Shown here piece by piece: positions 1 through 64,000 of a stretch of 64,000 nucleotides of DNA. The notes under the pieces were generated by a model. That model was not told the DNA's origin. It did not search any database and was given only the letters and a program-made list of their open reading frames with translations. Each line of letters opens with the position of its first letter. Position 1 is the stretch's first letter. The DNA comes from Prauserella cavernicola (GTDB lineage: Bacteria; Actinomycetota; Actinomycetes; Mycobacteriales; Pseudonocardiaceae), in assembly GCF_016595675.1 (NCBI RefSeq), contig NZ_JAENJH010000009.1, forward strand, positions 124,001 through 188,000. Direction: 5' to 3'. The position numbers were made by a program, and so were the translations under genes.

Positions 1-2775
1 ATGGCGCACACCGACGAGGAGCTGGAGCGGCTCGCGTCGGTCGGCCTCGAGGAGAGCCCTGTCACCGAGGTGCTCATCGAGGAGAGCGTGCTCGGCTGGA
101 AGGAGTACGAGCTCGAGCTGATGCGCGACCGCCACGACAACGTGGTGGTGGTGTGCTCGATCGAGAACGTCGACGCGATGGGCGTGCACACCGGTGACTC
201 GGTGACCGTCGCCCCCGCGATGACGCTGACCGACCGCGAGTACCAGCACATGCGCGATGTCGGCATCGACGTGCTGCGCGAGGTGGGCGTCGACACCGGC
301 GGCTGCAACATCCAGTTCGCGATCAACCCGGCCGACGGGCGCATGATCGTGATCGAGATGAACCCGCGGGTGTCGCGGTCCTCGGCGCTGGCGTCGAAGG
401 CCACGGGCTTCCCGATCGCCAAGATCGCCGCCAAGCTCGCGATCGGCTACACGCTCGACGAGATCAGCAACGACATCACCGGCGAGACCCCGGCCAGCTT
501 CGAGCCGACGCTGGACTACGTGGTCGTCAAGGTGCCGCGCTTCGCGTTCGAGAAGTTCCCTGGCGCCGACCCGATGCTGACCACGACGATGAAGAGCGTC
601 GGCGAGGCCATGTCGCTGGGCCGCAGTTTCCCCGAGGCGCTGGGCAAGGCCATGCGCTCGATGGAGACCAAGCGCGTCGGCTTCTGGACGCAGCCGGACC
701 CCGAGGGCGCCACGCTGGAGTCGACGCTCGAGGACCTGCGCACCGCCCACGACGGCAGGCTCTACGCCGTGGAGCGCGCGTTGCGGCTCGGCGGCACCGT
801 CGCGCAGGTGCACGAGGCCAGCGGCATCGACCCGTGGTTCGTCGACCAGATCGCGCTGATCGGCGAGGTCGGCGCCGAGGTGCGCGACGCCCCGGTGCTG
901 GACCAGCAGCTGCTGCGCCGCGCCAAGCGCACCGGGCTGTCCGACCGGCAGATCGCGTCCCTGCGGCCCGAGCTGGCCGGCGAGGACGGCGTGCGCACGC
1001 TGCGGCACCGGCTCGGTGTGCACCCGGTGTTCAAGACCGTGGACACCTGCGCCGCCGAGTTCGAGGCCCGCACGCCGTACCACTACTCCGCCTACGAGGC
1101 CGATCCCGCGGCCGAGACCGAGGTCGCCCCACAGCCGGAACGGCCGAAGGTACTCATCCTCGGTTCCGGGCCGAACCGCATCGGGCAGGGCATCGAGTTC
1201 GACTACTCGTGCGTGCACGCTGCACTCGCGCTGCGGGAAGCCGGGTTCGAGGCCGTGATGGTCAACTGCAACCCGGAGACCGTCTCCACCGACTACGACA
1301 CCTCCGACCGCCTGTATTTCGAGCCGCTGACGTTCGAGGACGTGCTGGAGGTCGTGCGCGCCGAGCAGTCGTCGGGCACCGTCGCGGGCGTGATCGTGCA
1401 GCTGGGCGGGCAGACCCCGCTCGGCCTCGCGCAGCGGCTGGCCGACGCGGGCGTGCCGATTGTGGGCACGCCGCCGCAGGCCATCCACCTGGCCGAGGAC
1501 CGCGGAGCGTTCGGTGACGTGCTGCGCTCGGCAGGCCTGCCCGCGCCCGCGTACGGCACCGCGACCTCGTTCGAGGGCGCCAAGCGCATCGCCGACGAGA
1601 TCGGCTACCCCGTGCTGGTGCGGCCGTCGTACGTGCTCGGCGGGCGCGGCATGGAGATCGTCTACGACGAGGCCTCGCTGGCCGGCTACATCCAGCGCGC
1701 CACGGAGGTGACGCCCGAGCACCCGGTGCTCGTCGACCGCTTCCTTGACGACGCGATCGAGATCGACGTGGACGCCCTGTTCGACGGCGAGGAGCTGTTC
1801 CTCGGCGGCGTGATGGAGCACATCGAGGAGGCGGGCATCCACTCCGGCGACTCGGCGTGCGCGCTGCCACCGATCACGCTGGGCCGCACGGATCTCGAGC
1901 AGGTGCGCCGCTGCACCGAGGCGATCGCCCGCGGTGTCGGCGTGCGCGGGCTGCTCAACGTGCAGTACGCGCTCAAGGACGACGTGCTGTACGTGCTGGA
2001 GGCCAACCCGCGCGCGTCGCGGACCGTGCCGTTCGTCTCGAAGGCGACGGCGGTGCCGCTGGCGAAGGCCGCCGCACTGCTGATGACGGGAATGCCGATC
2101 ACGGAGCTGCGGGAGCGCGGTGTGCTGCCGCCCGAGGGCGATGGCGGACAGCTGCCCGTCGACGCGCCGGTGGCGGTGAAGGAGGCCGTGCTGCCCTTCC
2201 ACCGCTTCCGCACGCCGGAGGGCCACGGCGTGGACTCGCTGCTGGGCCCCGAGATGAAGTCCACGGGCGAGGTGATGGGCGTCGACACGTCCTTCGGCAC
2301 CGCGTTCGCGAAGTCGCAGGCCGGTGCCTACGGCTCACTTCCGGTCAGCGGCAAGGTGTTCGTGTCGGTGGCCAACCGCGACAAGCGCTCGCTGGTGTTC
2401 CCCGTCAAGCGGCTCGCCGACCTCGGCTTCGAGGTGCTCGCGACGTCCGGCACCGCCGAGGTGCTGCGCCGCAACGGCGTGCCGTGCACCGTGGTGCGCA
2501 AGCACTACCAGGGCAGCGGCGAGGACGAGCCGAACATCGTCGAGGTCATCCTCGACGGCGGTGTGGACATGGTCATCAACACGCCGTACGGCAACAGCGG
2601 CCCGCGCGTGGACGGCTACGAGATCCGCACGGCCGCGGTGTCGCGGGGGATCCCGTGTGTGACCACCGTGCAGGGCGCTGCGGCGGCCGTGCACGGCATC
2701 GAGGCGGTCATCCGGGGAGACCTCGGGGTGCGCTCGTTGCAGCAGCTCCAGGCGTCGCTCCGGGACGGGTCGTGA
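1..2775 (+). CDS. carB: Carbamoyl-phosphate synthase large subunit (5' truncated by window edge)
   Basis: Makes carbamoyl phosphate from bicarbonate, ATP and ammonia (delivered by CarA) for pyrimidine and arginine synthesis in the cytoplasm. The frame is open from base 1. The family is about 1070-1110 aa, so some 150-190 N-terminal residues lie outside the window and the ATG at base 1 is internal. Visible are the end of the first ATP-grasp half ([18 protein letters not shown]), the linker domain, the second ATP-grasp half beginning near residue 381 ([17 protein letters not shown]), its repeat [17 protein letters not shown], and the C-terminal MGS-like allosteric domain from about residue 784. 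Its stop overlaps the start of pyrF (GTGA), so the two are probably cotranscribed and translationally coupled. Confidence 0.97.
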
Positions 2776-3611
2776 CCGTCGTCCGCGAGGCGTTCGGCGC
2801 GCGACTGTCGCGCGCCGTCGCCCGGCGGGGACCGCTGTGCGCCGGGGTGGACCCGCATCCGGAGCTGCTCCGGGCGTGGGGCCTGACCCCGGACGCACGG
2901 GGGCTGGAGACGTTCGCGCTGAGCGCCACGGAGGCGCTCGCCGAGCACGTGGCGATACTCAAGCCACAGTCGGCGTTCTTCGAGGCGTACGGCTCGAAGG
3001 GCGTGGCCGTGCTGGAGCGCGTGCTCGAGCACGCACGGCAGGCGGGCACGCTCGTCCTGCTCGACGTCAAGCGCGGCGACATCGGCTCCACGATGGTCGC
3101 CTACGCGCAGGCCTACCTCGGCGATGGTTCGCCGCTGGCCGCCGACGCGATCACCGTCTCGCCCTATCTCGGCTTCGGCGCGCTGGAACCGGCGCTGACG
3201 CTCGCCGAGGCGACGGGCAGGGGCGTGTTCGTGCTGGCGCGCACGTCGAATCCCGAGGGCGAAAGCCTGCAGCGAGCCGATTCGGGTGGACGCACGGTTG
3301 CCCAGTCCGTTGTGGACGAAGCGGCCGCGCGGAACGCGGGCGTCGAACCGCTCGGCGGCGTCGGACTGGTCGTCGGGGCGACGATCGAGCCTGGTGGCCT
3401 CGACCTCACTGGGCTGAACGGGCCAATTCTGGCCCCGGGGTTCGGTGCGCAGGGGGCCGAGGCGACGGACCTCGCGCCGTTGTTCGGCGACAGCCTGCCG
3501 AACGTGCTGGCCGCCTCCTCGCGGGGACTGCTCCGGCAGGGCCCGGATCCCGCAGCGCTGCGTGCCGCGGTGCTGCGGACCCAGGACGAGCTGAAACACG
3601 TGCTCAGGTAG
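2772..3611 (+). CDS. pyrF: Orotidine 5'-phosphate decarboxylase
   Basis: Final step of de novo UMP synthesis: decarboxylates OMP. 279 aa from a GTG start that overlaps the carB stop (GTGA). The catalytic signature DVKRGD is at residues 98-103, with the charged Asp-Lys-x-x-Asp array intact. The long form with APGFGAQGA near the C terminus is the actinobacterial/type 2 OMP decarboxylase rather than the short E. coli form. Position after carB matches mycobacterial pyrimidine operons. The 321-bp gap that follows separates it from mihF. Confidence 0.95.
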
Positions 3612-3932
3612 CCCCTCGGCTCCGTTTCTGCCCTGGTCCAAGCCCATGTTGATCTTGCACTATGGTAGGCCTCGTGGCGCAGGCGGGGGTGTCGGCGCCG
3701 CACCGGGAAACGCAGTCGCAGGGCCGCGTGCTGACACCGCGCGACCATGTGTGAGTAGGGTCGTTTCCGGCCGTGCCGCGGCGCCCAGTCGCGGCGCGAC
3801 AGCACCGTCCGTCAAGCCGCCATTCGGCGGCGTGGAGGCGCGGTCAGCGCCCACCCCCGCATTGTGGGTCCAGGTCAAGGGTGGGTACGGTCGCCACACC
3901 CACCCAGAATTTGAGTAATACCGGAGGAAAAC
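3612..3932 (+). promoter_or_regulatory. Intergenic leader of mihF with candidate promoter
   Basis: This 321-bp gap has no convincing gene; a 90-codon open frame inside it (3646-3918) has the composition of random GC-rich DNA. The best promoter match is TTGTGG (3862-3867) and TACGGT (3886-3891) with an 18-bp spacer, giving a predicted start near 3898 and a leader of about 35 nt. A second possible pair is TGACAC (3732-3737) and TAGGGT (3756-3761), also 18 bp apart. A clear ribosome site, GGAGGA at 3923-3928, decides the mihF start. Promoter assignments are inference. Confidence 0.4.
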
Positions 3933-4250
3933 GTGGCACTTCCCCAGCTCACCGAGGAACAGCGTGCTGCGGCGCTGGAGAAGGCCGCCGCCGCCCGTCG
4001 CGCCCGCGCGGAGCTCAAGGAACGGCTCAAGCGTGGCGGTACGACCCTCGCCGACGTGCTGAAGCAGGCCGACGAGGACGAGGTCCTCGGCAAGATGAAG
4101 GTCTCCGCTCTCCTGGAGGCCCTGCCGGGCGTGGGCAAGGTGCGTGCGCAGCAGACGATGGAGCGGCTCGAGATCGCTACCAGCCGTCGTCTGCGCGGCC
4201 TCGGTGACCGGCAGCGCAAGGCGCTGCTCGCCGAGTTCAGCGGCGAGTGA
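3933..4250 (+). CDS. mihF: Actinobacterial integration host factor, MihF
   Basis: Small basic nucleoid-associated protein of actinobacteria, unrelated in sequence to E. coli IHF; binds DNA non-specifically and supports phage integration and chromosome organisation. 105 aa from a GTG start preceded by GGAGGA at 5 nt spacing. The N-terminal part is a long charged helix; the C-terminal part carries the helix-two-turn-helix segment [20 protein letters not shown] (about residues 52-71), followed by R/K-rich [16 protein letters not shown]. Length and sequence match the mycobacterial protein, and the following gmk gene overlaps it by 4 nt, as in M. tuberculosis. Confidence 0.96.
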
Positions 4251-4918
4251 GCGAGCAGCGACACCGCGGCTCGATCGAGGCCGGCGCAAGCGGCGGCCGA
4301 GTGACAACGGGTGAGCCGGTGCCGGGTGACACGGCCCGGCACCGGCTCACCGTCGTTTCGGGACCATCCGGGGTCGGCAAGTCCAGCGTCGTCGCCGAGT
4401 TGCGACGCCTGAACCCCGATGTGTTTTTCAGTGTCTCGGTAACCACGCGCGCGGCCCGGCCCGGCGAGGTCGACGGCGAGCACTACCGCTTCATCGACCG
4501 CGAGACGTTCGACGCCATGGTGGCCAACGGCGAACTGCTGGAACACGCGGAGTTCGCGGGCAACTGCTACGGCACCCCGCGCGCGCCGGTGGACGACGCA
4601 CTTCGTGCGGGCCGGCCCGCCGTGCTGGAGATCGAACTGCAGGGCGCCAGGCAGGTCCGCCAGGCCATGCCGGAGGCCCAGCTGGTGATGCTGCTGCCCC
4701 CGTCGTGGGGCGTGCTCGTCGAACGGCTCACCGGTCGCGGCACCGAACGCGACGAGGCCGTGCAGGCCCGGCTGAGCGAAGCGGAGCGTGAGCTCGCGGC
4801 GGCCGCGGAGTTCGACGAGCAGGTCGTCAACGACGACGTGCGGGCCGCCGCGCGGCGGTTGCTAGACTTGATGACCGGCGACAACAATCTTTGCGACGAA
4901 TCGGAGCACAGTCAGTGA
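4247..4918 (+). CDS. gmk: Guanylate kinase
   Basis: Phosphorylates GMP to GDP with ATP; essential for guanine nucleotide recycling. 223 aa from a GTG that overlaps the mihF stop (GTGA). The P-loop GPSGVGKS lies at residues 39-46, followed by the GMP-binding region [19 protein letters not shown] and the LID-region segment [19 protein letters not shown]. The stretch before the P-loop is about 35 residues, longer than E. coli Gmk; a later GTG at 4301 would give a shorter, equally complete enzyme. I prefer 4247 because of the coupling to mihF. The stop overlaps the rpoZ start. Confidence 0.96.
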
Positions 4919-5190
4919 CCTCGATTACCCTGGGTCCTCAGAGCGAGCACCTCGAGGGCATCACCAACCCGCCCATCGACGACCTTCTCGAGAAGGTCAG
5001 CTCCAAGTACGCGCTGGTGATCTACTCCGCCAAGCGCGCCCGTCAGATCAACGACTACTACGCGCAGCTCGGTGAGGGTCTGCTCGAGTACGTCGGCCCG
5101 CTCGTCGAGCCCGGCCCCCGCGAGAAGCCGCTGTCGATCGCGCTCCGCGAGATCCACGCCGGTCTGCTCGAGCACACCGAAGGCGAGTAA
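4915..5190 (+). CDS. rpoZ: RNA polymerase omega subunit
   Basis: Omega subunit, which assists assembly of the beta' subunit into RNA polymerase. 91 aa. I chose the GTG at 4915, which overlaps the gmk stop (GTGA), over an upstream ATG at 4891 because actinobacterial omegas begin near this point. Hallmarks are [32 protein letters not shown], the conserved N-terminal helix pair, and the actinobacterial C-terminal extension [21 protein letters not shown]. The gmk-rpoZ arrangement is widely conserved. Confidence 0.96.
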
Positions 5191-5197
5191 CACTTCG

Positions 5198-6436
5198 GTG
5201 AGCTCGACACCGCGCGTCGTTCTGGGCGTCGGCGGGGGAATCGCCGCCTACAAGGCGTGCGAGGTGCTCCGCGGGCTCACCGAATCCGGCCACGACGTTC
5301 GCGTCGTGCCCACCGAGGCTGCGCTGAACTTCGTCGGCGCGGCCACTTTCGAGGCGCTCTCGGGACATCCGGTGCACACCGGGGTGTTCACCGAGGTGCC
5401 CGAGGTCCAGCACGTCCGCGTCGGCAAGGACGCGGATCTGGTGCTCGTCGTGCCCGCCACCGCCGACCTGCTGGCCAGGTCGGCCCACGGACTGGCCGAC
5501 GACCTGCTCACCAACACACTGCTCACGGCGCGCTGCCCCGTCGCGTTCTTTCCGGCGATGCACACGGAGATGTGGGAGCACCCCGCCACGCGCGACAACG
5601 TGGCGCTGCTGCGGTCCCGCGGTGCGATCGTCGCCGAACCCGCCGCGGGCAGACTGACAGGCGCCGACACCGGCAAGGGCAGGCTCGCCGACCCACGAGA
5701 GATCGTCGACGTCGCGCGCCTGCTGCTGGCCCGTTCCGATGCACTGCCCCGCGACCTCGACGGCCTGCGCGTCGTCGTCTCGGCAGGAGGCACCCGTGAG
5801 CCGCTCGACCCGGTGCGCCACCTCGGCAACCGCTCGTCCGGCAAGCAGGGCTACGCGCTCGCCAGGGTGGCCGCCCAGCGCGGCGCACACGTCACCCTCG
5901 TCACCGCGCACACGGACGCACTGCCGGAGCCCGCGGGCGCCGATGTCGTGCACGTGTCCACCGCGAACCAGCTCGGCGAGGCCGTGGGCGCCGCGGCCGC
6001 GACCGCCGACGTCGTGGTGATGGCCGCCGCGGTGGCCGACTTCCGGCCCGCGGGCACCTCGGGTCACAAGATCAAGAAGTCCGATGACACGCCGGACCCG
6101 ACGATCAACCTGGTCCGCAATCCCGACATCCTCGCCGGGCTGGTGGAGCGCCGCGAGCGGGGCCAGGTCATCGTCGGCTTCGCCGCCGAGACCGGCGACG
6201 AGCAGGGCAGTGTGCTCGAGCACGCCCGCGCCAAGCTCAAGCGCAAGGGCTGCGACCTGCTCGTGGTCAACGCCGTCGGCGAGGGCAAGGCCTTTGAAAT
6301 GGACGAGAACACCGGCTGGCTGCTGAGCGCGGACGGCGCCGAGCAGCGGATCCCCCTGGGGACGAAGTCGCTGCTCGCGGCCACAGTGTGGGACGCGGTG
6401 ACGGAGCTACTGCGGCGCCGCCCGGATCCCCAGTAG
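5198..6436 (+). CDS. coaBC: Bifunctional phosphopantothenoylcysteine decarboxylase / synthetase
   Basis: Two steps of coenzyme A synthesis: CoaB joins cysteine to 4'-phosphopantothenate (CTP-dependent) and CoaC decarboxylates the product (FMN-dependent). 412 aa, GTG start 7 nt after rpoZ. The N-terminal CoaC half shows [11 protein letters not shown], the active-site His region EVQHVRV (His about 72), PATADL and the substrate clamp [12 protein letters not shown]. The C-terminal CoaB half shows [31 protein letters not shown] and KIKKS. Both halves are complete. A hairpin follows before metK. Confidence 0.97.
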
Positions 6437-6439
6437 GCT

Positions 6440-6462
6440 CACGGCGGGCGTTCGCCCCCGTG
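6440..6462 (+). terminator. Hairpin between coaBC and metK
   Basis: CACGG and GGGCG arms pair with CGCCC and CCGTG around a very short loop, with one bulged C. It sits 4 nt after the coaBC stop. There is no U-tract, so termination strength is uncertain. The 64-bp gap is too small and lacks the conserved core for a SAM riboswitch. Confidence 0.35.
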
Positions 6463-6500
6463 CTGTAGTCGCTGTAATCGATCGAGGATGTGAGGACGTC

Positions 6501-7703
6501 GTGACCGCGTCGAACCGTAGGCTGTTCACGTCGGAGTCGGTGACCGAGGGTCACCCGGACAAGATCTGCGACGCGATCAGTGACTCCATCCTGGACGCGC
6601 TGCTGGAGAAGGACCCGCGTAGCCGGGTCGCGGTGGAGACCATGATCACCACCGGCCAGGTGCACGTCGCCGGCGAGGTGACCACCGAGGCCTACGCCGA
6701 CATCCCGACCATCGTGCGCGAGCGCATCCTCGAGATCGGCTACGACTCGTCGGCCAAGGGCTTCGACGGCAACTCCTGCGGCGTGAACGTCGCCATCGGT
6801 TCGCAGTCGCCGGACATCGCGCAGGGCGTGGACACCGCGTACGAGTCGCGGCTGGAGAACGCGCTCGACGACCTCGACAAGCAGGGCGCGGGCGACCAGG
6901 GGCTGATGTTCGGCTACGCGTGCTCGGACACGCCGGAGCTGATGCCGCTGCCGATCGCGCTGGCCCACCGCCTCTCGCAGCGCCTCACCTCGGTCCGCAA
7001 GGAGGGCGTGCTGCCCTACCTGCGCCCGGACGGCAAGACCCAGGTGACCATCGAGTACGCGGGCGAGCAGGCCGTGCGGCTGGACACCGTCGTGGTGTCG
7101 AGCCAGCACGCCGACGGCATCGACCTGGACAAGATGCTCGGCGTCGACGTGCGGGAGCACGTGGTGGCGCCGGTGCTGGACGGCGTTGAGCTCGATGGCT
7201 CCGACGTGCGCCTGCTGGTGAACCCGACCGGTCGCTTCGTGGTCGGCGGGCCGATGGGCGACGCGGGCCTGACGGGTCGCAAGATCATTGTCGACACCTA
7301 CGGCGGCATGGCCCGTCACGGTGGTGGCGCGTTCTCGGGCAAGGACCCGTCGAAGGTCGACCGCTCGGCGGCCTACGCCATGCGCTGGGTCGCCAAGAAC
7401 ATCGTCGCCGCCGGGCTCGCCGGCCGGGTCGAGGTCCAGGTCGCCTACGCGATCGGCAAGGCCGCCCCGGTGGGCCTGTTCGTGGAGACCTTCGGCACCG
7501 AACACGTCGACCCGCTGAAGGTCCAGGCGGCGATGAACGAGGTGTTCGACCTCCGCCCGGCAGCCCTGATTCGCGACCTCGACCTGCTGCGGCCGATCTA
7601 CCGGCCCACCGCTGCGTACGGCCACTTCGGGCGTCCCGAGCTCGACCTGCCGTGGGAGCGCACCGACCGCGCCGACGACCTGCGCGCCGCCGTGGGCGCC
7701 TGA
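6501..7703 (+). CDS. metK: S-adenosylmethionine synthetase
   Basis: Forms S-adenosylmethionine from methionine and ATP, the methyl donor for the cell. 400 aa, GTG start with GAGG about 9 nt upstream. Family motifs are complete: GHPDKICD (residues 17-24), the ATP-binding [12 protein letters not shown] (about 130-141), the P-loop-like [19 protein letters not shown] (about 274-292), and the C-terminal TAAYGHFGR. Length matches the actinobacterial enzyme. It is followed closely by a membrane acyltransferase gene transcribed the same way. Confidence 0.98.
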
Positions 7704-7760
7704 CGGCGTGTGCGCCCCGGTGGTCGGTACCTGACCACCGTCGCCTACGCTTCCGATCTC

Positions 7761-8870
7761 GTGGTGGACACACAGGACGTCGCGTCGTCGCGGACGCCGA
7801 AGGTCGAGACCGCCGAGCAACCCCGTAAGCCCAGCACCCGGCACATCAGCTGGGACGCGATTCGCGTGCTCGGGATCCTGGCGGTGCTCGCGTTCCACGC
7901 GACGTTCCTCGCGCCGCACACGCTGCCCGGTCTGGACATGCCTCCGGGACCGTTGCAGATGGACTTCCCGTTCGGCGCGTCCATCCTGATCGTCATCTCC
8001 GGCTACTTCGCGGGCATGACGGTCGGGCGCGGCACACCTTTCCGCTGGTGGCTGCGACGGCTCGCCCGGCTGCTGCCCGCGTTCTGGGTCGCGGTCGCGG
8101 TGATCTTCGTGGTGAGCATCGTCTTCCACCCCGAGGGTTTCCCACGGCCGTCCTACGGCGACCTGGTGGGCAACCTGGCGCTGATGCACACGCTGCTGCA
8201 GTCGGTGGAGTACGTCGACCTGTCGCACTGGACCGTGCCGGTACAGGTGTGCGGGTTCACCGCCATCGCGCTGCTCGCCTGGAAGGGCAAGGTCAAGGGC
8301 AAGGTCGCGACCTACGTCATGTGGGCCGTGCTGCTGATCCCGCTCGCCGTGCGGTACCTGTTCATGGGTCCCGGCCAGGTGGCGCCGTGGGCGAGCATGA
8401 TGATGGACGGCACCGGTCTCAACCGGGCGCACCTGCTCATCGCGGGTGTCGCGATCTTCCGCTGGTCCAAGGGCCGGATGAGCTTCGCCCAGCTGTACCT
8501 GATGCTCGGCGTGGTGCTGATCGCCCACGAGAAGCACCCGCCGCCCGGTGACTCGGTGCTCGCGTTCGCCGTCGCGCTGGTGCTCATCTGCGTGGCCGCC
8601 TACCAGCCCGCGTGGGACCTGCCGGTGCTGAAGAAGCTCGCCAAGCCCATCAGCTGGCTCGCCGGGATCTCCTACGGCGTGTACCTGATGCACTACGTGA
8701 TCGGCACGATCGTCGCCAGGCACCTCGCGGACCTCGGCGTGCCGTGGTGGGGCTGGGTGCCCGCCTTCATCGCCACGGCGATCCTGCTGGGCTGGGCGCT
8801 GACGCGCTGGGTCGAGCAACCGGTGTTCAAGTTCCTCACCCGGCGGCTCGACGCCACGAAGCCCCGCTGA
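7761..8870 (+). CDS. Acyltransferase 3 family membrane protein (OafA/YrhL-like)
   Basis: Integral membrane acyltransferase family that transfers acyl groups to cell-surface or secreted carbohydrates; the substrate here is unknown. About 369 aa. Family features are the N-terminal SWDAIRVLGILAVLAFHATF with the conserved Arg and His, about ten hydrophobic segments, and the final RWVEQPVF motif. Starts are ambiguous: a GTG at 7710 would lengthen it by 17 residues, but 7761 (GTGGTG) lies just after a possible -10 TACGCT at 7746-7751. Its placement between metK and priA is not part of the mycobacterial order, suggesting an accessory surface-modification gene. Confidence 0.85.
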   Translation: MVDTQDVASSRTPKVETAEQPRKPSTRHISWDAIRVLGILAVLAFHATFLAPHTLPGLDMPPGPLQMDFPFGASILIVISGYFAGMTVGRGTPFRWWLRRLARLLPAFWVAVAVIFVVSIVFHPEGFPRPSYGDLVGNLALMHTLLQSVEYVDLSHWTVPVQVCGFTAIALLAWKGKVKGKVATYVMWAVLLIPLAVRYLFMGPGQVAPWASMMMDGTGLNRAHLLIAGVAIFRWSKGRMSFAQLYLMLGVVLIAHEKHPPPGDSVLAFAVALVLICVAAYQPAWDLPVLKKLAKPISWLAGISYGVYLMHYVIGTIVARHLADLGVPWWGWVPAFIATAILLGWALTRWVEQPVFKFLTRRLDATKPR

Positions 8871-8893
8871 GCCGTTCTGGTAGAGAAGACGGC

Positions 8894-10993
8894 GTGAGCC
8901 GTCCGGAGACCACCCCGCTGTGGGACCTGCCCCAGCCCGAACCCGCGCCGCCCGCGAGGAAGGCGAGCACGCCGGGGAAGGGTAAAGCGGGCAAGGGGAC
9001 GCGCGCGGCCTCTTCCCGCAAGGGGCGGCGCGAGCCCGCGGAGTCGGCTCCGATCGCCAGGGTGATCGTGGATGTTCCGCTCGCGCACCTCGACCGGACC
9101 TTCGACTACCACGTTCCCCGTGAGCTCGGCGACGCCGCGGTGCCCGGCTGCCGGGTGCGGGTGCGGTTCGCGGGTCAGCTCGTGGACGGGTTCCTGCTCG
9201 AGCGGGCGGACACCACCGAACACCAGGGCAGGCTCGCGTTCCTGGAACGCGTCACCTCCAGCGAACAGGTGCTGCCGCCCCGGCTCGCGACGCTGTGCCG
9301 CGCGGTCGCCGAGCGCTACGGCGGCACGCTGATCGACGTGCTGCGCCTGGCCATGCCGCCGCGCCACGCCAAGGCCGAGGCCGAGCCTCCTCGCGAGCCC
9401 GCACCAGTCCCGGACGAGCCGGACTGCGAGGGCTGGCGGCGTTATCCGTGGGGGCCGGGGTTCACCGACGCGCTGCGCGCGGGCAGGGCGGCGCACGGGG
9501 TCTGGCAGGCGCTGCCGGGGGAGGACTGGCCCGCGCGGCTGGCCGAGCTGGCGACCACCGTCGCGGCGAGTGGGCGTGGCGCCGTGCTCGTGGCGCCGGA
9601 CCACCGCGACGTGACCAGGTTGCGGGACGCGTGCGCCGCGCTCGCCGGCGAGGACGCCGTCGTGGCGCTGTCGGCCGACCTCGGGCCCGCCGAGCGGTAC
9701 CGCCGCTGGCTCGCCGTACTGCGCGGTGCGGTGCGGATCGTGGTCGGCACGCGCGCCGCCATGTTCGCACCCGTCGTCGACCCCGGCCTGTTCGTGGTGT
9801 GGGACGACGGCGACGACCTGCACGCCGATCCGCACATGCCGTACCCGCAGGTGCGCGACGTGTTGATGTTGCGTGCTCACGCCGACGCGGCCTCGTTCCT
9901 CGTCGCCGGCTACACCAGGACCGCCGAGGCGCAGTTGCTGCTGGACTCCGGGTGGGCGCACCCGATCGTCGCCGCGCGCGACGAGCTGCGGGCGGCCGCG
10001 CCGCGCGTGACGCCCACGGGCGAGGACTTCGACGTGGCCCGCGACGAGGCGGCCCGTGCCGCCCGCCTGCCCTCGGTGGCGTTCGAGGCCGCCCGCGCCG
10101 GGCTGGCAGCCGGAGCGCCCGTGCTCGTGCAGGTGCCCCGGCGCGGCTACGTGCCCGGCCTGGCGTGCGGGCACTGCCGCGCTCCCGCCCGGTGCCGCCG
10201 GTGCGCGGGCCCGCTGATGCTGCCGGGCGGCGGCGGGGTACCGCGCTGTCGCTGGTGTGGCGTCGCGGACGCCGCCTACCGCTGCGGCACGTGCGGCTCC
10301 AGCCGTCTGCGCGCGGTGGTGGTCGGCGCGAAGCGGACCGCGGAGGAGCTCGGCAGGGCGTTCTCCGGTGTCCCGGTGCGCACCTCGGGTGCGGGTGAGG
10401 TGCTGGCGACCGTCCCGGCCAAGCCCGCGCTGGTGGTGGCGACGCCCGGTGCGGAGCCCGTGGCCGAGGCCGGGTACGGCGCGGCGCTGCTGCTCGACGG
10501 CTGGGCGCTGCTGGGCAGGCAGGACCTGCGCGCGACGGAGGAGACGCTGCGCCGGTGGATGACGGCGGCCGCGCTCGTCCGCCCCGGACGGGACGGCGGC
10601 CGCGTGGTCGTCGGCGCGGACGCGGGTATCCCGCCGGTACAGGCACTCGTGCGCTGGGACCCGGGCTGGCACGCCGGCCTGGAGCTGGCCGAGCGCAAGG
10701 AACTGGGCTTCCCTCCCGCGGTGCGGATGGCGAGCTTCGAGGGCACTCCCGACGCCGTCGCGGCGCTGCTCGACGAGCTCGCCCTGCCCGAGGGGGCCGA
10801 GGTGCTCGGTCCCGTGCCGGTGGGCGAGATCGACGAGGACGGCAACAGCGAACGCGAGCGCGCGCTGGTGCGCGTGCCGCGTGCGCAGGGCCGCGCACTG
10901 GCGTCGTCGGCCCACGCGGTGAGCGCGCTCCGAAACGCCCGCAAGGAAGCCGACCCGATCCGCATCCAGCTGGACCCGCTGACCCTGATCTGA
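8894..10993 (+). CDS. priA: PriA-like primosomal protein N' lacking helicase motifs
   Basis: PriA restarts stalled replication forks. 699 aa from a GTG at 8894. After a basic low-complexity N terminus comes the 3'-DNA-binding domain (IARVIVDVPLAHLDRTFDYHVP), then a helicase-like region that has lost its ATPase motifs: no GxGKT Walker A, and the DEEH box has become WDDGDDLH. The zinc-binding part keeps eight cysteines (ACGHCRAPARCRRC...CRWCG...CGTCG). Actinobacterial PriA proteins are known to be degenerate in this way and are thought not to unwind DNA. Context before fmt and rsmB matches mycobacteria. Confidence 0.93.
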   Translation: MSRPETTPLWDLPQPEPAPPARKASTPGKGKAGKGTRAASSRKGRREPAESAPIARVIVDVPLAHLDRTFDYHVPRELGDAAVPGCRVRVRFAGQLVDGFLLERADTTEHQGRLAFLERVTSSEQVLPPRLATLCRAVAERYGGTLIDVLRLAMPPRHAKAEAEPPREPAPVPDEPDCEGWRRYPWGPGFTDALRAGRAAHGVWQALPGEDWPARLAELATTVAASGRGAVLVAPDHRDVTRLRDACAALAGEDAVVALSADLGPAERYRRWLAVLRGAVRIVVGTRAAMFAPVVDPGLFVVWDDGDDLHADPHMPYPQVRDVLMLRAHADAASFLVAGYTRTAEAQLLLDSGWAHPIVAARDELRAAAPRVTPTGEDFDVARDEAARAARLPSVAFEAARAGLAAGAPVLVQVPRRGYVPGLACGHCRAPARCRRCAGPLMLPGGGGVPRCRWCGVADAAYRCGTCGSSRLRAVVVGAKRTAEELGRAFSGVPVRTSGAGEVLATVPAKPALVVATPGAEPVAEAGYGAALLLDGWALLGRQDLRATEETLRRWMTAAALVRPGRDGGRVVVGADAGIPPVQALVRWDPGWHAGLELAERKELGFPPAVRMASFEGTPDAVAALLDELALPEGAEVLGPVPVGEIDEDGNSERERALVRVPRAQGRALASSAHAVSALRNARKEADPIRIQLDPLTLI

Positions 10994-11019
10994 TCTCGCC
11001 GCACCGCTGGCCCCACCTG

Positions 11020-11074
11020 TGCGGTGAAGGGCACCTTTACTGCGTTCAATGCAGTAAAGGTGCCCTTCACCGCA
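11020..11074. repeat. Dispersed palindromic repeat, copy 1
   Basis: Perfect 24-bp inverted arms (11020-11043 and 11051-11074) around the 7-nt centre GTTCAAT. The arms contain GTGAAGGGCACCTTTACTGC and its complement. A near-identical copy lies at 18703-18749. It occupies the gap between priA and fmt, 26 nt after the priA stop, and would form a very stable hairpin in RNA, so it may act as a terminator as well as being a dispersed element. Its multiplication mechanism is unknown to me. Confidence 0.9.
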
Positions 11075-11109
11075 GCCGGGCTGCTCCGGGGGCGCGGGGG
11101 TGCGCGGCT

Positions 11110-11115
11110 TAGACT
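11110..11115 (+). promoter_or_regulatory. -10 box TAGACT upstream of fmt
   Basis: Matches the TAnnnT actinobacterial -10 seen repeatedly in this window. Transcription would begin near 11122-11124, giving a leader of about 33 nt before the fmt ATG at 11156. It lies just downstream of the palindromic repeat, so fmt-rsmB would be transcribed independently of priA. No good -35 is visible. Confidence 0.5.
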
Positions 11116-11155
11116 GACCGGCGATGTTGTGCTCTCCCTCGCTTCCGGAACGCCG

Positions 11156-12082
11156 ATGAGGCTCGTGTTCGCGGGCACGCCCGATCCCGCCGTCCCCTCG
11201 CTGCGCGCGCTGCTGGAGTCGCCGCGCCACGAGGTCGTCGCCGTCGTGACCCGCCCCGACGCCCCGGCCGGCCGCGGCCGCAGGCTCGTGCGCTCGCCGG
11301 TCGGCGCGCTCGCCGACGAGCACGGCATCGAGGTGCTCACGCCCGCGACGGCGGGCGACCCCGACTTCCTTGCCAGGCTCACCGAGCTCGCGCCCGACGC
11401 GTGTCCCGTCGTGGCCTACGGCGCCCTGCTGCCGCAGCGCGCGCTCGACATTCCCCGGCACGGCTGGGTCAACCTGCACTTCTCCCTGCTGCCCGCGTGG
11501 CGGGGCGCGGCGCCCGTCCAGGCCGCGATCAGGGCCGGTGACGAGTTCACCGGCGCGTCGACGTTCCGGATCGTCAAGGAGCTCGACGCGGGCCCGGTCT
11601 ACGGCGTGGTCACCGAGAAGATCGGCGACACCGACACCGCAGGCGAGCTGCTGGGCAGGCTCGCGGAGTCCGGCGCCGCGCTGCTCGGTTCCACGATGGA
11701 CGGCATCGCCGACGACGCCCTCAGCGCGGTGCCGCAACCGGCCGACGGCGTGACCTACGCGCCGAAGGTGTCCGCCGAGGATGCGAAGGTCGCCTTCACC
11801 GACCCGGCAGCGGCGATCGACCGGCACGTGCGCGCGGTGACCCCGGAGCCGGGAGCCTGGGCGTTGTTCCGCGAGGAGCGGTTCAAGCTCGGTCCCGTGA
11901 CGCCCGTCGAGGCGTCGCGGCTGGCACCGGGCGAGCTGCTCGTCGAGCGCAAGCGCGTGCTCGTGGGCACGGCCACCACGCCGGTGGCGCTGGGCGAGGT
12001 GCAGGCACAGGGGAAGAAGCGAATGGCGGCGGCCGACTGGGCGCGCGGCACCAGGATCGAGCACGAGGAGCGCCTCACATGA
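11156..12082 (+). CDS. fmt: Methionyl-tRNA formyltransferase
   Basis: Formylates the initiator Met-tRNA with 10-formyl-tetrahydrofolate. 308 aa. The start at ATG 11156 gives the canonical [19 protein letters not shown]; an in-frame GTG at 11129 would add nine atypical residues. The catalytic region [16 protein letters not shown] (Asn-His in NLHFSLLP just before it) and the DTAGELL segment are intact, and the C-terminal OB-like domain is present. The stop overlaps the rsmB start by ATGA. A -10 box at 11110 is the probable promoter. Confidence 0.96.
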
Positions 12083-13500
12083 CCTCACCCGGCAGGCGGC
12101 CGAACCACGACCGCAATCGCAGGCCGGCCCCGCGCAAGCAGGGCCCCCGCAAACCGCCCGCGCAGGACCCGGCGCGGCGCGCGGCGTTCGACGCGCTGCG
12201 CGCGGTCAGCGAGCGCGACGCCTACGTGAACCTGGTGCTGCCCGATCTGTTGCGCGAGCGCCGGATCACCGGCCGCGACGCCGCGCTCGCCACCGAACTC
12301 ACCTACGGCACCGCGCGGGCGCAGGGACTGCTCGACGAGATCATCGGCGCGTGCATCGACCGTCCGCTGTCCAACGTGGACAAGGCCGTGCTGGACGCGC
12401 TGCGCCTCGGCGCCTACCAGTTGCTGCGCACGCGGATTCCTCCGCACGCCGCCGTCGCGTCCACAGTGGACCTGGTGCGCGAGGAGGCGGGCTCGCACGT
12501 CGGCGGGTTCGCCAACGCCGTGCTGCGGGGCGTGTCCGAGAAGGACGAGGCCGCGTGGCTGGAGGAGCTCTCTCCTGACCGCGAGAAGGACCCCATCGGC
12601 TACCTCGCGATGAACACCGCGCACCCGCGCTGGGTCGCGCGCTCGTTCGCCGAGGCACTGGGCGACAAGGGGCCCGAGCTCGAGGCCGCGCTCGCCGCGG
12701 ACGACGCCAGGCCCGCGGTGCACCTGCTCGCCAAGCCAGGCGAGATCAGCGCCGACGAGCTCGCCGCCATCACCGGCGGCGACGTCGCGCCCTACTCGCC
12801 CTACGGCGTGCACCTGCCGACGGGCACCGGCGACCTCGCCGAGTCCGAGGCCATCCGCGAGCGCCTGGCCGTGGTGCAGGACGAGGGCAGCCAGCTGGTC
12901 GCGGTGGCCGCGACCGACGCGCCCGTCGACGGCGAGGACTCGCGCTGGCTCGACCTGTGCGCCGGTCCCGGCGGCAAGGCCGTGCTGCTCGGCTCGCTCG
13001 CCGCGACCTCGGGCGCGACGGTGGATGCCGTCGAGGTGACACCGCACCGCGCGAAGCTCGTGCAGCGGGCCACCGACGGTCTTCCCGTCACCGTGCACAC
13101 CGACGACGGCCGCGAGCCGGACCTCCAGGGCGGCTACGACCGGGTGCTGCTCGACGCGCCGTGCAGCGGGCTCGGCTCGCTGCGCAGGCGCCCCGAGTCG
13201 CGCTGGCGCCGCCAGCCCTCCGACGTTCCCGGCCTGACGAAGCTGCAGAGCGAGCTGCTCGCCTCGGCGTTCCGGCTCGTGCGGCCGGGCGGGATCGTGG
13301 CCTACGTGGTGTGCACGCCGCACCTGGCCGAGACCGAGGGCGTGTTCGGCGACGGCGTGCGCAGGGCGGGCGCCGAGGTGCTGGACGCGCGGGAGTTCTT
13401 CCCCGGCGTCCCGCTGCTCGGCGACGGTCCGTACGTGCAGCTGTGGCCGCACCGGCACGGCACCGACGCCATGTTCTGCGCACTCGCCCGCGCGAAGTGA
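12079..13500 (+). CDS. rsmB: 16S rRNA m5C967 methyltransferase (RsmB/Sun family)
   Basis: SAM-dependent RNA cytosine-5 methyltransferase of the RsmB family, acting on 16S rRNA. 473 aa, starting in an ATGA overlap with fmt. A basic N-terminal tail leads into a NusB-like RNA-binding domain (about residues 30-180, [11 protein letters not shown]...[10 protein letters not shown]), then a Rossmann fold with the SAM motif [15 protein letters not shown], the nucleophile motif [20 protein letters not shown], and the second Cys in [13 protein letters not shown]. The final flavoprotein-like gene overlaps its stop. Confidence 0.94.
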
Positions 13501-14015
13501 GCCGCGTACTGGGGCTCGTGGTCAGCTCGTGCGGCGGCGCCGAGACGCGGCTGTGCGCCGAGCTGGCCGGCCCCGCGGCGGAGCGGGGCTGGCGGCTCGC
13601 GGTCACGCTCACGCCCACGGCCGGGCGGTGGCTCGCCGCGAGCGGTGAGCTGGACCGTCTGCGCGGGCTCACGGACCTGGAGGTCCGCAGCCGGTCGCGG
13701 CTGCCCGGCGAGCCGAGGCCGCACCCCGATCCCGAAGTGTTCCTGTTCGCCCCCGCGTCGGCGGGCTCGGTCGCGAAGCTGGCGCTGGGCCTCGCCGACA
13801 ACCAGGCGATGACGGTGCTCGGCGACGCGCTCGGCGACCCGGCCGTGACGATCGTCGTCGGCTACCAGGTGCGGGACACGCGCTTCGGCCACCCGGCCTG
13901 GCAGGGCCACCTCGACGCGCTGGCCTCCGCGGGGGTGCGCACGCACCGGCTCGACTGGGCGGGTCCGTGGACCGGCGTGCTCGACCTGCTGCCCGGCGGC
14001 TCGCCCGCGAGTTGA
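13497..14015 (+). CDS. Flavoprotein-family protein (CoaC/HFCD fold), function unknown
   Basis: 172 aa, starting in a GTGA overlap with rsmB. It has the layout of the flavoprotein family that includes CoaC and lantibiotic-type cysteine decarboxylases: an N-terminal [15 protein letters not shown] strand-loop, a PASANT-like segment ([24 protein letters not shown]), and a conserved-looking [10 protein letters not shown] near the end where CoaC has its PxMxxxM clamp. It lacks the clear active-site His of CoaC. A true coaBC is present at 5198, so this is a separate flavin-binding enzyme of unknown substrate. Coupling to rsmB is positional only. Confidence 0.75.
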
Positions 14016-14037
14016 GTCCGGCCACCACCGGAAGGGT

Positions 14038-14058
14038 CCGCACCCGTCCGGGGTGCGG
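14038..14058 (+). terminator. Hairpin ahead of rpe
   Basis: CCGCACCC pairs with GGGTGCGG across a 5-nt loop (GTCCG). It sits 23 nt after the flavoprotein stop and just before the rpe -10 box. There is no U-tract, so it may be a terminator or simply a GC-rich hairpin. Confidence 0.4.
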
Positions 14059-14067
14059 GCCGGGCTC

Positions 14068-14073
14068 TAGACT
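14068..14073 (+). promoter_or_regulatory. -10 box TAGACT for leaderless rpe
   Basis: TAGACT followed by exactly 7 nt (CGCGCGC) and then the rpe GTG at 14081. Transcription starting at the G of the start codon would give a leaderless mRNA, a common actinobacterial arrangement. No recognisable -35 or Shine-Dalgarno is present. Confidence 0.7.
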
Positions 14074-14080
14074 CGCGCGC

Positions 14081-14770
14081 GTGGCCCTTCAACCGCTGAT
14101 CGCACCTAGCATCCTGTCCGCCGACTTCGCCCGCCTCGGCGCGGAGATCGACGCCGTGGCGAAGGCGGGGGACACCCGCGCCGACTGGGTCCACGTGGAC
14201 GTCATGGACGCCCACTTCGTCCCCAACCTGACGCTGGGGCTTCCCGTGGTGCAGTCGCTGCTGAAGAGCACCGACGTGCCGCTGGACTGCCACCTCATGA
14301 TCGAGGACCCGGATCGCTGGGCTCCTGGCTACGCCGAGGCCGGCGCCCACAACGTCACCGTGCACGTCGAGGCGGCGCACGACCCCGTGATGCTCGCCAA
14401 GAACCTGCGCGCCGCGGGGTCCAAGGCCGGGCTCTCGATCAAGCCGAACACGCCGCTCGAGGACCACCTCGACACGCTCAAGCACTACGACACCCTGCTG
14501 GTGATGTCGGTCGAGCCCGGCTTCGGAGGGCAGTCCTTCATCCCCGAGGTGCTCGAGAAGGTCCGCACCGCGCGCAGGCTGGTCGACACCGGGCACCTGC
14601 GGGTGCTGGTGGAGATCGACGGCGGCATCAACGCCGACACCATCGAGCAGGCCGCCGAGGCCGGTGTCGACTGCTTCGTGGCCGGGTCCGCCGTGTACGG
14701 CGCGCAGGACCCCGGCCAGGCCGTCGCCGCGTTGCGCGCGCAGGCCGCGCGGGCCAGGGCGGCGCACTGA
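14081..14770 (+). CDS. rpe: Ribulose-phosphate 3-epimerase
   Basis: Interconverts ribulose 5-phosphate and xylulose 5-phosphate in the pentose phosphate pathway. 229 aa from GTG 14081, chosen because it lies 7 nt after the -10 TAGACT and gives the canonical [20 protein letters not shown]. Metal-binding and catalytic motifs are complete: [42 protein letters not shown] and EIDGGIN. It opens a cluster with the riboflavin genes, which draw on ribulose 5-phosphate through RibB; this may explain the conserved adjacency. Confidence 0.97.
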
Positions 14771-14771
14771 G

Positions 14772-15808
14772 GTGAGTCCTCCCGCAGGCGAGCGCGACAC
14801 CATGGCGGTGGCGCTCGCCCAGAGTGAGACCGTGCGCGGCACCACGAGCCCGAACCCGCCCGTCGGCGCCGTGATCCTCGACGCGGACGGCGTCCTGGTC
14901 GGCCGCGGTGCCACGCAGCCACCTGGAGGTCCGCACGCCGAGGTCATGGCACTGCGCGAGGCGGGTGAGCGGGCCAGGGGCGGCACGGCGTTCGTGACGC
15001 TCGAACCGTGTTCCCACCACGGCCGCACCCCGCCGTGCACGGGCGCGTTGCTCGACGCCGGGATCGCCGCCGTGCGGTTCGCCGTCGCCGACCCGCACCC
15101 GCTGGGCGCGGGGGGAGCCGGGGTGCTGCGGGCTGCGGGCGTCGACGTCCGCGAGGGGCTGCTCGCCGACGAGGTCGCGGGCGGTCCGTTGCGGCCGTGG
15201 CTGCACTTCGTGCGCACCGGGCGGCCGCACGTCACGTGGAAGTACGCCGTGACCCTCGATGGCAGGGTGGCCGCCGCCGACGGCACGAGCCGCTGGATCT
15301 CGGGGCCCGCCTCGCGCGCGGAGGTCCACGCCATCCGGGCCGCGGCCGACGCGATCGTGGCCGGGACGGGCACCGTGCGCGCCGACGACGCGTGGCTCAC
15401 CGTGCGCGACGCCGACGGACATCTCGCGTCGCGCCAACCACTTCGAGTGGTGGTGGGCACAGGCGGCATACCGGAGAACTCGCGGGTGTTGGACGAGTCG
15501 GCGGAGACGCTGCTCGTCCGGACCCATGATCCGGACGAGGTGCTGACGGCGCTCACGGAGCGTGGGGTGGTGGACGTGCTGCTGGAGGGCGGGCCGACGC
15601 TCGCGGGCGCGTTCGTGGCGGCGGGCCGGGTCGACCGGATCCTGGCCTACGTCGCGCCCTCGCTGCTCGGCGCGGGTCCGGCGGCGCTGGGGCCGTCGGG
15701 AGTGTCGACCATCACCGAAGCACACCGTTGGCGGGTCGAAGGGGTCACCATGAGCGGAGACGACGTGCGGATCGCCGCTGTTCCGCTCACCGGCGAGGGA
15801 GGCAGCTA

Positions 15809-15809
<1 letters not shown>
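14772..15809 (+). CDS. ribD: Riboflavin-specific deaminase / reductase
   Basis: Two steps of riboflavin synthesis: deamination of the pyrimidine ring and NADPH reduction of the ribosyl side chain. 345 aa, GTG start 1 nt after the rpe stop. The N-terminal deaminase shows GGPHAEVMAL and EPCSHHGRTPPC (zinc ligands His, Cys, Cys and the catalytic Glu). The C-terminal reductase shows VTWKYAVTLDGRVAAADGTSRWISG and LLEGGPTLAGAFVAAGRVDR. Its stop shares a base with the ribE start (TAGTG). Confidence 0.96.
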
Positions 15810-18691
<2,882 letters not shown>

Positions 18692-18702
18692 CCACGCATG
18701 TC

Positions 18703-18749
18703 GTGAAGGGCACCTTAACTGCGTTGAACGCAGTAAAGGTGCCCTTCAC
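18703..18749. repeat. Dispersed palindromic repeat, copy 2
   Basis: 23-bp arms (18703-18725 and 18727-18749) with one mismatch (A for T at 18717). The sequence matches copy 1 at 11020-11074 except at the centre (GTTGAAC instead of GTTCAAT) and the outermost bases. It lies between the convergent ends of the PH-like gene and xthA, 15 nt from the latter stop, so it could serve as a bidirectional terminator. Confidence 0.9.
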
Positions 18750-18763
18750 CGCAGTCAGGGGTG

Positions 18764-19543
18764 CTACAGGGAGAGGTCGACTACCACCGGGGCGTGGTCG
18801 CTGGCGCCCTTGCCCTTGCGCTCGTCGCGGTCCACGTAGGCGTCGGTGACCGCGCCCGCGAACGCCGCGTCGGCGTAGACCAGGTCGATGCGCATGCCGT
18901 TGTTCTTCGGGAACGCGAGCTGGCGGTAGTCCCAGTAGGTGAAGGGCCGGTCGTACTTCAGCGCCCTCGGCAGCACGTCGGTGAGGCCGGTGTCACGCAG
19001 CATCGCCAGCGCCTTGCGCTCGGGCTCGGTGACGTGGGTCGACTCGGTGAACAGCGAGATGTCCCAGACGTCGTCGTCGGTGGGTGCGATGTTGAAGTCG
19101 CCCAGGACCGCGAACGGGCGTTCGGCCGCGCGCTCGGCGAGCACCGTCGTCTGCAGAGCCTCCAGCCAGCGCAGCTTGTAGGCGTAGTGCGCGTGGTCCG
19201 GTTCGCGGCCGTTGGGCACGTACACCGACCACACGCGGACGCCGCCGCAGGTCGCGCCGATCGCCCTCGGCTCGGCGACGTCCTCGTAGCCGGGCTGGTC
19301 GACGAGGCCGCGGGTGACGTCGGTGAGCCCGACCTTCGACAGCACGGCGACACCGTTCCACCGGCCGGTGCCGTGGCTGGCCACCTCGTAGCCGAGCTCG
19401 GTGATCTCGGCGGTGGGGAAGGCCTCGTCGGTGCACTTGAGCTCCTGCACGCACAGCACGTCGGGCTGCGCGGAGGACAGCCAGGCGAGCAGCCGGGGCA
19501 GGCGAGCGGTGACCGAGTTGACGTTCCACGTGGCGATCCGCAT
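18764..19543 (-). CDS. xthA: Exodeoxyribonuclease III (AP endonuclease)
   Basis: Base-excision repair nuclease cutting at abasic sites and degrading 3' ends. 259 aa; the ATG at 19543 gives the canonical MRIATWNVNSVTARLPRL. Catalytic motifs of the ExoIII family are intact: VLCVQELKC (metal Glu), VYVPNGR, LGDFNIAP, MRIDLVYAD and GASDHAPVVVDL (Asp-His pair). Transcribed on the minus strand, divergent from a HAD gene, with a CCGTATA-N6-TATACGG palindrome in the shared promoter region. Placement beside the riboflavin genes is accidental as far as I can see. Confidence 0.96.
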   Translation of the reverse strand: MRIATWNVNSVTARLPRLLAWLSSAQPDVLCVQELKCTDEAFPTAEITELGYEVASHGTGRWNGVAVLSKVGLTDVTRGLVDQPGYEDVAEPRAIGATCGGVRVWSVYVPNGREPDHAHYAYKLRWLEALQTTVLAERAAERPFAVLGDFNIAPTDDDVWDISLFTESTHVTEPERKALAMLRDTGLTDVLPRALKYDRPFTYWDYRQLAFPKNNGMRIDLVYADAAFAGAVTDAYVDRDERKGKGASDHAPVVVDLSL

Positions 19544-19568
19544 CCGGCCACTTTCGCACACATGTTCT

Positions 19569-19588
19569 CCGTATAACGACCTATACGG
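19569..19588. promoter_or_regulatory. Inverted repeat CCGTATA-N6-TATACGG in divergent promoter region
   Basis: Perfect 7-bp arms spaced by ACGACC, in the 72-bp space between divergent xthA and the HAD gene. The AT-rich arms stand out in this GC-rich DNA. It overlaps the expected -35 zone of the HAD promoter, so it could be an operator for a dimeric repressor, or the TATAC elements may simply be opposed -10 boxes. Confidence 0.45.
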
Positions 19589-19603
19589 CGCGGCTCTGGT
19601 CCG

Positions 19604-19609
19604 TACCCT
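19604..19609 (+). promoter_or_regulatory. -10 box TACCCT for leaderless HAD gene
   Basis: TACCCT followed by 6 nt (GGGGTC) and the ATG at 19616. Fits the leaderless pattern seen at rpe and uvrC. Confidence 0.55.
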
Positions 19610-19615
19610 GGGGTC

Positions 19616-20293
19616 ATGACGCGCGCGAGGGCGGCGAGGCCCGACGTGGTCCTGTTCGACGTGTTCGAGACGCTCGTGCGGCTCGAGCCGCTGCGGCAGC
19701 GCTTCACCGACGCGGGCAGACCGGGCCACGAGCTGGAGCTGTTCTTCGCCCGCACACTGCGCGACGGCATGGCCTACACCCTCGCCGGTGACGCGCCGTC
19801 GTTCCGGGACGTCGCGGCGGCCCAGCTGGACCTCACCACCGGGCACACGCTCAGCAAGGCGTGGCGCGACCACATCCTCGACTCCTTCGCCGACCTGCCG
19901 TTGCAGCCCGACGCCGAGCCCGCGCTCGACCTGCTCGCCGCCGCGGATGTGCCCGCGTACGGCTTCACGCACGGCTCCTCGGCGATCCTCGAGACCATCG
20001 CCGACTGCTACGGAATCCGGCACAAGCTCAGGAAGGTGCTCTCCGCCGAGGCGATCCGGTCGTTCAAGCCGCCCGCGAAGGTCTACGAGTGGGCCTGCGA
20101 GCAGACCGGCACCGAGCGGAGCCGGACCGCGCTCGTCGCCGTGCACTCCTGGGACACCCACGGCGCCGTCCGCGCCGGACTGCTCGCCGGGTTCGCGACG
20201 CGGCTCGAAGGCGGGCTGCCCGCCGTGGCCGAGCGCCCGCACGTGGTGGCCGAGCGGGTCGACCAGGTCGTCGCCGCGCTGCTGGAGCTCTGA
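19616..20293 (+). CDS. HAD-superfamily hydrolase, haloacid dehalogenase type II-like
   Basis: 225 aa, ATG start 6 nt after a -10 box. HAD motifs: I, FDVFETL (nucleophile Asp; the +2 residue is Phe rather than Asp, as in haloacid dehalogenases and unlike phosphatases); II, GFTHGSS; III, SFKPPAKVYE (Lys); IV, VHSWDTHGAVRAG, resembling the S-x-x-WDxxGA motif of L-2-haloacid dehalogenases. Dehalogenase activity is the best guess from these motifs, but the physiological substrate is unknown. It sits upstream of uvrC, which has its own -10 box. Confidence 0.82.
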   Translation: MTRARAARPDVVLFDVFETLVRLEPLRQRFTDAGRPGHELELFFARTLRDGMAYTLAGDAPSFRDVAAAQLDLTTGHTLSKAWRDHILDSFADLPLQPDAEPALDLLAAADVPAYGFTHGSSAILETIADCYGIRHKLRKVLSAEAIRSFKPPAKVYEWACEQTGTERSRTALVAVHSWDTHGAVRAGLLAGFATRLEGGLPAVAERPHVVAERVDQVVAALLEL

Positions 20294-20326
20294 GCGGGGC
20301 CTCGGAGGGATGTCGGAGGTCCGCCA

Positions 20327-20332
20327 TAGGCT
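20327..20332 (+). promoter_or_regulatory. -10 box TAGGCT for leaderless uvrC
   Basis: TAGGCT, then 6 nt (GGTGGA), then the uvrC GTG at 20339. It implies the uvrC-rapZ-yvcK-whiA group starts transcription at the uvrC start codon. Confidence 0.7.
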
Positions 20333-20338
20333 GGTGGA

Positions 20339-22360
20339 GTGGCTGACCCCTCGACCTACCGACCAGCGCCCGGCAGCATCCCGGAGGCGCCCGGCGTCTA
20401 CAAGTTCCGCGACGCCACCAGGCGGGTCATCTACGTCGGCAAGGCCAAGAGCCTGCGCAGCAGGCTGAACTCCTACTTCGCCGACCTCGCCGGACTGCAC
20501 CCCAGGACCAGGCAGATGGTCACCACCGCCGCGAGCGTCGAGTGGACCGTCGTGTCCACCGAGGTCGAGGCGCTGCAGCTCGAGTACAACTGGATCAAGG
20601 AGTTCGACCCCCGGTTCAACGTCCGCTACCGCGACGACAAGTCCTATCCGGTGCTCGCGGTGACGTTGCACGAGGAGTTCCCGCGCCTGCACGTCTACCG
20701 CGGCCCGCGCAAGAAGGGCGTGCGCTACTTCGGGCCCTACGCCCACGCGTGGGCGATCCGCGAGACGCTCGACCTGCTGCTGCGTGTGTTCCCCGCCAGG
20801 ACGTGCTCGAACGGTGTGTTCCGCAGGCACGGCCAGATCGGCAGGCCCTGTCTGCTCGGCTACATCGACAAGTGCTCGGCGCCGTGCGTCGGCAGGGTCA
20901 CCGCCGAGGAGCACCGCGACATCGTCGGCGACTTCTGCGACTTCCTCGCCGGCCGCACCGACACGATGGTGCGCAGACTGGAGAAGGACATGGCGCAGGC
21001 GGCCGAGTCGCTGGAGTTCGAGCGCGCCGCCCGTATGCGCGACGACCTCGGCGCGCTGCGCAGGGCGATGGAGAAGCAGGCCGTGGTGTTCGGCGACGGC
21101 ACCGACGCCGACGTGATCGCCTTCGCCCACGACGACCTGGAAGCCGCCGTGCAGGTCTTCCACGTGCGCGGCGGCCGGGTGCGCGGCCAGCGCGGCTGGG
21201 TGATCGACAAGGTCGAGGAGATGGACGTTCCCGCGCTCGTGGAACAGTTCCTCAGCCAGTTCTACGCGGAGCAGGCCGAGCTCGCGAAGGAGACGCCGGA
21301 GGGGGAGGGCGGCGTGGTGGTGCCGCGCGAGGTGCTCGTGCCCGAGCTGCCCGCGGACGCCGACGCGCTCGCCGAGTGGCTGAGCGAGCTGCGTGGCGCG
21401 CGGGTGCAGCTGCGGGTGCCGCAGCGCGGAGACAAGCGCGCGCTCGCCGAGACCGTGGCCCGCAACGCGCACGAGGCCTTCGCCCAGCACAAGCTGCGCA
21501 GGGCGGGCGACCTCACGGCCCGCTCCGCCGCGCTGGCCGAGCTGCAGGAGAACCTGGGGCTCGACACGGCGCCGCTGCGCATCGAGTGCGTCGACATCAG
21601 CCACATCGCGGGCAGCGACGTCGTCGCCTCGCTGGTCGTGTTCGAGGACGGCGTGCCGCGCAAGTCGGAGTACCGCCGCTTCGCGCTGCGCGAGGCGGCC
21701 ACCGAGGGCGACGTCGCCGCCATCGCGGAGGTCGTGCGGCGCCGCTTCTCCCGCTATCTCAAGGAGACCGGGACCGGCCCTGCGGACGACACGGCGGAAC
21801 CGGACCAGCCGGACCAGGACGACCAGCCAGAGCAGCAGGAGACCACGCCGGGCATCGACCCGGAGACGGGCAGGCCGCGCAAGTTCGCCTACCCGCCGAA
21901 CCTGCTGGTCGTGGACGGTGCGGGCCCGCAGGCGACGGCCGCCGCCGACGTCCTCGCCGACCTCGGGGTCACCGACGTGGCGGTGGTCGGCCTCGCCAAA
22001 CGGCTCGAGGAGGTGTGGCTGCCCGCCGATCCGGACCCGGTCATCCTGCCGAGAACGTCCGATGCGCTGTACCTTCTGCAGCGGGTACGCGACGAGGCGC
22101 ACCGCTTCGCCATCCGGTACCACCGCCAGAAACGGTCCAAACGCGTGCAGTCCTCGGCGCTCGACGGGGTGCCGGGGCTCGGGCAGGCGCGCAAGGCCGC
22201 GCTGATCAAGCACTTCGGCTCCGTCAAGAAGCTGAGGCAGGCGAACGTGGACGACATCGCCGAGGTACCCGGGTTCGGCAGGCGCACGGCCGAGGTCGTG
22301 CACTCCGCGCTCGCCGAGGGGGCAACAGTGAAGAACGAGGGGAGTCACGGACGTGACTGA
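20339..22360 (+). CDS. uvrC: UvrABC excinuclease subunit C
   Basis: Makes both incisions in nucleotide excision repair. 673 aa from GTG 20339. Domains in order: GIY-YIG nuclease (PGVYKFRD...[14 protein letters not shown], about residues 18-42), four cysteines around residues 155-183 (ARTCSNGVF...[18 protein letters not shown]) of the type reported to hold an Fe-S cluster, a UVR motif, the RNase H-like C-terminal nuclease ([14 protein letters not shown]), a low-complexity acidic insert (about residues 480-510) and two helix-hairpin-helix motifs (about 611-655). Length is slightly above the usual because of the insert. rapZ overlaps its 3' end by 8 nt. Confidence 0.97.
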
Positions 22361-23240
22361 GGAAGACGCCAGGACCTCCGGTATCGAGGTCGCCGTGGTC
22401 AGCGGGCTGTCCGGCGCCGGCCGGAGCACCGCGGCCAAGTGCCTCGAGGACCTCGGCTGGTTCGTGGTGGACAACCTGCCACCGGAACTGATCTCCACCA
22501 TGGTCGAGCTCGGCGCGCAGGCGCGGGGCGCGATCACCAAGGTGGCGGTGGTGATGGACGTGCGCTCGCGGGCGTTCACCGACGACCTGGCCTCGGTGAT
22601 CAAGGACCTCGACGCGCGGGGCTACAAGCCGAGAGTGCTCTTCCTCGAGGCCACCGACGCCGTGCTGATCCGCCGGTTCGAGCAGGTGCGGCGCGGCCAC
22701 CCGATGCAGGCCGACGGCAGGCTCATCGACGGCATCACCGCCGAGCGCGCGCTGCTCGCGCCGCTGCGCGAGGAGGCCGACCTGCTGCTGGACACCTCCG
22801 CGCTGTCGGTGCACGACCTGCGCTCCAAGATCGAGGACGCGTTCGGCACCGAGGCCAGCAGCCAGACACGGGTCACCGTGCTCTCGTTCGGCTACAAGTA
22901 CGGTCTGCCGATGGACTCGGACCTCGTGATGGACGTGCGCTTCCTGCCGAACCCGTTCTGGATCCCGGAACTGCGCGACCACAGCGGACTCGACGGCGAC
23001 GTGCGCAACTACGTTCTCACGCAGGAGGGCGCCGAGGAGTTCCTCGACCGCTACCACGAGCTGCTCGGGCTGATCGGCGCCGGCTACAAGCGTGAGGGCA
23101 AGCGCTACCTGACGCTCGCCGTCGGCTGCACGGGCGGAAAGCACCGCAGCGTCGCCATTTCCGAGGAACTCGCCGCTCGTCTGTCCAAAGAGGATGGCAT
23201 GGCTGTGAAGGTGGTGCACCGGGACCTGGGCAGGGAGTGA
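22353..23240 (+). CDS. rapZ: RapZ/YvcJ-family nucleotide-binding protein
   Basis: 295 aa, GTG start, overlapping uvrC by 8 nt. The family binds nucleotides; RapZ in E. coli is an RNA adaptor controlling GlmS, and the actinobacterial role is not settled. The P-loop reads GLSGAGRST (about residues 18-26), with Arg in place of the usual Walker A Lys, as I recall in other actinobacterial members. The C-terminal RapZ domain is complete: [35 protein letters not shown] and [17 protein letters not shown]. The conserved uvrC-rapZ-yvcK-whiA order supports the assignment. Confidence 0.93.
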
Positions 23241-24214
23241 ACTCCGGGATGCGGGCCGTCGCGCTCGGCGGGGGGCACGGGCTGCACGCGACGCTGACCG
23301 CGTTGCGCCGCATCACCCCGGATGTCACCGCCGTGGTCACCGTCGCCGACGACGGAGGGTCGTCGGGCAGGCTGCGCCGTGAGCTCGGTCTGTTGCCGCC
23401 CGGCGATCTGCGTCAGGCGCTGGCCGCGCTGGCGGAGGCCGAGGACGGCGGCGCGCTGTGGGCCGAGGTGTTCCAGCACCGCTTCGGCGGCACCGGAGCG
23501 CTCGCCGGCCACGCGGTGGGAAACCTGTTGCTGGCAGGGCTTTTCGAGGTGTTCGGCGACCCGGTGGCCGGGCTCGACGAGGCGGGCAGGCTGCTCGGGC
23601 TCTCGGGTCGCGTGCTGCCCATGTCGGCTGATCCGCTGGACATCGAGGCGGAGGTCACCGGGCTCGAACCTGGCGACGAGGTGAGCCGCATCCGCGGTCA
23701 GGTCGCCGTCGCCAGCACACCCGGCCAGGTCCACCGCATCAGGGTGCACGCCGCGGGCCTGCCGGGGACGCCGCCCGCGGCGTGCCCCGATGCGGTGGAG
23801 GCGGTGCTCGGGGCAGACGCCGTGTTCCTGGGCCCCGGTTCGTGGTTCACGAGCGTGCTGCCGCACCTGCTCGTGCCCGAGCTGCACGACGCTCTGGTCC
23901 GGACCTCGGCCACCAAGATCGTCATTCTCAACCTCGTTCCGCAGCCGGGAGAGACGGCTGGCTTCTCACCCGAACGGCACCTGGACGTACTCTTCGACCA
24001 CGCTCCCCGGCTGCGGGTGGACGCGGTGGTCGCCGATCGCGACTCCGTGCCGACGCCGGCGCGACTGCATCGCGCCGCGGCCGCGCTGGGAGGGCGTGCG
24101 CATCTGGCGTCGATCGCCGCCCCAGGCGTGGTGGGGCGCCACGACCCGGATGCCCTGGCCGGCTGTGTGCGAGAGGCTCTCGGTCTGACCGAGCGCGAGA
24201 GGGAGGGGCAGTAA
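23237..24214 (+). CDS. yvcK: YvcK/CuvA-type gluconeogenesis factor (CofD-like fold)
   Basis: 325 aa, GTG start in a GTGA overlap with rapZ. The family binds UDP-sugars and is linked to cell-wall precursor balance and growth on gluconeogenic carbon. Hallmarks: [47 protein letters not shown], and [22 protein letters not shown]. The last base of its stop is the first base of whiA (TAATG). Functional detail in this organism is inferred from orthologues. Confidence 0.93.
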
Positions 24215-25200
24215 TGGCCATGACGGCTGCCGTCAAGGACGAACTGAGCAGGCTGGAGATCACGAAGACCTCTCCTCGACGCTCCGAGGTGGCGTCGATG
24301 CTGCGGTTCGCGGGCGGGCTGCACATCGTCGCGGGGCGCGTGGTCGTCGAGGCCGAGCTGGACACCGGCTCGGTGGCGCGACGGCTGCGCAGGGAGATCT
24401 ACGACCTGTACGGCCACCAGGCCGACATCCACATGATCACCTCGGGCGGGCTGCGCAAGGGGACGCGCTACGTCGTGCGGGTGGTCAAGGACGGCGAGGG
24501 CCTCGCCAGGCAGACCGGGCTCATCGACCAGCGCGGCCGCCCGGTGCGCGGGCTGCCCGCCGCCGTGGTGTCCGGTGGGATCGCCGACTCCGAGGCCGCG
24601 TGGCGCGGGGCGTTCCTCGCGCACGGCTCGCTGACCGAGCCCGGTCGCTCGTCGTCGCTCGAGGTGACCTGCCCTGGCCCCGAGGCCGCGCTCGCGCTCG
24701 TCGGCGCCGCCCGCAGGCTCGGCATCCAGGCGAAGTCGCGTGAGGTGCGCGGCGCCGACCGCGTGGTGGTGCGCGACGGCGACGCGATCGGCGCGCTGCT
24801 CACCCGCCTCGGTGCGCACGAGAGCGTGCTGGCGTGGGAGGAGCGCCGGATGCGCCGTGAGGTCAGGGCCACCGCCAACCGGCTCGCGAACTTCGACGAC
24901 GCGAACCTGCGCCGCTCCGCCCGCGCCGCCGTGGCCGCGGCGGCCAGGGTCGAACGGGCCATGGACGTGCTCGGCGACGCCGCACCCGACCACCTGCTGG
25001 CCGCGGGCAAGTTGCGGCTGTCCAACCGGCAGGCGTCGCTGGAGGAGCTCGGTCAGCTCTCGGATCCGCCGATGACGAAGGACGCCGTGGCGGGCCGGAT
25101 CCGGCGGCTGCTGGCGATGGCCGACAAGCGGGCGAGCGAACTGGGGATTCCCGACACCGAGTCGGCCGTGACGCCCGACATGCTCGAAGAAGAGGCCTGA
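24214..25200 (+). CDS. whiA: Sporulation/cell-division regulator WhiA
   Basis: DNA-binding protein needed for sporulation septation in Streptomyces, where it acts with WhiB; found also in non-sporulating actinobacteria. 328 aa. The start ATG 24214 follows GGGAGGGG (24201-24208) and gives the canonical [17 protein letters not shown]. An N-terminal LAGLIDADG-homing-endonuclease-like domain ([15 protein letters not shown]...[23 protein letters not shown]) is followed by the C-terminal helix-turn-helix ([34 protein letters not shown]). Endonuclease catalytic acidic residues are not expected. In many actinomycetes gap-pgk-tpiA comes next; here a 9-kb segment intervenes. Confidence 0.96.
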
Positions 25201-25207
25201 ACCGGGG

Positions 25208-25233
25208 AGGGGCCGCCCACGCGGGCGGCCCCT
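25208..25233. terminator. Bidirectional terminator between whiA and PPOX gene
   Basis: 11-bp stem, AGGGGCCGCCC pairing with GGGCGGCCCCT across the loop ACGC, placed between two convergent stops (25200 and 25240). No long U-tract. Confidence 0.75.
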
Positions 25234-25239
25234 ACCGGC

Positions 25240-25677
25240 TCAGTCGGCCATGTTCGCGATGGCGATCACCTTGGTGATCGTCGCGCGGACCAGGAGCTCG
25301 CCCTCGACGGCGTTGCGCTTGCCGAAGGCCTCGGCCTGATCCTCACCCATGTACCTGCCGCCGATCCGCGTCGACCACGGCAGCATCTGTTCGAGGTCCT
25401 CCGAGATCCGCGCCTGCGCGGTGAACTGCACGAACGAGTACGGCGGACGCTGGTCGTCGACGGTCACCGAGATCCGGCCGTCGCGGCGCAGCGCCTTGCC
25501 CTTCACCGTGTCCGCTCCGGTGTTGAAGATCAGCTCGTCGCCGCCGGGGCCCTCGCCGAGCACGAACCAGATCGGTGTCACGTGCGGGGAGCCGTCGGCC
25601 CGCACCACACCGAGCTTGCCGGTGAGCGTTCCGGTGCCCGCGAACTCCCGCCACTCGTCTCTCGTCATCTCACGCAT
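25240..25677 (-). CDS. PPOX-class F420-dependent oxidoreductase
   Basis: 145 aa of the pyridoxamine-phosphate-oxidase-like split-barrel fold. The actinobacterial branch typically uses F420 (or FMN/heme); LTGKLGVVRADGSPHVTPIWFVL, the phosphate-binding NTGADTVKGKALRRDGRISVTVDD and the C-terminal Arg/Lys pattern fit that branch. I chose ATG 25677 because TAGCTT (25685-25690, minus strand) lies exactly 7 nt upstream, a leaderless arrangement; a TTG at 25686 would add three residues. Divergent from the condensin-like operon, with which it shares 60 bp. Substrate unknown. Confidence 0.82.
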   Translation of the reverse strand: MREMTRDEWREFAGTGTLTGKLGVVRADGSPHVTPIWFVLGEGPGGDELIFNTGADTVKGKALRRDGRISVTVDDQRPPYSFVQFTAQARISEDLEQMLPWSTRIGGRYMGEDQAEAFGKRNAVEGELLVRATITKVIAIANMAD

Positions 25678-25684
25678 GAGGGGC

Positions 25685-25690
25685 AAGCTA
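25685..25690 (-). promoter_or_regulatory. -10 box TAGCTT for leaderless PPOX gene
   Basis: On the minus strand TAGCTT is followed by 7 nt and the ATG ending at 25677. Confidence 0.5.
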
Positions 25691-25723
25691 CCTCCCTCGC
25701 AGGCGGGCCTCGCACGCCTCGCA

Positions 25724-25729
25724 TACTCT
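25724..25729 (+). promoter_or_regulatory. -10 box TACTCT for the condensin-like operon
   Basis: TACTCT followed by 8 nt and the GTG at 25738. Together with the opposed PPOX -10 at 25685-25690 this makes a compact divergent promoter region. Confidence 0.5.
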
Positions 25730-25737
25730 TTTCCGCT

Positions 25738-27237
25738 GTGCGTGATGACGAGATGGCCGGAACGGGGGACCCCGACGAGGGGCTGGCCCGCAGGCTCAAG
25801 GCGCTCGCGTGCACCGCGCCGCTACACGACCTCGACGCCCGCAAGTCGAAGCTGGACTGGGCCGACGCCACGATCTACCAGATGGCCGAGATCGGGCTGC
25901 ACACGATCGACCAGGTCACCATCGCCATGGACTTCGACACCGGCGCCGATCACCAGCAGGTGGTCAACCGCCTGCTGCCGTTCATCGCGGCGCAGGCGCC
26001 GGGCCGGGCCATCACCGAGCACACCCGCGTCGCGCGCTGGGTGCTCGACAACCTGATCAACGTCGGCACCACCGACCGCGGCTTCCGGCGCGTCTACGGC
26101 TCCGTCGACGCCGACGGCCGGTACCGGCGGCGCGCGTTCGACTTCAAGCTCCTCGTCGAGCTGGCCGCACCGGACGGCGAGGTGTACCTGCGCGCCACCG
26201 ATGAGGCGATCAACGTGCTCGTCGGCGCGCTCGACACCGATGTGGAGTCGGCGCAGATCGCCGCCGAGGTCAAGCTCGAGAACCTGATCAGCAGGGGCAG
26301 GCTGGCCGACGCGAAGCTCGCCGCCGAGCAGGCGCGCTACCGCACGGTGCAGTACGGGGAGACGTTGCGCGCCAAGCTCGACGCGACCCGGCGCGACGTG
26401 CGCTCGGTCGACTGGGAGCGCGAGGTGCCCGAGCTGCTCGACGCCGCGCTGTCGCACATCGAGTCCCGGTTCCGGTCCGAGACGGCGATCCTGAAGAACA
26501 TCACGGCCGCGCGCGACGAGGCCGAGGACCCGAGCCGCAAGCGCAGGGCGGCGGAGCTGGTCGACATCGTCGGCGACTGCATCCGCAGGCACACGCAACT
26601 CCAGTCGCGGTTGCAGGCCGCGGGCGCGGTGTTCCGCGCCGAGCAGGACCGCCAGCAGTTCTCCGGGCCGCCGCAGCGCGCCGCGATCGACGTGTTCGGC
26701 CAGCTGCTGACGCCCACGCTGGAGCTGCCGCTCGCCGACGCCGTGGCGCCGACGCAGGCGTACTTCCACGCCGCCACCGGCATCGCGGTGCCGACCGTGC
26801 CGTCGCTGCCGTCGCTGGTGTCGTTGCTGCTGCGGCCCGCGCCGGAGCGCGAGCAGCTGGTGGGCGAGGTGCCCGAACCCGAGCTGCTGCCCGCCGAGGT
26901 GACCGACAGCTACAGCGACGAGCAGTGGCGCTACGCCGACACGCTGCTGGATCTGCCCGAGGTGCCGCGCAGGCTCTCGGGGCTGATCGCCGAGGCGCGG
27001 GAGACCGACGCGGGCGTGGCGCGGCTGGTGGCGCTGCGCGCGCTGTACGCCTACGGTCCCGAGGTCGGCGCCGCGATCAGGCAGGGGGAGCGGCGGGTGC
27101 TGCTCGCACTGGACGACGGCACGCCGCTGGAGGATCCCGAGTTCGGTGGTGCGGACCTGTTGCTCATGTCCGCCGGCGTCAACAACTCCGATGGCACCGA
27201 CGGCACTGACGACACAGGAAGCGAGGAGGTGGCGTGA
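25738..27237 (+). CDS. Kleisin-like subunit of an SMC/Mks/Wadjet-type complex (JetA/MksF-like)
   Basis: 499 aa, unrecognised by simple motifs. Its size, position as first gene before a 266-aa partner and a giant coiled-coil ATPase, and its layout resemble MukF/MksF/JetA: an N-terminal helical/winged-helix part (about residues 15-145), then a long amphipathic 'neck' section (YLRATDEAINVLVGALDTDVESAQIAAEVKLENLISRGRLADAKL..., about 150-225), more helices (to about 310), and a C-terminal domain with YSDEQWRYADTLLDLPEVPRRLSGLI. The acidic C terminus is poorly conserved-looking. GTG 25738 lies 8 nt after a -10 box; ATG 25753 is the alternative. It overlaps the next gene by 4 nt. Kleisin identity is inference from context and secondary-structure pattern. 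Confidence 0.65.
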   Translation: MRDDEMAGTGDPDEGLARRLKALACTAPLHDLDARKSKLDWADATIYQMAEIGLHTIDQVTIAMDFDTGADHQQVVNRLLPFIAAQAPGRAITEHTRVARWVLDNLINVGTTDRGFRRVYGSVDADGRYRRRAFDFKLLVELAAPDGEVYLRATDEAINVLVGALDTDVESAQIAAEVKLENLISRGRLADAKLAAEQARYRTVQYGETLRAKLDATRRDVRSVDWEREVPELLDAALSHIESRFRSETAILKNITAARDEAEDPSRKRRAAELVDIVGDCIRRHTQLQSRLQAAGAVFRAEQDRQQFSGPPQRAAIDVFGQLLTPTLELPLADAVAPTQAYFHAATGIAVPTVPSLPSLVSLLLRPAPEREQLVGEVPEPELLPAEVTDSYSDEQWRYADTLLDLPEVPRRLSGLIAEARETDAGVARLVALRALYAYGPEVGAAIRQGERRVLLALDDGTPLEDPEFGGADLLLMSAGVNNSDGTDGTDDTGSEEVA

Positions 27238-28034
27238 GCACGGGGCATTCCTCGGCGGACGCGGAGGCGGCCGCACGGCTGGTGTCGTTCGGCATGCGGC
27301 CGAAGCTGCTGCCCGGCCGCGACGTCGTGTACGGCGAGCTGGTGCGGCGCTACGGCGAGGACAGTTCGTTCAAGCAGCTCACGCACGCGGTGGCCGCGGG
27401 CCTCGGCCTGATGGTGCTGGAGGTCAGCGCCCAGGCCGGTGCGGTGCTGGCCGCCACCGACGAGTCGATCTTCGAGATCAAGATGGACAGCTACGCGCGG
27501 CATAGCAAGATCCGCGAGCGGCGCGACACCGAGAAGGTGCTGCACGGGCTGATCCACCTCGCCACGGCCGCGCTCGGCTACCCGCGGCCCGACGACCTCG
27601 CCAACGACACCTACATCGGCCGGGTCAGCGTCGAGCAGGTGGACGGCGTGGTCCGCGAGGCGTGCAGGCTGCTCGACGAGCGCGCGGCCGCGGCCGACGG
27701 CAACAACGACCCGCTCGCCGACGCGCCGGAGCTGGAGCAGGCGTGGCGGGCGTACGCGCGCAGGCCCGCGGCCGCGGCGACCAAGGACGGCAGGCTCTCG
27801 TCGGACACCACGCGGGGGATGGTGGCCAGGGCGCTACGGTTCCTGTCCGAGCAGGGTTTTCTGGTGCAGGTCAGTGGCGAGCAGGGCGGCACCTACCGCA
27901 CGACGCCGCGCTACCAGGTGCAGGTGCGCGAGCTCGCCGCCGACGCGGCCTTCGACGAGCTGCTGACGCTGGGGGTCGTGTCGGTGCCCGGTGGCAACGG
28001 CAGCCTGCGGGCCGCCAATTCGGACACGCTGTAG
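27234..28034 (+). CDS. Winged-helix partner of the SMC-like complex (JetB/MksE-like)
   Basis: 266 aa, GTG start in a GTGA overlap with the kleisin-like gene. The N-terminal two thirds are helical (VVYGELVRRYGEDSSFKQLTHAVAAGLGLMVLEV...), and the C-terminal part (MVARALRFLSEQGFLVQVSGEQGGTYRTTPRYQVQVRELAADAAFDELL) reads as a winged helix with a beta wing, like MukE/MksE/JetB (KITE-type) subunits that bind the kleisin. A short low-complexity linker lies near residue 150. No enzyme motifs. It is followed after 18 bp by the ATPase. The assignment rests on gene order and domain pattern. Confidence 0.62.
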   Translation: MSTGHSSADAEAAARLVSFGMRPKLLPGRDVVYGELVRRYGEDSSFKQLTHAVAAGLGLMVLEVSAQAGAVLAATDESIFEIKMDSYARHSKIRERRDTEKVLHGLIHLATAALGYPRPDDLANDTYIGRVSVEQVDGVVREACRLLDERAAAADGNNDPLADAPELEQAWRAYARRPAAAATKDGRLSSDTTRGMVARALRFLSEQGFLVQVSGEQGGTYRTTPRYQVQVRELAADAAFDELLTLGVVSVPGGNGSLRAANSDTL

Positions 28035-28052
28035 CGCTGTAGGGGGAGAGGC

Positions 28053-31000
28053 ATGTACGAGCTGTCACGGGTGCGGCTGCACTCCGTGGGGCCCAGCGGC
28101 GCCCGCTACCAGGACGTGGTGCTGGACTTCAGCGGCGTCGGCGACGTGATCACCGCGCCGAAGCAGGACGCGCTGTTCGGCGCCGGGATCCACTCGGCCG
28201 AGCAGGGACTGCCACGCAGGCCCTCGCCCGCGAGCGTGCTGTTCCTGGAGAACGGCGGCGGCAAGTCCGTGCTGATCAAGCTGATCTTCTCGGTGATGCT
28301 GCCCGGCAGGCGGCAGGTGGTCGGAACCACCAACACGCGCGTGCTGGAGAAGTTCGTGGGCGCCAAGGACGTCGCGCACGTGGTGCTGGAGTGGCAGCAC
28401 ACCGAGACCGGCGAGCGCGTGATCACGGGCAAGGCGTCCGAGTGGCGCGGGCACGTCGCCTCGTCGGATCCGGCCAACCTCATCGACTCCTGGTACTGCT
28501 TCCGGCCCAGCACATCGGTCGGGCTCGACTCACTGCCGCTGACGTCGGAGGGCAGGCTGCTCACGATGTCGGGCTTCCACGACCGGCTCGGCGAGCTGCA
28601 CTCCGACGTCCCTGAGCTGGAGCTGTTCTGGACCCGCAGGCACCACGAGTGGACCGAGCGGCTCGACCTCATCGGCCTCGACACCGAGCTGTTCCGGTAC
28701 CAGCGCGCGATGAACGCGGGCGAGGGCGAGGCGGCCGACGCGTTCGCGTTCAACACCGACGAGGCGTTCGTCGAGTTCCTGTTGCGTGCCGTGATCACCG
28801 AGGACGAGCCGAAGGACCTCGCCGAGGTGGTGGCCACCTACGCGAGCAACCTGGCGCAGCGCGGCGACCTGATGTCCGAACGGGACTTCGTCGCCGGAGC
28901 GCTGGACCTGCTGACGCCGCTGACCGACGAGGAGCGCCTCGCCGCCGCGTCGCGCAAGCTCGCGGGCACGGCGCGCGCGGACCTGCAGACGCTGGCCGGG
29001 CGCATCGCGGCGCGCGACCGGATCGAGAACGAGCGCCTGGCCGGGCTGGAGGCGCACGTCGAGGAGGTCGGCGACGCCGAGAAGCTCGCCGAGGGCGATC
29101 ACCGCAGGCTCGCCGCCGTGGTGACCGAGCTGCGGCGCACGGTCGCCGGGCTGCTGCTGGAGGAGGCGCAGGCCGACAAGGAGCGCCTCGACGCGGAGCT
29201 GGGCGAGGCCAAGACGGTGGCCGAGGCGTGGCGCGAGACCAGCACGGTGCTCACCCATCTCAACGCCACGCGCCGGGCGCGCGACATTCGCGAGCTGGTC
29301 GGCACGCGCGAGCAGAAGGCGCAGCCCGCGCTGGAGGCCAAGAACGCCGCGGCCGTGGCGCTCGCGCGCGGATTGCTCGGCCTGGCGCGCGAGGCCCACG
29401 AGCAGGCCGACGAGGCCGAGAGCGCCGCCGAGCAGGCCAGGGCCGAGGCCGAGCAGGCCCAGCGTGAGCGCGACGAGGCCACCGGTACCGCCGCCAACCG
29501 CAGGGCCGAGGCCGACGGGCTGGGCGGCCGGATCGAGGAGGTTCGCGCCGAGATCTCGCGGGCGAGCAAGGACGGCCTGCTGAGCTCCGGTGCCGACGTC
29601 GCCGAGGCGGCCAGGCTCGCCAGTGCCGCCGCCGAGACCGCGACCGACGAGCTGGCCAGGCGGGAGACCGAGCTGGAGCGGGTCGCCGAGGAGTTCGGCG
29701 CCGCGCAGACCGCCGTCAACGAGGCGCACCGCGCGTCCGGTTCGGCCCGCGACCGCGCCGAGCGCGCGGCCGACGAGCTGGAGCGGGCGCACCGGCGCAC
29801 CGACGCGCTGGCCGCAGAGGCCCGCCTCGGTGAACTGCTGGGCACCGGCGACGTGGCGCTGGAGACCGACACGCCCGCGCTGCTGGACCGGCTGCGGGAG
29901 GCCCGCGCGACGGCCGAGAGCGAGCAGACCGCGCTGCGCATCGAGGAGTCGCTCGACGAGCGAGCGCTGGGCGCGCTCGGCTCGGGTGGGCTGCTGCCGC
30001 CGCCGCAGGAGGTCCAGGCCGCGCTCGACGCGCTGGAGGCCGCCGGGATCACGGCCTGGTCCGGCTGGCGCTACCTGTCCAAACTGGACTCCGCGAAGCG
30101 GGCCGAGGCCCTGCGCCGCGCGCCGCAGCTCGTCGCGGGCGTGCTCCTCAACGAGGCGGGACACCTGCCGAGGGCACAGGAGGTGCTCGCCGAGCAGCGC
30201 CTGCTGCCGAGCGCGGCGATCCCCGTCGGTGTCACGGCGTCGCTGGCCGACGCGGGGCTGGACACCGCGCCCGGCGTGGAGTTCCTGGTGCCGCCCAACC
30301 CCGCGATGTACGACGAGGAGGCCGCCGACAGCGAGCGCGAGGCCATCGCGCGCAGACAGTCGCAGCGGCACCGGCGGCTCACGGAGCTGGAGGAGTCGAT
30401 CGGCGCGGACGCGGCGCTCTCGTGGAAGCTCACCACCTGGCGCGAGGACTACCCGCCGGGCAGCATCGCCGTGTTCGCCGAACAGGCGCAGAGCGCCGTC
30501 ACCGCGCGCGAGGCCGCGGAGGCCGCCGTCACCGAGGCGGACGCGACGCTGGCGCGGCTGACGTCCACCCGCGACACCGCGCGCGAGCGGGTGCCCGCGC
30601 TGCGCGCCACCCTGCGCGAGGTCGAGGAGAAGGCCCGCAGGCTCGAGGACCTGGCGAGCCGGGCCGCCCGCATTCCACAGTGGACCGAGGAACGGGACTA
30701 CGCGGGGGAGGTCGCGGACCGGGCCGAGGCGCGGGCGGCCGATGCGGGAACCAAGGCGGCGCGGCTGCGCGAGCGCGCGGCCGAGCACCAGCGCACCGCC
30801 GACGGGCACCGCAGGACCGCGAGCACAGCCAGGGCCGAGCTGGCCGAGGTGCCCGGCGGCGGCTCGGTGTCCGAAGAGGACACCGCGCCCGCGGAGCCGG
30901 TGGACGCGCTGCGGCGCACGTTCGCGTCCGCGGCCGAGGCCTACGCCAAGGTGGAGGTCGGCAGCGACCTGCGCGCCGAGCTCGAGCAGGCCGAGAGCGC

Positions 31001-32498
31001 CGAGTCCGCCGCCCGCGCCGCGCTGGAGAACCTGCCCGAGGCCGTGCGCGCGATGGCGGGTGAGCTGCTGGAGACCCCGGACGGCTCCGACGCCTCCGCG
31101 CGAGCGGCCGCGCAGGCGAGGGCCGCGCGCACCGTGTCGGCGCTGGAGGACGAGCGCGCCGAGGTGATCGGCGTGTTCGCCACCCGCAGGGCCGAGCTGG
31201 ACCAGCTGCCCAAACAGCAGGGGCCGCTCGACTCGTTCGAGAAGCCGCGCGACATCGAGCACGGCAGGGAGCTCATCGACGCCGCGGCCGCCGAGGTCTC
31301 CGCTGCCGCCCGCACGTGGGAGGAGCTCAAGGAGCAGCGGGGCGCGGCGCAGGCGTCGCTGGACTCGGCCCGCCAGTCGGCGTCGGGCTTCGGTCTGCTC
31401 GCCGAGTCGCTCGCGCCGTACGCGCCTCCGGGCGAGGCCGACCAGGTCTACGACGCCGACGTGGAGACCGCGCGGTCGCGCCACGGCGAGCTGAGCTCCA
31501 CGCTCGCGCGGGCGCAGGAGACCGTCGACGAGGCCGAGAAGCGTGTGCGCGCGGCCTCGGACACGCTTGCCCAGTACGCGACCGAGAAACGCTTCGAGAA
31601 GCTCACGACGCCCGTGCGCCAGCAGGTGATCTCGGTGCGCCGCGACAGCCTCCCGCAGTACGCCCAGGAGTGGGCGGAGGCGCTGCGGCCCCGGTTGCGC
31701 ACGCTGACCGACGACCTCGCCCAGATCGACCGGCACCGCTCGGGGATCGTCACGCGGTTGCAGAGCATGGCCGAGGGCGCACTGCGCACCCTGCGCTCGG
31801 CGCAGCGCGTGTCGCGGCTGCCCGACGGACTCGGCGACTGGTCGGGCCAGGAGTTCCTGCGCATCCGGTTCACCGAGCTCGAGGGCAGCGAACTGGCCGA
31901 GAAGCTCGGCGAGGTCGTCGACGAGGCCGCGGCGGGCAAGACCAGCGACGGCCGCGACGTCAAGCGCGACGGGATGTCGCTGCTGCTGCGCGGTGTGCAG
32001 GCCGCGGCGCCCAAGGGATTCCGCGTGGACATGCTCAAGCCGGACTCGGTGCTGCGGACCGAACGGCAGCGGGTGTCGGAGATCCGCGACGTCTTCTCCG
32101 GCGGCCAGCAGCTGACCGCGGCGATCATCCTGTACTGCACGCTCGCGGCGTTGCGGGCCAACAACCGGGGCAAGATGCGCAACCCGCACTCCGGGGTGCT
32201 CTTCCTCGACAACCCGATCGGCCGCGCCTCGGCCGGATACCTGCTGGAGCTGCAGCGGGCCGTGGCCAGGGCGCTGGGTGTGCAGCTGATCTACACGACG
32301 GGCCTGTTCGACGCCGGGGCGCTCAGCGAGTTCCCGCTCATCGTCCGCCTGCGCAACGATGCCGACCTCAGGGCGGGTCGCAAGTACCTGTCCGTGGAGG
32401 CGACGCTGCGCCAGGAGCTGGACGAGCTGGCAGACCCGGACGGGGTGGCGCGCCTGTCGGCCACGCGGCTCTACGCCAAGCCCGCCGCCACCGGCTAG
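28053..32498 (+). CDS. SMC-like coiled-coil ATPase (JetC/MksB/MukB-like)
   Basis: 1481 aa; ATG preceded by AGGGGGAG at good spacing. The N-terminal ATPase lobe has a Walker A-like LENGGGKSVLIK (residues 65-76), lacking the usual first Gly. About 300-1200 is Ala/Glu/Arg-rich coiled coil, interrupted near 590-760 by a globular hinge-like domain (GITAWSGWRYLSKL...GVTASLADAGLDTAPGVEFLVPP). The C-terminal lobe has the ABC signature FSGGQQLTAAIILYCTLAAL (from about 1349) and the Walker B-like VLFLDNPIG, with Asp 1386 followed by Asn, not Glu. Together with the two upstream genes it forms an SMC-kleisin-KITE set like MksBEF or Wadjet JetABC. No Toprim nuclease gene follows; the next gene is a convergent exporter. 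Confidence 0.8.
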   Translation: MYELSRVRLHSVGPSGARYQDVVLDFSGVGDVITAPKQDALFGAGIHSAEQGLPRRPSPASVLFLENGGGKSVLIKLIFSVMLPGRRQVVGTTNTRVLEKFVGAKDVAHVVLEWQHTETGERVITGKASEWRGHVASSDPANLIDSWYCFRPSTSVGLDSLPLTSEGRLLTMSGFHDRLGELHSDVPELELFWTRRHHEWTERLDLIGLDTELFRYQRAMNAGEGEAADAFAFNTDEAFVEFLLRAVITEDEPKDLAEVVATYASNLAQRGDLMSERDFVAGALDLLTPLTDEERLAAASRKLAGTARADLQTLAGRIAARDRIENERLAGLEAHVEEVGDAEKLAEGDHRRLAAVVTELRRTVAGLLLEEAQADKERLDAELGEAKTVAEAWRETSTVLTHLNATRRARDIRELVGTREQKAQPALEAKNAAAVALARGLLGLAREAHEQADEAESAAEQARAEAEQAQRERDEATGTAANRRAEADGLGGRIEEVRAEISRASKDGLLSSGADVAEAARLASAAAETATDELARRETELERVAEEFGAAQTAVNEAHRASGSARDRAERAADELERAHRRTDALAAEARLGELLGTGDVALETDTPALLDRLREARATAESEQTALRIEESLDERALGALGSGGLLPPPQEVQAALDALEAAGITAWSGWRYLSKLDSAKRAEALRRAPQLVAGVLLNEAGHLPRAQEVLAEQRLLPSAAIPVGVTASLADAGLDTAPGVEFLVPPNPAMYDEEAADSEREAIARRQSQRHRRLTELEESIGADAALSWKLTTWREDYPPGSIAVFAEQAQSAVTAREAAEAAVTEADATLARLTSTRDTARERVPALRATLREVEEKARRLEDLASRAARIPQWTEERDYAGEVADRAEARAADAGTKAARLRERAAEHQRTADGHRRTASTARAELAEVPGGGSVSEEDTAPAEPVDALRRTFASAAEAYAKVEVGSDLRAELEQAESAESAARAALENLPEAVRAMAGELLETPDGSDASARAAAQARAARTVSALEDERAEVIGVFATRRAELDQLPKQQGPLDSFEKPRDIEHGRELIDAAAAEVSAAARTWEELKEQRGAAQASLDSARQSASGFGLLAESLAPYAPPGEADQVYDADVETARSRHGELSSTLARAQETVDEAEKRVRAASDTLAQYATEKRFEKLTTPVRQQVISVRRDSLPQYAQEWAEALRPRLRTLTDDLAQIDRHRSGIVTRLQSMAEGALRTLRSAQRVSRLPDGLGDWSGQEFLRIRFTELEGSELAEKLGEVVDEAAAGKTSDGRDVKRDGMSLLLRGVQAAAPKGFRVDMLKPDSVLRTERQRVSEIRDVFSGGQQLTAAIILYCTLAALRANNRGKMRNPHSGVLFLDNPIGRASAGYLLELQRAVARALGVQLIYTTGLFDAGALSEFPLIVRLRNDADLRAGRKYLSVEATLRQELDELADPDGVARLSATRLYAKPAATG

Positions 32499-32506
32499 TA
32501 CCCGCG

Positions 32507-33151
32507 CTAGTCCTTGCGGCCGGTGAAGGCCAGTGTCGCGCCGAGGCCGATCATCGTCAGGCCGCCAGTGCCGCCGACGAGTTCGAGCCTGCGCGGGGAG
32601 CGAGCGAACCAGTCGCGCGCCGTGCCCGCGACGAACGCCCACGCGCTGTCCGACAGCAGCGCGATCACCGGCAGCACGATGCCGAGCACCAGGATCTGCA
32701 GGGGCACCGATCCCGAGCCGTGGTTGACGAACTGGGGCAGCACGGCGGCGAGGAACACGATGGACTTCGGGTTGGCGAAGCCCACCACGAACCCGTCGCG
32801 CAACACCCGCAGCGTGTGCCCGCGCGTGGCGGCGACGCCCGCGCGGAACACGTCCGCGAGCGTGCGCCGGTGCCGCCACGCCTGCACGCCGAGGTAGACG
32901 AGATAGGCGGCGCCCGCGAGCTTGACGATCGTGAACGCGATCGCCGAGCTCTCCACGAGCGTGCCGAGGCCGAACGCCACGGCCACCACCTGCGCGTAGA
33001 CGCCCACGGCGTTGCCGAGCACGGTGAGCAGCGCGTCGCGGCGCCCGACCGTGAGGGCGCGGCTGATCGTGAACAGCACACTCGGCCCCGGAACGACGAC
33101 CATGAGGAACGTCAGCGCGGCGAACGCGGCCAGCTGGCTCGTGGTGACCAT
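32507..33151 (-). CDS. LysE/RhtB-family amino-acid exporter
   Basis: 214 aa inner-membrane protein with about six hydrophobic segments. Family motifs: FLMVVVPGPSVLFTISRALTVGRRDALLTVLGNAVG in the first helix pair and DGFVVGFANPKSIVFLAAVLPQFV. It exports amino acids or derivatives; the substrate cannot be read from sequence. The ATG at 33151 lies 6 nt after a minus-strand TAGCCT, implying a leaderless mRNA. Its stop is only 8 bp from the stop of the SMC-like gene with no obvious terminator hairpin between them. Divergent from the AlkZ-like gene. Confidence 0.88.
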   Translation of the reverse strand: MVTTSQLAAFAALTFLMVVVPGPSVLFTISRALTVGRRDALLTVLGNAVGVYAQVVAVAFGLGTLVESSAIAFTIVKLAGAAYLVYLGVQAWRHRRTLADVFRAGVAATRGHTLRVLRDGFVVGFANPKSIVFLAAVLPQFVNHGSGSVPLQILVLGIVLPVIALLSDSAWAFVAGTARDWFARSPRRLELVGGTGGLTMIGLGATLAFTGRKD

Positions 33152-33157
33152 GCGAGA

Positions 33158-33163
33158 AGGCTA
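33158..33163 (-). promoter_or_regulatory. -10 box TAGCCT for leaderless LysE gene
   Basis: Minus-strand TAGCCT, 6 nt, then ATG ending at 33151. Confidence 0.55.
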
Positions 33164-33198
33164 CGGCCGATGTCGGTGCGCGGTGGTACGAATTTCCG

Positions 33199-35521
<2,323 letters not shown>

Positions 35522-35524
35522 CCG

Positions 35525-36730
35525 ATGGCCCTCACGTCACTCGACGACCTGCTGGGCGAGGGTGTCTCCGGGCGGTACGTGCTGGTCCGGTCGGACCTGA
35601 ACGTGCCGCTCGACGGCGCCACCATCACCGACGACGGCCGCGTGCGCGCGGCCCTGCCGACCATCAAGCGCCTGGCCGACGCCGGCGCGAAGGTGGTCGT
35701 CACCGCGCACCTGGGCAGGCCCAAGGGCGCGCCCGACGAGAAGTACTCGCTGCGTCCCGTCGCCGCGCGGCTCGGTGAGCTGCTCGGCGCGGACGTGGCG
35801 CTGGCCGGTGACGTCGTCGGTGAGCAGGCCGCGGCCGTCACCGGCGCGCTCGCCGACGGCCAGGTCGCGCTGCTGGAGAACGTGCGCTTCGACGCGCGCG
35901 AGACGAGCAAGGACGAGAGCGAGCGGGCCGCGCTGGCCCGCGAGCTCGCCGGGCTCGTGCCCGGCGCCGCGTTCGTCTCCGACGGCTTCGGAGTCGTGCA
36001 CCGCAAGCAGGCGTCGGTCTACGACATCGCCCGCGTACTGCCCGCCTACGCGGGCGGGCTCGTGCTGGCCGAGGTCGAGGTGCTGGCGAAGCTGACCACC
36101 GAGCCGCGGCGGCCCTACGCCGTCGTGCTCGGCGGTTCCAAGGTCTCCGACAAACTCGCCGTCATCGAGGCGCTGCTGCCGAAGGTCGACCGGCTGCTGG
36201 TGGGCGGGGGCATGTGCTTCACGTTCCTCGCCGCCCAGGGCCACGGCGTCGGCAGCTCACTGCTCGAGAGCGACATGGTCGACACCTGCAAGCGGCTGCT
36301 CGCCGAGGCGGGCGACAAGCTGCTGCTGCCGGTGGACGTCGTGGCGGCGGACAAGTTCGCCGCCGACGCGAACACCCGCACGGTGGCCGCCACCGAGATC
36401 GAGGACGGCTGGATGGGCCTCGACATCGGCCCGGAGACGGCCCGGATCTTCGGCGCGGCCCTCGCCGACGCGCAGACGGTCTTCTGGAACGGCCCGATGG
36501 GCGTGTTCGAGCTGGCGCCGTTCGCGGAGGGCACGCGCGGTGTCGCGCAGGCCATCGCCGACTCGGCGGCGTTCAGCGTCGTCGGCGGTGGCGACTCGGC
36601 CGCCGCGGTGCGCCTGCTCGGCCTGCCCGAGGACGGTTTCTCGCACATTTCCACCGGCGGCGGCGCGTCGCTGGAGTACCTCGAAGGCAAGGAACTGCCC
36701 GGCGTGGCGGTCCTGAGCGAAGGAGCCTGA
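35525..36730 (+). CDS. pgk: Phosphoglycerate kinase
   Basis: Generates ATP from 1,3-bisphosphoglycerate. 401 aa, ATG 3 nt after gap. Substrate-binding RSDLNVPLD and HLGRPKG are present in the N-terminal domain; the nucleotide-binding domain has [36 protein letters not shown] and GGGDSAAAV. Complete length for an actinobacterial enzyme. The stop shares a base with the tpiA ATG (TGATG). Confidence 0.98.
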
Positions 36731-37515
36731 TGGCGCGCAAACCGCTGATCGCCGGCAACTGGAAGATGAACCTCAACCACCTCGAGGCCATCGCACTGGT
36801 GCAGAAGATCGCCTTCTCGCTGCCGGAGAAGTACTACGCCAAGGTCGACGTCACGGTGCTGCCGCCGTTCACCGACATCCGCAGCGTGCAGACGCTGGTC
36901 GACGGCGACAAGCTCCTGCTCACCTACGGCGCGCAGGACGTGGCGCCGCAGGACTCGGGCGCCTTCACCGGAGACGTGTCGGGGCCGATGCTCGCCAAGC
37001 TCGGCTGCACCTACGTCGCCGTCGGTCACTCCGAGCGCCGTGACTACCACGCCGAGACCGACGAGGTCGTGAACAAGAAGGTCCGCGCGGCCCTCAAGCA
37101 CGGCGTCTCGCCGATCCTGTGCGTGGGTGAGCAGCTGGACGTGCGCGAGGCAGGCGAGCACATCGCGCACACCACCGCTCAGCTTCTCGCCGGGCTCAAG
37201 GGCCTCAAGGCCGAGCAGGTGAGCAACACCGTGATCGCCTACGAGCCGGTGTGGGCGATCGGCACCGGCAGGGTCGCGACCCCGGCCGACGCCGAGGAGG
37301 TGTGCGCGGCGCTGCGCTCCGCGCTCACCGAGAAGTACGGCGCCGAGGTCGCGGAGCAGGTTCGCGTGCTGTACGGCGGCTCGGTGAAATCGGGCAACAT
37401 CGCCGAGCTGATCAAGTGCGAGAATGTCGACGGCGCGCTCGTGGGCGGCGCCAGCCTCGACGGCGAGGAGTTCACAAAACTCTGCGCTCTCGCCGCCGGA
37501 GGCCCTCTACCCTGA
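36730..37515 (+). CDS. tpiA: Triosephosphate isomerase
   Basis: Interconverts dihydroxyacetone phosphate and glyceraldehyde 3-phosphate. 261 aa starting at the ATG overlapping the pgk stop. Catalytic motifs: GNWKMN (Lys), GHSERR (His), [11 protein letters not shown] (Glu), and the phosphate-binding [15 protein letters not shown] and GALVGGASL. Third gene of the gap-pgk-tpiA operon; secG follows after a 59-bp gap with palindromes and its own -10. Confidence 0.98.
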
Positions 37516-37520
37516 TCTCA

Positions 37521-37546
37521 GCGGGTACCCGCTACCCTGGGTACCC
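37521..37546. promoter_or_regulatory. Twin GGGTACCC palindromes around a -10 box, upstream of secG
   Basis: GCGGGTACCCGC (37521-37532) is a perfect palindrome; a second GGGTACCC lies at 37539-37546, its centre 16 bp from the first. Between them TACCCT (37533-37538) fits a -10, giving a start near 37545 and a 30-nt leader with AGAGGA before the secG ATG. The arrangement would suit an operator for a dimeric regulator; this is inference. Confidence 0.4.
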
Positions 37547-37574
37547 CCGCCACCCGCAGTACACAGAGGATGAC

Positions 37575-37805
37575 ATGAAGCTTTTCCTGCAGATCCTGTT
37601 GATCGCGACCAGCGTGCTGCTGATCGGTGCGGTGCTGCTGCACCGTGGCCGCGGCGGAGGGCTGTCGTCCCTGTTCGGTGGCGGTATGCAGTCGAGCCTG
37701 GCCGGGTCGAGCGTGGCCGAGAAGAACCTCGACCGCATCACGCTCGGTCTCGGCGCCGTATGGATCATCTCCGTCATCGGTCTCGGTCTGTTGCTGAAGA
37801 TCTGA
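37575..37805 (+). CDS. secG: Preprotein translocase subunit SecG
   Basis: Small membrane partner of SecYE that assists protein export. 76 aa, ATG preceded by AGAGGA. Two transmembrane helices (about residues 3-22 and 55-75) flank the conserved RGRGGGLSSLFGGGMQSSLAGSSVAEKNLDRIT loop, the family signature. Position after tpiA is conserved in actinobacteria. rbpA follows 55 bp later. Confidence 0.96.
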   Translation: MKLFLQILLIATSVLLIGAVLLHRGRGGGLSSLFGGGMQSSLAGSSVAEKNLDRITLGLGAVWIISVIGLGLLLKI

Positions 37806-37860
37806 TCGGCATCGGCGTGCCTGGCGGGGCGCGCCAACTTACTGGTGGGTGTGAGGAAGC

Positions 37861-38202
37861 ATGGTTGGCGGTAACGCGATTCGCGGCACAAGAGTCGGTG
37901 CGGGTCCGACCGGGGAATCGGAGCGTGGCGAGACCGCTCCCCGGCGCCGGATGTCGTACTGGTGTGCCAACGGGCACGAGTCCCGGCCTTCCTTCTCGAT
38001 GGAAGCCGACGTTCCCGAGGAGTGGGACTGCCCACGCTGCGGGTTGCCGGGCGGACAGGACGAGCAGAACCCGCCCAGGGCTCCGCGAACGGAGCCGTAC
38101 AAGACTCACCTGGCGTACGTGAAGGAGCGTCGCAGCGACGCCGACGGTGAGGCGATCCTCGCCGAGGCGCTCGAGCGGCTGCGTCAGCGCCGCCAGATCT
38201 GA
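37861..38202 (+). CDS. rbpA: RNA polymerase-binding protein RbpA
   Basis: Actinobacterial transcription factor that binds RNA polymerase and group I/II sigma factors, stabilising open complexes and affecting rifampicin tolerance. 113 aa, ATG with GAGGAA a few nt upstream. The core domain has YWCANGHESRPSFSMEADVPEEWDCPRCG: Cys35, His39, Cys57 and Cys60 form a zinc-type site like that of Streptomyces RbpA. The C-terminal sigma-interaction domain is KTHLAYVKERRSDADGEAILAEALERLR. The N-terminal tail is flexible and basic. Confidence 0.96.
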   Translation: MVGGNAIRGTRVGAGPTGESERGETAPRRRMSYWCANGHESRPSFSMEADVPEEWDCPRCGLPGGQDEQNPPRAPRTEPYKTHLAYVKERRSDADGEAILAEALERLRQRRQI

Positions 38203-38214
38203 GTCACCGGTTCG

Positions 38215-38265
38215 ACGACAACGGCCACCCGGTCGCCTTCGCGGCGGCCCGGTGGCCGTTGTCGT
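38215..38265. terminator. Bidirectional terminator between rbpA and the sensor kinase
   Basis: 15-bp perfect outer stem, ACGACAACGGCCACC pairing with its complement at 38251-38265, around a GC-rich inner part. It sits between convergent stops (38202 and 38283). Confidence 0.8.
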
Positions 38266-38282
38266 GTCCGGGTTTGTCCAGG

Positions 38283-39518
38283 TCAGCCCGCGACGGGGTA
38301 CCTTGCCGCCACGCGCCATCCGCCGTCGGCGGTCGGCGTGGTCTCGAAGGTGCCGCCGAGCAACCGGGCGCGCTCGGCGAGGCCAGTGAGCCCGTAGCCG
38401 CCGGAGGGGAACTCGGCGAGCGCGCAGGCCGACCGGTCGGGCCGGTCGTTGCGCACCTCGATGGACAGTCCGTCCCGGTCGCCTGCCAGCCGGACGAACG
38501 CCGTGGCTCCCGGTGCGTGCTTGCGGACGTTGGTCAGGCTCTCCTGCACGGTGCGAAACGCCGCGGCCGACACCTTCGGCGGCAGGTCGTCGGGCACTCG
38601 CTCCACGGCCAGCTGCACCGGCACGTCCGCGTCGCGGATCAGGTCGGACAGGTCCGCCAGGTCGTGCTGTGGGCCGTCGTCCTCCGAGCCGGAGCGCAGC
38701 ACGCCCACGAGCGCGCGCAGCTCCTCCAGCGTGCGGGTCGAGAGCTGCCGGATGTTGCGGGCCGTCTGCTGCGCCTCGCCGCTCGTGTTCGCCGCTGACA
38801 GGACCCCGGCCTGCATCGCGATGAGCGTGATGTCGTGCGACACGACGTCGTGCATCTCCCTGGCCAGGCGCGCCCGTTCGTCGGCGCGCACCGTCTCGGC
38901 GTAGAGCCTGCGTTCCCGGTCGCGGCTCGCGGCGAGCTCGGCCAGTCTGGCCGCCAGCTCCTGCCTCGCACCGATGAGCAGCCCGATCGCCACCGGCATC
39001 CCGGCCACCACGACGCCGTAGATCACCGCGAGGGCGTGCTCGCGCCACGTCAGCGCGGTGAACTCCGACAGCGGCCACAGGAAGAACCGGGCCACGAACA
39101 CCAGGCCCGTGCCCACCCAGACCTGCCAGTGCATCTGCTTGCGGGTCGCCAGATAGCCCAGCGCGATCATCGCCGCCACCTGCGCCCAGCCGGCGATGAA
39201 GCCGGGGAAGGTCAGCAGTACGACCGTGAACGGCAGCCAGCGGCGCGCGATGAGCGCGACACAACTCGCCGCCGAGAGCCAGACCGAGTACGTCTCCGCG
39301 CCCTCGGGGATCACGAGCCAGACGTCGAGCACCGCGATGAGGACGACGGCCACGTCGACGCCCGCCTTGCGCAGGCGCCTGCTGTGCCACAGCGCTGACA
39401 GTGACGTCGTCGCAGATCGAGGCGTCGTGGTCGTCCCGCGCGACCGCGTGCGGTCGGCGGCCCCCGCGCCTGGGCCGCCGACCGAAACCCCGGGGATGGT
39501 CATTCCCTCTGTGGTCAT
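38283..39518 (-). CDS. NarL/DesK-type sensor histidine kinase
   Basis: 411 aa membrane sensor kinase. An N-terminal tail of about 50 residues precedes some five to six hydrophobic helices (residues 55-185), a short coiled coil, the HisKA_3 phosphoacceptor box AREMHDVVSHDITLIAMQAG (His223) and a C-terminal HATPase domain (FRTVQESLTNVRKHA N-box; GGYGLTGLAERARLLGG G-box). ATG 39518 follows GAGAGG at 8 nt. Such kinases normally pair with a LuxR-type regulator encoded next door; none is adjacent here, so the partner must be elsewhere. Signal unknown. Confidence 0.9.
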   Translation of the reverse strand: MTTEGMTIPGVSVGGPGAGAADRTRSRGTTTTPRSATTSLSALWHSRRLRKAGVDVAVVLIAVLDVWLVIPEGAETYSVWLSAASCVALIARRWLPFTVVLLTFPGFIAGWAQVAAMIALGYLATRKQMHWQVWVGTGLVFVARFFLWPLSEFTALTWREHALAVIYGVVVAGMPVAIGLLIGARQELAARLAELAASRDRERRLYAETVRADERARLAREMHDVVSHDITLIAMQAGVLSAANTSGEAQQTARNIRQLSTRTLEELRALVGVLRSGSEDDGPQHDLADLSDLIRDADVPVQLAVERVPDDLPPKVSAAAFRTVQESLTNVRKHAPGATAFVRLAGDRDGLSIEVRNDRPDRSACALAEFPSGGYGLTGLAERARLLGGTFETTPTADGGWRVAARYPVAG

Positions 39519-39627
39519 GGCTTGGACCTCTCGTCTCGTGGACTCGACAATGAGAGGTCACAAATGCCCGATCGGGACGCGTATCGGTGAAAAAGTGTGC
39601 GGATGCTAACGCGGTGCGTATGGAACT

Positions 39628-39641
39628 AACTCGTCCGAGTT
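39628..39641. promoter_or_regulatory. Inverted repeat AACTCG-TC-CGAGTT upstream of the sensor kinase
   Basis: Perfect 6-bp arms with a 2-bp spacer, 110 bp upstream of the kinase start on the minus strand. A possible operator; no clear promoter elements could be aligned with it. Confidence 0.3.
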
Positions 39642-39654
39642 CGGCCCCACCTGC

Positions 39655-39691
39655 AAATAGGCCACCCTGACGTGGTCAGGGTGGCCTATTT
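39655..39691. terminator. Strong terminator after pgl
   Basis: A perfect 16-bp stem (AAATAGGCCACCCTGA with its complement) and a 5-nt loop. Because the stem is flanked by A/T bases, it gives a short U-run on either strand. It ends the minus-strand pgi-zwf-opcA-pgl transcript and insulates the sensor kinase gene. Confidence 0.88.
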
Positions 39692-39707
39692 CTCAGTGAG
39701 TAATGGA

Positions 39708-40490
39708 CTACACGCGCGGAGACACCGGGACGTCGCCGAGCTTGCTCGCCGCGGTCGTGTCGAGCAGCCACAGCGTGCGGCGCCTGCCGCGCGCACCGGC
39801 CACCGGCAGCTGCACCTCGCCCGCGCCCGACATCGCGAGCGCCACGGCGTCGGCCTTGGCCTCACCCGTCGTCACCAGCCACACCTCGGCCGCGCTGCGG
39901 ATCGCGCGGAAGGTCAGCGAGACTCGCGTCGGCGGTGGCTTCGGGCAGTTGCGCACGGCGACCACCGACCGCTCGTTCTCGTACGCCGCGGGCGACTCCG
40001 GGAAGATCGACGCCGTGTGCCCCTCGCCGCCGAGGCCCAGCAGCATGACGTCGAACGTCGGCACGTCGCCGTGGTCCTCCGGCGCCGCGTTCGCGGCCAG
40101 CACCTCGGCGTAGGCCGCCGCCGCGGCGTCGGGATCGTCGCCGAACTCGCCGTCCGAGGCCGCCATCGCGTGGACCCTGGCCGGGTCGACCGGCACGTGG
40201 TCCAGCAACGCCTCCCGGGCCTGCTTCTCGTTGCGCTCAGGGTCGTCGGCGGGCACGAACCGCTCGTCGCCCCAGTACAGGTCGAGCCGCGACCAGTCGA
40301 TCGCGTCCCTGGCGGGGGAGGTCCGCAGCTGCTCCAGGATCGCGATGCCCGTGCCGCCGCCGGTGAGCACCACCGAGGCCGAGCCCTTCGCCGCCTGCGT
40401 GTCCACGATCTTGGTCACCAGCCGGGCCGCGCACGCCGCCGCGAGCAGGTCGGGGCTGGCGTACACGACCGCCTCGGGCGCCGGGCTCAT
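39708..40490 (-). CDS. pgl: 6-phosphogluconolactonase
   Basis: Hydrolyses 6-phosphogluconolactone in the oxidative pentose phosphate pathway. 260 aa; the ATG at 40490 overlaps the opcA stop (ATGA). Family motifs: VVLTGGGTGIAILEQL, DLYWGDERFVPADDPERNEKQAREALLDHV (active-site region), and DVMLLGLGGEGHTASIFP. It is the last gene of the tkt-tal-pgi-zwf-opcA-pgl direction, before a strong terminator. Confidence 0.96.
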   Translation of the reverse strand: MSPAPEAVVYASPDLLAAACAARLVTKIVDTQAAKGSASVVLTGGGTGIAILEQLRTSPARDAIDWSRLDLYWGDERFVPADDPERNEKQAREALLDHVPVDPARVHAMAASDGEFGDDPDAAAAAYAEVLAANAAPEDHGDVPTFDVMLLGLGGEGHTASIFPESPAAYENERSVVAVRNCPKPPPTRVSLTFRAIRSAAEVWLVTTGEAKADAVALAMSGAGEVQLPVAGARGRRRTLWLLDTTAASKLGDVPVSPRV

Positions 40491-41467
40491 GCCTTGGCCT
40501 TCGGCGTGGACTTCGAGGCCGCGGACCTGGCCGGGGCGGTCTTCTTGCGGGCCGCCGCGAGCTTGCCGAGCCCGTGCAGCGACGCCTCGTAGACCTCGTC
40601 CGAGTCCAGCCTGCGCAGCTCCTCGATCAGGCAGTCCCGGTTGTCGCGCCGGTGCAACCCGATCCGCCGCGTCGGCTGGCCGGGCTGGGTCAGCGTGCCC
40701 GTCCTGCCGTCCGGCCGGTAGATCTCGATCGAGCCGGACGGCCGCTCCAGCGAGACCGACACGATGCCCTGCGCGCTCGACGTCTTCACCCGCTTCACCG
40801 GCACTCGCAGGTACTCCGCGAGCCAGCCCGCGAGCAGCTCCGTCGACGGCGAGTCGGCCTCGCCGGTCACCGTCGCCGACGTGACGCGCTCGTACGGCGG
40901 CAGGTCCAGGGCCGACACCAGCTGCGCGCGCCAGTTGGTCAGGCGCGTCCAGGCCAGGTCGGTGTCGCCGTCGACGTAGGACTTCGCCCGCGTCGTCAGC
41001 GCCCTGATGGGGTTCTTCTCCGCCGCCGAGTCGGTGATCCGGCGCTGCGCCAGCTCGCCGATCGGGTCGCCGGCGGGAGCCTTCGGGCCACCGCCGGGCC
41101 ACCACGCGACGATCGGGGCGTCCGGCAGCAGCAGCGGCACCACCGCGCTCTGGCCCTGGTTCGCCAGGGCGCCGTAGAGCCGCAGCACGATCACCTCGCT
41201 CGCGCCGGCGTCTCCGCCGACCCGGATCTGACCGTCGATGCGCGCCGCCGCCGTACGGGCTCCCTTGGCCAGCACGATCACCCGCGACGGGTGCTCGCGG
41301 CTCGCCTCGTTGGCCGCGTCGATGGCCTCCTCGAGCTCCGCGTCGTCCTCAGCGACGATCACCAGCGTCAGCACCCGGCCGAGCGCGATCGCGCCACCGC
41401 GCTCGCGCAGCTCGACCAGCTTCTTGTTCAGCTGCGAGGTGGTGGTCGATGGCAAATCGATGATCAC
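40487..41467 (-). CDS. opcA: Glucose-6-phosphate dehydrogenase assembly protein OpcA
   Basis: Allosteric/assembly partner that enhances glucose-6-phosphate dehydrogenase in cyanobacteria and actinobacteria. 326 aa. GTG start at 41467 with GGAGG five bases upstream; that ribosome site is a copy of the last codons of zwf (see the repeat feature). Recognisable family sequence: MIIDLPSTTTSQLNKKLVELRERGG, LPDAPIVAWWPGGGP, and RRDNRDCLIEELRRLDSDEVYE. The C terminus ends in a Lys/Ala-rich tail. It overlaps pgl by 4 nt. Confidence 0.95.
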   Translation of the reverse strand: MIIDLPSTTTSQLNKKLVELRERGGAIALGRVLTLVIVAEDDAELEEAIDAANEASREHPSRVIVLAKGARTAAARIDGQIRVGGDAGASEVIVLRLYGALANQGQSAVVPLLLPDAPIVAWWPGGGPKAPAGDPIGELAQRRITDSAAEKNPIRALTTRAKSYVDGDTDLAWTRLTNWRAQLVSALDLPPYERVTSATVTGEADSPSTELLAGWLAEYLRVPVKRVKTSSAQGIVSVSLERPSGSIEIYRPDGRTGTLTQPGQPTRRIGLHRRDNRDCLIEELRRLDSDEVYEASLHGLGKLAAARKKTAPARSAASKSTPKAKA

Positions 41468-41558
41468 GGCCGCCTCCAGTGTTTCTGCGGGGCACCCGCA
41501 CCCGGTCGGCGCCCGTGCTCAGTGGCTTCGCGAGTGTGGATCACGGCCGCCTCCAGTG
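41462..41558. repeat. 20-bp direct repeat spanning the opcA/zwf junction
   Basis: GATCACGGCCGCCTCCAGTG occurs at 41462-41481 (the opcA start and ribosome site) and again at 41539-41558 (the zwf 3' end and stop). The period is 77 bp. In both copies the minus strand reads GGAGGCGGCCGTGATC: in one it encodes the end of zwf and its stop, in the other it supplies the opcA start. Confidence 0.9.
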
Positions 41559-43070
41559 CCTGCCCGTGCGCTCCAGCATCTCCTCCGCCGACGGCGGACC
41601 CCACGAACCCGGCTGGTACGGCTCCGGGGCGCCTCTCTTGGCCCAGTGCTCCAGCACCGGGTCGAGGATCTGCCAGGACAGCTCCACCTCTTCGTTCACG
41701 GGGAACAGCGAGGGCTCGCCCAGCAGCACGTCGAGGATCAGGCGCTCGTAGGCCTCGGGGGAGGACTCGGTGAACGCATGGCCGTAGCCGAAGTCCATCG
41801 TGACGTCCCGGACCTCCATCGTGGTGCCGGGCACCTTGGAGCCGAAGCGCATCGTGATGCCCTCGTCCGGCTGCACGCGGATCACCAGCGCGTTCTCGCC
41901 CAGCTCCTCGGTGGAGGTGGAGTCGAACGGAAGGTGCGGCGCCCGCTTGAACACCACGGCCACCTCGGTGACCCGCCTGCCCAGCCGCTTGCCGGTGCGC
42001 AGGTAGAACGGCACCCCCGCCCAGCGGCGGTTCTGCACCTCCAGCGTCACCGCGGCGTAGGTCTCGGTGATGGACTCCTTCGAGAAGCCGCCCTCCTGCA
42101 GCAGCCCTGGCACCTTCATGCCGCCCTGCCAGCCGCCCGCGTACTGGCCGCGCGCGGTGGTCTCGTCGAACGGGCCCACCGGCTTGGTGGCGCTGAGCAC
42201 CTTGACCTTCTCGGACCGCAGCGCCCTCGGGTGGAAGGAGACGGGCTCCTCCATCGCCGTGAGCGCCAGCAGCTGCAGCAGGTGGTTCTGGATCACGTCA
42301 CGCGCGGCCCCGATGCCGTCGTAGTAACCGGCCCTGCCGCCGAGACCGATGTCCTCGGCCATCGTGATCTGCACGTGGTCGACGTAGTTGGCGTTCCAGA
42401 TCGGCTCGAACATCTGGTTGGCGAAGCGCAGCGCCAGGATGTTCTGCACCGTCTCCTTGCCGAGGTAGTGGTCGATGCGGAACACCGACTCCTCGGGGAA
42501 GACGTCGTTGAGGACCGTGTTGAGCTCCTGCGCGCTGCGCAGGTCGTGCCCGAACGGCTTCTCGATGACGACCCGGCGCCACACGTCCTCGCTGGACTCC
42601 GCGAGCCCGCTGCGCGCGAGCTGCTTGGTGACCGTGGGGAAGGCGCTCGGCGGGATCGACAGGTAGAACGCGGTGTTGCCGCCGGTGCCCCGCTCTTCGT
42701 CCAGCTCGCGGACCGTCTGCGCCAGCCGGTCGAACGCGTCGTCGTCGTCGAAGGTGCCCTGCACGAACCGGATGCCCTCGGAGAGCCGGTTCCAGACCGA
42801 CTCGCGAAACGGCGTCCTGGCGTGCTCTGCCACCGAGTCGTGCACGAGCTCGCCGAAGTCCTGGTGTTCCCAGTCGCGGCGCGCGAACCCGACGAGCGAG
42901 AAGCCCGCGGGCAGCAGGCCCCGGTGCGCGAGGTCGTAGATGGCCGGCATGAGCTTCTTGCGCGAGAGATCCCCCGTGACGCCGAAGATCACCAGGCTCG
43001 ACGGCCCGGCGATCCTCGGCAACCGCTTGTCCCGGGGGTCGCGCAGCGGGTTGTTCCACCCACGTTTCAT
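41541..43070 (-). CDS. zwf: Glucose-6-phosphate dehydrogenase
   Basis: First enzyme of the oxidative pentose phosphate pathway, yielding NADPH. 509 aa, ATG overlapping the pgi stop (ATGA). Coenzyme-binding VIFGVTGDLSRKKLMPAIYDL, the catalytic FRIDHYLGKE and the EKPFGHD substrate motif are all present; the C-terminal domain is complete. Encoded with its assembly factor opcA. An unusual 73-bp space separates zwf from opcA, in a region where the other genes mostly overlap. Confidence 0.98.
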   Translation of the reverse strand: MKRGWNNPLRDPRDKRLPRIAGPSSLVIFGVTGDLSRKKLMPAIYDLAHRGLLPAGFSLVGFARRDWEHQDFGELVHDSVAEHARTPFRESVWNRLSEGIRFVQGTFDDDDAFDRLAQTVRELDEERGTGGNTAFYLSIPPSAFPTVTKQLARSGLAESSEDVWRRVVIEKPFGHDLRSAQELNTVLNDVFPEESVFRIDHYLGKETVQNILALRFANQMFEPIWNANYVDHVQITMAEDIGLGGRAGYYDGIGAARDVIQNHLLQLLALTAMEEPVSFHPRALRSEKVKVLSATKPVGPFDETTARGQYAGGWQGGMKVPGLLQEGGFSKESITETYAAVTLEVQNRRWAGVPFYLRTGKRLGRRVTEVAVVFKRAPHLPFDSTSTEELGENALVIRVQPDEGITMRFGSKVPGTTMEVRDVTMDFGYGHAFTESSPEAYERLILDVLLGEPSLFPVNEEVELSWQILDPVLEHWAKRGAPEPYQPGSWGPPSAEEMLERTGRHWRRP

Positions 43071-44686
43071 GAAGTGAGCTCCTGTACTGCGCGCATCAGC
43101 TCCGACAGTCCCGCGGCCCGGTCGGTGAGGTGCAGCCGCAGCACGGGCCTGCCCGCGTCGGCGAGTACCTGGCCGTCGCCGAGCGCCTGGGCCCGCTGCA
43201 GCTGACCGAGCGTGTAGGGCCGCTCCGGCACCTCGAGGTCGTGCTCCGGGGTGCCGGTGATCTGCAGGAAGATGCCGTTCGGATGTCCGCCCTTGTGGTA
43301 CTGGCCGGTCGAGTGCAGGAACCGGGGACCCCAGCCGAAGGTGGTCTCCAGCCCCGCCCGCTTGGCCAGCTCGGGCCGCAACAGCGCCGCCGAGGCGTCG
43401 TCGAGGCGGTCGAGGTAGGCCTGCACGGCCAGGTAGCCGTGCTCAGGTGCCGTGCCGAGGAACTCCCTCAGCACATCGGCCAGTGCCCCCTCGGCAGTCG
43501 TGCCCGCTCCCGCGAAGACCTCCACCGCGCCGATGACCGCGGAGGGCTCGGCGGAACCGCTCAGTGCCGCCGGGTCGTCCAGCAGTGACCTCGCGGCCTT
43601 CTTCGCGGCCTCGACGTCGGGCTGGTTGAACGGGTCGATCCCGAGCAGCCTGCCCGCGATGGCCACCGCCGACTCCCACAGCAGGAACTGCGCGCCGAGC
43701 GGGCCGGTGACCGCGATCTTGGCGCCGAAGTCGGCCGGGCCGACCGCGACGGGCGTCGCGTCCGCGCCCGCGTCCCGGAACCCCGGCGCGGCGCTGTCCT
43801 CGACGACCACGGGCAGCAGGCCGATGCCGTGCTTGCCGGTGGACTCGGCGATCAGCTGCTCCGCCCAGTCGCCAAGACCCGCGATGCCGGAGCCGGTGTC
43901 GGCCAGCACCACCTTCTCGGCGCCACCGGCGTGCGCCGCCCCGAGCGCCGCGGCCAGCCGCAGCGCCGGGTTCTCCACCGAGTCGGCGGTGAGCGAGTCG
44001 GCCACGACCGCGGCCTGGTCGAGCAGGCGGGCCACGTCCGCGCCGGCGAGACCGGCCGGGACGAGCCCGAACGCGGTCAGCGCCGAGTAGCGGCCGCCGA
44101 CGTTCGGGTCGGCGAGGAACACCTTGCGGTAGCCCTCCGACTCACCCAGCTCCGCCAGCGGCGACCCCGGGTCGGTGACCACGACGATCCGGCTGGCCGC
44201 GTCGATTCCCGCGTCGGCGAAGGCCTTCGCGAAGATCCGCCGGTGGCTGTCGGTCTCCACCGTGGTGCCCGACTTGGACGACACCACGAGCACGGTGCGC
44301 TCCAGGTCGCCCGCGAGCGCGTCGGCGACCTGGCCGGGGTCGGTGGTGTCCAGCACCGTGAGCGCGACGCTCTCGGTGCCGGTGATCACCTCAGGAGCCA
44401 GCGACGAGCCGCCCATGCCCGCGAGCACGATGCGGTCGATGCCCTCCGAGCGCAGGTCGGTGCGCAGAGCCTCGATCTCACCGATCAGCGGACGCGAACT
44501 CTTGTGCAACGTGGTCCACGACAGCCGGATGGCGGCCTCGGACTCCGCGTCGGCTCCCCACAACGTGGGGTCCTGCGCACCGAGCTTGCTCGCCACCGAG
44601 CCGGCGACGAGCTCGTCGATCAGTGCGGAGGCCGCCGTGTCGAGCGCGGCGTCTTCGATCGTGACCGAAGTCTGCTCCCCAGCCAT
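43067..44686 (-). CDS. pgi: Glucose-6-phosphate isomerase
   Basis: Interconverts glucose 6-phosphate and fructose 6-phosphate. 539 aa, ATG start. The pattern is that of the actinobacterial form often encoded inside the pentose phosphate cluster: VLAGMGGSSLAPEVI, VSSKSGTTVETDS (sugar-isomerase phosphate loop), GRYSALTAFGLVPAGLAG and the C-terminal HSTGQYHKGGHPNGIFLQI. Seven bases separate it from tal upstream. Some databases label this branch bifunctional transaldolase/isomerase fusions; here tal and pgi are separate genes. Confidence 0.93.
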   Translation of the reverse strand: MAGEQTSVTIEDAALDTAASALIDELVAGSVASKLGAQDPTLWGADAESEAAIRLSWTTLHKSSRPLIGEIEALRTDLRSEGIDRIVLAGMGGSSLAPEVITGTESVALTVLDTTDPGQVADALAGDLERTVLVVSSKSGTTVETDSHRRIFAKAFADAGIDAASRIVVVTDPGSPLAELGESEGYRKVFLADPNVGGRYSALTAFGLVPAGLAGADVARLLDQAAVVADSLTADSVENPALRLAAALGAAHAGGAEKVVLADTGSGIAGLGDWAEQLIAESTGKHGIGLLPVVVEDSAAPGFRDAGADATPVAVGPADFGAKIAVTGPLGAQFLLWESAVAIAGRLLGIDPFNQPDVEAAKKAARSLLDDPAALSGSAEPSAVIGAVEVFAGAGTTAEGALADVLREFLGTAPEHGYLAVQAYLDRLDDASAALLRPELAKRAGLETTFGWGPRFLHSTGQYHKGGHPNGIFLQITGTPEHDLEVPERPYTLGQLQRAQALGDGQVLADAGRPVLRLHLTDRAAGLSELMRAVQELTS

Positions 44687-44693
44687 CGCCCGA

Positions 44694-45809
44694 TCAGCCC
44701 TTCGCCTTGTCGAGCTGGCCGGTGACGGTGTCCAGCAGCTCGGCCCAGGACTTGTCGAACTTCTCCACGCCCTCGTTCTCCAGCGTGAGGAACACGTCGG
44801 CGATGTCGACGCCGGCCGCGGCCAGCTTGTCGAAGACCTCCTGCGCCCCCGCGCCGGTGCCGCTCACCTTGTCGCCCACGATCTCGGCGTGGTCGGCCGC
44901 GGCGAACAGCGTCTTCTCCGGCATCGTGTTGACCGTGCCTGCGACGACGAGCTGGTCGACGTAGCGGGTGTCGGAGTAGTCCGGGTTCTTCACCCCGGTC
45001 GAGGCCCACAGTGGACGTTGCGGGTTGGCGCCCTCGGCCTTGAGCGCGGTCCACCGCTGCGAGGCGAACAGCTCCTCGTAGGCGGCGTAGGCCAGGCGGG
45101 CGTTGGCGATGGCGGCCTCACCGCGCAGCGCCAGCGCCTCGTCGGTGCCGATGGTCTCGAGGCGCTTGTCGACCTCGGCGTCCACCCTGGACACGAAGAA
45201 CGACGCCACGGACTGGATGTCGGTGAGGTCGTGGCCGTTGGCCTTGGCCTGCTCCAGGCCGGCGAAGTAGGCCTCGATCACCGCCTGGTAGCGCTCGACC
45301 GAGAAGATCAGCGTGACGTTGACGCTGATGCCCTCGGCCAGTGTCCGCGTGATCGCGGGAAGACCCTGCTCGGTGGCGGGGATCTTCACCAGGACGTTGG
45401 GGCGGTCCACCGTCTTCCACAGGTCCTGCGCCTCGGCGACCGTCTTGTCCGTGTCGCGGGCGAGGCCCGGGTCGACCTCGATGGACACGCGGCCGTCGAC
45501 GCCGTTGGTGGCGGAGTAGACGTCGCGGAAGAGATCCGCGGCGTTGCGCACGTCGGTGGTGGTCAGCTCGCGCACGACGGCGCTGAGGTCCGCGCCGCGC
45601 GCCGCCAGCTCACGAACCTGCTCGTCGTAGGCCTCGCCGTCGGACAGCGCGCCCGCGAAGATCGTCGGGTTGGTGGTGACCCCCACGACGTGCTGGTCGC
45701 GGATGAGCCCGGCGAGGTTGCCGGAGTTCAGGCGCTCCCTCGACAGGTCGTCGAGCCAGATCGACACGCCTGCCTGCGAGAGCTCGGCCAGCCGGTCGGT
45801 GTTGCTCAT
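44694..45809 (-). CDS. tal: Transaldolase
   Basis: Transfers a dihydroxyacetone unit between sugar phosphates in the non-oxidative pentose phosphate pathway. 371 aa, ATG preceded by AAGGGGA at 7 nt. Family motifs: [29 protein letters not shown], the Schiff-base lysine region [18 protein letters not shown], and [22 protein letters not shown]. Long actinobacterial subtype. Lies 35 bp after tkt. Confidence 0.97.
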
Positions 45810-45844
45810 GACGTGATCCCCTTTGATAGTCGGGAGTTTCCGAG

Positions 45845-47935
45845 TCAGGAGTTCTTCTGCAGTGAGCGGCGGGCGGCGTCGACCACGGCGTCGGCCGTGA
45901 TGCCGAACTCCTGGAACAGGGTCTTGAAGTCCGCCGAGGCGCCGAAGTGCTCGATGGACACGATCTCGCCGCCGTCGCCGACGAAGCGGTACCACGGCTG
46001 CGCGATGCCGGCCTCGACGGCGACGCGGGCCTTGACGGTCGGCGGGATCACCGCGTCGCGGTAGCTCTGGTCCTGTGCGTCGAACCACTCGACGCAGGGC
46101 ATGGACACCACACTGGTGGCAACGCCCTCGGCCTCGAGGGTCTTCCTGGCCTCCACGGCCAGCTGTACCTCGGAACCGGTGGCGATGAGCACGACCTCGG
46201 GAGTGCCGTTGGAGGCCTCGGCGAGCACGTAGCCGCCCTTGGCGACGCCCTCGGTGCTGGTGCCCTCGAGCACCGGCACGTTCTGCCGGGTCAGCGCCAG
46301 GCCGGACGGGGTGTCGTTGTCCTCGAGCACGGCCTTCCACGCGGCGACGGTCTCGTTGGCGTCGGCGGGCCTCACCACGTTGAGGCCGGGGATGGCGCGC
46401 AGCGCGGAGAGCTGCTCGATCGGCTGGTGGGTCGGGCCGTCCTCGCCGAGCCCGATGGAGTCGTGCGTCCACACGTAGGTGACGGGCGCCTTCATCAGCG
46501 CGGCGAGCCGCACCGCGGGCCGCATGTAGTCGCTGAAGATCAGGAAGGTGGCGCCGTAGGGCCGGGTGCCGCCGTGCAGCGCGATGCCGTTGAGGATCGA
46601 GCCCATCGCGTGCTCGCGGACACCGAAGTGCAGCGTGCGGCCGTACGGGTTGGCCTTCCACATGTCGGTGGAGGCGCTGACGGGACCGAACGAGTCGGCG
46701 CCCTTCATGGTGGTGTTGTTGCTCTCGGCGAGGTCGGCCGAACCGCCCCACAGCTCCGGCAGCGCGTCGGCGACGGCCGAGAGCACCTCACCGGAGGCCT
46801 TGCGGGTGGCGACGCCCTTCGCGTCGGGCTCCCAGCTGGGCAGCTTCGTTTCCCAGCCCTGGGGCAGGGAACGCGTGCGCAGCCGGTCGGCCAGCTCCTT
46901 GCGCTCCGGGTTGGCCTGGGCCCAGGCGTTCCACAGCTCCTGCCACGTCGCGTGCTCGGCCTTGCCGCGCTCGAGGGCCTGGCGCGTGTGGGCGAGGACC
47001 TCGTCGTCGATGTGGAAGTTCTGCTCCGGGTCGAAGCCCAGGATCTTCTTGACGGCGGCGACCTCGTCGGCGCCCAGCGCGGCGCCGTGGGCCTTGCCGG
47101 TGCCCATCTTCTCCGGCGCCGGGTAGCCGATCACGGTGCGCAGCAGGATGAACGACGGGCGCGAGGTCTCGGCCTTGGCGGCCTCGATGGCCTGCTCGAA
47201 CGCGACGACGTCCTCGCCGCCGTCCACGACCTGGACGTGCCAGCCGTAGGACTCGTAGCGCTTCGCGGTGTCCTCGGACAGCGCGATGTTGGTGTCGTCC
47301 TCGATGGAGATCTTGTTGTCGTCGTAGATCACCACGAGGTTGCCGAGCTCCTGGCGGCCCGCGATCGAGGAGGCCTCGGACGTGACGCCCTCCTCGATGT
47401 CGCCGTCGGAGGCGATCACGTAGACGTGGTGGTCGAACAGGCTCTCGCCCTGCGGGGCGTCGGGGTCGAGCAGGCCGCGCTCACGGCGGGCGGCCATGGC
47501 CATGCCGACGGCGTTGGCCAGGCCCTGGCCGAGCGGGCCGGTGGTGGTCTCCACGCCCGCGGTGTGCCGGTACTCCGGGTGGCCCGGGGTCTTCGAGTCC
47601 CACTTGCGCAGCTGCTCGAGGTCGGCCATCTCGAGGCCGTAGCCCGCGAGGAAGAGCTGGATGTAGAGCGTGAGGCTGCTGTGGCCGGCCGAGAGGACGA
47701 ACCGGTCGCGCGCGGGCCACTCCGGGTCGGTGGGGTCGTGGCGCATGACGCGCTGGTAGAGCGAGTAGGCCACCGGCGCCAGGCTCATCGCGGTGCCCGG
47801 GTGACCACTGCCGCAGTTCTCGACGGCGTCGGCGGCCAGCACCCGAGCCGTGTCCACCGCTCGGGTGTCCAGTTCGGTCCAGTCCGCGGGGTAGTTCCGG
47901 CGCAGCAGGGGGTTGTTCTCGACGTTTTCCGACAC
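45845..47935 (-). CDS. tkt: Transketolase
   Basis: Thiamine-diphosphate enzyme moving two-carbon units between sugar phosphates. 696 aa. I chose GTG 47935 because AGGAG lies 8 nt upstream; the frame also stays open to 48001, but that would add 22 unusual residues. Motifs: [30 protein letters not shown], ThDP motif [18 protein letters not shown]...YDDNKIS, and the pyrimidine-domain [20 protein letters not shown]. First gene of the minus-strand carbon operon, divergent from ctaB. Confidence 0.97.
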
Positions 47936-48253
47936 TGAACTGGCTCCTGAGTCGATGTCACGTGGTGGCTCTTCGTGGTTACCCGGTGGCCCGGCCGCCA
48001 CCTATCTTAATCGATCAGGAACGGATGGACCGCCGATCGTTCGAGGTGGCGCGTATTCCGGGGCCGACGGGCGCCAGCCTAGTAGGTACCCGGTGCGCTC
48101 GCGGGGCCACCAACGGGCGGAGCCCGGTGCGATCCACGTCTCCTCCGCGCGATGCCGGTCCGAGCCTCGAAACGGCTTCTACTACGATCTGTCACGGCAG
48201 CTGGGTCGCCGACCGCGACCCGATGCCAACCCCGATCTGACGCAGGGAGCGAG
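47936..48253. promoter_or_regulatory. 318-bp divergent control region between tkt and ctaB
   Basis: No gene is evident. On the minus strand TAAGAT (48004-48009) is a fair -10 for tkt, implying a leader near 60 nt; its -35 is poor. On the plus strand TACGAT (48183-48188) is a possible -10 for ctaB, whose ribosome site AGGGAG lies at 48244-48249. The stretch between shows no strong palindrome. Promoter calls are tentative. Confidence 0.35.
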
Positions 48254-49234
48254 ATGTCGTTGGTGCACGCTGCGCACGGCCGCAGTGACAACACCAGCGC
48301 CGTGCATCCCACCGGTGAGTCCCCTTCCGGTGGCCGGCGAGGTGTCCGGCAGGTCGTCGGCGCGTACGCCGCCCTCGCCAAGCCGAGGGTCATCGAGCTG
48401 TTGCTCGTGACCACCATTCCCGCGATGTTCCTCGCGGGCAGGGAGATCCCGTCGCCGTGGCTGGTGCTGGCCACGCTGCTCGGCGGCACGATGGCTGCGG
48501 GCAGCGCCAACGCGCTGAACTGCGTGATCGACGCCGACATCGACAAGGTGATGAACCGGACCAAGCGGCGTCCGCTGGTGCGCGACTCCGTGCCCAGACG
48601 CGGCGCGCTGGTCTTCGGGCTCGCGCTCGGCGTCGCCTCGTTCGCGGTCCTCTTCGTCACCGTGAACCTGCTGGCGGCGCTGCTCGCGATCGCCACGATC
48701 CTCTTCTACATCTTCGTCTACACACTCGTGCTCAAGCGGCGCACGCCGCAGAACGTCGTGTGGGGCGGCGCCGCGGGCTGCATGCCCGTGGTCATCGGCT
48801 GGGCCGCCGTCGAGGGCACCGTCTCCTGGCCCGCGTTCGTGATGTTCGGCGTGATCTTCTTCTGGACGCCGCCGCACACCTGGGCGCTGGCCATGAAGTA
48901 CCGCGAGGACTACGAGCGCGCGGGCGTCCCGATGCTGCCCGTGGTGGCCACGCCGCAGCACGTCGCCAAGCAGATCGTCATCTACTCGTGGGTGATGGTC
49001 GGCTGGACGCTGCTGCTGGCGCCCGCGACGAGCTGGCTCTACGCCGCGTTCGCCGCGGTGGCCGGTGCCTGGTTCCTGTTCTACGCGCACCGGTTGTACG
49101 CGGCCGTGCAGCGGGGCGTGGAGACCAAGCCGATGGCCCTGTTCCACCGGTCCAACACGTACCTGATGATCGTGTTCTGCGCGCTGGCCGTCGACTCGGC
49201 CATCGGCCTGCCGGTGCTCGGCCTGCCTTTCTGA
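48254..49234 (+). CDS. ctaB: Protoheme IX farnesyltransferase (heme O synthase)
   Basis: Adds a farnesyl group to protoheme to make heme O for cytochrome oxidase. 326 aa, ATG 48254 chosen with AGGGAG nearby rather than the upstream in-frame ATG. Polyprenyltransferase motifs: [23 protein letters not shown] (metal-binding aspartates) and the second loop [26 protein letters not shown]. About eight or nine membrane helices. ctaA, which converts heme O to heme A, is encoded at 60195. The tkt-ctaB divergence is conserved in mycobacteria. Confidence 0.96.
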
Positions 49235-49325
49235 GCTCCGCGCGGGATCGCGTCGCGGGGAATTCTTCCCGGGCCGTGTTCGTTATGACTCGGCCACCGA
49301 TTCCCCATCCGAAAGCAGGCCGCAC

Positions 49326-51686
49326 TTGTCCGTGTCCCCGAACGACGGCACCGACAGCGCCGGGAAGTCCGCTGAGATCGCCGCCGAGCAGGAGTACGTG
49401 TCGCTGCTCTACGGCAAGCTCGACGCCGAGCGGGAGCTCGCCGAGCGGCGGCTGACCGAGGCGCTGCGCTCGGGAGGCAGCGGGCCGCAGGCCCAGGCCG
49501 AGCGGGAGGCCGCGACGGCGACGCACAGCGACCGGCTCGCCCAGCTCAGCTCCGTCGAGCAGGGCCTGTGCTTCGGCAGGCTCGACTTCTCCGAGGGGCA
49601 CGATGACGACTCGCCGATCTACATCGGCAGGCTCGGCCTCTTCGACGAGTCCGACGACTACAAGCCGCTGCTGATCGACTGGCGCGCCCCCGTCTCGCGG
49701 CCGTTCTACCTCGCGACGGCCGCGTCGCCCGACGGCGTGCAGCGCAGGCGCCACATCCGCACGCTCACCCGCCGGGTCGTGGGCGTCGACGACGAGATCC
49801 TCGACCTCGGCTCCGCCGGGAGCAGCGACCACCTCGGACTCGCGGGGGAGGCGGCCCTGCTCGCCGCACTGGAGCAGCGGCGCACGGGCGCGATGTCCGA
49901 CATCGTGGCCACGATCCAGGCCGAACAGGACCGCATCATCCGCGCCGACCTCAGCGGCGTCATGGTCGTGCAGGGCGGGCCTGGGACGGGCAAGACCGCC
50001 GTGGCGCTGCACCGCGCGGCGTTCCTGCTCTACACCTACCGGCGTCAGCTCGACACCCGCGGCGTGCTCGTGGTCGGGCCCAACAGCACGTTCCTGCGCT
50101 ACATCGGGCAGGTGCTGCCGTCGCTGGGCGAGACGGGCGTGCTCCTCTCGACCGTCGGCGAGCTCTTTCCCGGCCTCGCCGCCACGGGCGCCGACTCGCC
50201 GGAGGCCGCCGAGATCAAGGGCAGGCTCGCGATGGTCGACGTGCTGACCGCGGCCGTGCGCGACCGCCAGACGGTGCCGGACGAGGCGCTGGAGATCCTC
50301 GTCGAGGGCGAGGTCCTCACGCTCGACCGAGGCGTGTGCGAGCGGGCGAGGGAGAAGGCCAGGGGCACCCTCAAGCCGCACAACCTCGCGCGCAGGGTGT
50401 TCCTCGACCGGTTGCTCGACGCGCTCGCCGAGCAGTCGGTGCAGCGGCTCGAGTCGGTGGTGCTCGACAACGTGCCCGACATCCCGCTCGCCGAGGACGA
50501 GAGCGACGACGGCGACCTGCTCGACGCACGTGACCTCGCCACCATCCGGCAGGAGCTGGCCGAGGACCCCACCGTGCTCACCGCGTTGAACGGGTTGTGG
50601 CCCAAGATCACGCCACAGGAGCTGTTGAGCGACCTGCTCACGTCGCCCGAGCGGCTGGACTCCGCCACCCGCGGGCACCTCGCCGACGACGAGCGCGACG
50701 TGCTGCTGCGGCTGCCAGGCTCGCTGTGGACGCCGGCCGACGTCCCGCTGCTGGACGAGCTGGCCGAGCTGCTCGGCGAGGACGACACCGCGATCAGGGC
50801 GCGGCGCGCGCAGCGCGAGCGCGAGGACCGGGCCTACGCCGAGGGCGTGCTCGACATCCTGGACCAGGACGAGGAGATCTTCGACGAGGAGCGCATCCGC
50901 GTCAGCGACGTCCTCGACGCCGACCTGCTCGCCGAGCGGCAGGACGCCGCGAGCGGGCTGACGGCGGCGCAGCGGGCCGCGCAGGACCGCACGTGGACGT
51001 TCGGCCACGTGATCGTGGACGAGGCACAGGAGCTCTCGCAGATGGACTGGCGCATCCTCATGCGCCGGTGCCCGAGCCGCTCGATGACGATCGTGGGCGA
51101 TGTGTCGCAGACCGGCTCGCCCGCTGGCACGTCGTCGTGGGGCGGTGTGCTGGACCGCTACGTCGCGGACCGCTGGCGGCTGCGGGAGCTGACGGTGAAC
51201 TACCGGACACCCGCCGAGATCATGAACCTCGCCGCGGGCGTGCTCGCCGAGATCGATCCGGAGCTGCGCGCGCCCACGTCGGTGCGCGAGACGGGGGAGC
51301 AGCCCTGGCAGCGCCCGGTGCCGCGCGCGGACGTCGCGGGCGAGATTCGCTCCATTGTGGACGTTGAGCTGGCCGGAGTCGAGGGCGGCACCGTGGCCGT
51401 GCTCGTGCCCGCGGACCTGGAGGGATCGCTGTCGGCCGAGCTGGCCGGGGCGGGTGGCACCACCGCCGAGGACGACAACCCGAGAGTGTCGGTGCTCACG
51501 GTCGACCGCGCGAAGGGGCTCGAGTTCGACGCCGTCGTGGTGGTGGCTCCCGACGAGGTCGTGGCCGAGTCGGCCCGGGGCCTCAACGATCTGTACGTGG
51601 CGCTGACGAGGGCCACCAAACGGCTCGGGATCGTCCACACGGGACCGCGGATGGGCGCCCTGTCAGGCGCGGAAAACGGCCGGTAG
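49326..51686 (+). CDS. HelD-like RNA polymerase-associated helicase (UvrD superfamily 1)
   Basis: 786 aa; TTG 49326 is taken as start, GTG 49332 is nearly equal. The N-terminal coiled coil (EIAAEQEYVSLLYGKLDAERELAERRL, residues 16-60) and the segment YIGRLGLFDESDDYKPLLIDWRAPVSRPFYLATAA are typical of HelD, which pries stalled RNA polymerase off DNA; the actinobacterial HelR branch also contributes to rifampicin resistance. Walker A GGPGTGKT (217-224), Walker B VIVDEAQE (about 562-569) and the late motif DRAKGLEFDAVVV are intact. UvrD-type DNA helicase is the alternative, but the N-terminal arm favours HelD. Confidence 0.85.
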   Translation: MSVSPNDGTDSAGKSAEIAAEQEYVSLLYGKLDAERELAERRLTEALRSGGSGPQAQAEREAATATHSDRLAQLSSVEQGLCFGRLDFSEGHDDDSPIYIGRLGLFDESDDYKPLLIDWRAPVSRPFYLATAASPDGVQRRRHIRTLTRRVVGVDDEILDLGSAGSSDHLGLAGEAALLAALEQRRTGAMSDIVATIQAEQDRIIRADLSGVMVVQGGPGTGKTAVALHRAAFLLYTYRRQLDTRGVLVVGPNSTFLRYIGQVLPSLGETGVLLSTVGELFPGLAATGADSPEAAEIKGRLAMVDVLTAAVRDRQTVPDEALEILVEGEVLTLDRGVCERAREKARGTLKPHNLARRVFLDRLLDALAEQSVQRLESVVLDNVPDIPLAEDESDDGDLLDARDLATIRQELAEDPTVLTALNGLWPKITPQELLSDLLTSPERLDSATRGHLADDERDVLLRLPGSLWTPADVPLLDELAELLGEDDTAIRARRAQREREDRAYAEGVLDILDQDEEIFDEERIRVSDVLDADLLAERQDAASGLTAAQRAAQDRTWTFGHVIVDEAQELSQMDWRILMRRCPSRSMTIVGDVSQTGSPAGTSSWGGVLDRYVADRWRLRELTVNYRTPAEIMNLAAGVLAEIDPELRAPTSVRETGEQPWQRPVPRADVAGEIRSIVDVELAGVEGGTVAVLVPADLEGSLSAELAGAGGTTAEDDNPRVSVLTVDRAKGLEFDAVVVVAPDEVVAESARGLNDLYVALTRATKRLGIVHTGPRMGALSGAENGR

Positions 51687-51695
51687 GCGCCCAGC

Positions 51696-51701
51696 TAGGG
51701 T
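51696..51701 (+). promoter_or_regulatory. -10 box TAGGGT for leaderless FKBP lipoprotein
   Basis: TAGGGT, 7 nt, then ATG 51709. This decides the start against a GTG at 51700, which lies inside the -10 box. Confidence 0.65.
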
Positions 51702-51708
51702 GTCCATC

Positions 51709-52305
51709 ATGCGCAATGCTGGCAAGATCATGATCGTGGCGGCCGTCGCCACGGCTCTCGCGGCGTGCTCGCCGTCCCGTGAGGAGCCGACCGACCTGCA
51801 GCCCGGCGAGCAGCCGACGCACTCGCCGGCCCCGGTGTCCGTGTCCGAGTCCGCCCCGGCGAACGACTCGCAGGCCTCCGGCCAGGCGGCCGCCGAGTGC
51901 ACCGCCGAGGACATCACCGTCGACACCGCGGGCGAGCAGCCGCGCGTGGAGGTCCCGACGGACTGCGCCGCCCCGGCCGAGGTCGTCTCGCGCGACCTGC
52001 AGGAAGGCGCAGGCGAGGGTGCCGGGCCCGGCGACACCGTCGAGGTGAACCTCCAGGTCGTCGCGTGGTCCAACGGCCAGGTCGGCGAGAACACCTTCGC
52101 CCAGGGCCAGCCCGTGTCGGTCCAGCTCGGCGAGCAGCAGGACATCGAGGGCCTCAGCGAGGGTCTGACCGGCATCACGCAGGGCGCCAGCAAGCTCTTC
52201 GTGCTCCCGCCGGACCTCGGTTACGGCGCGCAGAGCGGCAACCCGCTGGCCGGCGAGAGCCTGGTCGTGGTCGCCGAGGCCGTCTCGGTCACCGCCGCCG
52301 GCTGA
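51709..52305 (+). CDS. FKBP-type peptidyl-prolyl isomerase lipoprotein
   Basis: 198 aa exported lipoprotein. A short signal sequence ends in the lipobox LAAC (lipidated Cys20), followed by a Ser/Pro/Glu-rich linker to about residue 60. The C-terminal FKBP domain has VVSRDLQEGAGEGAGPGDTVEVNLQVVAWSNGQ, PVSVQLGEQQDIEGLSEGLTGITQGASKLFVLPPDLGYGAQ and a final LVVVAEAVSV strand. It probably assists folding of secreted proteins outside the membrane. Some aromatic residues of the classic FKBP pocket are replaced, so isomerase activity is not certain. Two extra Cys (in AECTAED and TDCAAP) could form a disulfide. Confidence 0.88.
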   Translation: MRNAGKIMIVAAVATALAACSPSREEPTDLQPGEQPTHSPAPVSVSESAPANDSQASGQAAAECTAEDITVDTAGEQPRVEVPTDCAAPAEVVSRDLQEGAGEGAGPGDTVEVNLQVVAWSNGQVGENTFAQGQPVSVQLGEQQDIEGLSEGLTGITQGASKLFVLPPDLGYGAQSGNPLAGESLVVVAEAVSVTAAG

Positions 52306-52317
52306 ACCACCCCGTGA

Positions 52318-52343
52318 GGGCCGCCCCGTGCGAGGGGCGGCCC
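52318..52343. terminator. Bidirectional terminator between FKBP gene and qor
   Basis: 10-bp stem GGGCCGCCCC / GGGGCGGCCC with loop GTGCGA, between convergent stops at 52305 and 52352. Confidence 0.75.
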
Positions 52344-52351
52344 ACTCCGGG

Positions 52352-53323
52352 TCAGGGCAGCAGCAGCACCTTGCCGGTGGTGCGGCGGCCTTGCAGGTCC
52401 TCGTGCGCCTGGCGGGCCTGCGCGAGCGGGTACCTCGCGCCGATCCGGATGTCGAGCGTGCCGTCGGCGACGGCGCCGAACACCTCGCCCGTCCGCCACT
52501 CCAGCTCGGCGCGCGTCACCACGTGGTCGTCGGTCTTCGGGCGCGTGAGGAACAGCGAGCCACCCGCGTTGAGGCGCTGCGGGTCGATCGCGGGCACCGG
52601 ACCGCTCGCCGCACCGAACAACGCCAGCAGTCCCCGCCTGCGCAGGCTCGCGAGGCTGCCCTCGTAGGTCGACGCGCCGACGCCGTCGTAGACCACGGCG
52701 ACACCCTCACCGTCGGTGAGCCGCCGGACCTCCTCAGCGAAGTCCCGCTCGGTGTAGCGGATCACCTCGTCGGCACCCGCCTCGCGCGCCAGCCGCTCCT
52801 TCTCCTCCGTCGACACCGTGCCGAGCACGCGTGCGCCCTTCGCTTTCGCGAGCTGCACGAGCAGCAGGCCCACCCCGCCCGCGGCCGCGTGCACCAGGAT
52901 CGTGTCGCCCTCGCTCACCGCGTAGGTCGAGTTCAGCAGGTAGTGCGCCGTGATGCCCTGGAGCACCGTCGCGGCGGCGACCTCGTCGCCAACGCCGTCG
53001 GGCACCGGCACCGCGATGTCGGCTGGCACGAGCGCCTGCTGCGCGTAGCCGCCGGGGTGCCCCTGCCAGGCGACGCGGTCGCCCACCGCGACCTCGCCGA
53101 CCTCGGAGCCCACCGCCGACACCGTGCCCGCGCCCTCGAGGCCGGGCGTGTACGGCAGCGCCATCGGATAGATCCCGGCGCGCTGGTAGGTGTCGATGTA
53201 GTTCACCCCGGCCGCGGCGACGTCGACCAGAACCTCCCGAGGCCCGGGCGGCCCCACCTCGACCTCGGTGGGCTCCAGCACCTCTGGACCTCCGGTCTGC
53301 CGAATCCGAATCGCCGTGGGCAT
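52352..53323 (-). CDS. qor: NADPH:quinone reductase-like zinc-independent MDR oxidoreductase
   Basis: 323 aa of the medium-chain dehydrogenase/reductase family. ATG 53323 gives MPTAIRIRQTGGPEVLEPTEVEV. The Rossmann motif HAAAGGVGLLLVQLAKAKGARVLGTVST and the quinone-reductase pattern AGVNYIDTYQRAGIYP and PLAQARQAHEDLQGRRTTGKVLL match E. coli Qor-type enzymes; there are no zinc-binding cysteines. It likely reduces quinones with NADPH. The same gene lies downstream of ctaB in mycobacteria. Divergent from the DMT-type permease. Confidence 0.93.
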   Translation of the reverse strand: MPTAIRIRQTGGPEVLEPTEVEVGPPGPREVLVDVAAAGVNYIDTYQRAGIYPMALPYTPGLEGAGTVSAVGSEVGEVAVGDRVAWQGHPGGYAQQALVPADIAVPVPDGVGDEVAAATVLQGITAHYLLNSTYAVSEGDTILVHAAAGGVGLLLVQLAKAKGARVLGTVSTEEKERLAREAGADEVIRYTERDFAEEVRRLTDGEGVAVVYDGVGASTYEGSLASLRRRGLLALFGAASGPVPAIDPQRLNAGGSLFLTRPKTDDHVVTRAELEWRTGEVFGAVADGTLDIRIGARYPLAQARQAHEDLQGRRTTGKVLLLP

Positions 53324-53489
53324 GCCAATCTCCGTTCTCGGTTCGCTCGCGTCTTCCCGCTCGAAGGATCGTCCCTTCCTGGTCGGCGCCGTGCACGGGG
53401 GCGGCGGTACGCTTCGGGAACCGGCTGAACCGGGGACCGCCGTCGGCTCGGCCGGAATCCTTTCCCGGCCCGAAACGCTGGTACTAGAC

Positions 53490-54470
53490 GTGTTGGTGCC
53501 TGTCTTCCTCGGCTTCACCGCGGCGTTCCTCTTCGCCGCGTCGGCCGCGCTGCAACGCCGCGCCGTGCTGCGAGCCGCGGACAGCGACACCGAGCACCGC
53601 GCCGCCCGCCACCAGATTCCCGTCGTGTGGCTCGTGCGCAGGCTGCTCACTCAGCGGGTCTGGCTGATCGGCTGGGCCACCAACCTCCTCGGTTTCGTCA
53701 CCCAGGCCGCCGCGCTGCACCTCGGCTCCATCGCGCTCGTCCAGCCACTGCTGGTGACGCAGCTGCTGTTCGCGCTGCCGATGGCCTCGGCCACGATCCG
53801 GCGCTGGCCCACGCTGCGTGACTGGCTCGCCGCTCTCGCCGTCACCGGGGGCGTCGCGCTGATCCTCACCGTCGAGGGCGCCGCGCCGCTGGCCGGCTCC
53901 GCCGACCGCGACCGGCTGTTCGTCGCCGTGCTCGTCGCCGCGGCCACCGTGGTGACCCTGGTGCAGCTCGCCCAGCGGGGCGGCCCGCTGCTCTACGGCG
54001 CGCTTATCGCCGCCTCGGCCGGGATCTGTTACGCGATCAGCGCGGCGATGATGAAGCTGACGGCCGACTCCCTGCTCGACGGCGGAGTGCTCGCCACCGC
54101 GCTCGACTGGCCGGGTTACGTGCTCGCCGTGTCGACCCTGTGCGGGCTGCTGCTGGGGCAGCAGGCGTATGGCTCGGGGTCGCTGTCGGCGGCCATCGCC
54201 GTGATGTCCATCGTCAACCCGGCGGCGAGCTACACGCTCGGTCTGCTGGCCTTCCACGCCTCCCCATCCACCCAGCCCGCGGCACTCGCGGCGTCCGCCG
54301 CGGCGGCATCGTTGCTGATCATCGGCGTGGTGGGGCTCGCGCACTCACCGACCGTTCAGCAGGAGACGTCGCGCACTACGGCGCGCGGGATCTACCCCGA
54401 TCGGGGTAAAGTCGCTAAATCGGCCGCCGCTCGGGCCACCCATTCCGGGTCAGACACCTGCCCCCAGTAG
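53490..54470 (+). CDS. DMT-superfamily (EamA-like) membrane permease
   Basis: About 326 aa with roughly nine or ten hydrophobic helices, beginning MLVPVFLGFTAAFLFAASAALQRRAVLRA. Repeated features such as SIALVQPLLVTQLLFALPMASAT and GSLSAAIAVMSIVNPAASYTLGLLAF match drug/metabolite transporter-type proteins of actinobacteria. The substrate is unknown. GTG 53490 is a provisional start: TTG and GTG codons at 53493 and 53496 are also possible, and no ribosome site is clear. The last 50 residues are hydrophilic. Confidence 0.75.
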   Translation: MLVPVFLGFTAAFLFAASAALQRRAVLRAADSDTEHRAARHQIPVVWLVRRLLTQRVWLIGWATNLLGFVTQAAALHLGSIALVQPLLVTQLLFALPMASATIRRWPTLRDWLAALAVTGGVALILTVEGAAPLAGSADRDRLFVAVLVAAATVVTLVQLAQRGGPLLYGALIAASAGICYAISAAMMKLTADSLLDGGVLATALDWPGYVLAVSTLCGLLLGQQAYGSGSLSAAIAVMSIVNPAASYTLGLLAFHASPSTQPAALAASAAAASLLIIGVVGLAHSPTVQQETSRTTARGIYPDRGKVAKSAAARATHSGSDTCPQ

Positions 54471-54508
54471 TCGCGGCCGGGTAAGCCAGGCAAATGGAGG
54501 CCTGACCC

Positions 54509-55189
54509 GTGCACCATCGATCGTCGTCTCCCCAACGACATCACCTCATAGTTGAAGTTCCCCATCTACGCAGCACCGTCGTCAGGGCGCTCGTCATCGC
54601 GCTCGAGACGGCGATCATCCCCACCGTGCTGCTCATGCTCCTGCTGCACTACGTCGGCCTCGTGGCCGCACTCTCCGCGGTGCTCGGCTGGTGTGCCGTC
54701 GTGCTCGCCACCCGCCGCGCGCTCGGCAAGGAGCTTCCCCGCACCCTGCTGCTCTGTACCGGCATGCTCGCGAGCAAAGCGGCGTTCGCGCTCGTCACGT
54801 CGAGTGCCGTGGTCTACGTCATCCAGCCCGCGGTGGGCTCGGTGCTGATGTTTTTGCTCTTCGTGGGCAGCGCGGCGCTGGGTAAACCCATCACGGCGCG
54901 GCTGGCGAAGGACTTCGTGCACCTGCCTGCCGAGCTGTTCGCCAACAAGGCCGTGCGCCGCGTGTTCGTCAACGTCGCCCTGCTGTGGGGCGCGTCGCGG
55001 CTCATCGACGCCGCGATGACCGTCGGTTTCCTGCACTGGAGCGTCGAGGCGGGACTGTTCTCGCGCGGCGTGCTGAGCGGGTTGCTCACGGCGCTGACCA
55101 TCGCGGTCTGTGCCGGGCACGGTTGGCGCGCGCTGCAACGACTTCCGGGCGTCACGCTGCGCTGGGCGGCCAGACCCGCCGCGGTCTGA
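54509..55189 (+). CDS. VC0807-like polytopic membrane protein, function unknown
   Basis: 226 aa, GTG start with GGAGG at 8 nt. About six hydrophobic segments, for example ALVIALETAIIPTVLLMLLLHYVGLVAALSAVLGWCAVVLA and SVLMFLLFVGSAALGKPITARLAKDFVHLP. The latter segment, with an Arg/Lys pair after the helix, is reminiscent of the VC0807 family of septation-protein-like membrane proteins. No catalytic motif is visible. It lies 31 bp from the PAP2-fusion gene start region and may be co-expressed with it only by chance. Confidence 0.6.
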   Translation: MHHRSSSPQRHHLIVEVPHLRSTVVRALVIALETAIIPTVLLMLLLHYVGLVAALSAVLGWCAVVLATRRALGKELPRTLLLCTGMLASKAAFALVTSSAVVYVIQPAVGSVLMFLLFVGSAALGKPITARLAKDFVHLPAELFANKAVRRVFVNVALLWGASRLIDAAMTVGFLHWSVEAGLFSRGVLSGLLTALTIAVCAGHGWRALQRLPGVTLRWAARPAAV

Positions 55190-55208
55190 AATGTCGTGAT
55201 CCGCACAG

Positions 55209-55224
55209 CCACGCCCCGGCGTGG
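55209..55224. promoter_or_regulatory. CCACGCC-CC-GGCGTGG palindrome ahead of the PAP2-fusion gene
   Basis: 7-bp inverted arms immediately upstream of a possible -10 (TATACG, 55225-55230). It could be an operator over the promoter or the terminator of the preceding membrane gene. Confidence 0.35.
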
Positions 55225-55235
55225 TATACGGAGTT

Positions 55236-56813
55236 GTGCTCACTACCGGTGCGCGCGGGACAGGACTGACCGACGGTAGTTCCGTCGGTACGGTCCGGCG
55301 AGCACGGTGGTGGCTGGAGCTGCTGTTCGGCCTCGGGCTGTTCGGCGTCTACCTGATCATCAAGTTCCTGCCGCTACCGGCCAACTTCGCCCGCGCACTG
55401 GCGAACGGCGAGGCGATCCTGGCGCTGGAACGGTTGCTGGGACTGGACTTCGAGCTGCCTGCGAACCGGTGGCTGGCCGAGCAGGGCTGGCTGATGGTCG
55501 TGGCGAACTACGAGTACGCCTTCACCTACATCGTCACGACGCTCGTGCTGCTCGTCTGGGTCTTCGCGCGGCGGCCCGAACACTATTCGTGGGTCCGCAA
55601 CTCCTTCCTGTTGCTGAACCTGGTGGCACTCGCCGTGTTCTGGCTCTATCCCGTGGCTCCGCCGCGGATGCTGCCCGACGCCGGGTTCGTCGACACGGTC
55701 CGCGTCGGGCAGACGTGGGGCTCGTGGGGCTCGCCGATGGTGGACAACGCCAACCAGCTGGCCGCGATGCCGTCGCTGCACATCGCCTGGGCACTGTGGG
55801 TGTCGGTGGTGCTCGCGCGCATCTCCGGCGGACTGCTGGTGCAGGTGGTCAGTGCCGTGCACGTGCTGGTGACGTTCGTGGTGATCGTGGCGACCGGCAA
55901 CCACTACTGGCTCGACGCCGTCGGCGGAGTGCTCGTGGTGTGGGTGGGCATCGCCCTCACCAGCGGCGGCAGACGCCGGTGCGATCGCCTGACTCCGGAC
56001 GAGGCTCGCCTGCTCGCCGCGAGTGCGCGGCCGACGGGAGCCCTGGTGCTGCTCGACACCTCCGGCGGCCGGGTGCCCTCGCCCGAGCAGGCGCGGTCCG
56101 TGCTCGCCGCCCGGCTGCCGGTGTGGCCCCGGCTGCGGCAGCGGCCACCCCGGCGGGCCCGCCCACCGCACTGGGCCGAGCACGCCCACCTGAACTGGGC
56201 GTGGCACGTGCGCAGCTTCGACGTGTCGCGGCCCGACGGCACACCGGGCGGGATGCCCGCGCTGCACCGGCTGGTCGCCGCGCTGGCCGCCGAACCGTTG
56301 CCGCGCGACCGGCCGCTGTGGCGGCTGGCCGTGGTGACCGGCATCGGCGACGACGTCGCCGCCGTGGTGCTGCTCGCGCATCCCGTGCTGGCCGGTGAGT
56401 CGGTCGTGGCGCTGGCCACCGACGTGCTGGGCGGCCCGTCGCTGTGGGCGGGCGGGGCGAGCGAGCCTGCGCACTGGACGGGCGTTCCCGGCGGGTTCGC
56501 GACGGTGCGGCTCGACCAGCGCGAGGTCCCGACGGAGGGACTGCCCGGCGGGCTCGCCGACGCGCTGGCGGGTGAGTCCGTGCCGGTCACGGTGAGCTCC
56601 GGCGGGGAGGCGGCCTCGCTCGTGCTCGGACTTCCCGTGGCCGCGGTGGTCGCGATCCCGGCGCTGCCGGCGGACGCGCCCGCGGCCGTCGCCGTGCTCG
56701 AGTACGGCGACGAGGTCAGCATCGGCGTGCTGGCCGCCGGTGACGTCGGCCGCTTCGCGCGCGCGGTGGACGCCGCACTCGATCAGCTCCGCCTAGACTC
56801 GCGGCGTGGCTGA
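55236..56813 (+). CDS. PAP2/IPC-synthase-like membrane domain fused to a degenerate WS/DGAT-like domain
   Basis: 525 aa. GTG 55236 lies 5 nt after TATACG; GTG 55221 is the alternative. Residues about 20-250 form a six-helix PAP2-type phosphatase/phosphotransferase: PSLHIAWALW (His about 182) and TGNHYWLDAVGGVLV (222-235) are the second and third catalytic motifs, as in actinobacterial inositol-phospholipid or polyprenyl-phosphate enzymes. From about 260 a cytoplasmic domain resembles wax-ester synthase/DGAT acyltransferases (HLNWAWHVRSFDVSRP, LPRDRPLWRLAVVTGIGDD), but where they have the catalytic HHxxxDG it reads AHPVLAGES (about 381-389). The domain is probably non-catalytic. Substrate unknown. 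Confidence 0.75.
   Translation: MLTTGARGTGLTDGSSVGTVRRARWWLELLFGLGLFGVYLIIKFLPLPANFARALANGEAILALERLLGLDFELPANRWLAEQGWLMVVANYEYAFTYIVTTLVLLVWVFARRPEHYSWVRNSFLLLNLVALAVFWLYPVAPPRMLPDAGFVDTVRVGQTWGSWGSPMVDNANQLAAMPSLHIAWALWVSVVLARISGGLLVQVVSAVHVLVTFVVIVATGNHYWLDAVGGVLVVWVGIALTSGGRRRCDRLTPDEARLLAASARPTGALVLLDTSGGRVPSPEQARSVLAARLPVWPRLRQRPPRRARPPHWAEHAHLNWAWHVRSFDVSRPDGTPGGMPALHRLVAALAAEPLPRDRPLWRLAVVTGIGDDVAAVVLLAHPVLAGESVVALATDVLGGPSLWAGGASEPAHWTGVPGGFATVRLDQREVPTEGLPGGLADALAGESVPVTVSSGGEAASLVLGLPVAAVVAIPALPADAPAAVAVLEYGDEVSIGVLAAGDVGRFARAVDAALDQLRLDSRRG
56794..56799 (+). promoter_or_regulatory. -10 box TAGACT inside the 3' end of the PAP2-fusion gene
   Basis: TAGACT, 6 nt, then GTG 56806. The box lies in the last codons of the upstream gene, so the next two genes can be transcribed as a leaderless message on their own. 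Confidence 0.65.
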
Positions 56814-57135
56814 CACCGAGAGCACCGAACAGACCGAGGCGCCCGCCGCCCCCACCTCCCGCCAGCTGGCCGCCGCCCGCGCGTTCGTCGCGCAGCACGG
56901 CAAGCCGTCGAAGGGCGTCGTGGAGCGCATCGGCAGGGCCGGGGCCAGGGTCGTGCTCGTCGGTGCCGACGGCGCGCTCGGCGACGTGGTGGTGCCGAGT
57001 CCCGAGACCGGCGAGGCACTGGTGGAGGCCGTCGAGGACCTCGAATCCGCCACGTGGGACTCCGCGACGGTCAACGCCACGGCGATCGGTGCCGAGCACC
57101 GGCGCCGCATGGCAGGCCCCCGCGCCCGGCGGTGA
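56806..57135 (+). CDS. Small conserved-looking hypothetical protein coupled to an ATP-grasp gene
   Basis: 109 aa from a GTG just after a -10 box, overlapping the upstream gene by 8 nt. An acidic Thr/Glu-rich start is followed by QLAAARAFVAQHGKPSKGVVERIGRAGARVVLVGADGALGDVVVPSPETGEALVEAVEDLESATWDSATVNAT and an Arg-rich end. No signal peptide, membrane helix or known motif. Its stop overlaps the ATP-grasp start (GTGA), which suggests that the two proteins work together; what they do is unknown to me. Confidence 0.75.
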   Translation: MADTESTEQTEAPAAPTSRQLAAARAFVAQHGKPSKGVVERIGRAGARVVLVGADGALGDVVVPSPETGEALVEAVEDLESATWDSATVNATAIGAEHRRRMAGPRARR

Positions 57136-58004
57136 GCCGCACCGCGATCCTCGTCGGCTGCGCGCGACTGCCCGAGGGCGATGGTGACGAGGCGGGTGCC
57201 CAGCTGGCGCTGGCCGACGTCGGCGTCGGCACCCGCTGGGCCGTCTGGGACGACCCCGGCGAGGACTTCACCGACGCCGACCTGGTGATCCTGCGGGCCA
57301 CCTGGGACTACTCCGCGCGCCGCGACGCCTTCCTCGACTGGTGTGCCTCGGTCGCCGCGCTGCGCAACGCCGCCGACGTGGTGCGCTGGAACACCGACAA
57401 GGCCTACCTGCTCGACCTCGCCGGCGCGGGAATTCCCATCGTGCCCACGCAGCTGCTCGGTCCCGGCGACGCTCCGGACTGGCCGGACGGCGACGTCGTG
57501 GTGAAGCCCTCGGTCGGCGCGGGCTCGCGCGGCGCCGCGCGCTTCGGAACCGCGCAGCGGGCCGAGGCGACGGCGCATCTGAGCTCACTGCGCGAGGCGG
57601 GTCACTCCGTGCTGCTGCAGCCCTACCAGCACGACGTCGACCGCGAGGGCGAGACTGCGCTGGTGTTCTTCGGCGGCGGGTACTCGCACGCCTTCACCAA
57701 GGGCGCGATGCTCACCGGCGCGCAGTACGACGAGTCCGGTCTGTTCGTCACCGAGAAACTCGGTCTCGCCGAACCCGAGGCCGCGTACCGCGCGCTGGCC
57801 GAGGACGTGCTCGACGCGACTGCCGCGCGCTTCGGCATCGGGCGCTCCGAGCTGCTGTACGCGCGCGTCGACGTGGTGCGCACCGACGGCGGCACTCCCG
57901 CGATCCTGGAGCTCGAACTGGCCGAGCCGAGCCTCGGGTTCCGGCAGGCCGGCCCCGGTTCCGCCGCGCGGTTCGCGTCCGCGGTGCGTCGCGAACTCGG
58001 CTGA
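57132..58004 (+). CDS. ATP-grasp superfamily ligase-like protein
   Basis: 290 aa, GTG in a GTGA overlap with the preceding small gene. A pre-ATP-grasp Rossmann-like domain (WDDPGEDFTDADLVILRATWDYSARRDAFLDW) leads to the ATP-grasp core: GDVVVKPSVGAGSRGAARF (nucleotide-binding Lys and Gly-rich loop), LLQPYQHDVDREGETALVFFGGGYSHAFTKGA and the metal-binding LLYARVDVVRTDGGTPAILELELAEPSLGF. This is the pattern of RimK/glutathione-synthetase-like ligases forming an amide or peptide bond. Substrates are unknown. No biosynthetic neighbours give a hint beyond the small partner gene. Confidence 0.8.
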   Translation: MSRTAILVGCARLPEGDGDEAGAQLALADVGVGTRWAVWDDPGEDFTDADLVILRATWDYSARRDAFLDWCASVAALRNAADVVRWNTDKAYLLDLAGAGIPIVPTQLLGPGDAPDWPDGDVVVKPSVGAGSRGAARFGTAQRAEATAHLSSLREAGHSVLLQPYQHDVDREGETALVFFGGGYSHAFTKGAMLTGAQYDESGLFVTEKLGLAEPEAAYRALAEDVLDATAARFGIGRSELLYARVDVVRTDGGTPAILELELAEPSLGFRQAGPGSAARFASAVRRELG

Positions 58005-58064
58005 TCGCCAGATTTTCAGCCTGGCGTCACCACGACGACAGGTGTTCGCGATTGGCTTTCGGGT

Positions 58065-59030
58065 ATGCGACGACTCTGGAAAGCGTCCCTCGTACCGGTG
58101 CTCGCGGCCCTCGCCGTGGCCGCGCCACTGCCCGCCGCATCGGCTGCGCCTGAGCACGGGCGCCCGAGCGGCTCGATCGTGCTCACCGAGCAGGCGTCCA
58201 AGCGGATCCTGGTGCTGCCCGCCGACCAGGACGCCTGGACCGCACGCGAGTTCAGCTGGTCCTGGGCGCCCGGCGACGACAACGGCCTCGGCGACCTCGC
58301 CGACGCGTGGACCAATCCCGACGAGGCCAAGCTCTCCGAACGCGACGGACGGCGTTATCTGCTGACCACCGCCTCCGGCGGGTTCGCCGCCGTGGTGCCC
58401 TATCCGCAGGGCACCGGCGCGTACTGGGCGGCCGACGTCGACGGCGCGAACAACCCGCACAGCATCGAGCTGCTGCCCGACGGCAACGTGGCGGTGGCCG
58501 CCAGCACGGGCGGCTGGCTGCGCGTCTACACGGCCTCACAGGGCTCGCGTTCCACGCACTACGCCGAGTACCCGCTCGAGGGCGGGCACGGCGCAGTGTG
58601 GGACGAGCGGCGCGGCGTGCTCTGGGCGCTCGGCACCCACGACCTCGTGGCCCTGCGCGTCGGCGGCACTCCGGCCGAACCGGAGCTCACGGCGGAGCGC
58701 GTGGTGCCGCTGCCCAGCACGGGCGGGCACGACCTGCAGCCCGTTCCGGGTCGCCCGCACCAGCTGTGGGTGACCACCGAGTCCGAGGTGCTGCTCTTCG
58801 ACAAGGCGCGGGGCACGTTCTCGCGGAACTATCCCGGCGCGGGCGCGATCAGCCGCGAGCACGTGAAGAGCGTGACCACCCATCCCAGGACCGGCCAGGT
58901 GCTCACCGTCGCCCCGCAGGAGGACCACCTGTGCACGTGGTGCGGCGACACGGTGCGGCTCGACCGGCCGCACGACGAGCTCACGCTGCGCGGCGCGTGG
59001 ATCTACAAGGCCCGCTGGTGGCACGACTGA
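58065..59030 (+). CDS. Secreted beta-propeller-like protein (DUF6528-like)
   Basis: 321 aa. An N-terminal signal peptide (basic MRRLWK, hydrophobic core, cleavage near ASA-AP at about residue 27) marks export. The mature part has repeated beta-rich segments (SIVLTEQASKRILVLPADQ, NNPHSIELLPDGNVAVAASTGGWLRVYTA, GGHGAVWDERRGVLWALGTHDLVALRV, GGHDLQPVPGRPHQLWVTTESEVLLFD), suggesting a propeller of about five or six blades. A CTWC pair lies near the C terminus. I recall this as a DUF6528-type actinobacterial family; function unknown. Confidence 0.7.
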   Translation: MRRLWKASLVPVLAALAVAAPLPAASAAPEHGRPSGSIVLTEQASKRILVLPADQDAWTAREFSWSWAPGDDNGLGDLADAWTNPDEAKLSERDGRRYLLTTASGGFAAVVPYPQGTGAYWAADVDGANNPHSIELLPDGNVAVAASTGGWLRVYTASQGSRSTHYAEYPLEGGHGAVWDERRGVLWALGTHDLVALRVGGTPAEPELTAERVVPLPSTGGHDLQPVPGRPHQLWVTTESEVLLFDKARGTFSRNYPGAGAISREHVKSVTTHPRTGQVLTVAPQEDHLCTWCGDTVRLDRPHDELTLRGAWIYKARWWHD

Positions 59031-59040
59031 GCCGAGGCGG

Positions 59041-59086
59041 ACGACGAACGGCCCGGCCCCCGAGTGGGGACCGGGCCGTTCGTCGT
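59041..59086. terminator. Bidirectional terminator between the secreted protein and desaturase
   Basis: 16-bp stem ACGACGAACGGCCCGG / complement plus an inner CCCC/GGGG pairing, between convergent stops at 59030 and 59097. Confidence 0.85.
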
Positions 59087-59096
59087 CGCGAGCGGG

Positions 59097-60038
59097 TCAG
59101 GTGGCCACGCGCTTGGCGGCCAGCCGCTCGGGCTTGGGCCAGCGGACGTTCGTGGCCCAGCCGAACTTCTCGAAGATCCAGATGAGGCGGGCGGAGACGT
59201 CGAGCTGCCCGCGCAGCACACCGTGACGCGCGCAGGTCGGGTCGGCGTGGTGGGAGTTGTGCCACGACTCGCCCATCGACAGGATCGCCAGCGGCCAGAA
59301 GTTGGCGGCCCGGTCCCTGCTCATGAAGGGACGCTCGCCGAACATGTGGCAGATCGAGTTCACCGACCACGTCACGTGGTGCAGGAACGCGATGCGCACG
59401 AGTCCGGCCCAGAAGAACGCGGTGACCGCGCCCCACCACGACCACGTGAGCAGACCGCCCAGCATGGCGGGCAGCGCGAGGCTCAGGGTGATCCACAGCC
59501 AGAAGTAGCGGTTGACGACGCGCAGGTCGTTGTCGGCGAGCAGATCGGGCGCGAAGCGCTCGTAGTTGGTGACCTCGCGCTTGAACATCCAGCCCATGTG
59601 CGCGTGCCAGAAACCCTTGGCCAGCGCGGTGGGCGAGGCGCCGAACAGCCACGGCGAGTGCGGGTCGCCCTCGCGGTCGGCGAACGCGTGGTGCCTGCGG
59701 TGGCTGGCGACCCAGAAGATCACCGAGCCCTGCACGGCCATGCTGCCCGCGATGGCGAGCGCGACGCGCAGCGGGCGGTTGGTCTTGAACGCGCCGTGCG
59801 TGAAGTAGCGGTGGTAGCCGACGGTGACACCCAGCGTCGCGACCGTGTAGAAGACGGCCGCGAGGCCCAGATCGACCCAGCTCAGTCCCCAGCCCCACGC
59901 GAACGGGACCGCGGTGACCAGCGCGAGGAACGGAATCAGCAGGAACGCCTTGAGGACGATCATCTGGCCGGTCGTGCGCTCCTCGCCGATGATCGGCTTC
60001 GGCGCTGTGTTACTTCCGGACACGCTTGCGGTGCTCAT
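59097..60038 (-). CDS. Fatty acid (acyl-CoA/acyl-lipid) delta-9 desaturase
   Basis: 313 aa integral membrane di-iron desaturase that introduces a cis double bond into fatty acyl chains. The three histidine boxes are complete: HRYFTH (76-81), HRRHH (113-117) and HNSHH (near 258). Four transmembrane helices in two pairs surround them. The sequence resembles actinobacterial DesA3-like stearoyl desaturases; electron donor partners are not encoded nearby. ATG 60038 is a clear start with GAGG upstream at long spacing. Confidence 0.93.
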   Translation of the reverse strand: MSTASVSGSNTAPKPIIGEERTTGQMIVLKAFLLIPFLALVTAVPFAWGWGLSWVDLGLAAVFYTVATLGVTVGYHRYFTHGAFKTNRPLRVALAIAGSMAVQGSVIFWVASHRRHHAFADREGDPHSPWLFGASPTALAKGFWHAHMGWMFKREVTNYERFAPDLLADNDLRVVNRYFWLWITLSLALPAMLGGLLTWSWWGAVTAFFWAGLVRIAFLHHVTWSVNSICHMFGERPFMSRDRAANFWPLAILSMGESWHNSHHADPTCARHGVLRGQLDVSARLIWIFEKFGWATNVRWPKPERLAAKRVAT

Positions 60039-60194
60039 GGTTCGGTGCGACCTCGCATCGGGGAGGGGAGTAGGTGGTGGAGTGCGCAGTCGATCATTCG
60101 GACAAATCTCCGGTCACGCTAGAGGGTAACGGCGTGCTTCAACAGCCGTCCGGCACTGGGATGACGGCAGTGTGACGGATGCCGGACGGTGACG

Positions 60195-61178
60195 TCAGCG
60201 GGATCCCGCCGCGCCCGTGGGCGCTGCGTCGGCGGGGACGGGCTTGAGGCTGGTGACGGGGCCACGATCGCGGGCGGCGCACCAGAGCGCCGCGGTGGCC
60301 ACGATCACGGCGGCCGATCCCAGAACGTGGAGCGAGACGAGGTTCTCCGGCACGCCCAGCGCGTACTGGATGCTGCCGAGGGCGCCCTGCGCGAGGGCCA
60401 CGACCCAGACAGCGGTGTAGCGGCGCCACAGTCGCTTCGACGCGCCGGTGCGCAGCCACTGCAGGCCGAGCACGGCCAGCACGATCAGATAGACCACCAG
60501 GAAGGCGCCGTGGACGAACGTGAGCGTCTCGATGGGCGCCTGCAGGCGCGGGGTGTCGGGGTCGCCGCCGTGCGGGCCAGCGCCGGTGACGGTGGTGCCC
60601 GCGGCGAGCAGCCCGGCCATGGCGACGACGAGCGTCACGATCAGGGTCTTGCCGCTCTCGGCCACCCGCCAGCGGGGCGGCTCGTCGCCCTCGTTGAACG
60701 CGTGCAACAGCAGCGTGGCGAGCCACACCAGCATGGCCGAGACGAGGAAGTGGACGGCCACGGTCCACCAGAGCAGACCGGCGAGCACGGTCATCCCGCC
60801 GATCACGGCCTGGGCCACGACGCCACCCGGCATCGTCCAGGCGAGCTTGACGAGGCGCTTGCGCTCGGGGTGGGCGATCTGGATCCGCCAGGCCGCGAGC
60901 ACGCACAGCGCCGCCACGATGCCGACCACGCCGGTGAGCAGGCGGTTGCCGAACTCGATCCACTGCGTGAGCGTCTCGTACTCGGGGTGCTCGACGGGGA
61001 ACATGCTGCCCTCGAAGCACTGGGGCCAGGTGGGGCAACCGAGGCCGGAGCCGGTGACCCGCACGATGGACCCGGTGACACCGATGCCGCCCTGCGTGAT
61101 GATGGCGGCGATCGCGAGTGCCCGCTGCACCGCACGAGACGGGTACGGCAGCCGGGCGACGAGCGAAGTCAGTTGCAC
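60195..61178 (-). CDS. ctaA: Heme A synthase (COX15/CtaA)
   Basis: Oxidises the heme O methyl group to give heme A for aa3 cytochrome oxidase. 327 aa with about eight membrane helices. Conserved residues include ITQGGIGVTGSIVRVTGSGLGCPTWPQCFEG (extracytoplasmic Cys pair), the heme His in WIEFGNRLLTG and TFVHGAFLVVYL, and the second half-repeat ALGSIQYALGVPENLVSLHVLG. GTG 61178 has the -10 TACTAT 8 nt upstream. Works with CtaB, encoded 11 kb away at 48254. Confidence 0.95.
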   Translation of the reverse strand: MQLTSLVARLPYPSRAVQRALAIAAIITQGGIGVTGSIVRVTGSGLGCPTWPQCFEGSMFPVEHPEYETLTQWIEFGNRLLTGVVGIVAALCVLAAWRIQIAHPERKRLVKLAWTMPGGVVAQAVIGGMTVLAGLLWWTVAVHFLVSAMLVWLATLLLHAFNEGDEPPRWRVAESGKTLIVTLVVAMAGLLAAGTTVTGAGPHGGDPDTPRLQAPIETLTFVHGAFLVVYLIVLAVLGLQWLRTGASKRLWRRYTAVWVVALAQGALGSIQYALGVPENLVSLHVLGSAAVIVATAALWCAARDRGPVTSLKPVPADAAPTGAAGSR

Positions 61179-61186
61179 GACACTAG

Positions 61187-61192
61187 ATAGTA
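61187..61192 (-). promoter_or_regulatory. -10 box TACTAT upstream of ctaA
   Basis: A perfect TAnnnT on the minus strand, 8 nt before the ctaA GTG. Near-leaderless arrangement. Confidence 0.5.
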
Positions 61193-61296
61193 GAGCGGCG
61201 CGCGGCGCCGCCTTCCGGGTGGGGCGGGCAGAGTCGGCCAGGTAACAGGCGGCGTGCGTCTCCGTCTGGGTGGCGGCGGGGAAGTGGCTGGCCAGT

Positions 61297-61324
61297 AGAA
61301 GTATTGGGGAGAAGATCCCCTTCT
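61297..61324 (-). terminator. Terminator-like hairpin after the ABC permease
   Basis: GGGGA/TCCCC inner stem (61306-61320) with an outer AGAA/TTCT pairing (61297-61300 and 61321-61324), directly after the permease stop on the minus strand. Moderate strength. Confidence 0.5.
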
Positions 61325-61334
61325 GGGCGGGTCC

Positions 61335-62132
61335 TTACGTGAGCTTCGTCGTACGGGTCGCGAGAGCGCCAGCCGCGACGGCCCACACCGCCAGCGTCGC
61401 GACCGGACCCCAGGCGAACGTGCCCTCCACGAGCGCTTCGCGCAGTCCTTCCGCGAGCGCACCCGAGGGCAGCAGCGCCACCACGTCACCGAGCGCGCCG
61501 GGCAGCGACGACGGCGCCATCAGGATCCCGCCCGCGAGCAGCAGCACGAACCACACGATGTTGGCCAGCGCCAGCACGGCCTCGGCCCGCAGCGCCCCGC
61601 CCAGCAGCACGCCGAGTGCGCCGAAGGCCAGCGTGCCCAGCACCAGCAGCACGACGGCGAACCCGAGGCCCGCGCCCGAGGGCGACCAGCCGAGCAGCGC
61701 CGCGACGACACCGATCACCACGGCCTGCAACGCGACGACGACCAGCGCGGCCACGAGCCTTCCCGCCACGAGCAGCCACCGGGGCAGCGCGGTCGCCGAG
61801 AGGCGCTTGAGCACGCCGTAGCGGCGGTCGAAGCCGAGCGCGATGGCCTGGCCGGTGAACGCCGACGACATCACGGCCAGCGCCAGGATCCTCGGCGTGA
61901 CCCAGTCGACGCGCTCGAGCGAGCCGATCTCGCCGGTCGGCAGGAAGTCCAGCAGGCTCAGCCCCACCAGCAGCGCCAGCGGGATGAGCAGGGTGAGCAG
62001 GATCTGCTCGCCGTGGCGCAGGGTGAGGCTCGTCTCGACCCGCGCGTGCGTCAGCAGCATCCGCCCGTAGCGGCCCGCGCCGGGGGCCGGGGTGAACGTG
62101 CCGGGCTCGAACCGGGCGCCTGTCGCCGTCAC
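61335..62132 (-). CDS. ABC-2 type transporter permease
   Basis: 265 aa with six hydrophobic helices, the usual ABC-2 permease layout. GTG 62132 overlaps the ATPase stop (GTGA), so the two subunits are coupled. Segments ILALAVMSSAFTGQAIALGFDRRYGVLKRLSATALPR and LLLAGGILMAPSSLPGALGDVVALLPSGALAEGLREAL fit the drug/lipid exporter branch (as in daunorubicin-type exporters). The cognate M. tuberculosis pair next to mptB is Rv1457c/Rv1458c. Substrate unknown. Confidence 0.9.
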   Translation of the reverse strand: MTATGARFEPGTFTPAPGAGRYGRMLLTHARVETSLTLRHGEQILLTLLIPLALLVGLSLLDFLPTGEIGSLERVDWVTPRILALAVMSSAFTGQAIALGFDRRYGVLKRLSATALPRWLLVAGRLVAALVVVALQAVVIGVVAALLGWSPSGAGLGFAVVLLVLGTLAFGALGVLLGGALRAEAVLALANIVWFVLLLAGGILMAPSSLPGALGDVVALLPSGALAEGLREALVEGTFAWGPVATLAVWAVAAGALATRTTKLT

Positions 62133-63052
62133 GTCCGCAGCTCCCGTCCGGTCAGCTCGAGGAAGACCTCTTCCAGGTCGCGCTTGCCGACGTGCAGCTC
62201 CTCGGCGAGCACTCCCTGCTGGGCGCACCACGCGGTGACGGTCGACACCACCTGCGGGCTGACCAGCCCGGCCACGCGGTAGCCGCCGGGCGACGACTCG
62301 CGCACGAGGTAGCCCTCGGGCAGCGCGGCGGTGAGCAGGTCGGTGTTGAGTCCGGGCCGCGCCTTGAACCGCAGCTGGGCGTCCTCGGCGTGCTCGGCGG
62401 TGAGCGCGCTCGGCGATCCCTGTGCGATGACGTTGCCGTCGTCGACGATCACCACCTCGTCGGCCAGCGTCTCGGCCTCCTCCATGAGGTGGGTGGTGAG
62501 CAGCACGCTCACGCCGTCGCCGCGCAACGCGGTGAGCAGATCCCAGACCAAGCGCCGCGCCTGCGGGTCCATGCCCGCGGTGGGTTCGTCGAGGAACACC
62601 AGCTCGGGGCGGCCGACGAGCGCGCACGCGAGCGAGAGCCGCTGCTGCTGGCCGCCGGAGAGCCGCTTGTACGGGGTGCGCTTGGCTGAGGCGAGTCCGA
62701 GGGTGTCGAGCAGCCACGCGGGGTCGAGCGGGGAGGCCGCGCACGCGGCGACGAGCCGGAGCATCTCCTCGGCCCGCACGCCCGGGTAGGCGCCGCCGCC
62801 CTGCGGCATCACGCCGATGCGAGGACGCAGCGCGGAACCGTCCCTCGCGGGGTCCAGACCGAGCACGCGCACGGTGCCGGCGTCGGGCCGCAGAAAGCCT
62901 TCGCAGATCTCGACGGTGGTGGTCTTGCCCGCTCCGTTGGGGCCCAGCAGGGCGAGCAGGCTGGCCCTCGGCATCTTCAGATCGAGTCCGTCAACCGCCG
63001 TGACCGCCCCGAAGCGCTTCACCAGCCCGGTGATCTCGACGGCTGCACTCAC
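62129..63052 (-). CDS. ABC transporter ATP-binding protein
   Basis: 307 aa. Walker A GPNGAGKTTT, Q-loop VMPQGG, signature LSGGQQQRL, Walker B LVFLDEPTAGMDP and the switch His (TTHLMEEAE) are all intact, with the C-terminal extension typical of drug-exporter ATPases (DLEEVFLELTGREL). I prefer GTG 63052 over the upstream TTG 63061, because the -10 TACCCT ends at the TTG and would exclude it from a leaderless message. Pairs with the permease that follows. Confidence 0.92.
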   Translation of the reverse strand: MSAAVEITGLVKRFGAVTAVDGLDLKMPRASLLALLGPNGAGKTTTVEICEGFLRPDAGTVRVLGLDPARDGSALRPRIGVMPQGGGAYPGVRAEEMLRLVAACAASPLDPAWLLDTLGLASAKRTPYKRLSGGQQQRLSLACALVGRPELVFLDEPTAGMDPQARRLVWDLLTALRGDGVSVLLTTHLMEEAETLADEVVIVDDGNVIAQGSPSALTAEHAEDAQLRFKARPGLNTDLLTAALPEGYLVRESSPGGYRVAGLVSPQVVSTVTAWCAQQGVLAEELHVGKRDLEEVFLELTGRELRT

Positions 63053-63060
63053 AGCTGTCA

Positions 63061-63066
63061 AGGGTA
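63061..63066 (-). promoter_or_regulatory. -10 box TACCCT for leaderless ABC operon
   Basis: Minus-strand TACCCT, 8 nt, then GTG 63052. Confidence 0.5.
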
Positions 63067-63076
63067 CGGCGTGACC

Positions 63077-64000
63077 TCAGGCCACCTCGTGCCGCGTCTG
63101 TCCGAGCCTGGGCGAGAACAGCATGGGAGCGGCGCGCCAGACGATCACCAGCGTCAGCAGGAGCACGATCCCGCCCGCGATGTAGGCCTGGGACACGATG
63201 TAGGAGCGCCCGTCGAAAGTGCTCCCGGTGGGCGGGATGACCATCGCCAGCACGGCGCTCACCGCGGTGGCGACCGCGCGGAAGCGCGAGGTCCCCGCCG
63301 AGGCGGCGAGCGGGATCACGGCCCACAGCAGCCACCACGGCTGCATCGCGACGTGCAGCACCATGAACGCGCCGAGCGAGACGCCGAGGCCGATGATCGG
63401 CCGGTACCGCCAGCGGAAGCTGTCCCACAGGAACTTGACGGTGATCGCGCCCGCCACCGCGTAGCCGAGGATGCCCAGGATCGCGATCACGCCCGCGGTG
63501 TGGTTCCCGAGCCCGAGTGTGATGCCGAGGATGCCGCCGAGCTGGCCGAGCTCGGCCAGCGGCGAGATCCAGTTCCACACCATGCCGGGGGTGCCCAGCG
63601 CGCTGACCCAGCCGAAGCCGAGGCCGGTGCCGAAGCAGATCCCGGCGGTGACGGCCACGCACACGAGCGTCATCAGCGCGGCCGCCTTCACCAGGTCCAT
63701 GAGCTTGCCGTGCCAGCGTCTGGCGATCATCACCCCGAAGAAGCCGAGCGCGACGACCGCGTGGATCTTCACCATGGCGGCCCCGGTGATCACCACGGCG
63801 CCGAGCACGATCCACATCAGCTCGCCCTTCGCGAGCGGTGGTGGACTGTCCCCGGACACGCGCATCGGCAGCTTGCGGATGCCGATCTCGAGGCCCGCGA
63901 GCATCAGTCCGATGCCGAGCGCCTCGTTGTGGGCGCCCGCGACGAGGTGGAACAGCACGAGCGGGTTGGCGGCGCCGAGCCACAGCGCGGTGGTGGGCTG
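63077..64000 (-). CDS. mptB: Polyprenol-phosphomannose-dependent alpha-1,6-mannosyltransferase MptB (partial)
   Basis: 3' part only: the frame is open through the right edge and the N-terminal half is missing. 307 residues remain, a polytopic membrane protein with about eight hydrophobic segments, beginning QPTTALWLGAANPLVLFHLVAGAHNEALGIGLMLAGLEIGIRK. The HLVAGAHNEA loop and later LGFGWVSALGTPGMVWNWISPL are typical of GT-C mannosyltransferases of the MptB type, which extend the mannan core of lipomannan using polyprenyl-phosphomannose. Adjacent to the ABC pair as in M. tuberculosis (Rv1459c). The catalytic Asp region lies outside the window. Confidence 0.85.
   Translation of the reverse strand, partial: QPTTALWLGAANPLVLFHLVAGAHNEALGIGLMLAGLEIGIRKLPMRVSGDSPPPLAKGELMWIVLGAVVITGAAMVKIHAVVALGFFGVMIARRWHGKLMDLVKAAALMTLVCVAVTAGICFGTGLGFGWVSALGTPGMVWNWISPLAELGQLGGILGITLGLGNHTAGVIAILGILGYAVAGAITVKFLWDSFRWRYRPIIGLGVSLGAFMVLHVAMQPWWLLWAVIPLAASAGTSRFRAVATAVSAVLAMVIPPTGSTFDGRSYIVSQAYIAGGIVLLLTLVIVWRAAPMLFSPRLGQTRHEVA

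Follow-up and report, generated by a model that had tools for sequence, protein, structure and literature searches.

The jetABC operon

The window (the whole 64,000-nucleotide stretch of Prauserella cavernicola DNA that was analysed) carries three co-directional genes, designated jetA, jetB and jetC, which are listed here with the promoter element ahead of them and the main motifs of the third product.

25724..25729, + strand: -10-like element TACTCT of a leaderless promoter, 8 nt before the jetA GTG
25738..27237, + strand: jetA, 499 aa, GTG start (ORF call); PADLOC PDLC00567, JetA3
27234..28034, + strand: jetB, 266 aa; tentatively a KITE-type subunit with a tandem winged helix
28053..32498, + strand: jetC, 1481 aa, ATG start; SMC-type ATPase; PADLOC PDLC00588, JetC3
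28248..28268, + strand: Walker A motif ENGGGKS, jetC aa 66-72
30036..30086, + strand: conserved segment EAAGITAWSGWRYLSKL between the coiled-coil halves of jetC; putative hinge
32094..32111, + strand: ABC signature FSGGQQ, jetC aa 1348-1353
32199..32216, + strand: Walker B motif LFLDNP, jetC aa 1383-1388, with Asn at the position of the SMC catalytic Glu

The tight packing of three same-strand genes given in the preliminary description was confirmed in its ORF coordinates and lengths; jetA and jetB overlap by GTGA, and jetC starts 18 bp past the jetB stop. Their GC3 values of 0.93-0.96 indicate that all three ORFs are coding. Upstream of jetA lie PNPOx (- strand), whiA, cofD and rapZ, and downstream of jetC lie lysE (- strand), alkZ (+ strand), gap, pgk and tpi. 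A leaderless-type promoter had also been proposed, and the comparison with relatives supports it: TAnnnT stands ahead of an in-frame start codon close to the jetA 5' end in 79 of 79 core-locus relatives, with a spacer of 8 nt in 72 rows and 6 nt in the other 7, against 22 positives among 1580 base-shuffled upstream regions. A sigma-70 consensus scan upstream of jetA gave no promoter-like site.

Using the PADLOC profiles, JetA was matched to PDLC00567 (JetA3, Wadjet type III) with 704 bits (E 2.5e-212) and JetC to PDLC00588 (JetC3, Wadjet type III) with 1952 bits. By family name JetA is thus predicted to be the kleisin-type subunit of Wadjet type III, while a weak profile match and a low-confidence KITE-like structure model tentatively make JetB the KITE-type subunit. 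The arrangement is that of a kleisin-KITE-SMC operon without a nuclease, the kleisin and KITE being assigned by family name together with this faint structural evidence. Sequence searches of solved structures with JetC, with JetA and with profiles of JetA and of JetB returned one coiled-coil match (E 0.0058), the rest being at chance level. No MukB or MksB model was matched in the Pfam/NCBIfam scan; homology is still compatible with such a blank, and a family is not excluded by its absence from a VIA-align list. JetC reaches only 23 bits with SMC_prok_B, for which the cut-off is 567, and so falls outside SMC-ScpAB; the same genome has a canonical SMC (964 bits) and ScpA (217 bits) at other places.

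The Walker A-like, FSGGQQ and Walker B-like motifs that had been noticed in JetC were located as listed above. Walker A and the signature are kept, and the LDNP form of Walker B, which is common to JetD-bearing members, occurs in 111 of 112 JetC rows, the remaining one (L084) being out of frame there. With the catalytic Glu missing from Walker B, ATP turnover by JetC is not assured. An MksB mutant of Corynebacterium glutamicum is named E1042Q in the available text of one study (PMC10123090), which we read as placing a Glu in the Walker B of that protein, where JetC has Asn.

Search for the JetD nuclease

The claim that the operon lacks a Toprim nuclease held up. No JetD was found among the listed neighbours of jetABC (rapZ to tpi), and Pfam JetD_C had no match in the whole genome at E<=10. 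A profile built from six JetD3 proteins gave a single match in the genome, of 15.6 bits (E 0.025), covering profile positions 14-69 only -- an N-terminal fragment without the Toprim part. Of the parts of Wadjet type III, JetA and JetC are present and the JetD Toprim nuclease was not found. In related loci of Actinoplanes, Nocardiopsis and Actinoallomurus, JetD lies directly after jetC, and JetD-bearing loci occur within the same subfamily (L067, L072, L080, L082, L092 and L148). Five JetD queries from group g5 detected no JetD remnant at E<=0.01 in the ten JetD-less loci of that group (L126-L135).

The AlkZ-like neighbour was considered as the missing effector and rejected: in most loci no more than about 1.3 kb separates it from gap, whereas jetC is anywhere from about 0.1 to 8 kb away, and in several of the core loci no alkZ turned up. 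The survey for a consistently linked fourth gene yielded none among the followed neighbours (uvrC to tpi) that tracks jetABC through all core loci.

Conservation, selection and presence or absence of jetD

JetA was found in 80/80 counted genomes of g15, the genus group to which Amycolatopsis rifamycinica belongs, and the core copy lies in the whiA-gap neighbourhood in all nine that were fetched. JetD3 is encoded anywhere in the genome in 18 of the 80, and beside the core jetABC copy in one, A. rifamycinica itself (G182). A related JetA is present in 146/150 genomes of genus g89, almost certainly Streptomyces, and JetD3 in 11/150. Among 72,556 plasmid records 5 match JetA, all at <60% identity.

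All 19 pairs give dN/dS values far below 1 for each of jetA, jetB and jetC. They run to 0.03-0.15, 0-0.09 and 0.06-0.22, respectively, in 11 JetD-less core pairs and to 0.07-0.18, 0.08-0.25 and 0.20-0.27 in the JetD-bearing pairs, a comparison in which the jetA ranges overlap, the pairs share rows and the JetD-bearing pairs number four. (The genes gap and pgk were not used; several gap pairs were misaligned.) The JetD-less jetABC is a stable chromosomal fixture under purifying selection, though genus-wide conservation alone does not exclude a defence role. Excluded from the JetC trees were six truncated, frameshifted or contig-end loci (L071, L075, L125, L166, L170 and L176), 14 duplicate rows, 5 of the 40 class loci (jetC frame missing or <1400 aa) and L185-L196, fetched for the ATPase motifs only.

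Columns conserved in JetD-bearing complexes are nearly all kept in the JetD-less core rows (JetA 172/175, JetB 84/85, JetC 301/312), so that there is no visibly decayed JetD-docking surface; decay of that surface after loss of the nuclease was looked for in this column comparison and none was seen. The conserved would-be docking surface could serve an unrecognised partner of JetABC.

Insertion of jetD into the core locus is documented in A. rifamycinica (L067), where a divergent jetC 3' end and jetD precede the native jetC tail, which survives; in L148, JetD3 adjoins jetC at the whiA-gap locus. Among the 80 core rows this is the only gain with direct documentation; the tree calls for at least nine changes in JetD, which elsewhere may be gains or losses. 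JetD behaves like a module that can be added or removed, with one gain documented and presence or absence in several lineages. That related bacteria keep the nuclease-free motor as an ordinary chromosomal gene set suggests that machines for defence and for chromosome maintenance are interconvertible.

Possible functions and relatives

The preliminary description had left three options for a divergent, nuclease-free member -- chromosomal condensin, anti-plasmid system or user of a distant nuclease. It is supported in part: placement in the Wadjet III family has been added and the failure to find JetD stands, while the choice among the three is one that we infer. The reading preferred here, with reasonable but limited confidence, is that jetABC encodes a Wadjet-III-type loop extruder without JetD, probably working on the chromosome alongside SMC-ScpAB. 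In this picture JetA (kleisin) and JetB (KITE) would join dimers of JetC in a complex that extrudes loops of the host chromosome. It would serve to compact or segregate the chromosome or to organise its arms, a role like the one proposed for MksBEF of Pseudomonas aeruginosa, which has no MksG, and it would not cut plasmids. Two published observations count against a condensin: the nuclease-bearing relative MksBEFG of C. glutamicum does not fold the chromosome, according to the available text (PMC7083940), and a DefenseFinder survey finds Streptomyces Wadjet enriched towards chromosome ends, a pattern that its authors, in the part available, connect with mechanism and not with housekeeping (PMC10482375).

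Of the other explanations, a nuclease-free immunity, in which JetABC would act on circular extrachromosomal DNA by extrusion and compaction, silencing it or blocking its replication without cutting, is unlikely. Smc5/6 is thought to act in this way on viral episomes, the closest relatives of jetABC are anti-plasmid systems and jetABC retains the surfaces that JetD-bearing complexes conserve, though genus-wide presence and low dN/dS are unlike the patchy occurrence of defence genes. The undecayed docking surface would equally suit a nuclease other than JetD supplied in trans, with jetABC a complete anti-plasmid system in disguise; the genome was searched with the JetD_C and JetD3 profiles only, so that an unrelated nuclease would be missed. 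We regard this as a little harder to credit, given the wandering position of alkZ and the lack of any followed neighbour that tracks jetABC. It is also rather improbable that JetABC is a modular sensor, kept for a basal role and turned into Wadjet by an arriving JetD: the A. rifamycinica and L148 loci speak for it, but only the one gain has been documented directly. That jetABC is a decaying remnant of Wadjet after loss of the nuclease is scarcely believable. JetD is indeed missing and the JetC frame is <1400 aa in 6/131 loci, but of those six L071 and L125 run off the contig and L075 and L170 come from the same genome; pseudogene status was rejected on the JetC frame survey and on dN/dS.

The likeness to Wadjet type III (JetABCD) lies in the A-B-C order, the profile-level identity of JetA and JetC and the tight operon; the present system differs in that no JetD was found in operon or genome and in its vertical, genus-wide occurrence at a fixed chromosomal place. 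With SMC-ScpAB it has in common the SMC architecture and the genome. EptABCD of Mycobacterium is the counterpart of type I Wadjet, or MksBEFG, whose Corynebacterium form is likewise an actinobacterial SMC-kleisin-KITE system but carries the nuclease MksG; in C. glutamicum it coexists with SMC-ScpAB (PMC7083940, available text). MksBEF of P. aeruginosa and MukBEF combine kleisin, KITE and SMC without a nuclease, as jetABC does, and their origin by JetD loss has been proposed (PMC10586767, available portion); jetABC differs in its type III head with the LDNP Walker B and would be a separate JetD-less lineage or lineages.

A wider proposal, about which we are nearly evenly divided and incline to doubt, is that Streptomyces, Amycolatopsis and relatives have in nuclease-free Wadjet III a core SMC complex that has gone unnoticed and works as a second condensin alongside SMC-ScpAB, that the defence and housekeeping states interconvert as the jetD module is gained or lost, and that part of the actinobacterial 'Wadjet' counts of defence finders is not immunity. 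In that case a second motor that organises the chromosome, so far unstudied, would be present across large groups of antibiotic-producing actinobacteria; in the available text of a 2026 paper on Streptomyces SMC the word Wadjet does not occur (PMC13121528). Whether chromosomal MukBEF/MksBEF descend from anti-plasmid machines could then be tested directly, as a single genus contains the operon both with and without JetD. Where jetA and jetC are annotated as 'Wadjet defence' without a check for jetD, immunity may be overcounted; Wadjet was counted in 42% of actinobacteria and 7% of others in the portion of the survey available (PMC10482375).

The jetABC operon and its surroundings

The arrangement given in the preliminary description, three co-directional genes encoding 499, 266 and 1481 amino acids with a GTGA overlap and an 18-bp gap, is confirmed at 25738-32498:

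25240-25686, - strand: PNPOx-family gene, divergent from jetA
25738-27237, + strand: jetA, 499 aa; PADLOC JetA3 (PDLC00567), 704 bits
27234-28034, + strand: jetB, 266 aa, GTGA overlap with jetA; weak PADLOC JetB3 match, E 0.021
28053-32498, + strand: jetC, 1481 aa, 18 bp after jetB; PADLOC JetC3 (PDLC00588), 1952 bits
32199-32216, + strand: jetC Walker B motif LFLDNP; Asn takes the position of the catalytic Glu of SMC ATPases

Pfam and NCBIfam searches gave no useful name for the window's JetA, JetB or JetC; by its PADLOC matches, jetABC is the motor part of a type III Wadjet. The closest named relatives of JetC are those of Prauserella flavalba and P. endophytica, at 92% identity. In JetC the Walker A and signature motifs are conserved. 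The Walker B-like motif of the first reading proves to be LDNP, in which Asn replaces the catalytic Glu; this holds for JetD-bearing and JetD-less rows alike, 111 of 112 in all. The remaining row, L084, a Pseudonocardiaceae metagenome-assembled genome (MAG), is out of frame there. LDNP is also found in 35/35 class rows and in five of 12 further type III-like loci (L187, L188, L189, L192 and L193), the pattern search giving no match in the other seven. In L084 (10001-15484) the JetC frame is lost near the C-terminus and continues into the jetD frame, possibly through an assembly error; JetC frames of 899, 606 and 1150 aa in L176, L221 and L225, within long contigs, would be broken or misassembled copies.

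The operon is flanked by uvrC, rapZ, cofD and whiA upstream and by gap, pgk and tpi downstream, with lysE and alkZ following jetC. A JetC search of named genomes gave 71 loci, of which 63 are labelled "core" because one or more of the genes whiA, gap and PNPOx are seen within the available stretch. The PNPOx-family gene neighbours jetA in the majority of Amycolatopsis loci and in several from Prauserella; in various other core loci no such gene was found. Since alkZ mostly stays no farther than about 1.3 kb from gap, and its distance from jetC ranges from about 0.1 to 8 kb, it belongs to the neighbourhood and not to the operon. The proposed leaderless promoter of jetA is supported by a TAnnnT before an in-frame start codon near its 5' end in 79/79 core-locus rows (spacer 8 nt in 72, 6 nt in 7), versus 22 of 1580 base-shuffled upstream regions.

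Presence and absence of jetD

The end of jetC is overlapped by jetD in Actinoplanes (L072), Nocardiopsis (L080), two Actinoallomurus (L082 and L092) and Amycolatopsis rifamycinica (L067), and jetD follows jetC in the MAG L084. All five scanned JetD proteins (L067, L072, L080, L084 and L092) match PADLOC JetD3 (PDLC00594) at 340-385 bits, and the Toprim-type acidic residues are invariant in the JetD alignment; the type III subfamily therefore does have a nuclease. Against the window genome, the Pfam JetD_C profile gave zero matches at E<=10 and a six-JetD profile a single 15.6-bit match, confined to profile N-terminal positions 14-69, so that the absence of a Toprim nuclease, originally noted beside the operon, holds genome-wide for these two profiles.

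Among 390 genomes of the family, JetA is matched in 181 and JetD in 62 (E<=0.001; the JetD search scored at most five candidates per genome). In the genus of A. rifamycinica, with 80 genomes counted (G140-G218 and G017, taken as the full set since the handles run without a break), JetA is present at >=79% identity in all 80; JetD occurs anywhere in 18, beside the core copy only in A. rifamycinica (G182), and in 15 of the remaining 17 JetD-bearing genomes a further JetA is matched. G167 (L163), G214 (L164), G140 (L144) and G176 (L184) each carry, at a separate place from the core copy, another complete type III operon that includes JetD.

The JetC tree has 147 rows, 23 with JetD and 124 without, over which the JetD state changes at least nine times. 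JetD adjoins in two of its 80 core-locus rows (79 relatives and the window), L067 and L148; in the latter (genome G020), the only other core-locus JetD seen, jetD comes after jetC and before gap at the whiA-gap locus. Within another genus of the family, g5, JetD-less L126-L135 are interleaved with JetD-bearing L136, L138-L140, L142 and L143, a pattern that would represent a further set of jetD gains or losses. Clades without adjoining JetD comprise 24 rows of genus g89 with Kitasatospora, and nine rows of family f32, in two of which (L223 and L231) the contig stops at jetC or no more than 93 bases from it, so that the locus alone does not show JetD absence.

Across 394 genomes of the class, JetA is found in 60 (E<=1e-100) and JetD in seven (E<=1e-40; eight places), the two lying within 10 kb of each other at two places, G733:C22 and G660:C743; JetD adjoins in two of 40 class loci read (L226 and L227). 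Genus g89, which groups with the Kitasatospora locus L091 (support 100) and is almost certainly Streptomyces, has JetA in 146 of 150 genomes (E<=1e-60) and JetD in 11 (E<=1e-20; 12 places). JetD adjoins a listed JetA at four of the 12 (G883, G930, G807 and G831), each genome having another JetA copy elsewhere; the other eight have no JetA within 10 kb among the matches listed, second copies in G855, G522 and G886 being outside these matches. A sensor-kinase-like gene lies downstream of the operon in 22 of 25 g89 loci read (set L206-L219, L233, L237-L245), and in many g89 loci roadblock-like and GTPase-like genes are also 3' of it, a set which we take to be conservon-like.

Gain of jetD in Amycolatopsis rifamycinica

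Compared in 60-codon windows, the jetC genes of L067 and of Amycolatopsis sp. MtRt-6 (L079) are 88-97% identical in DNA everywhere except in the last window, where identity is 70%, versus 88% between L079 and L043. There follow jetD (stop 15492-15494), 2 bp and then, at 15497-15526, the native jetC tail, 30 bases that, the same or near-identical, end jetC in all six relatives checked (L039, L040, L043, L079, L083 and L086). The simplest explanation is that a locus without JetD received an insertion of a foreign jetC end together with jetD, 15497-15526 being its scar. In the JetD tree, a quick one with long branches, L067 and L148 group with L141, L144, L184 and L113 (support 96); of these, L141, L144 and L184 are also close to the core clade in the tree of JetC. 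The sampled loci do not include the donor.

Constraint and proposed working

Pairwise dN/dS ranges
Pairs: jetA; jetB; jetC
11 JetD-less core pairs: 0.03-0.15; 0-0.09; 0.06-0.22
4 JetD-bearing pairs: 0.07-0.18; 0.08-0.25; 0.20-0.27
2 JetD-less g5 pairs: 0.10-0.12; 0.07-0.08; 0.15-0.19
2 pairs, L067 versus JetD-less relatives: 0.07-0.09; 0.01-0.02; 0.11-0.14
Comparison genes: whiA 0-0.07; alkZ 0.18-0.36

From these ranges, jetB and jetC tend to be more constrained in JetD-less complexes and the jetA ranges overlap, the JetD-bearing sample being small and pairs sharing rows. Columns with one residue in >=93% of 18 JetD-bearing rows are kept (the majority residue at >=60% in 78 JetD-less core rows, window included) in 172/175 cases for JetA, 84/85 for JetB and 301/312 for JetC. 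The window holds a type III Wadjet motor without detectable JetD, vertically kept and constrained, in a genome that also encodes SMC and ScpA. On the chromosome, JetABC would extrude loops in an ATP-driven manner. A precedent, in PMC10586767, is MksBEF of Pseudomonas aeruginosa, which has no MksG and for which an origin through JetD loss is proposed.

That Wadjet can have JetD-less descendants is an idea already published (PMC10586767); no paper naming JetD-less type III complexes in Amycolatopsis or Streptomyces was found in the open-access literature searched. Streptomyces Wadjet systems, which may or may not be the JetD-less copies, are enriched towards chromosome ends according to PMC10482375, and this counts against a housekeeping reading. 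In Corynebacterium glutamicum, as reported in PMC7083940, MksBEFG, nuclease included, does not fold the chromosome, and MksG is linked to the complex via the kleisin MksF in two-hybrid tests.
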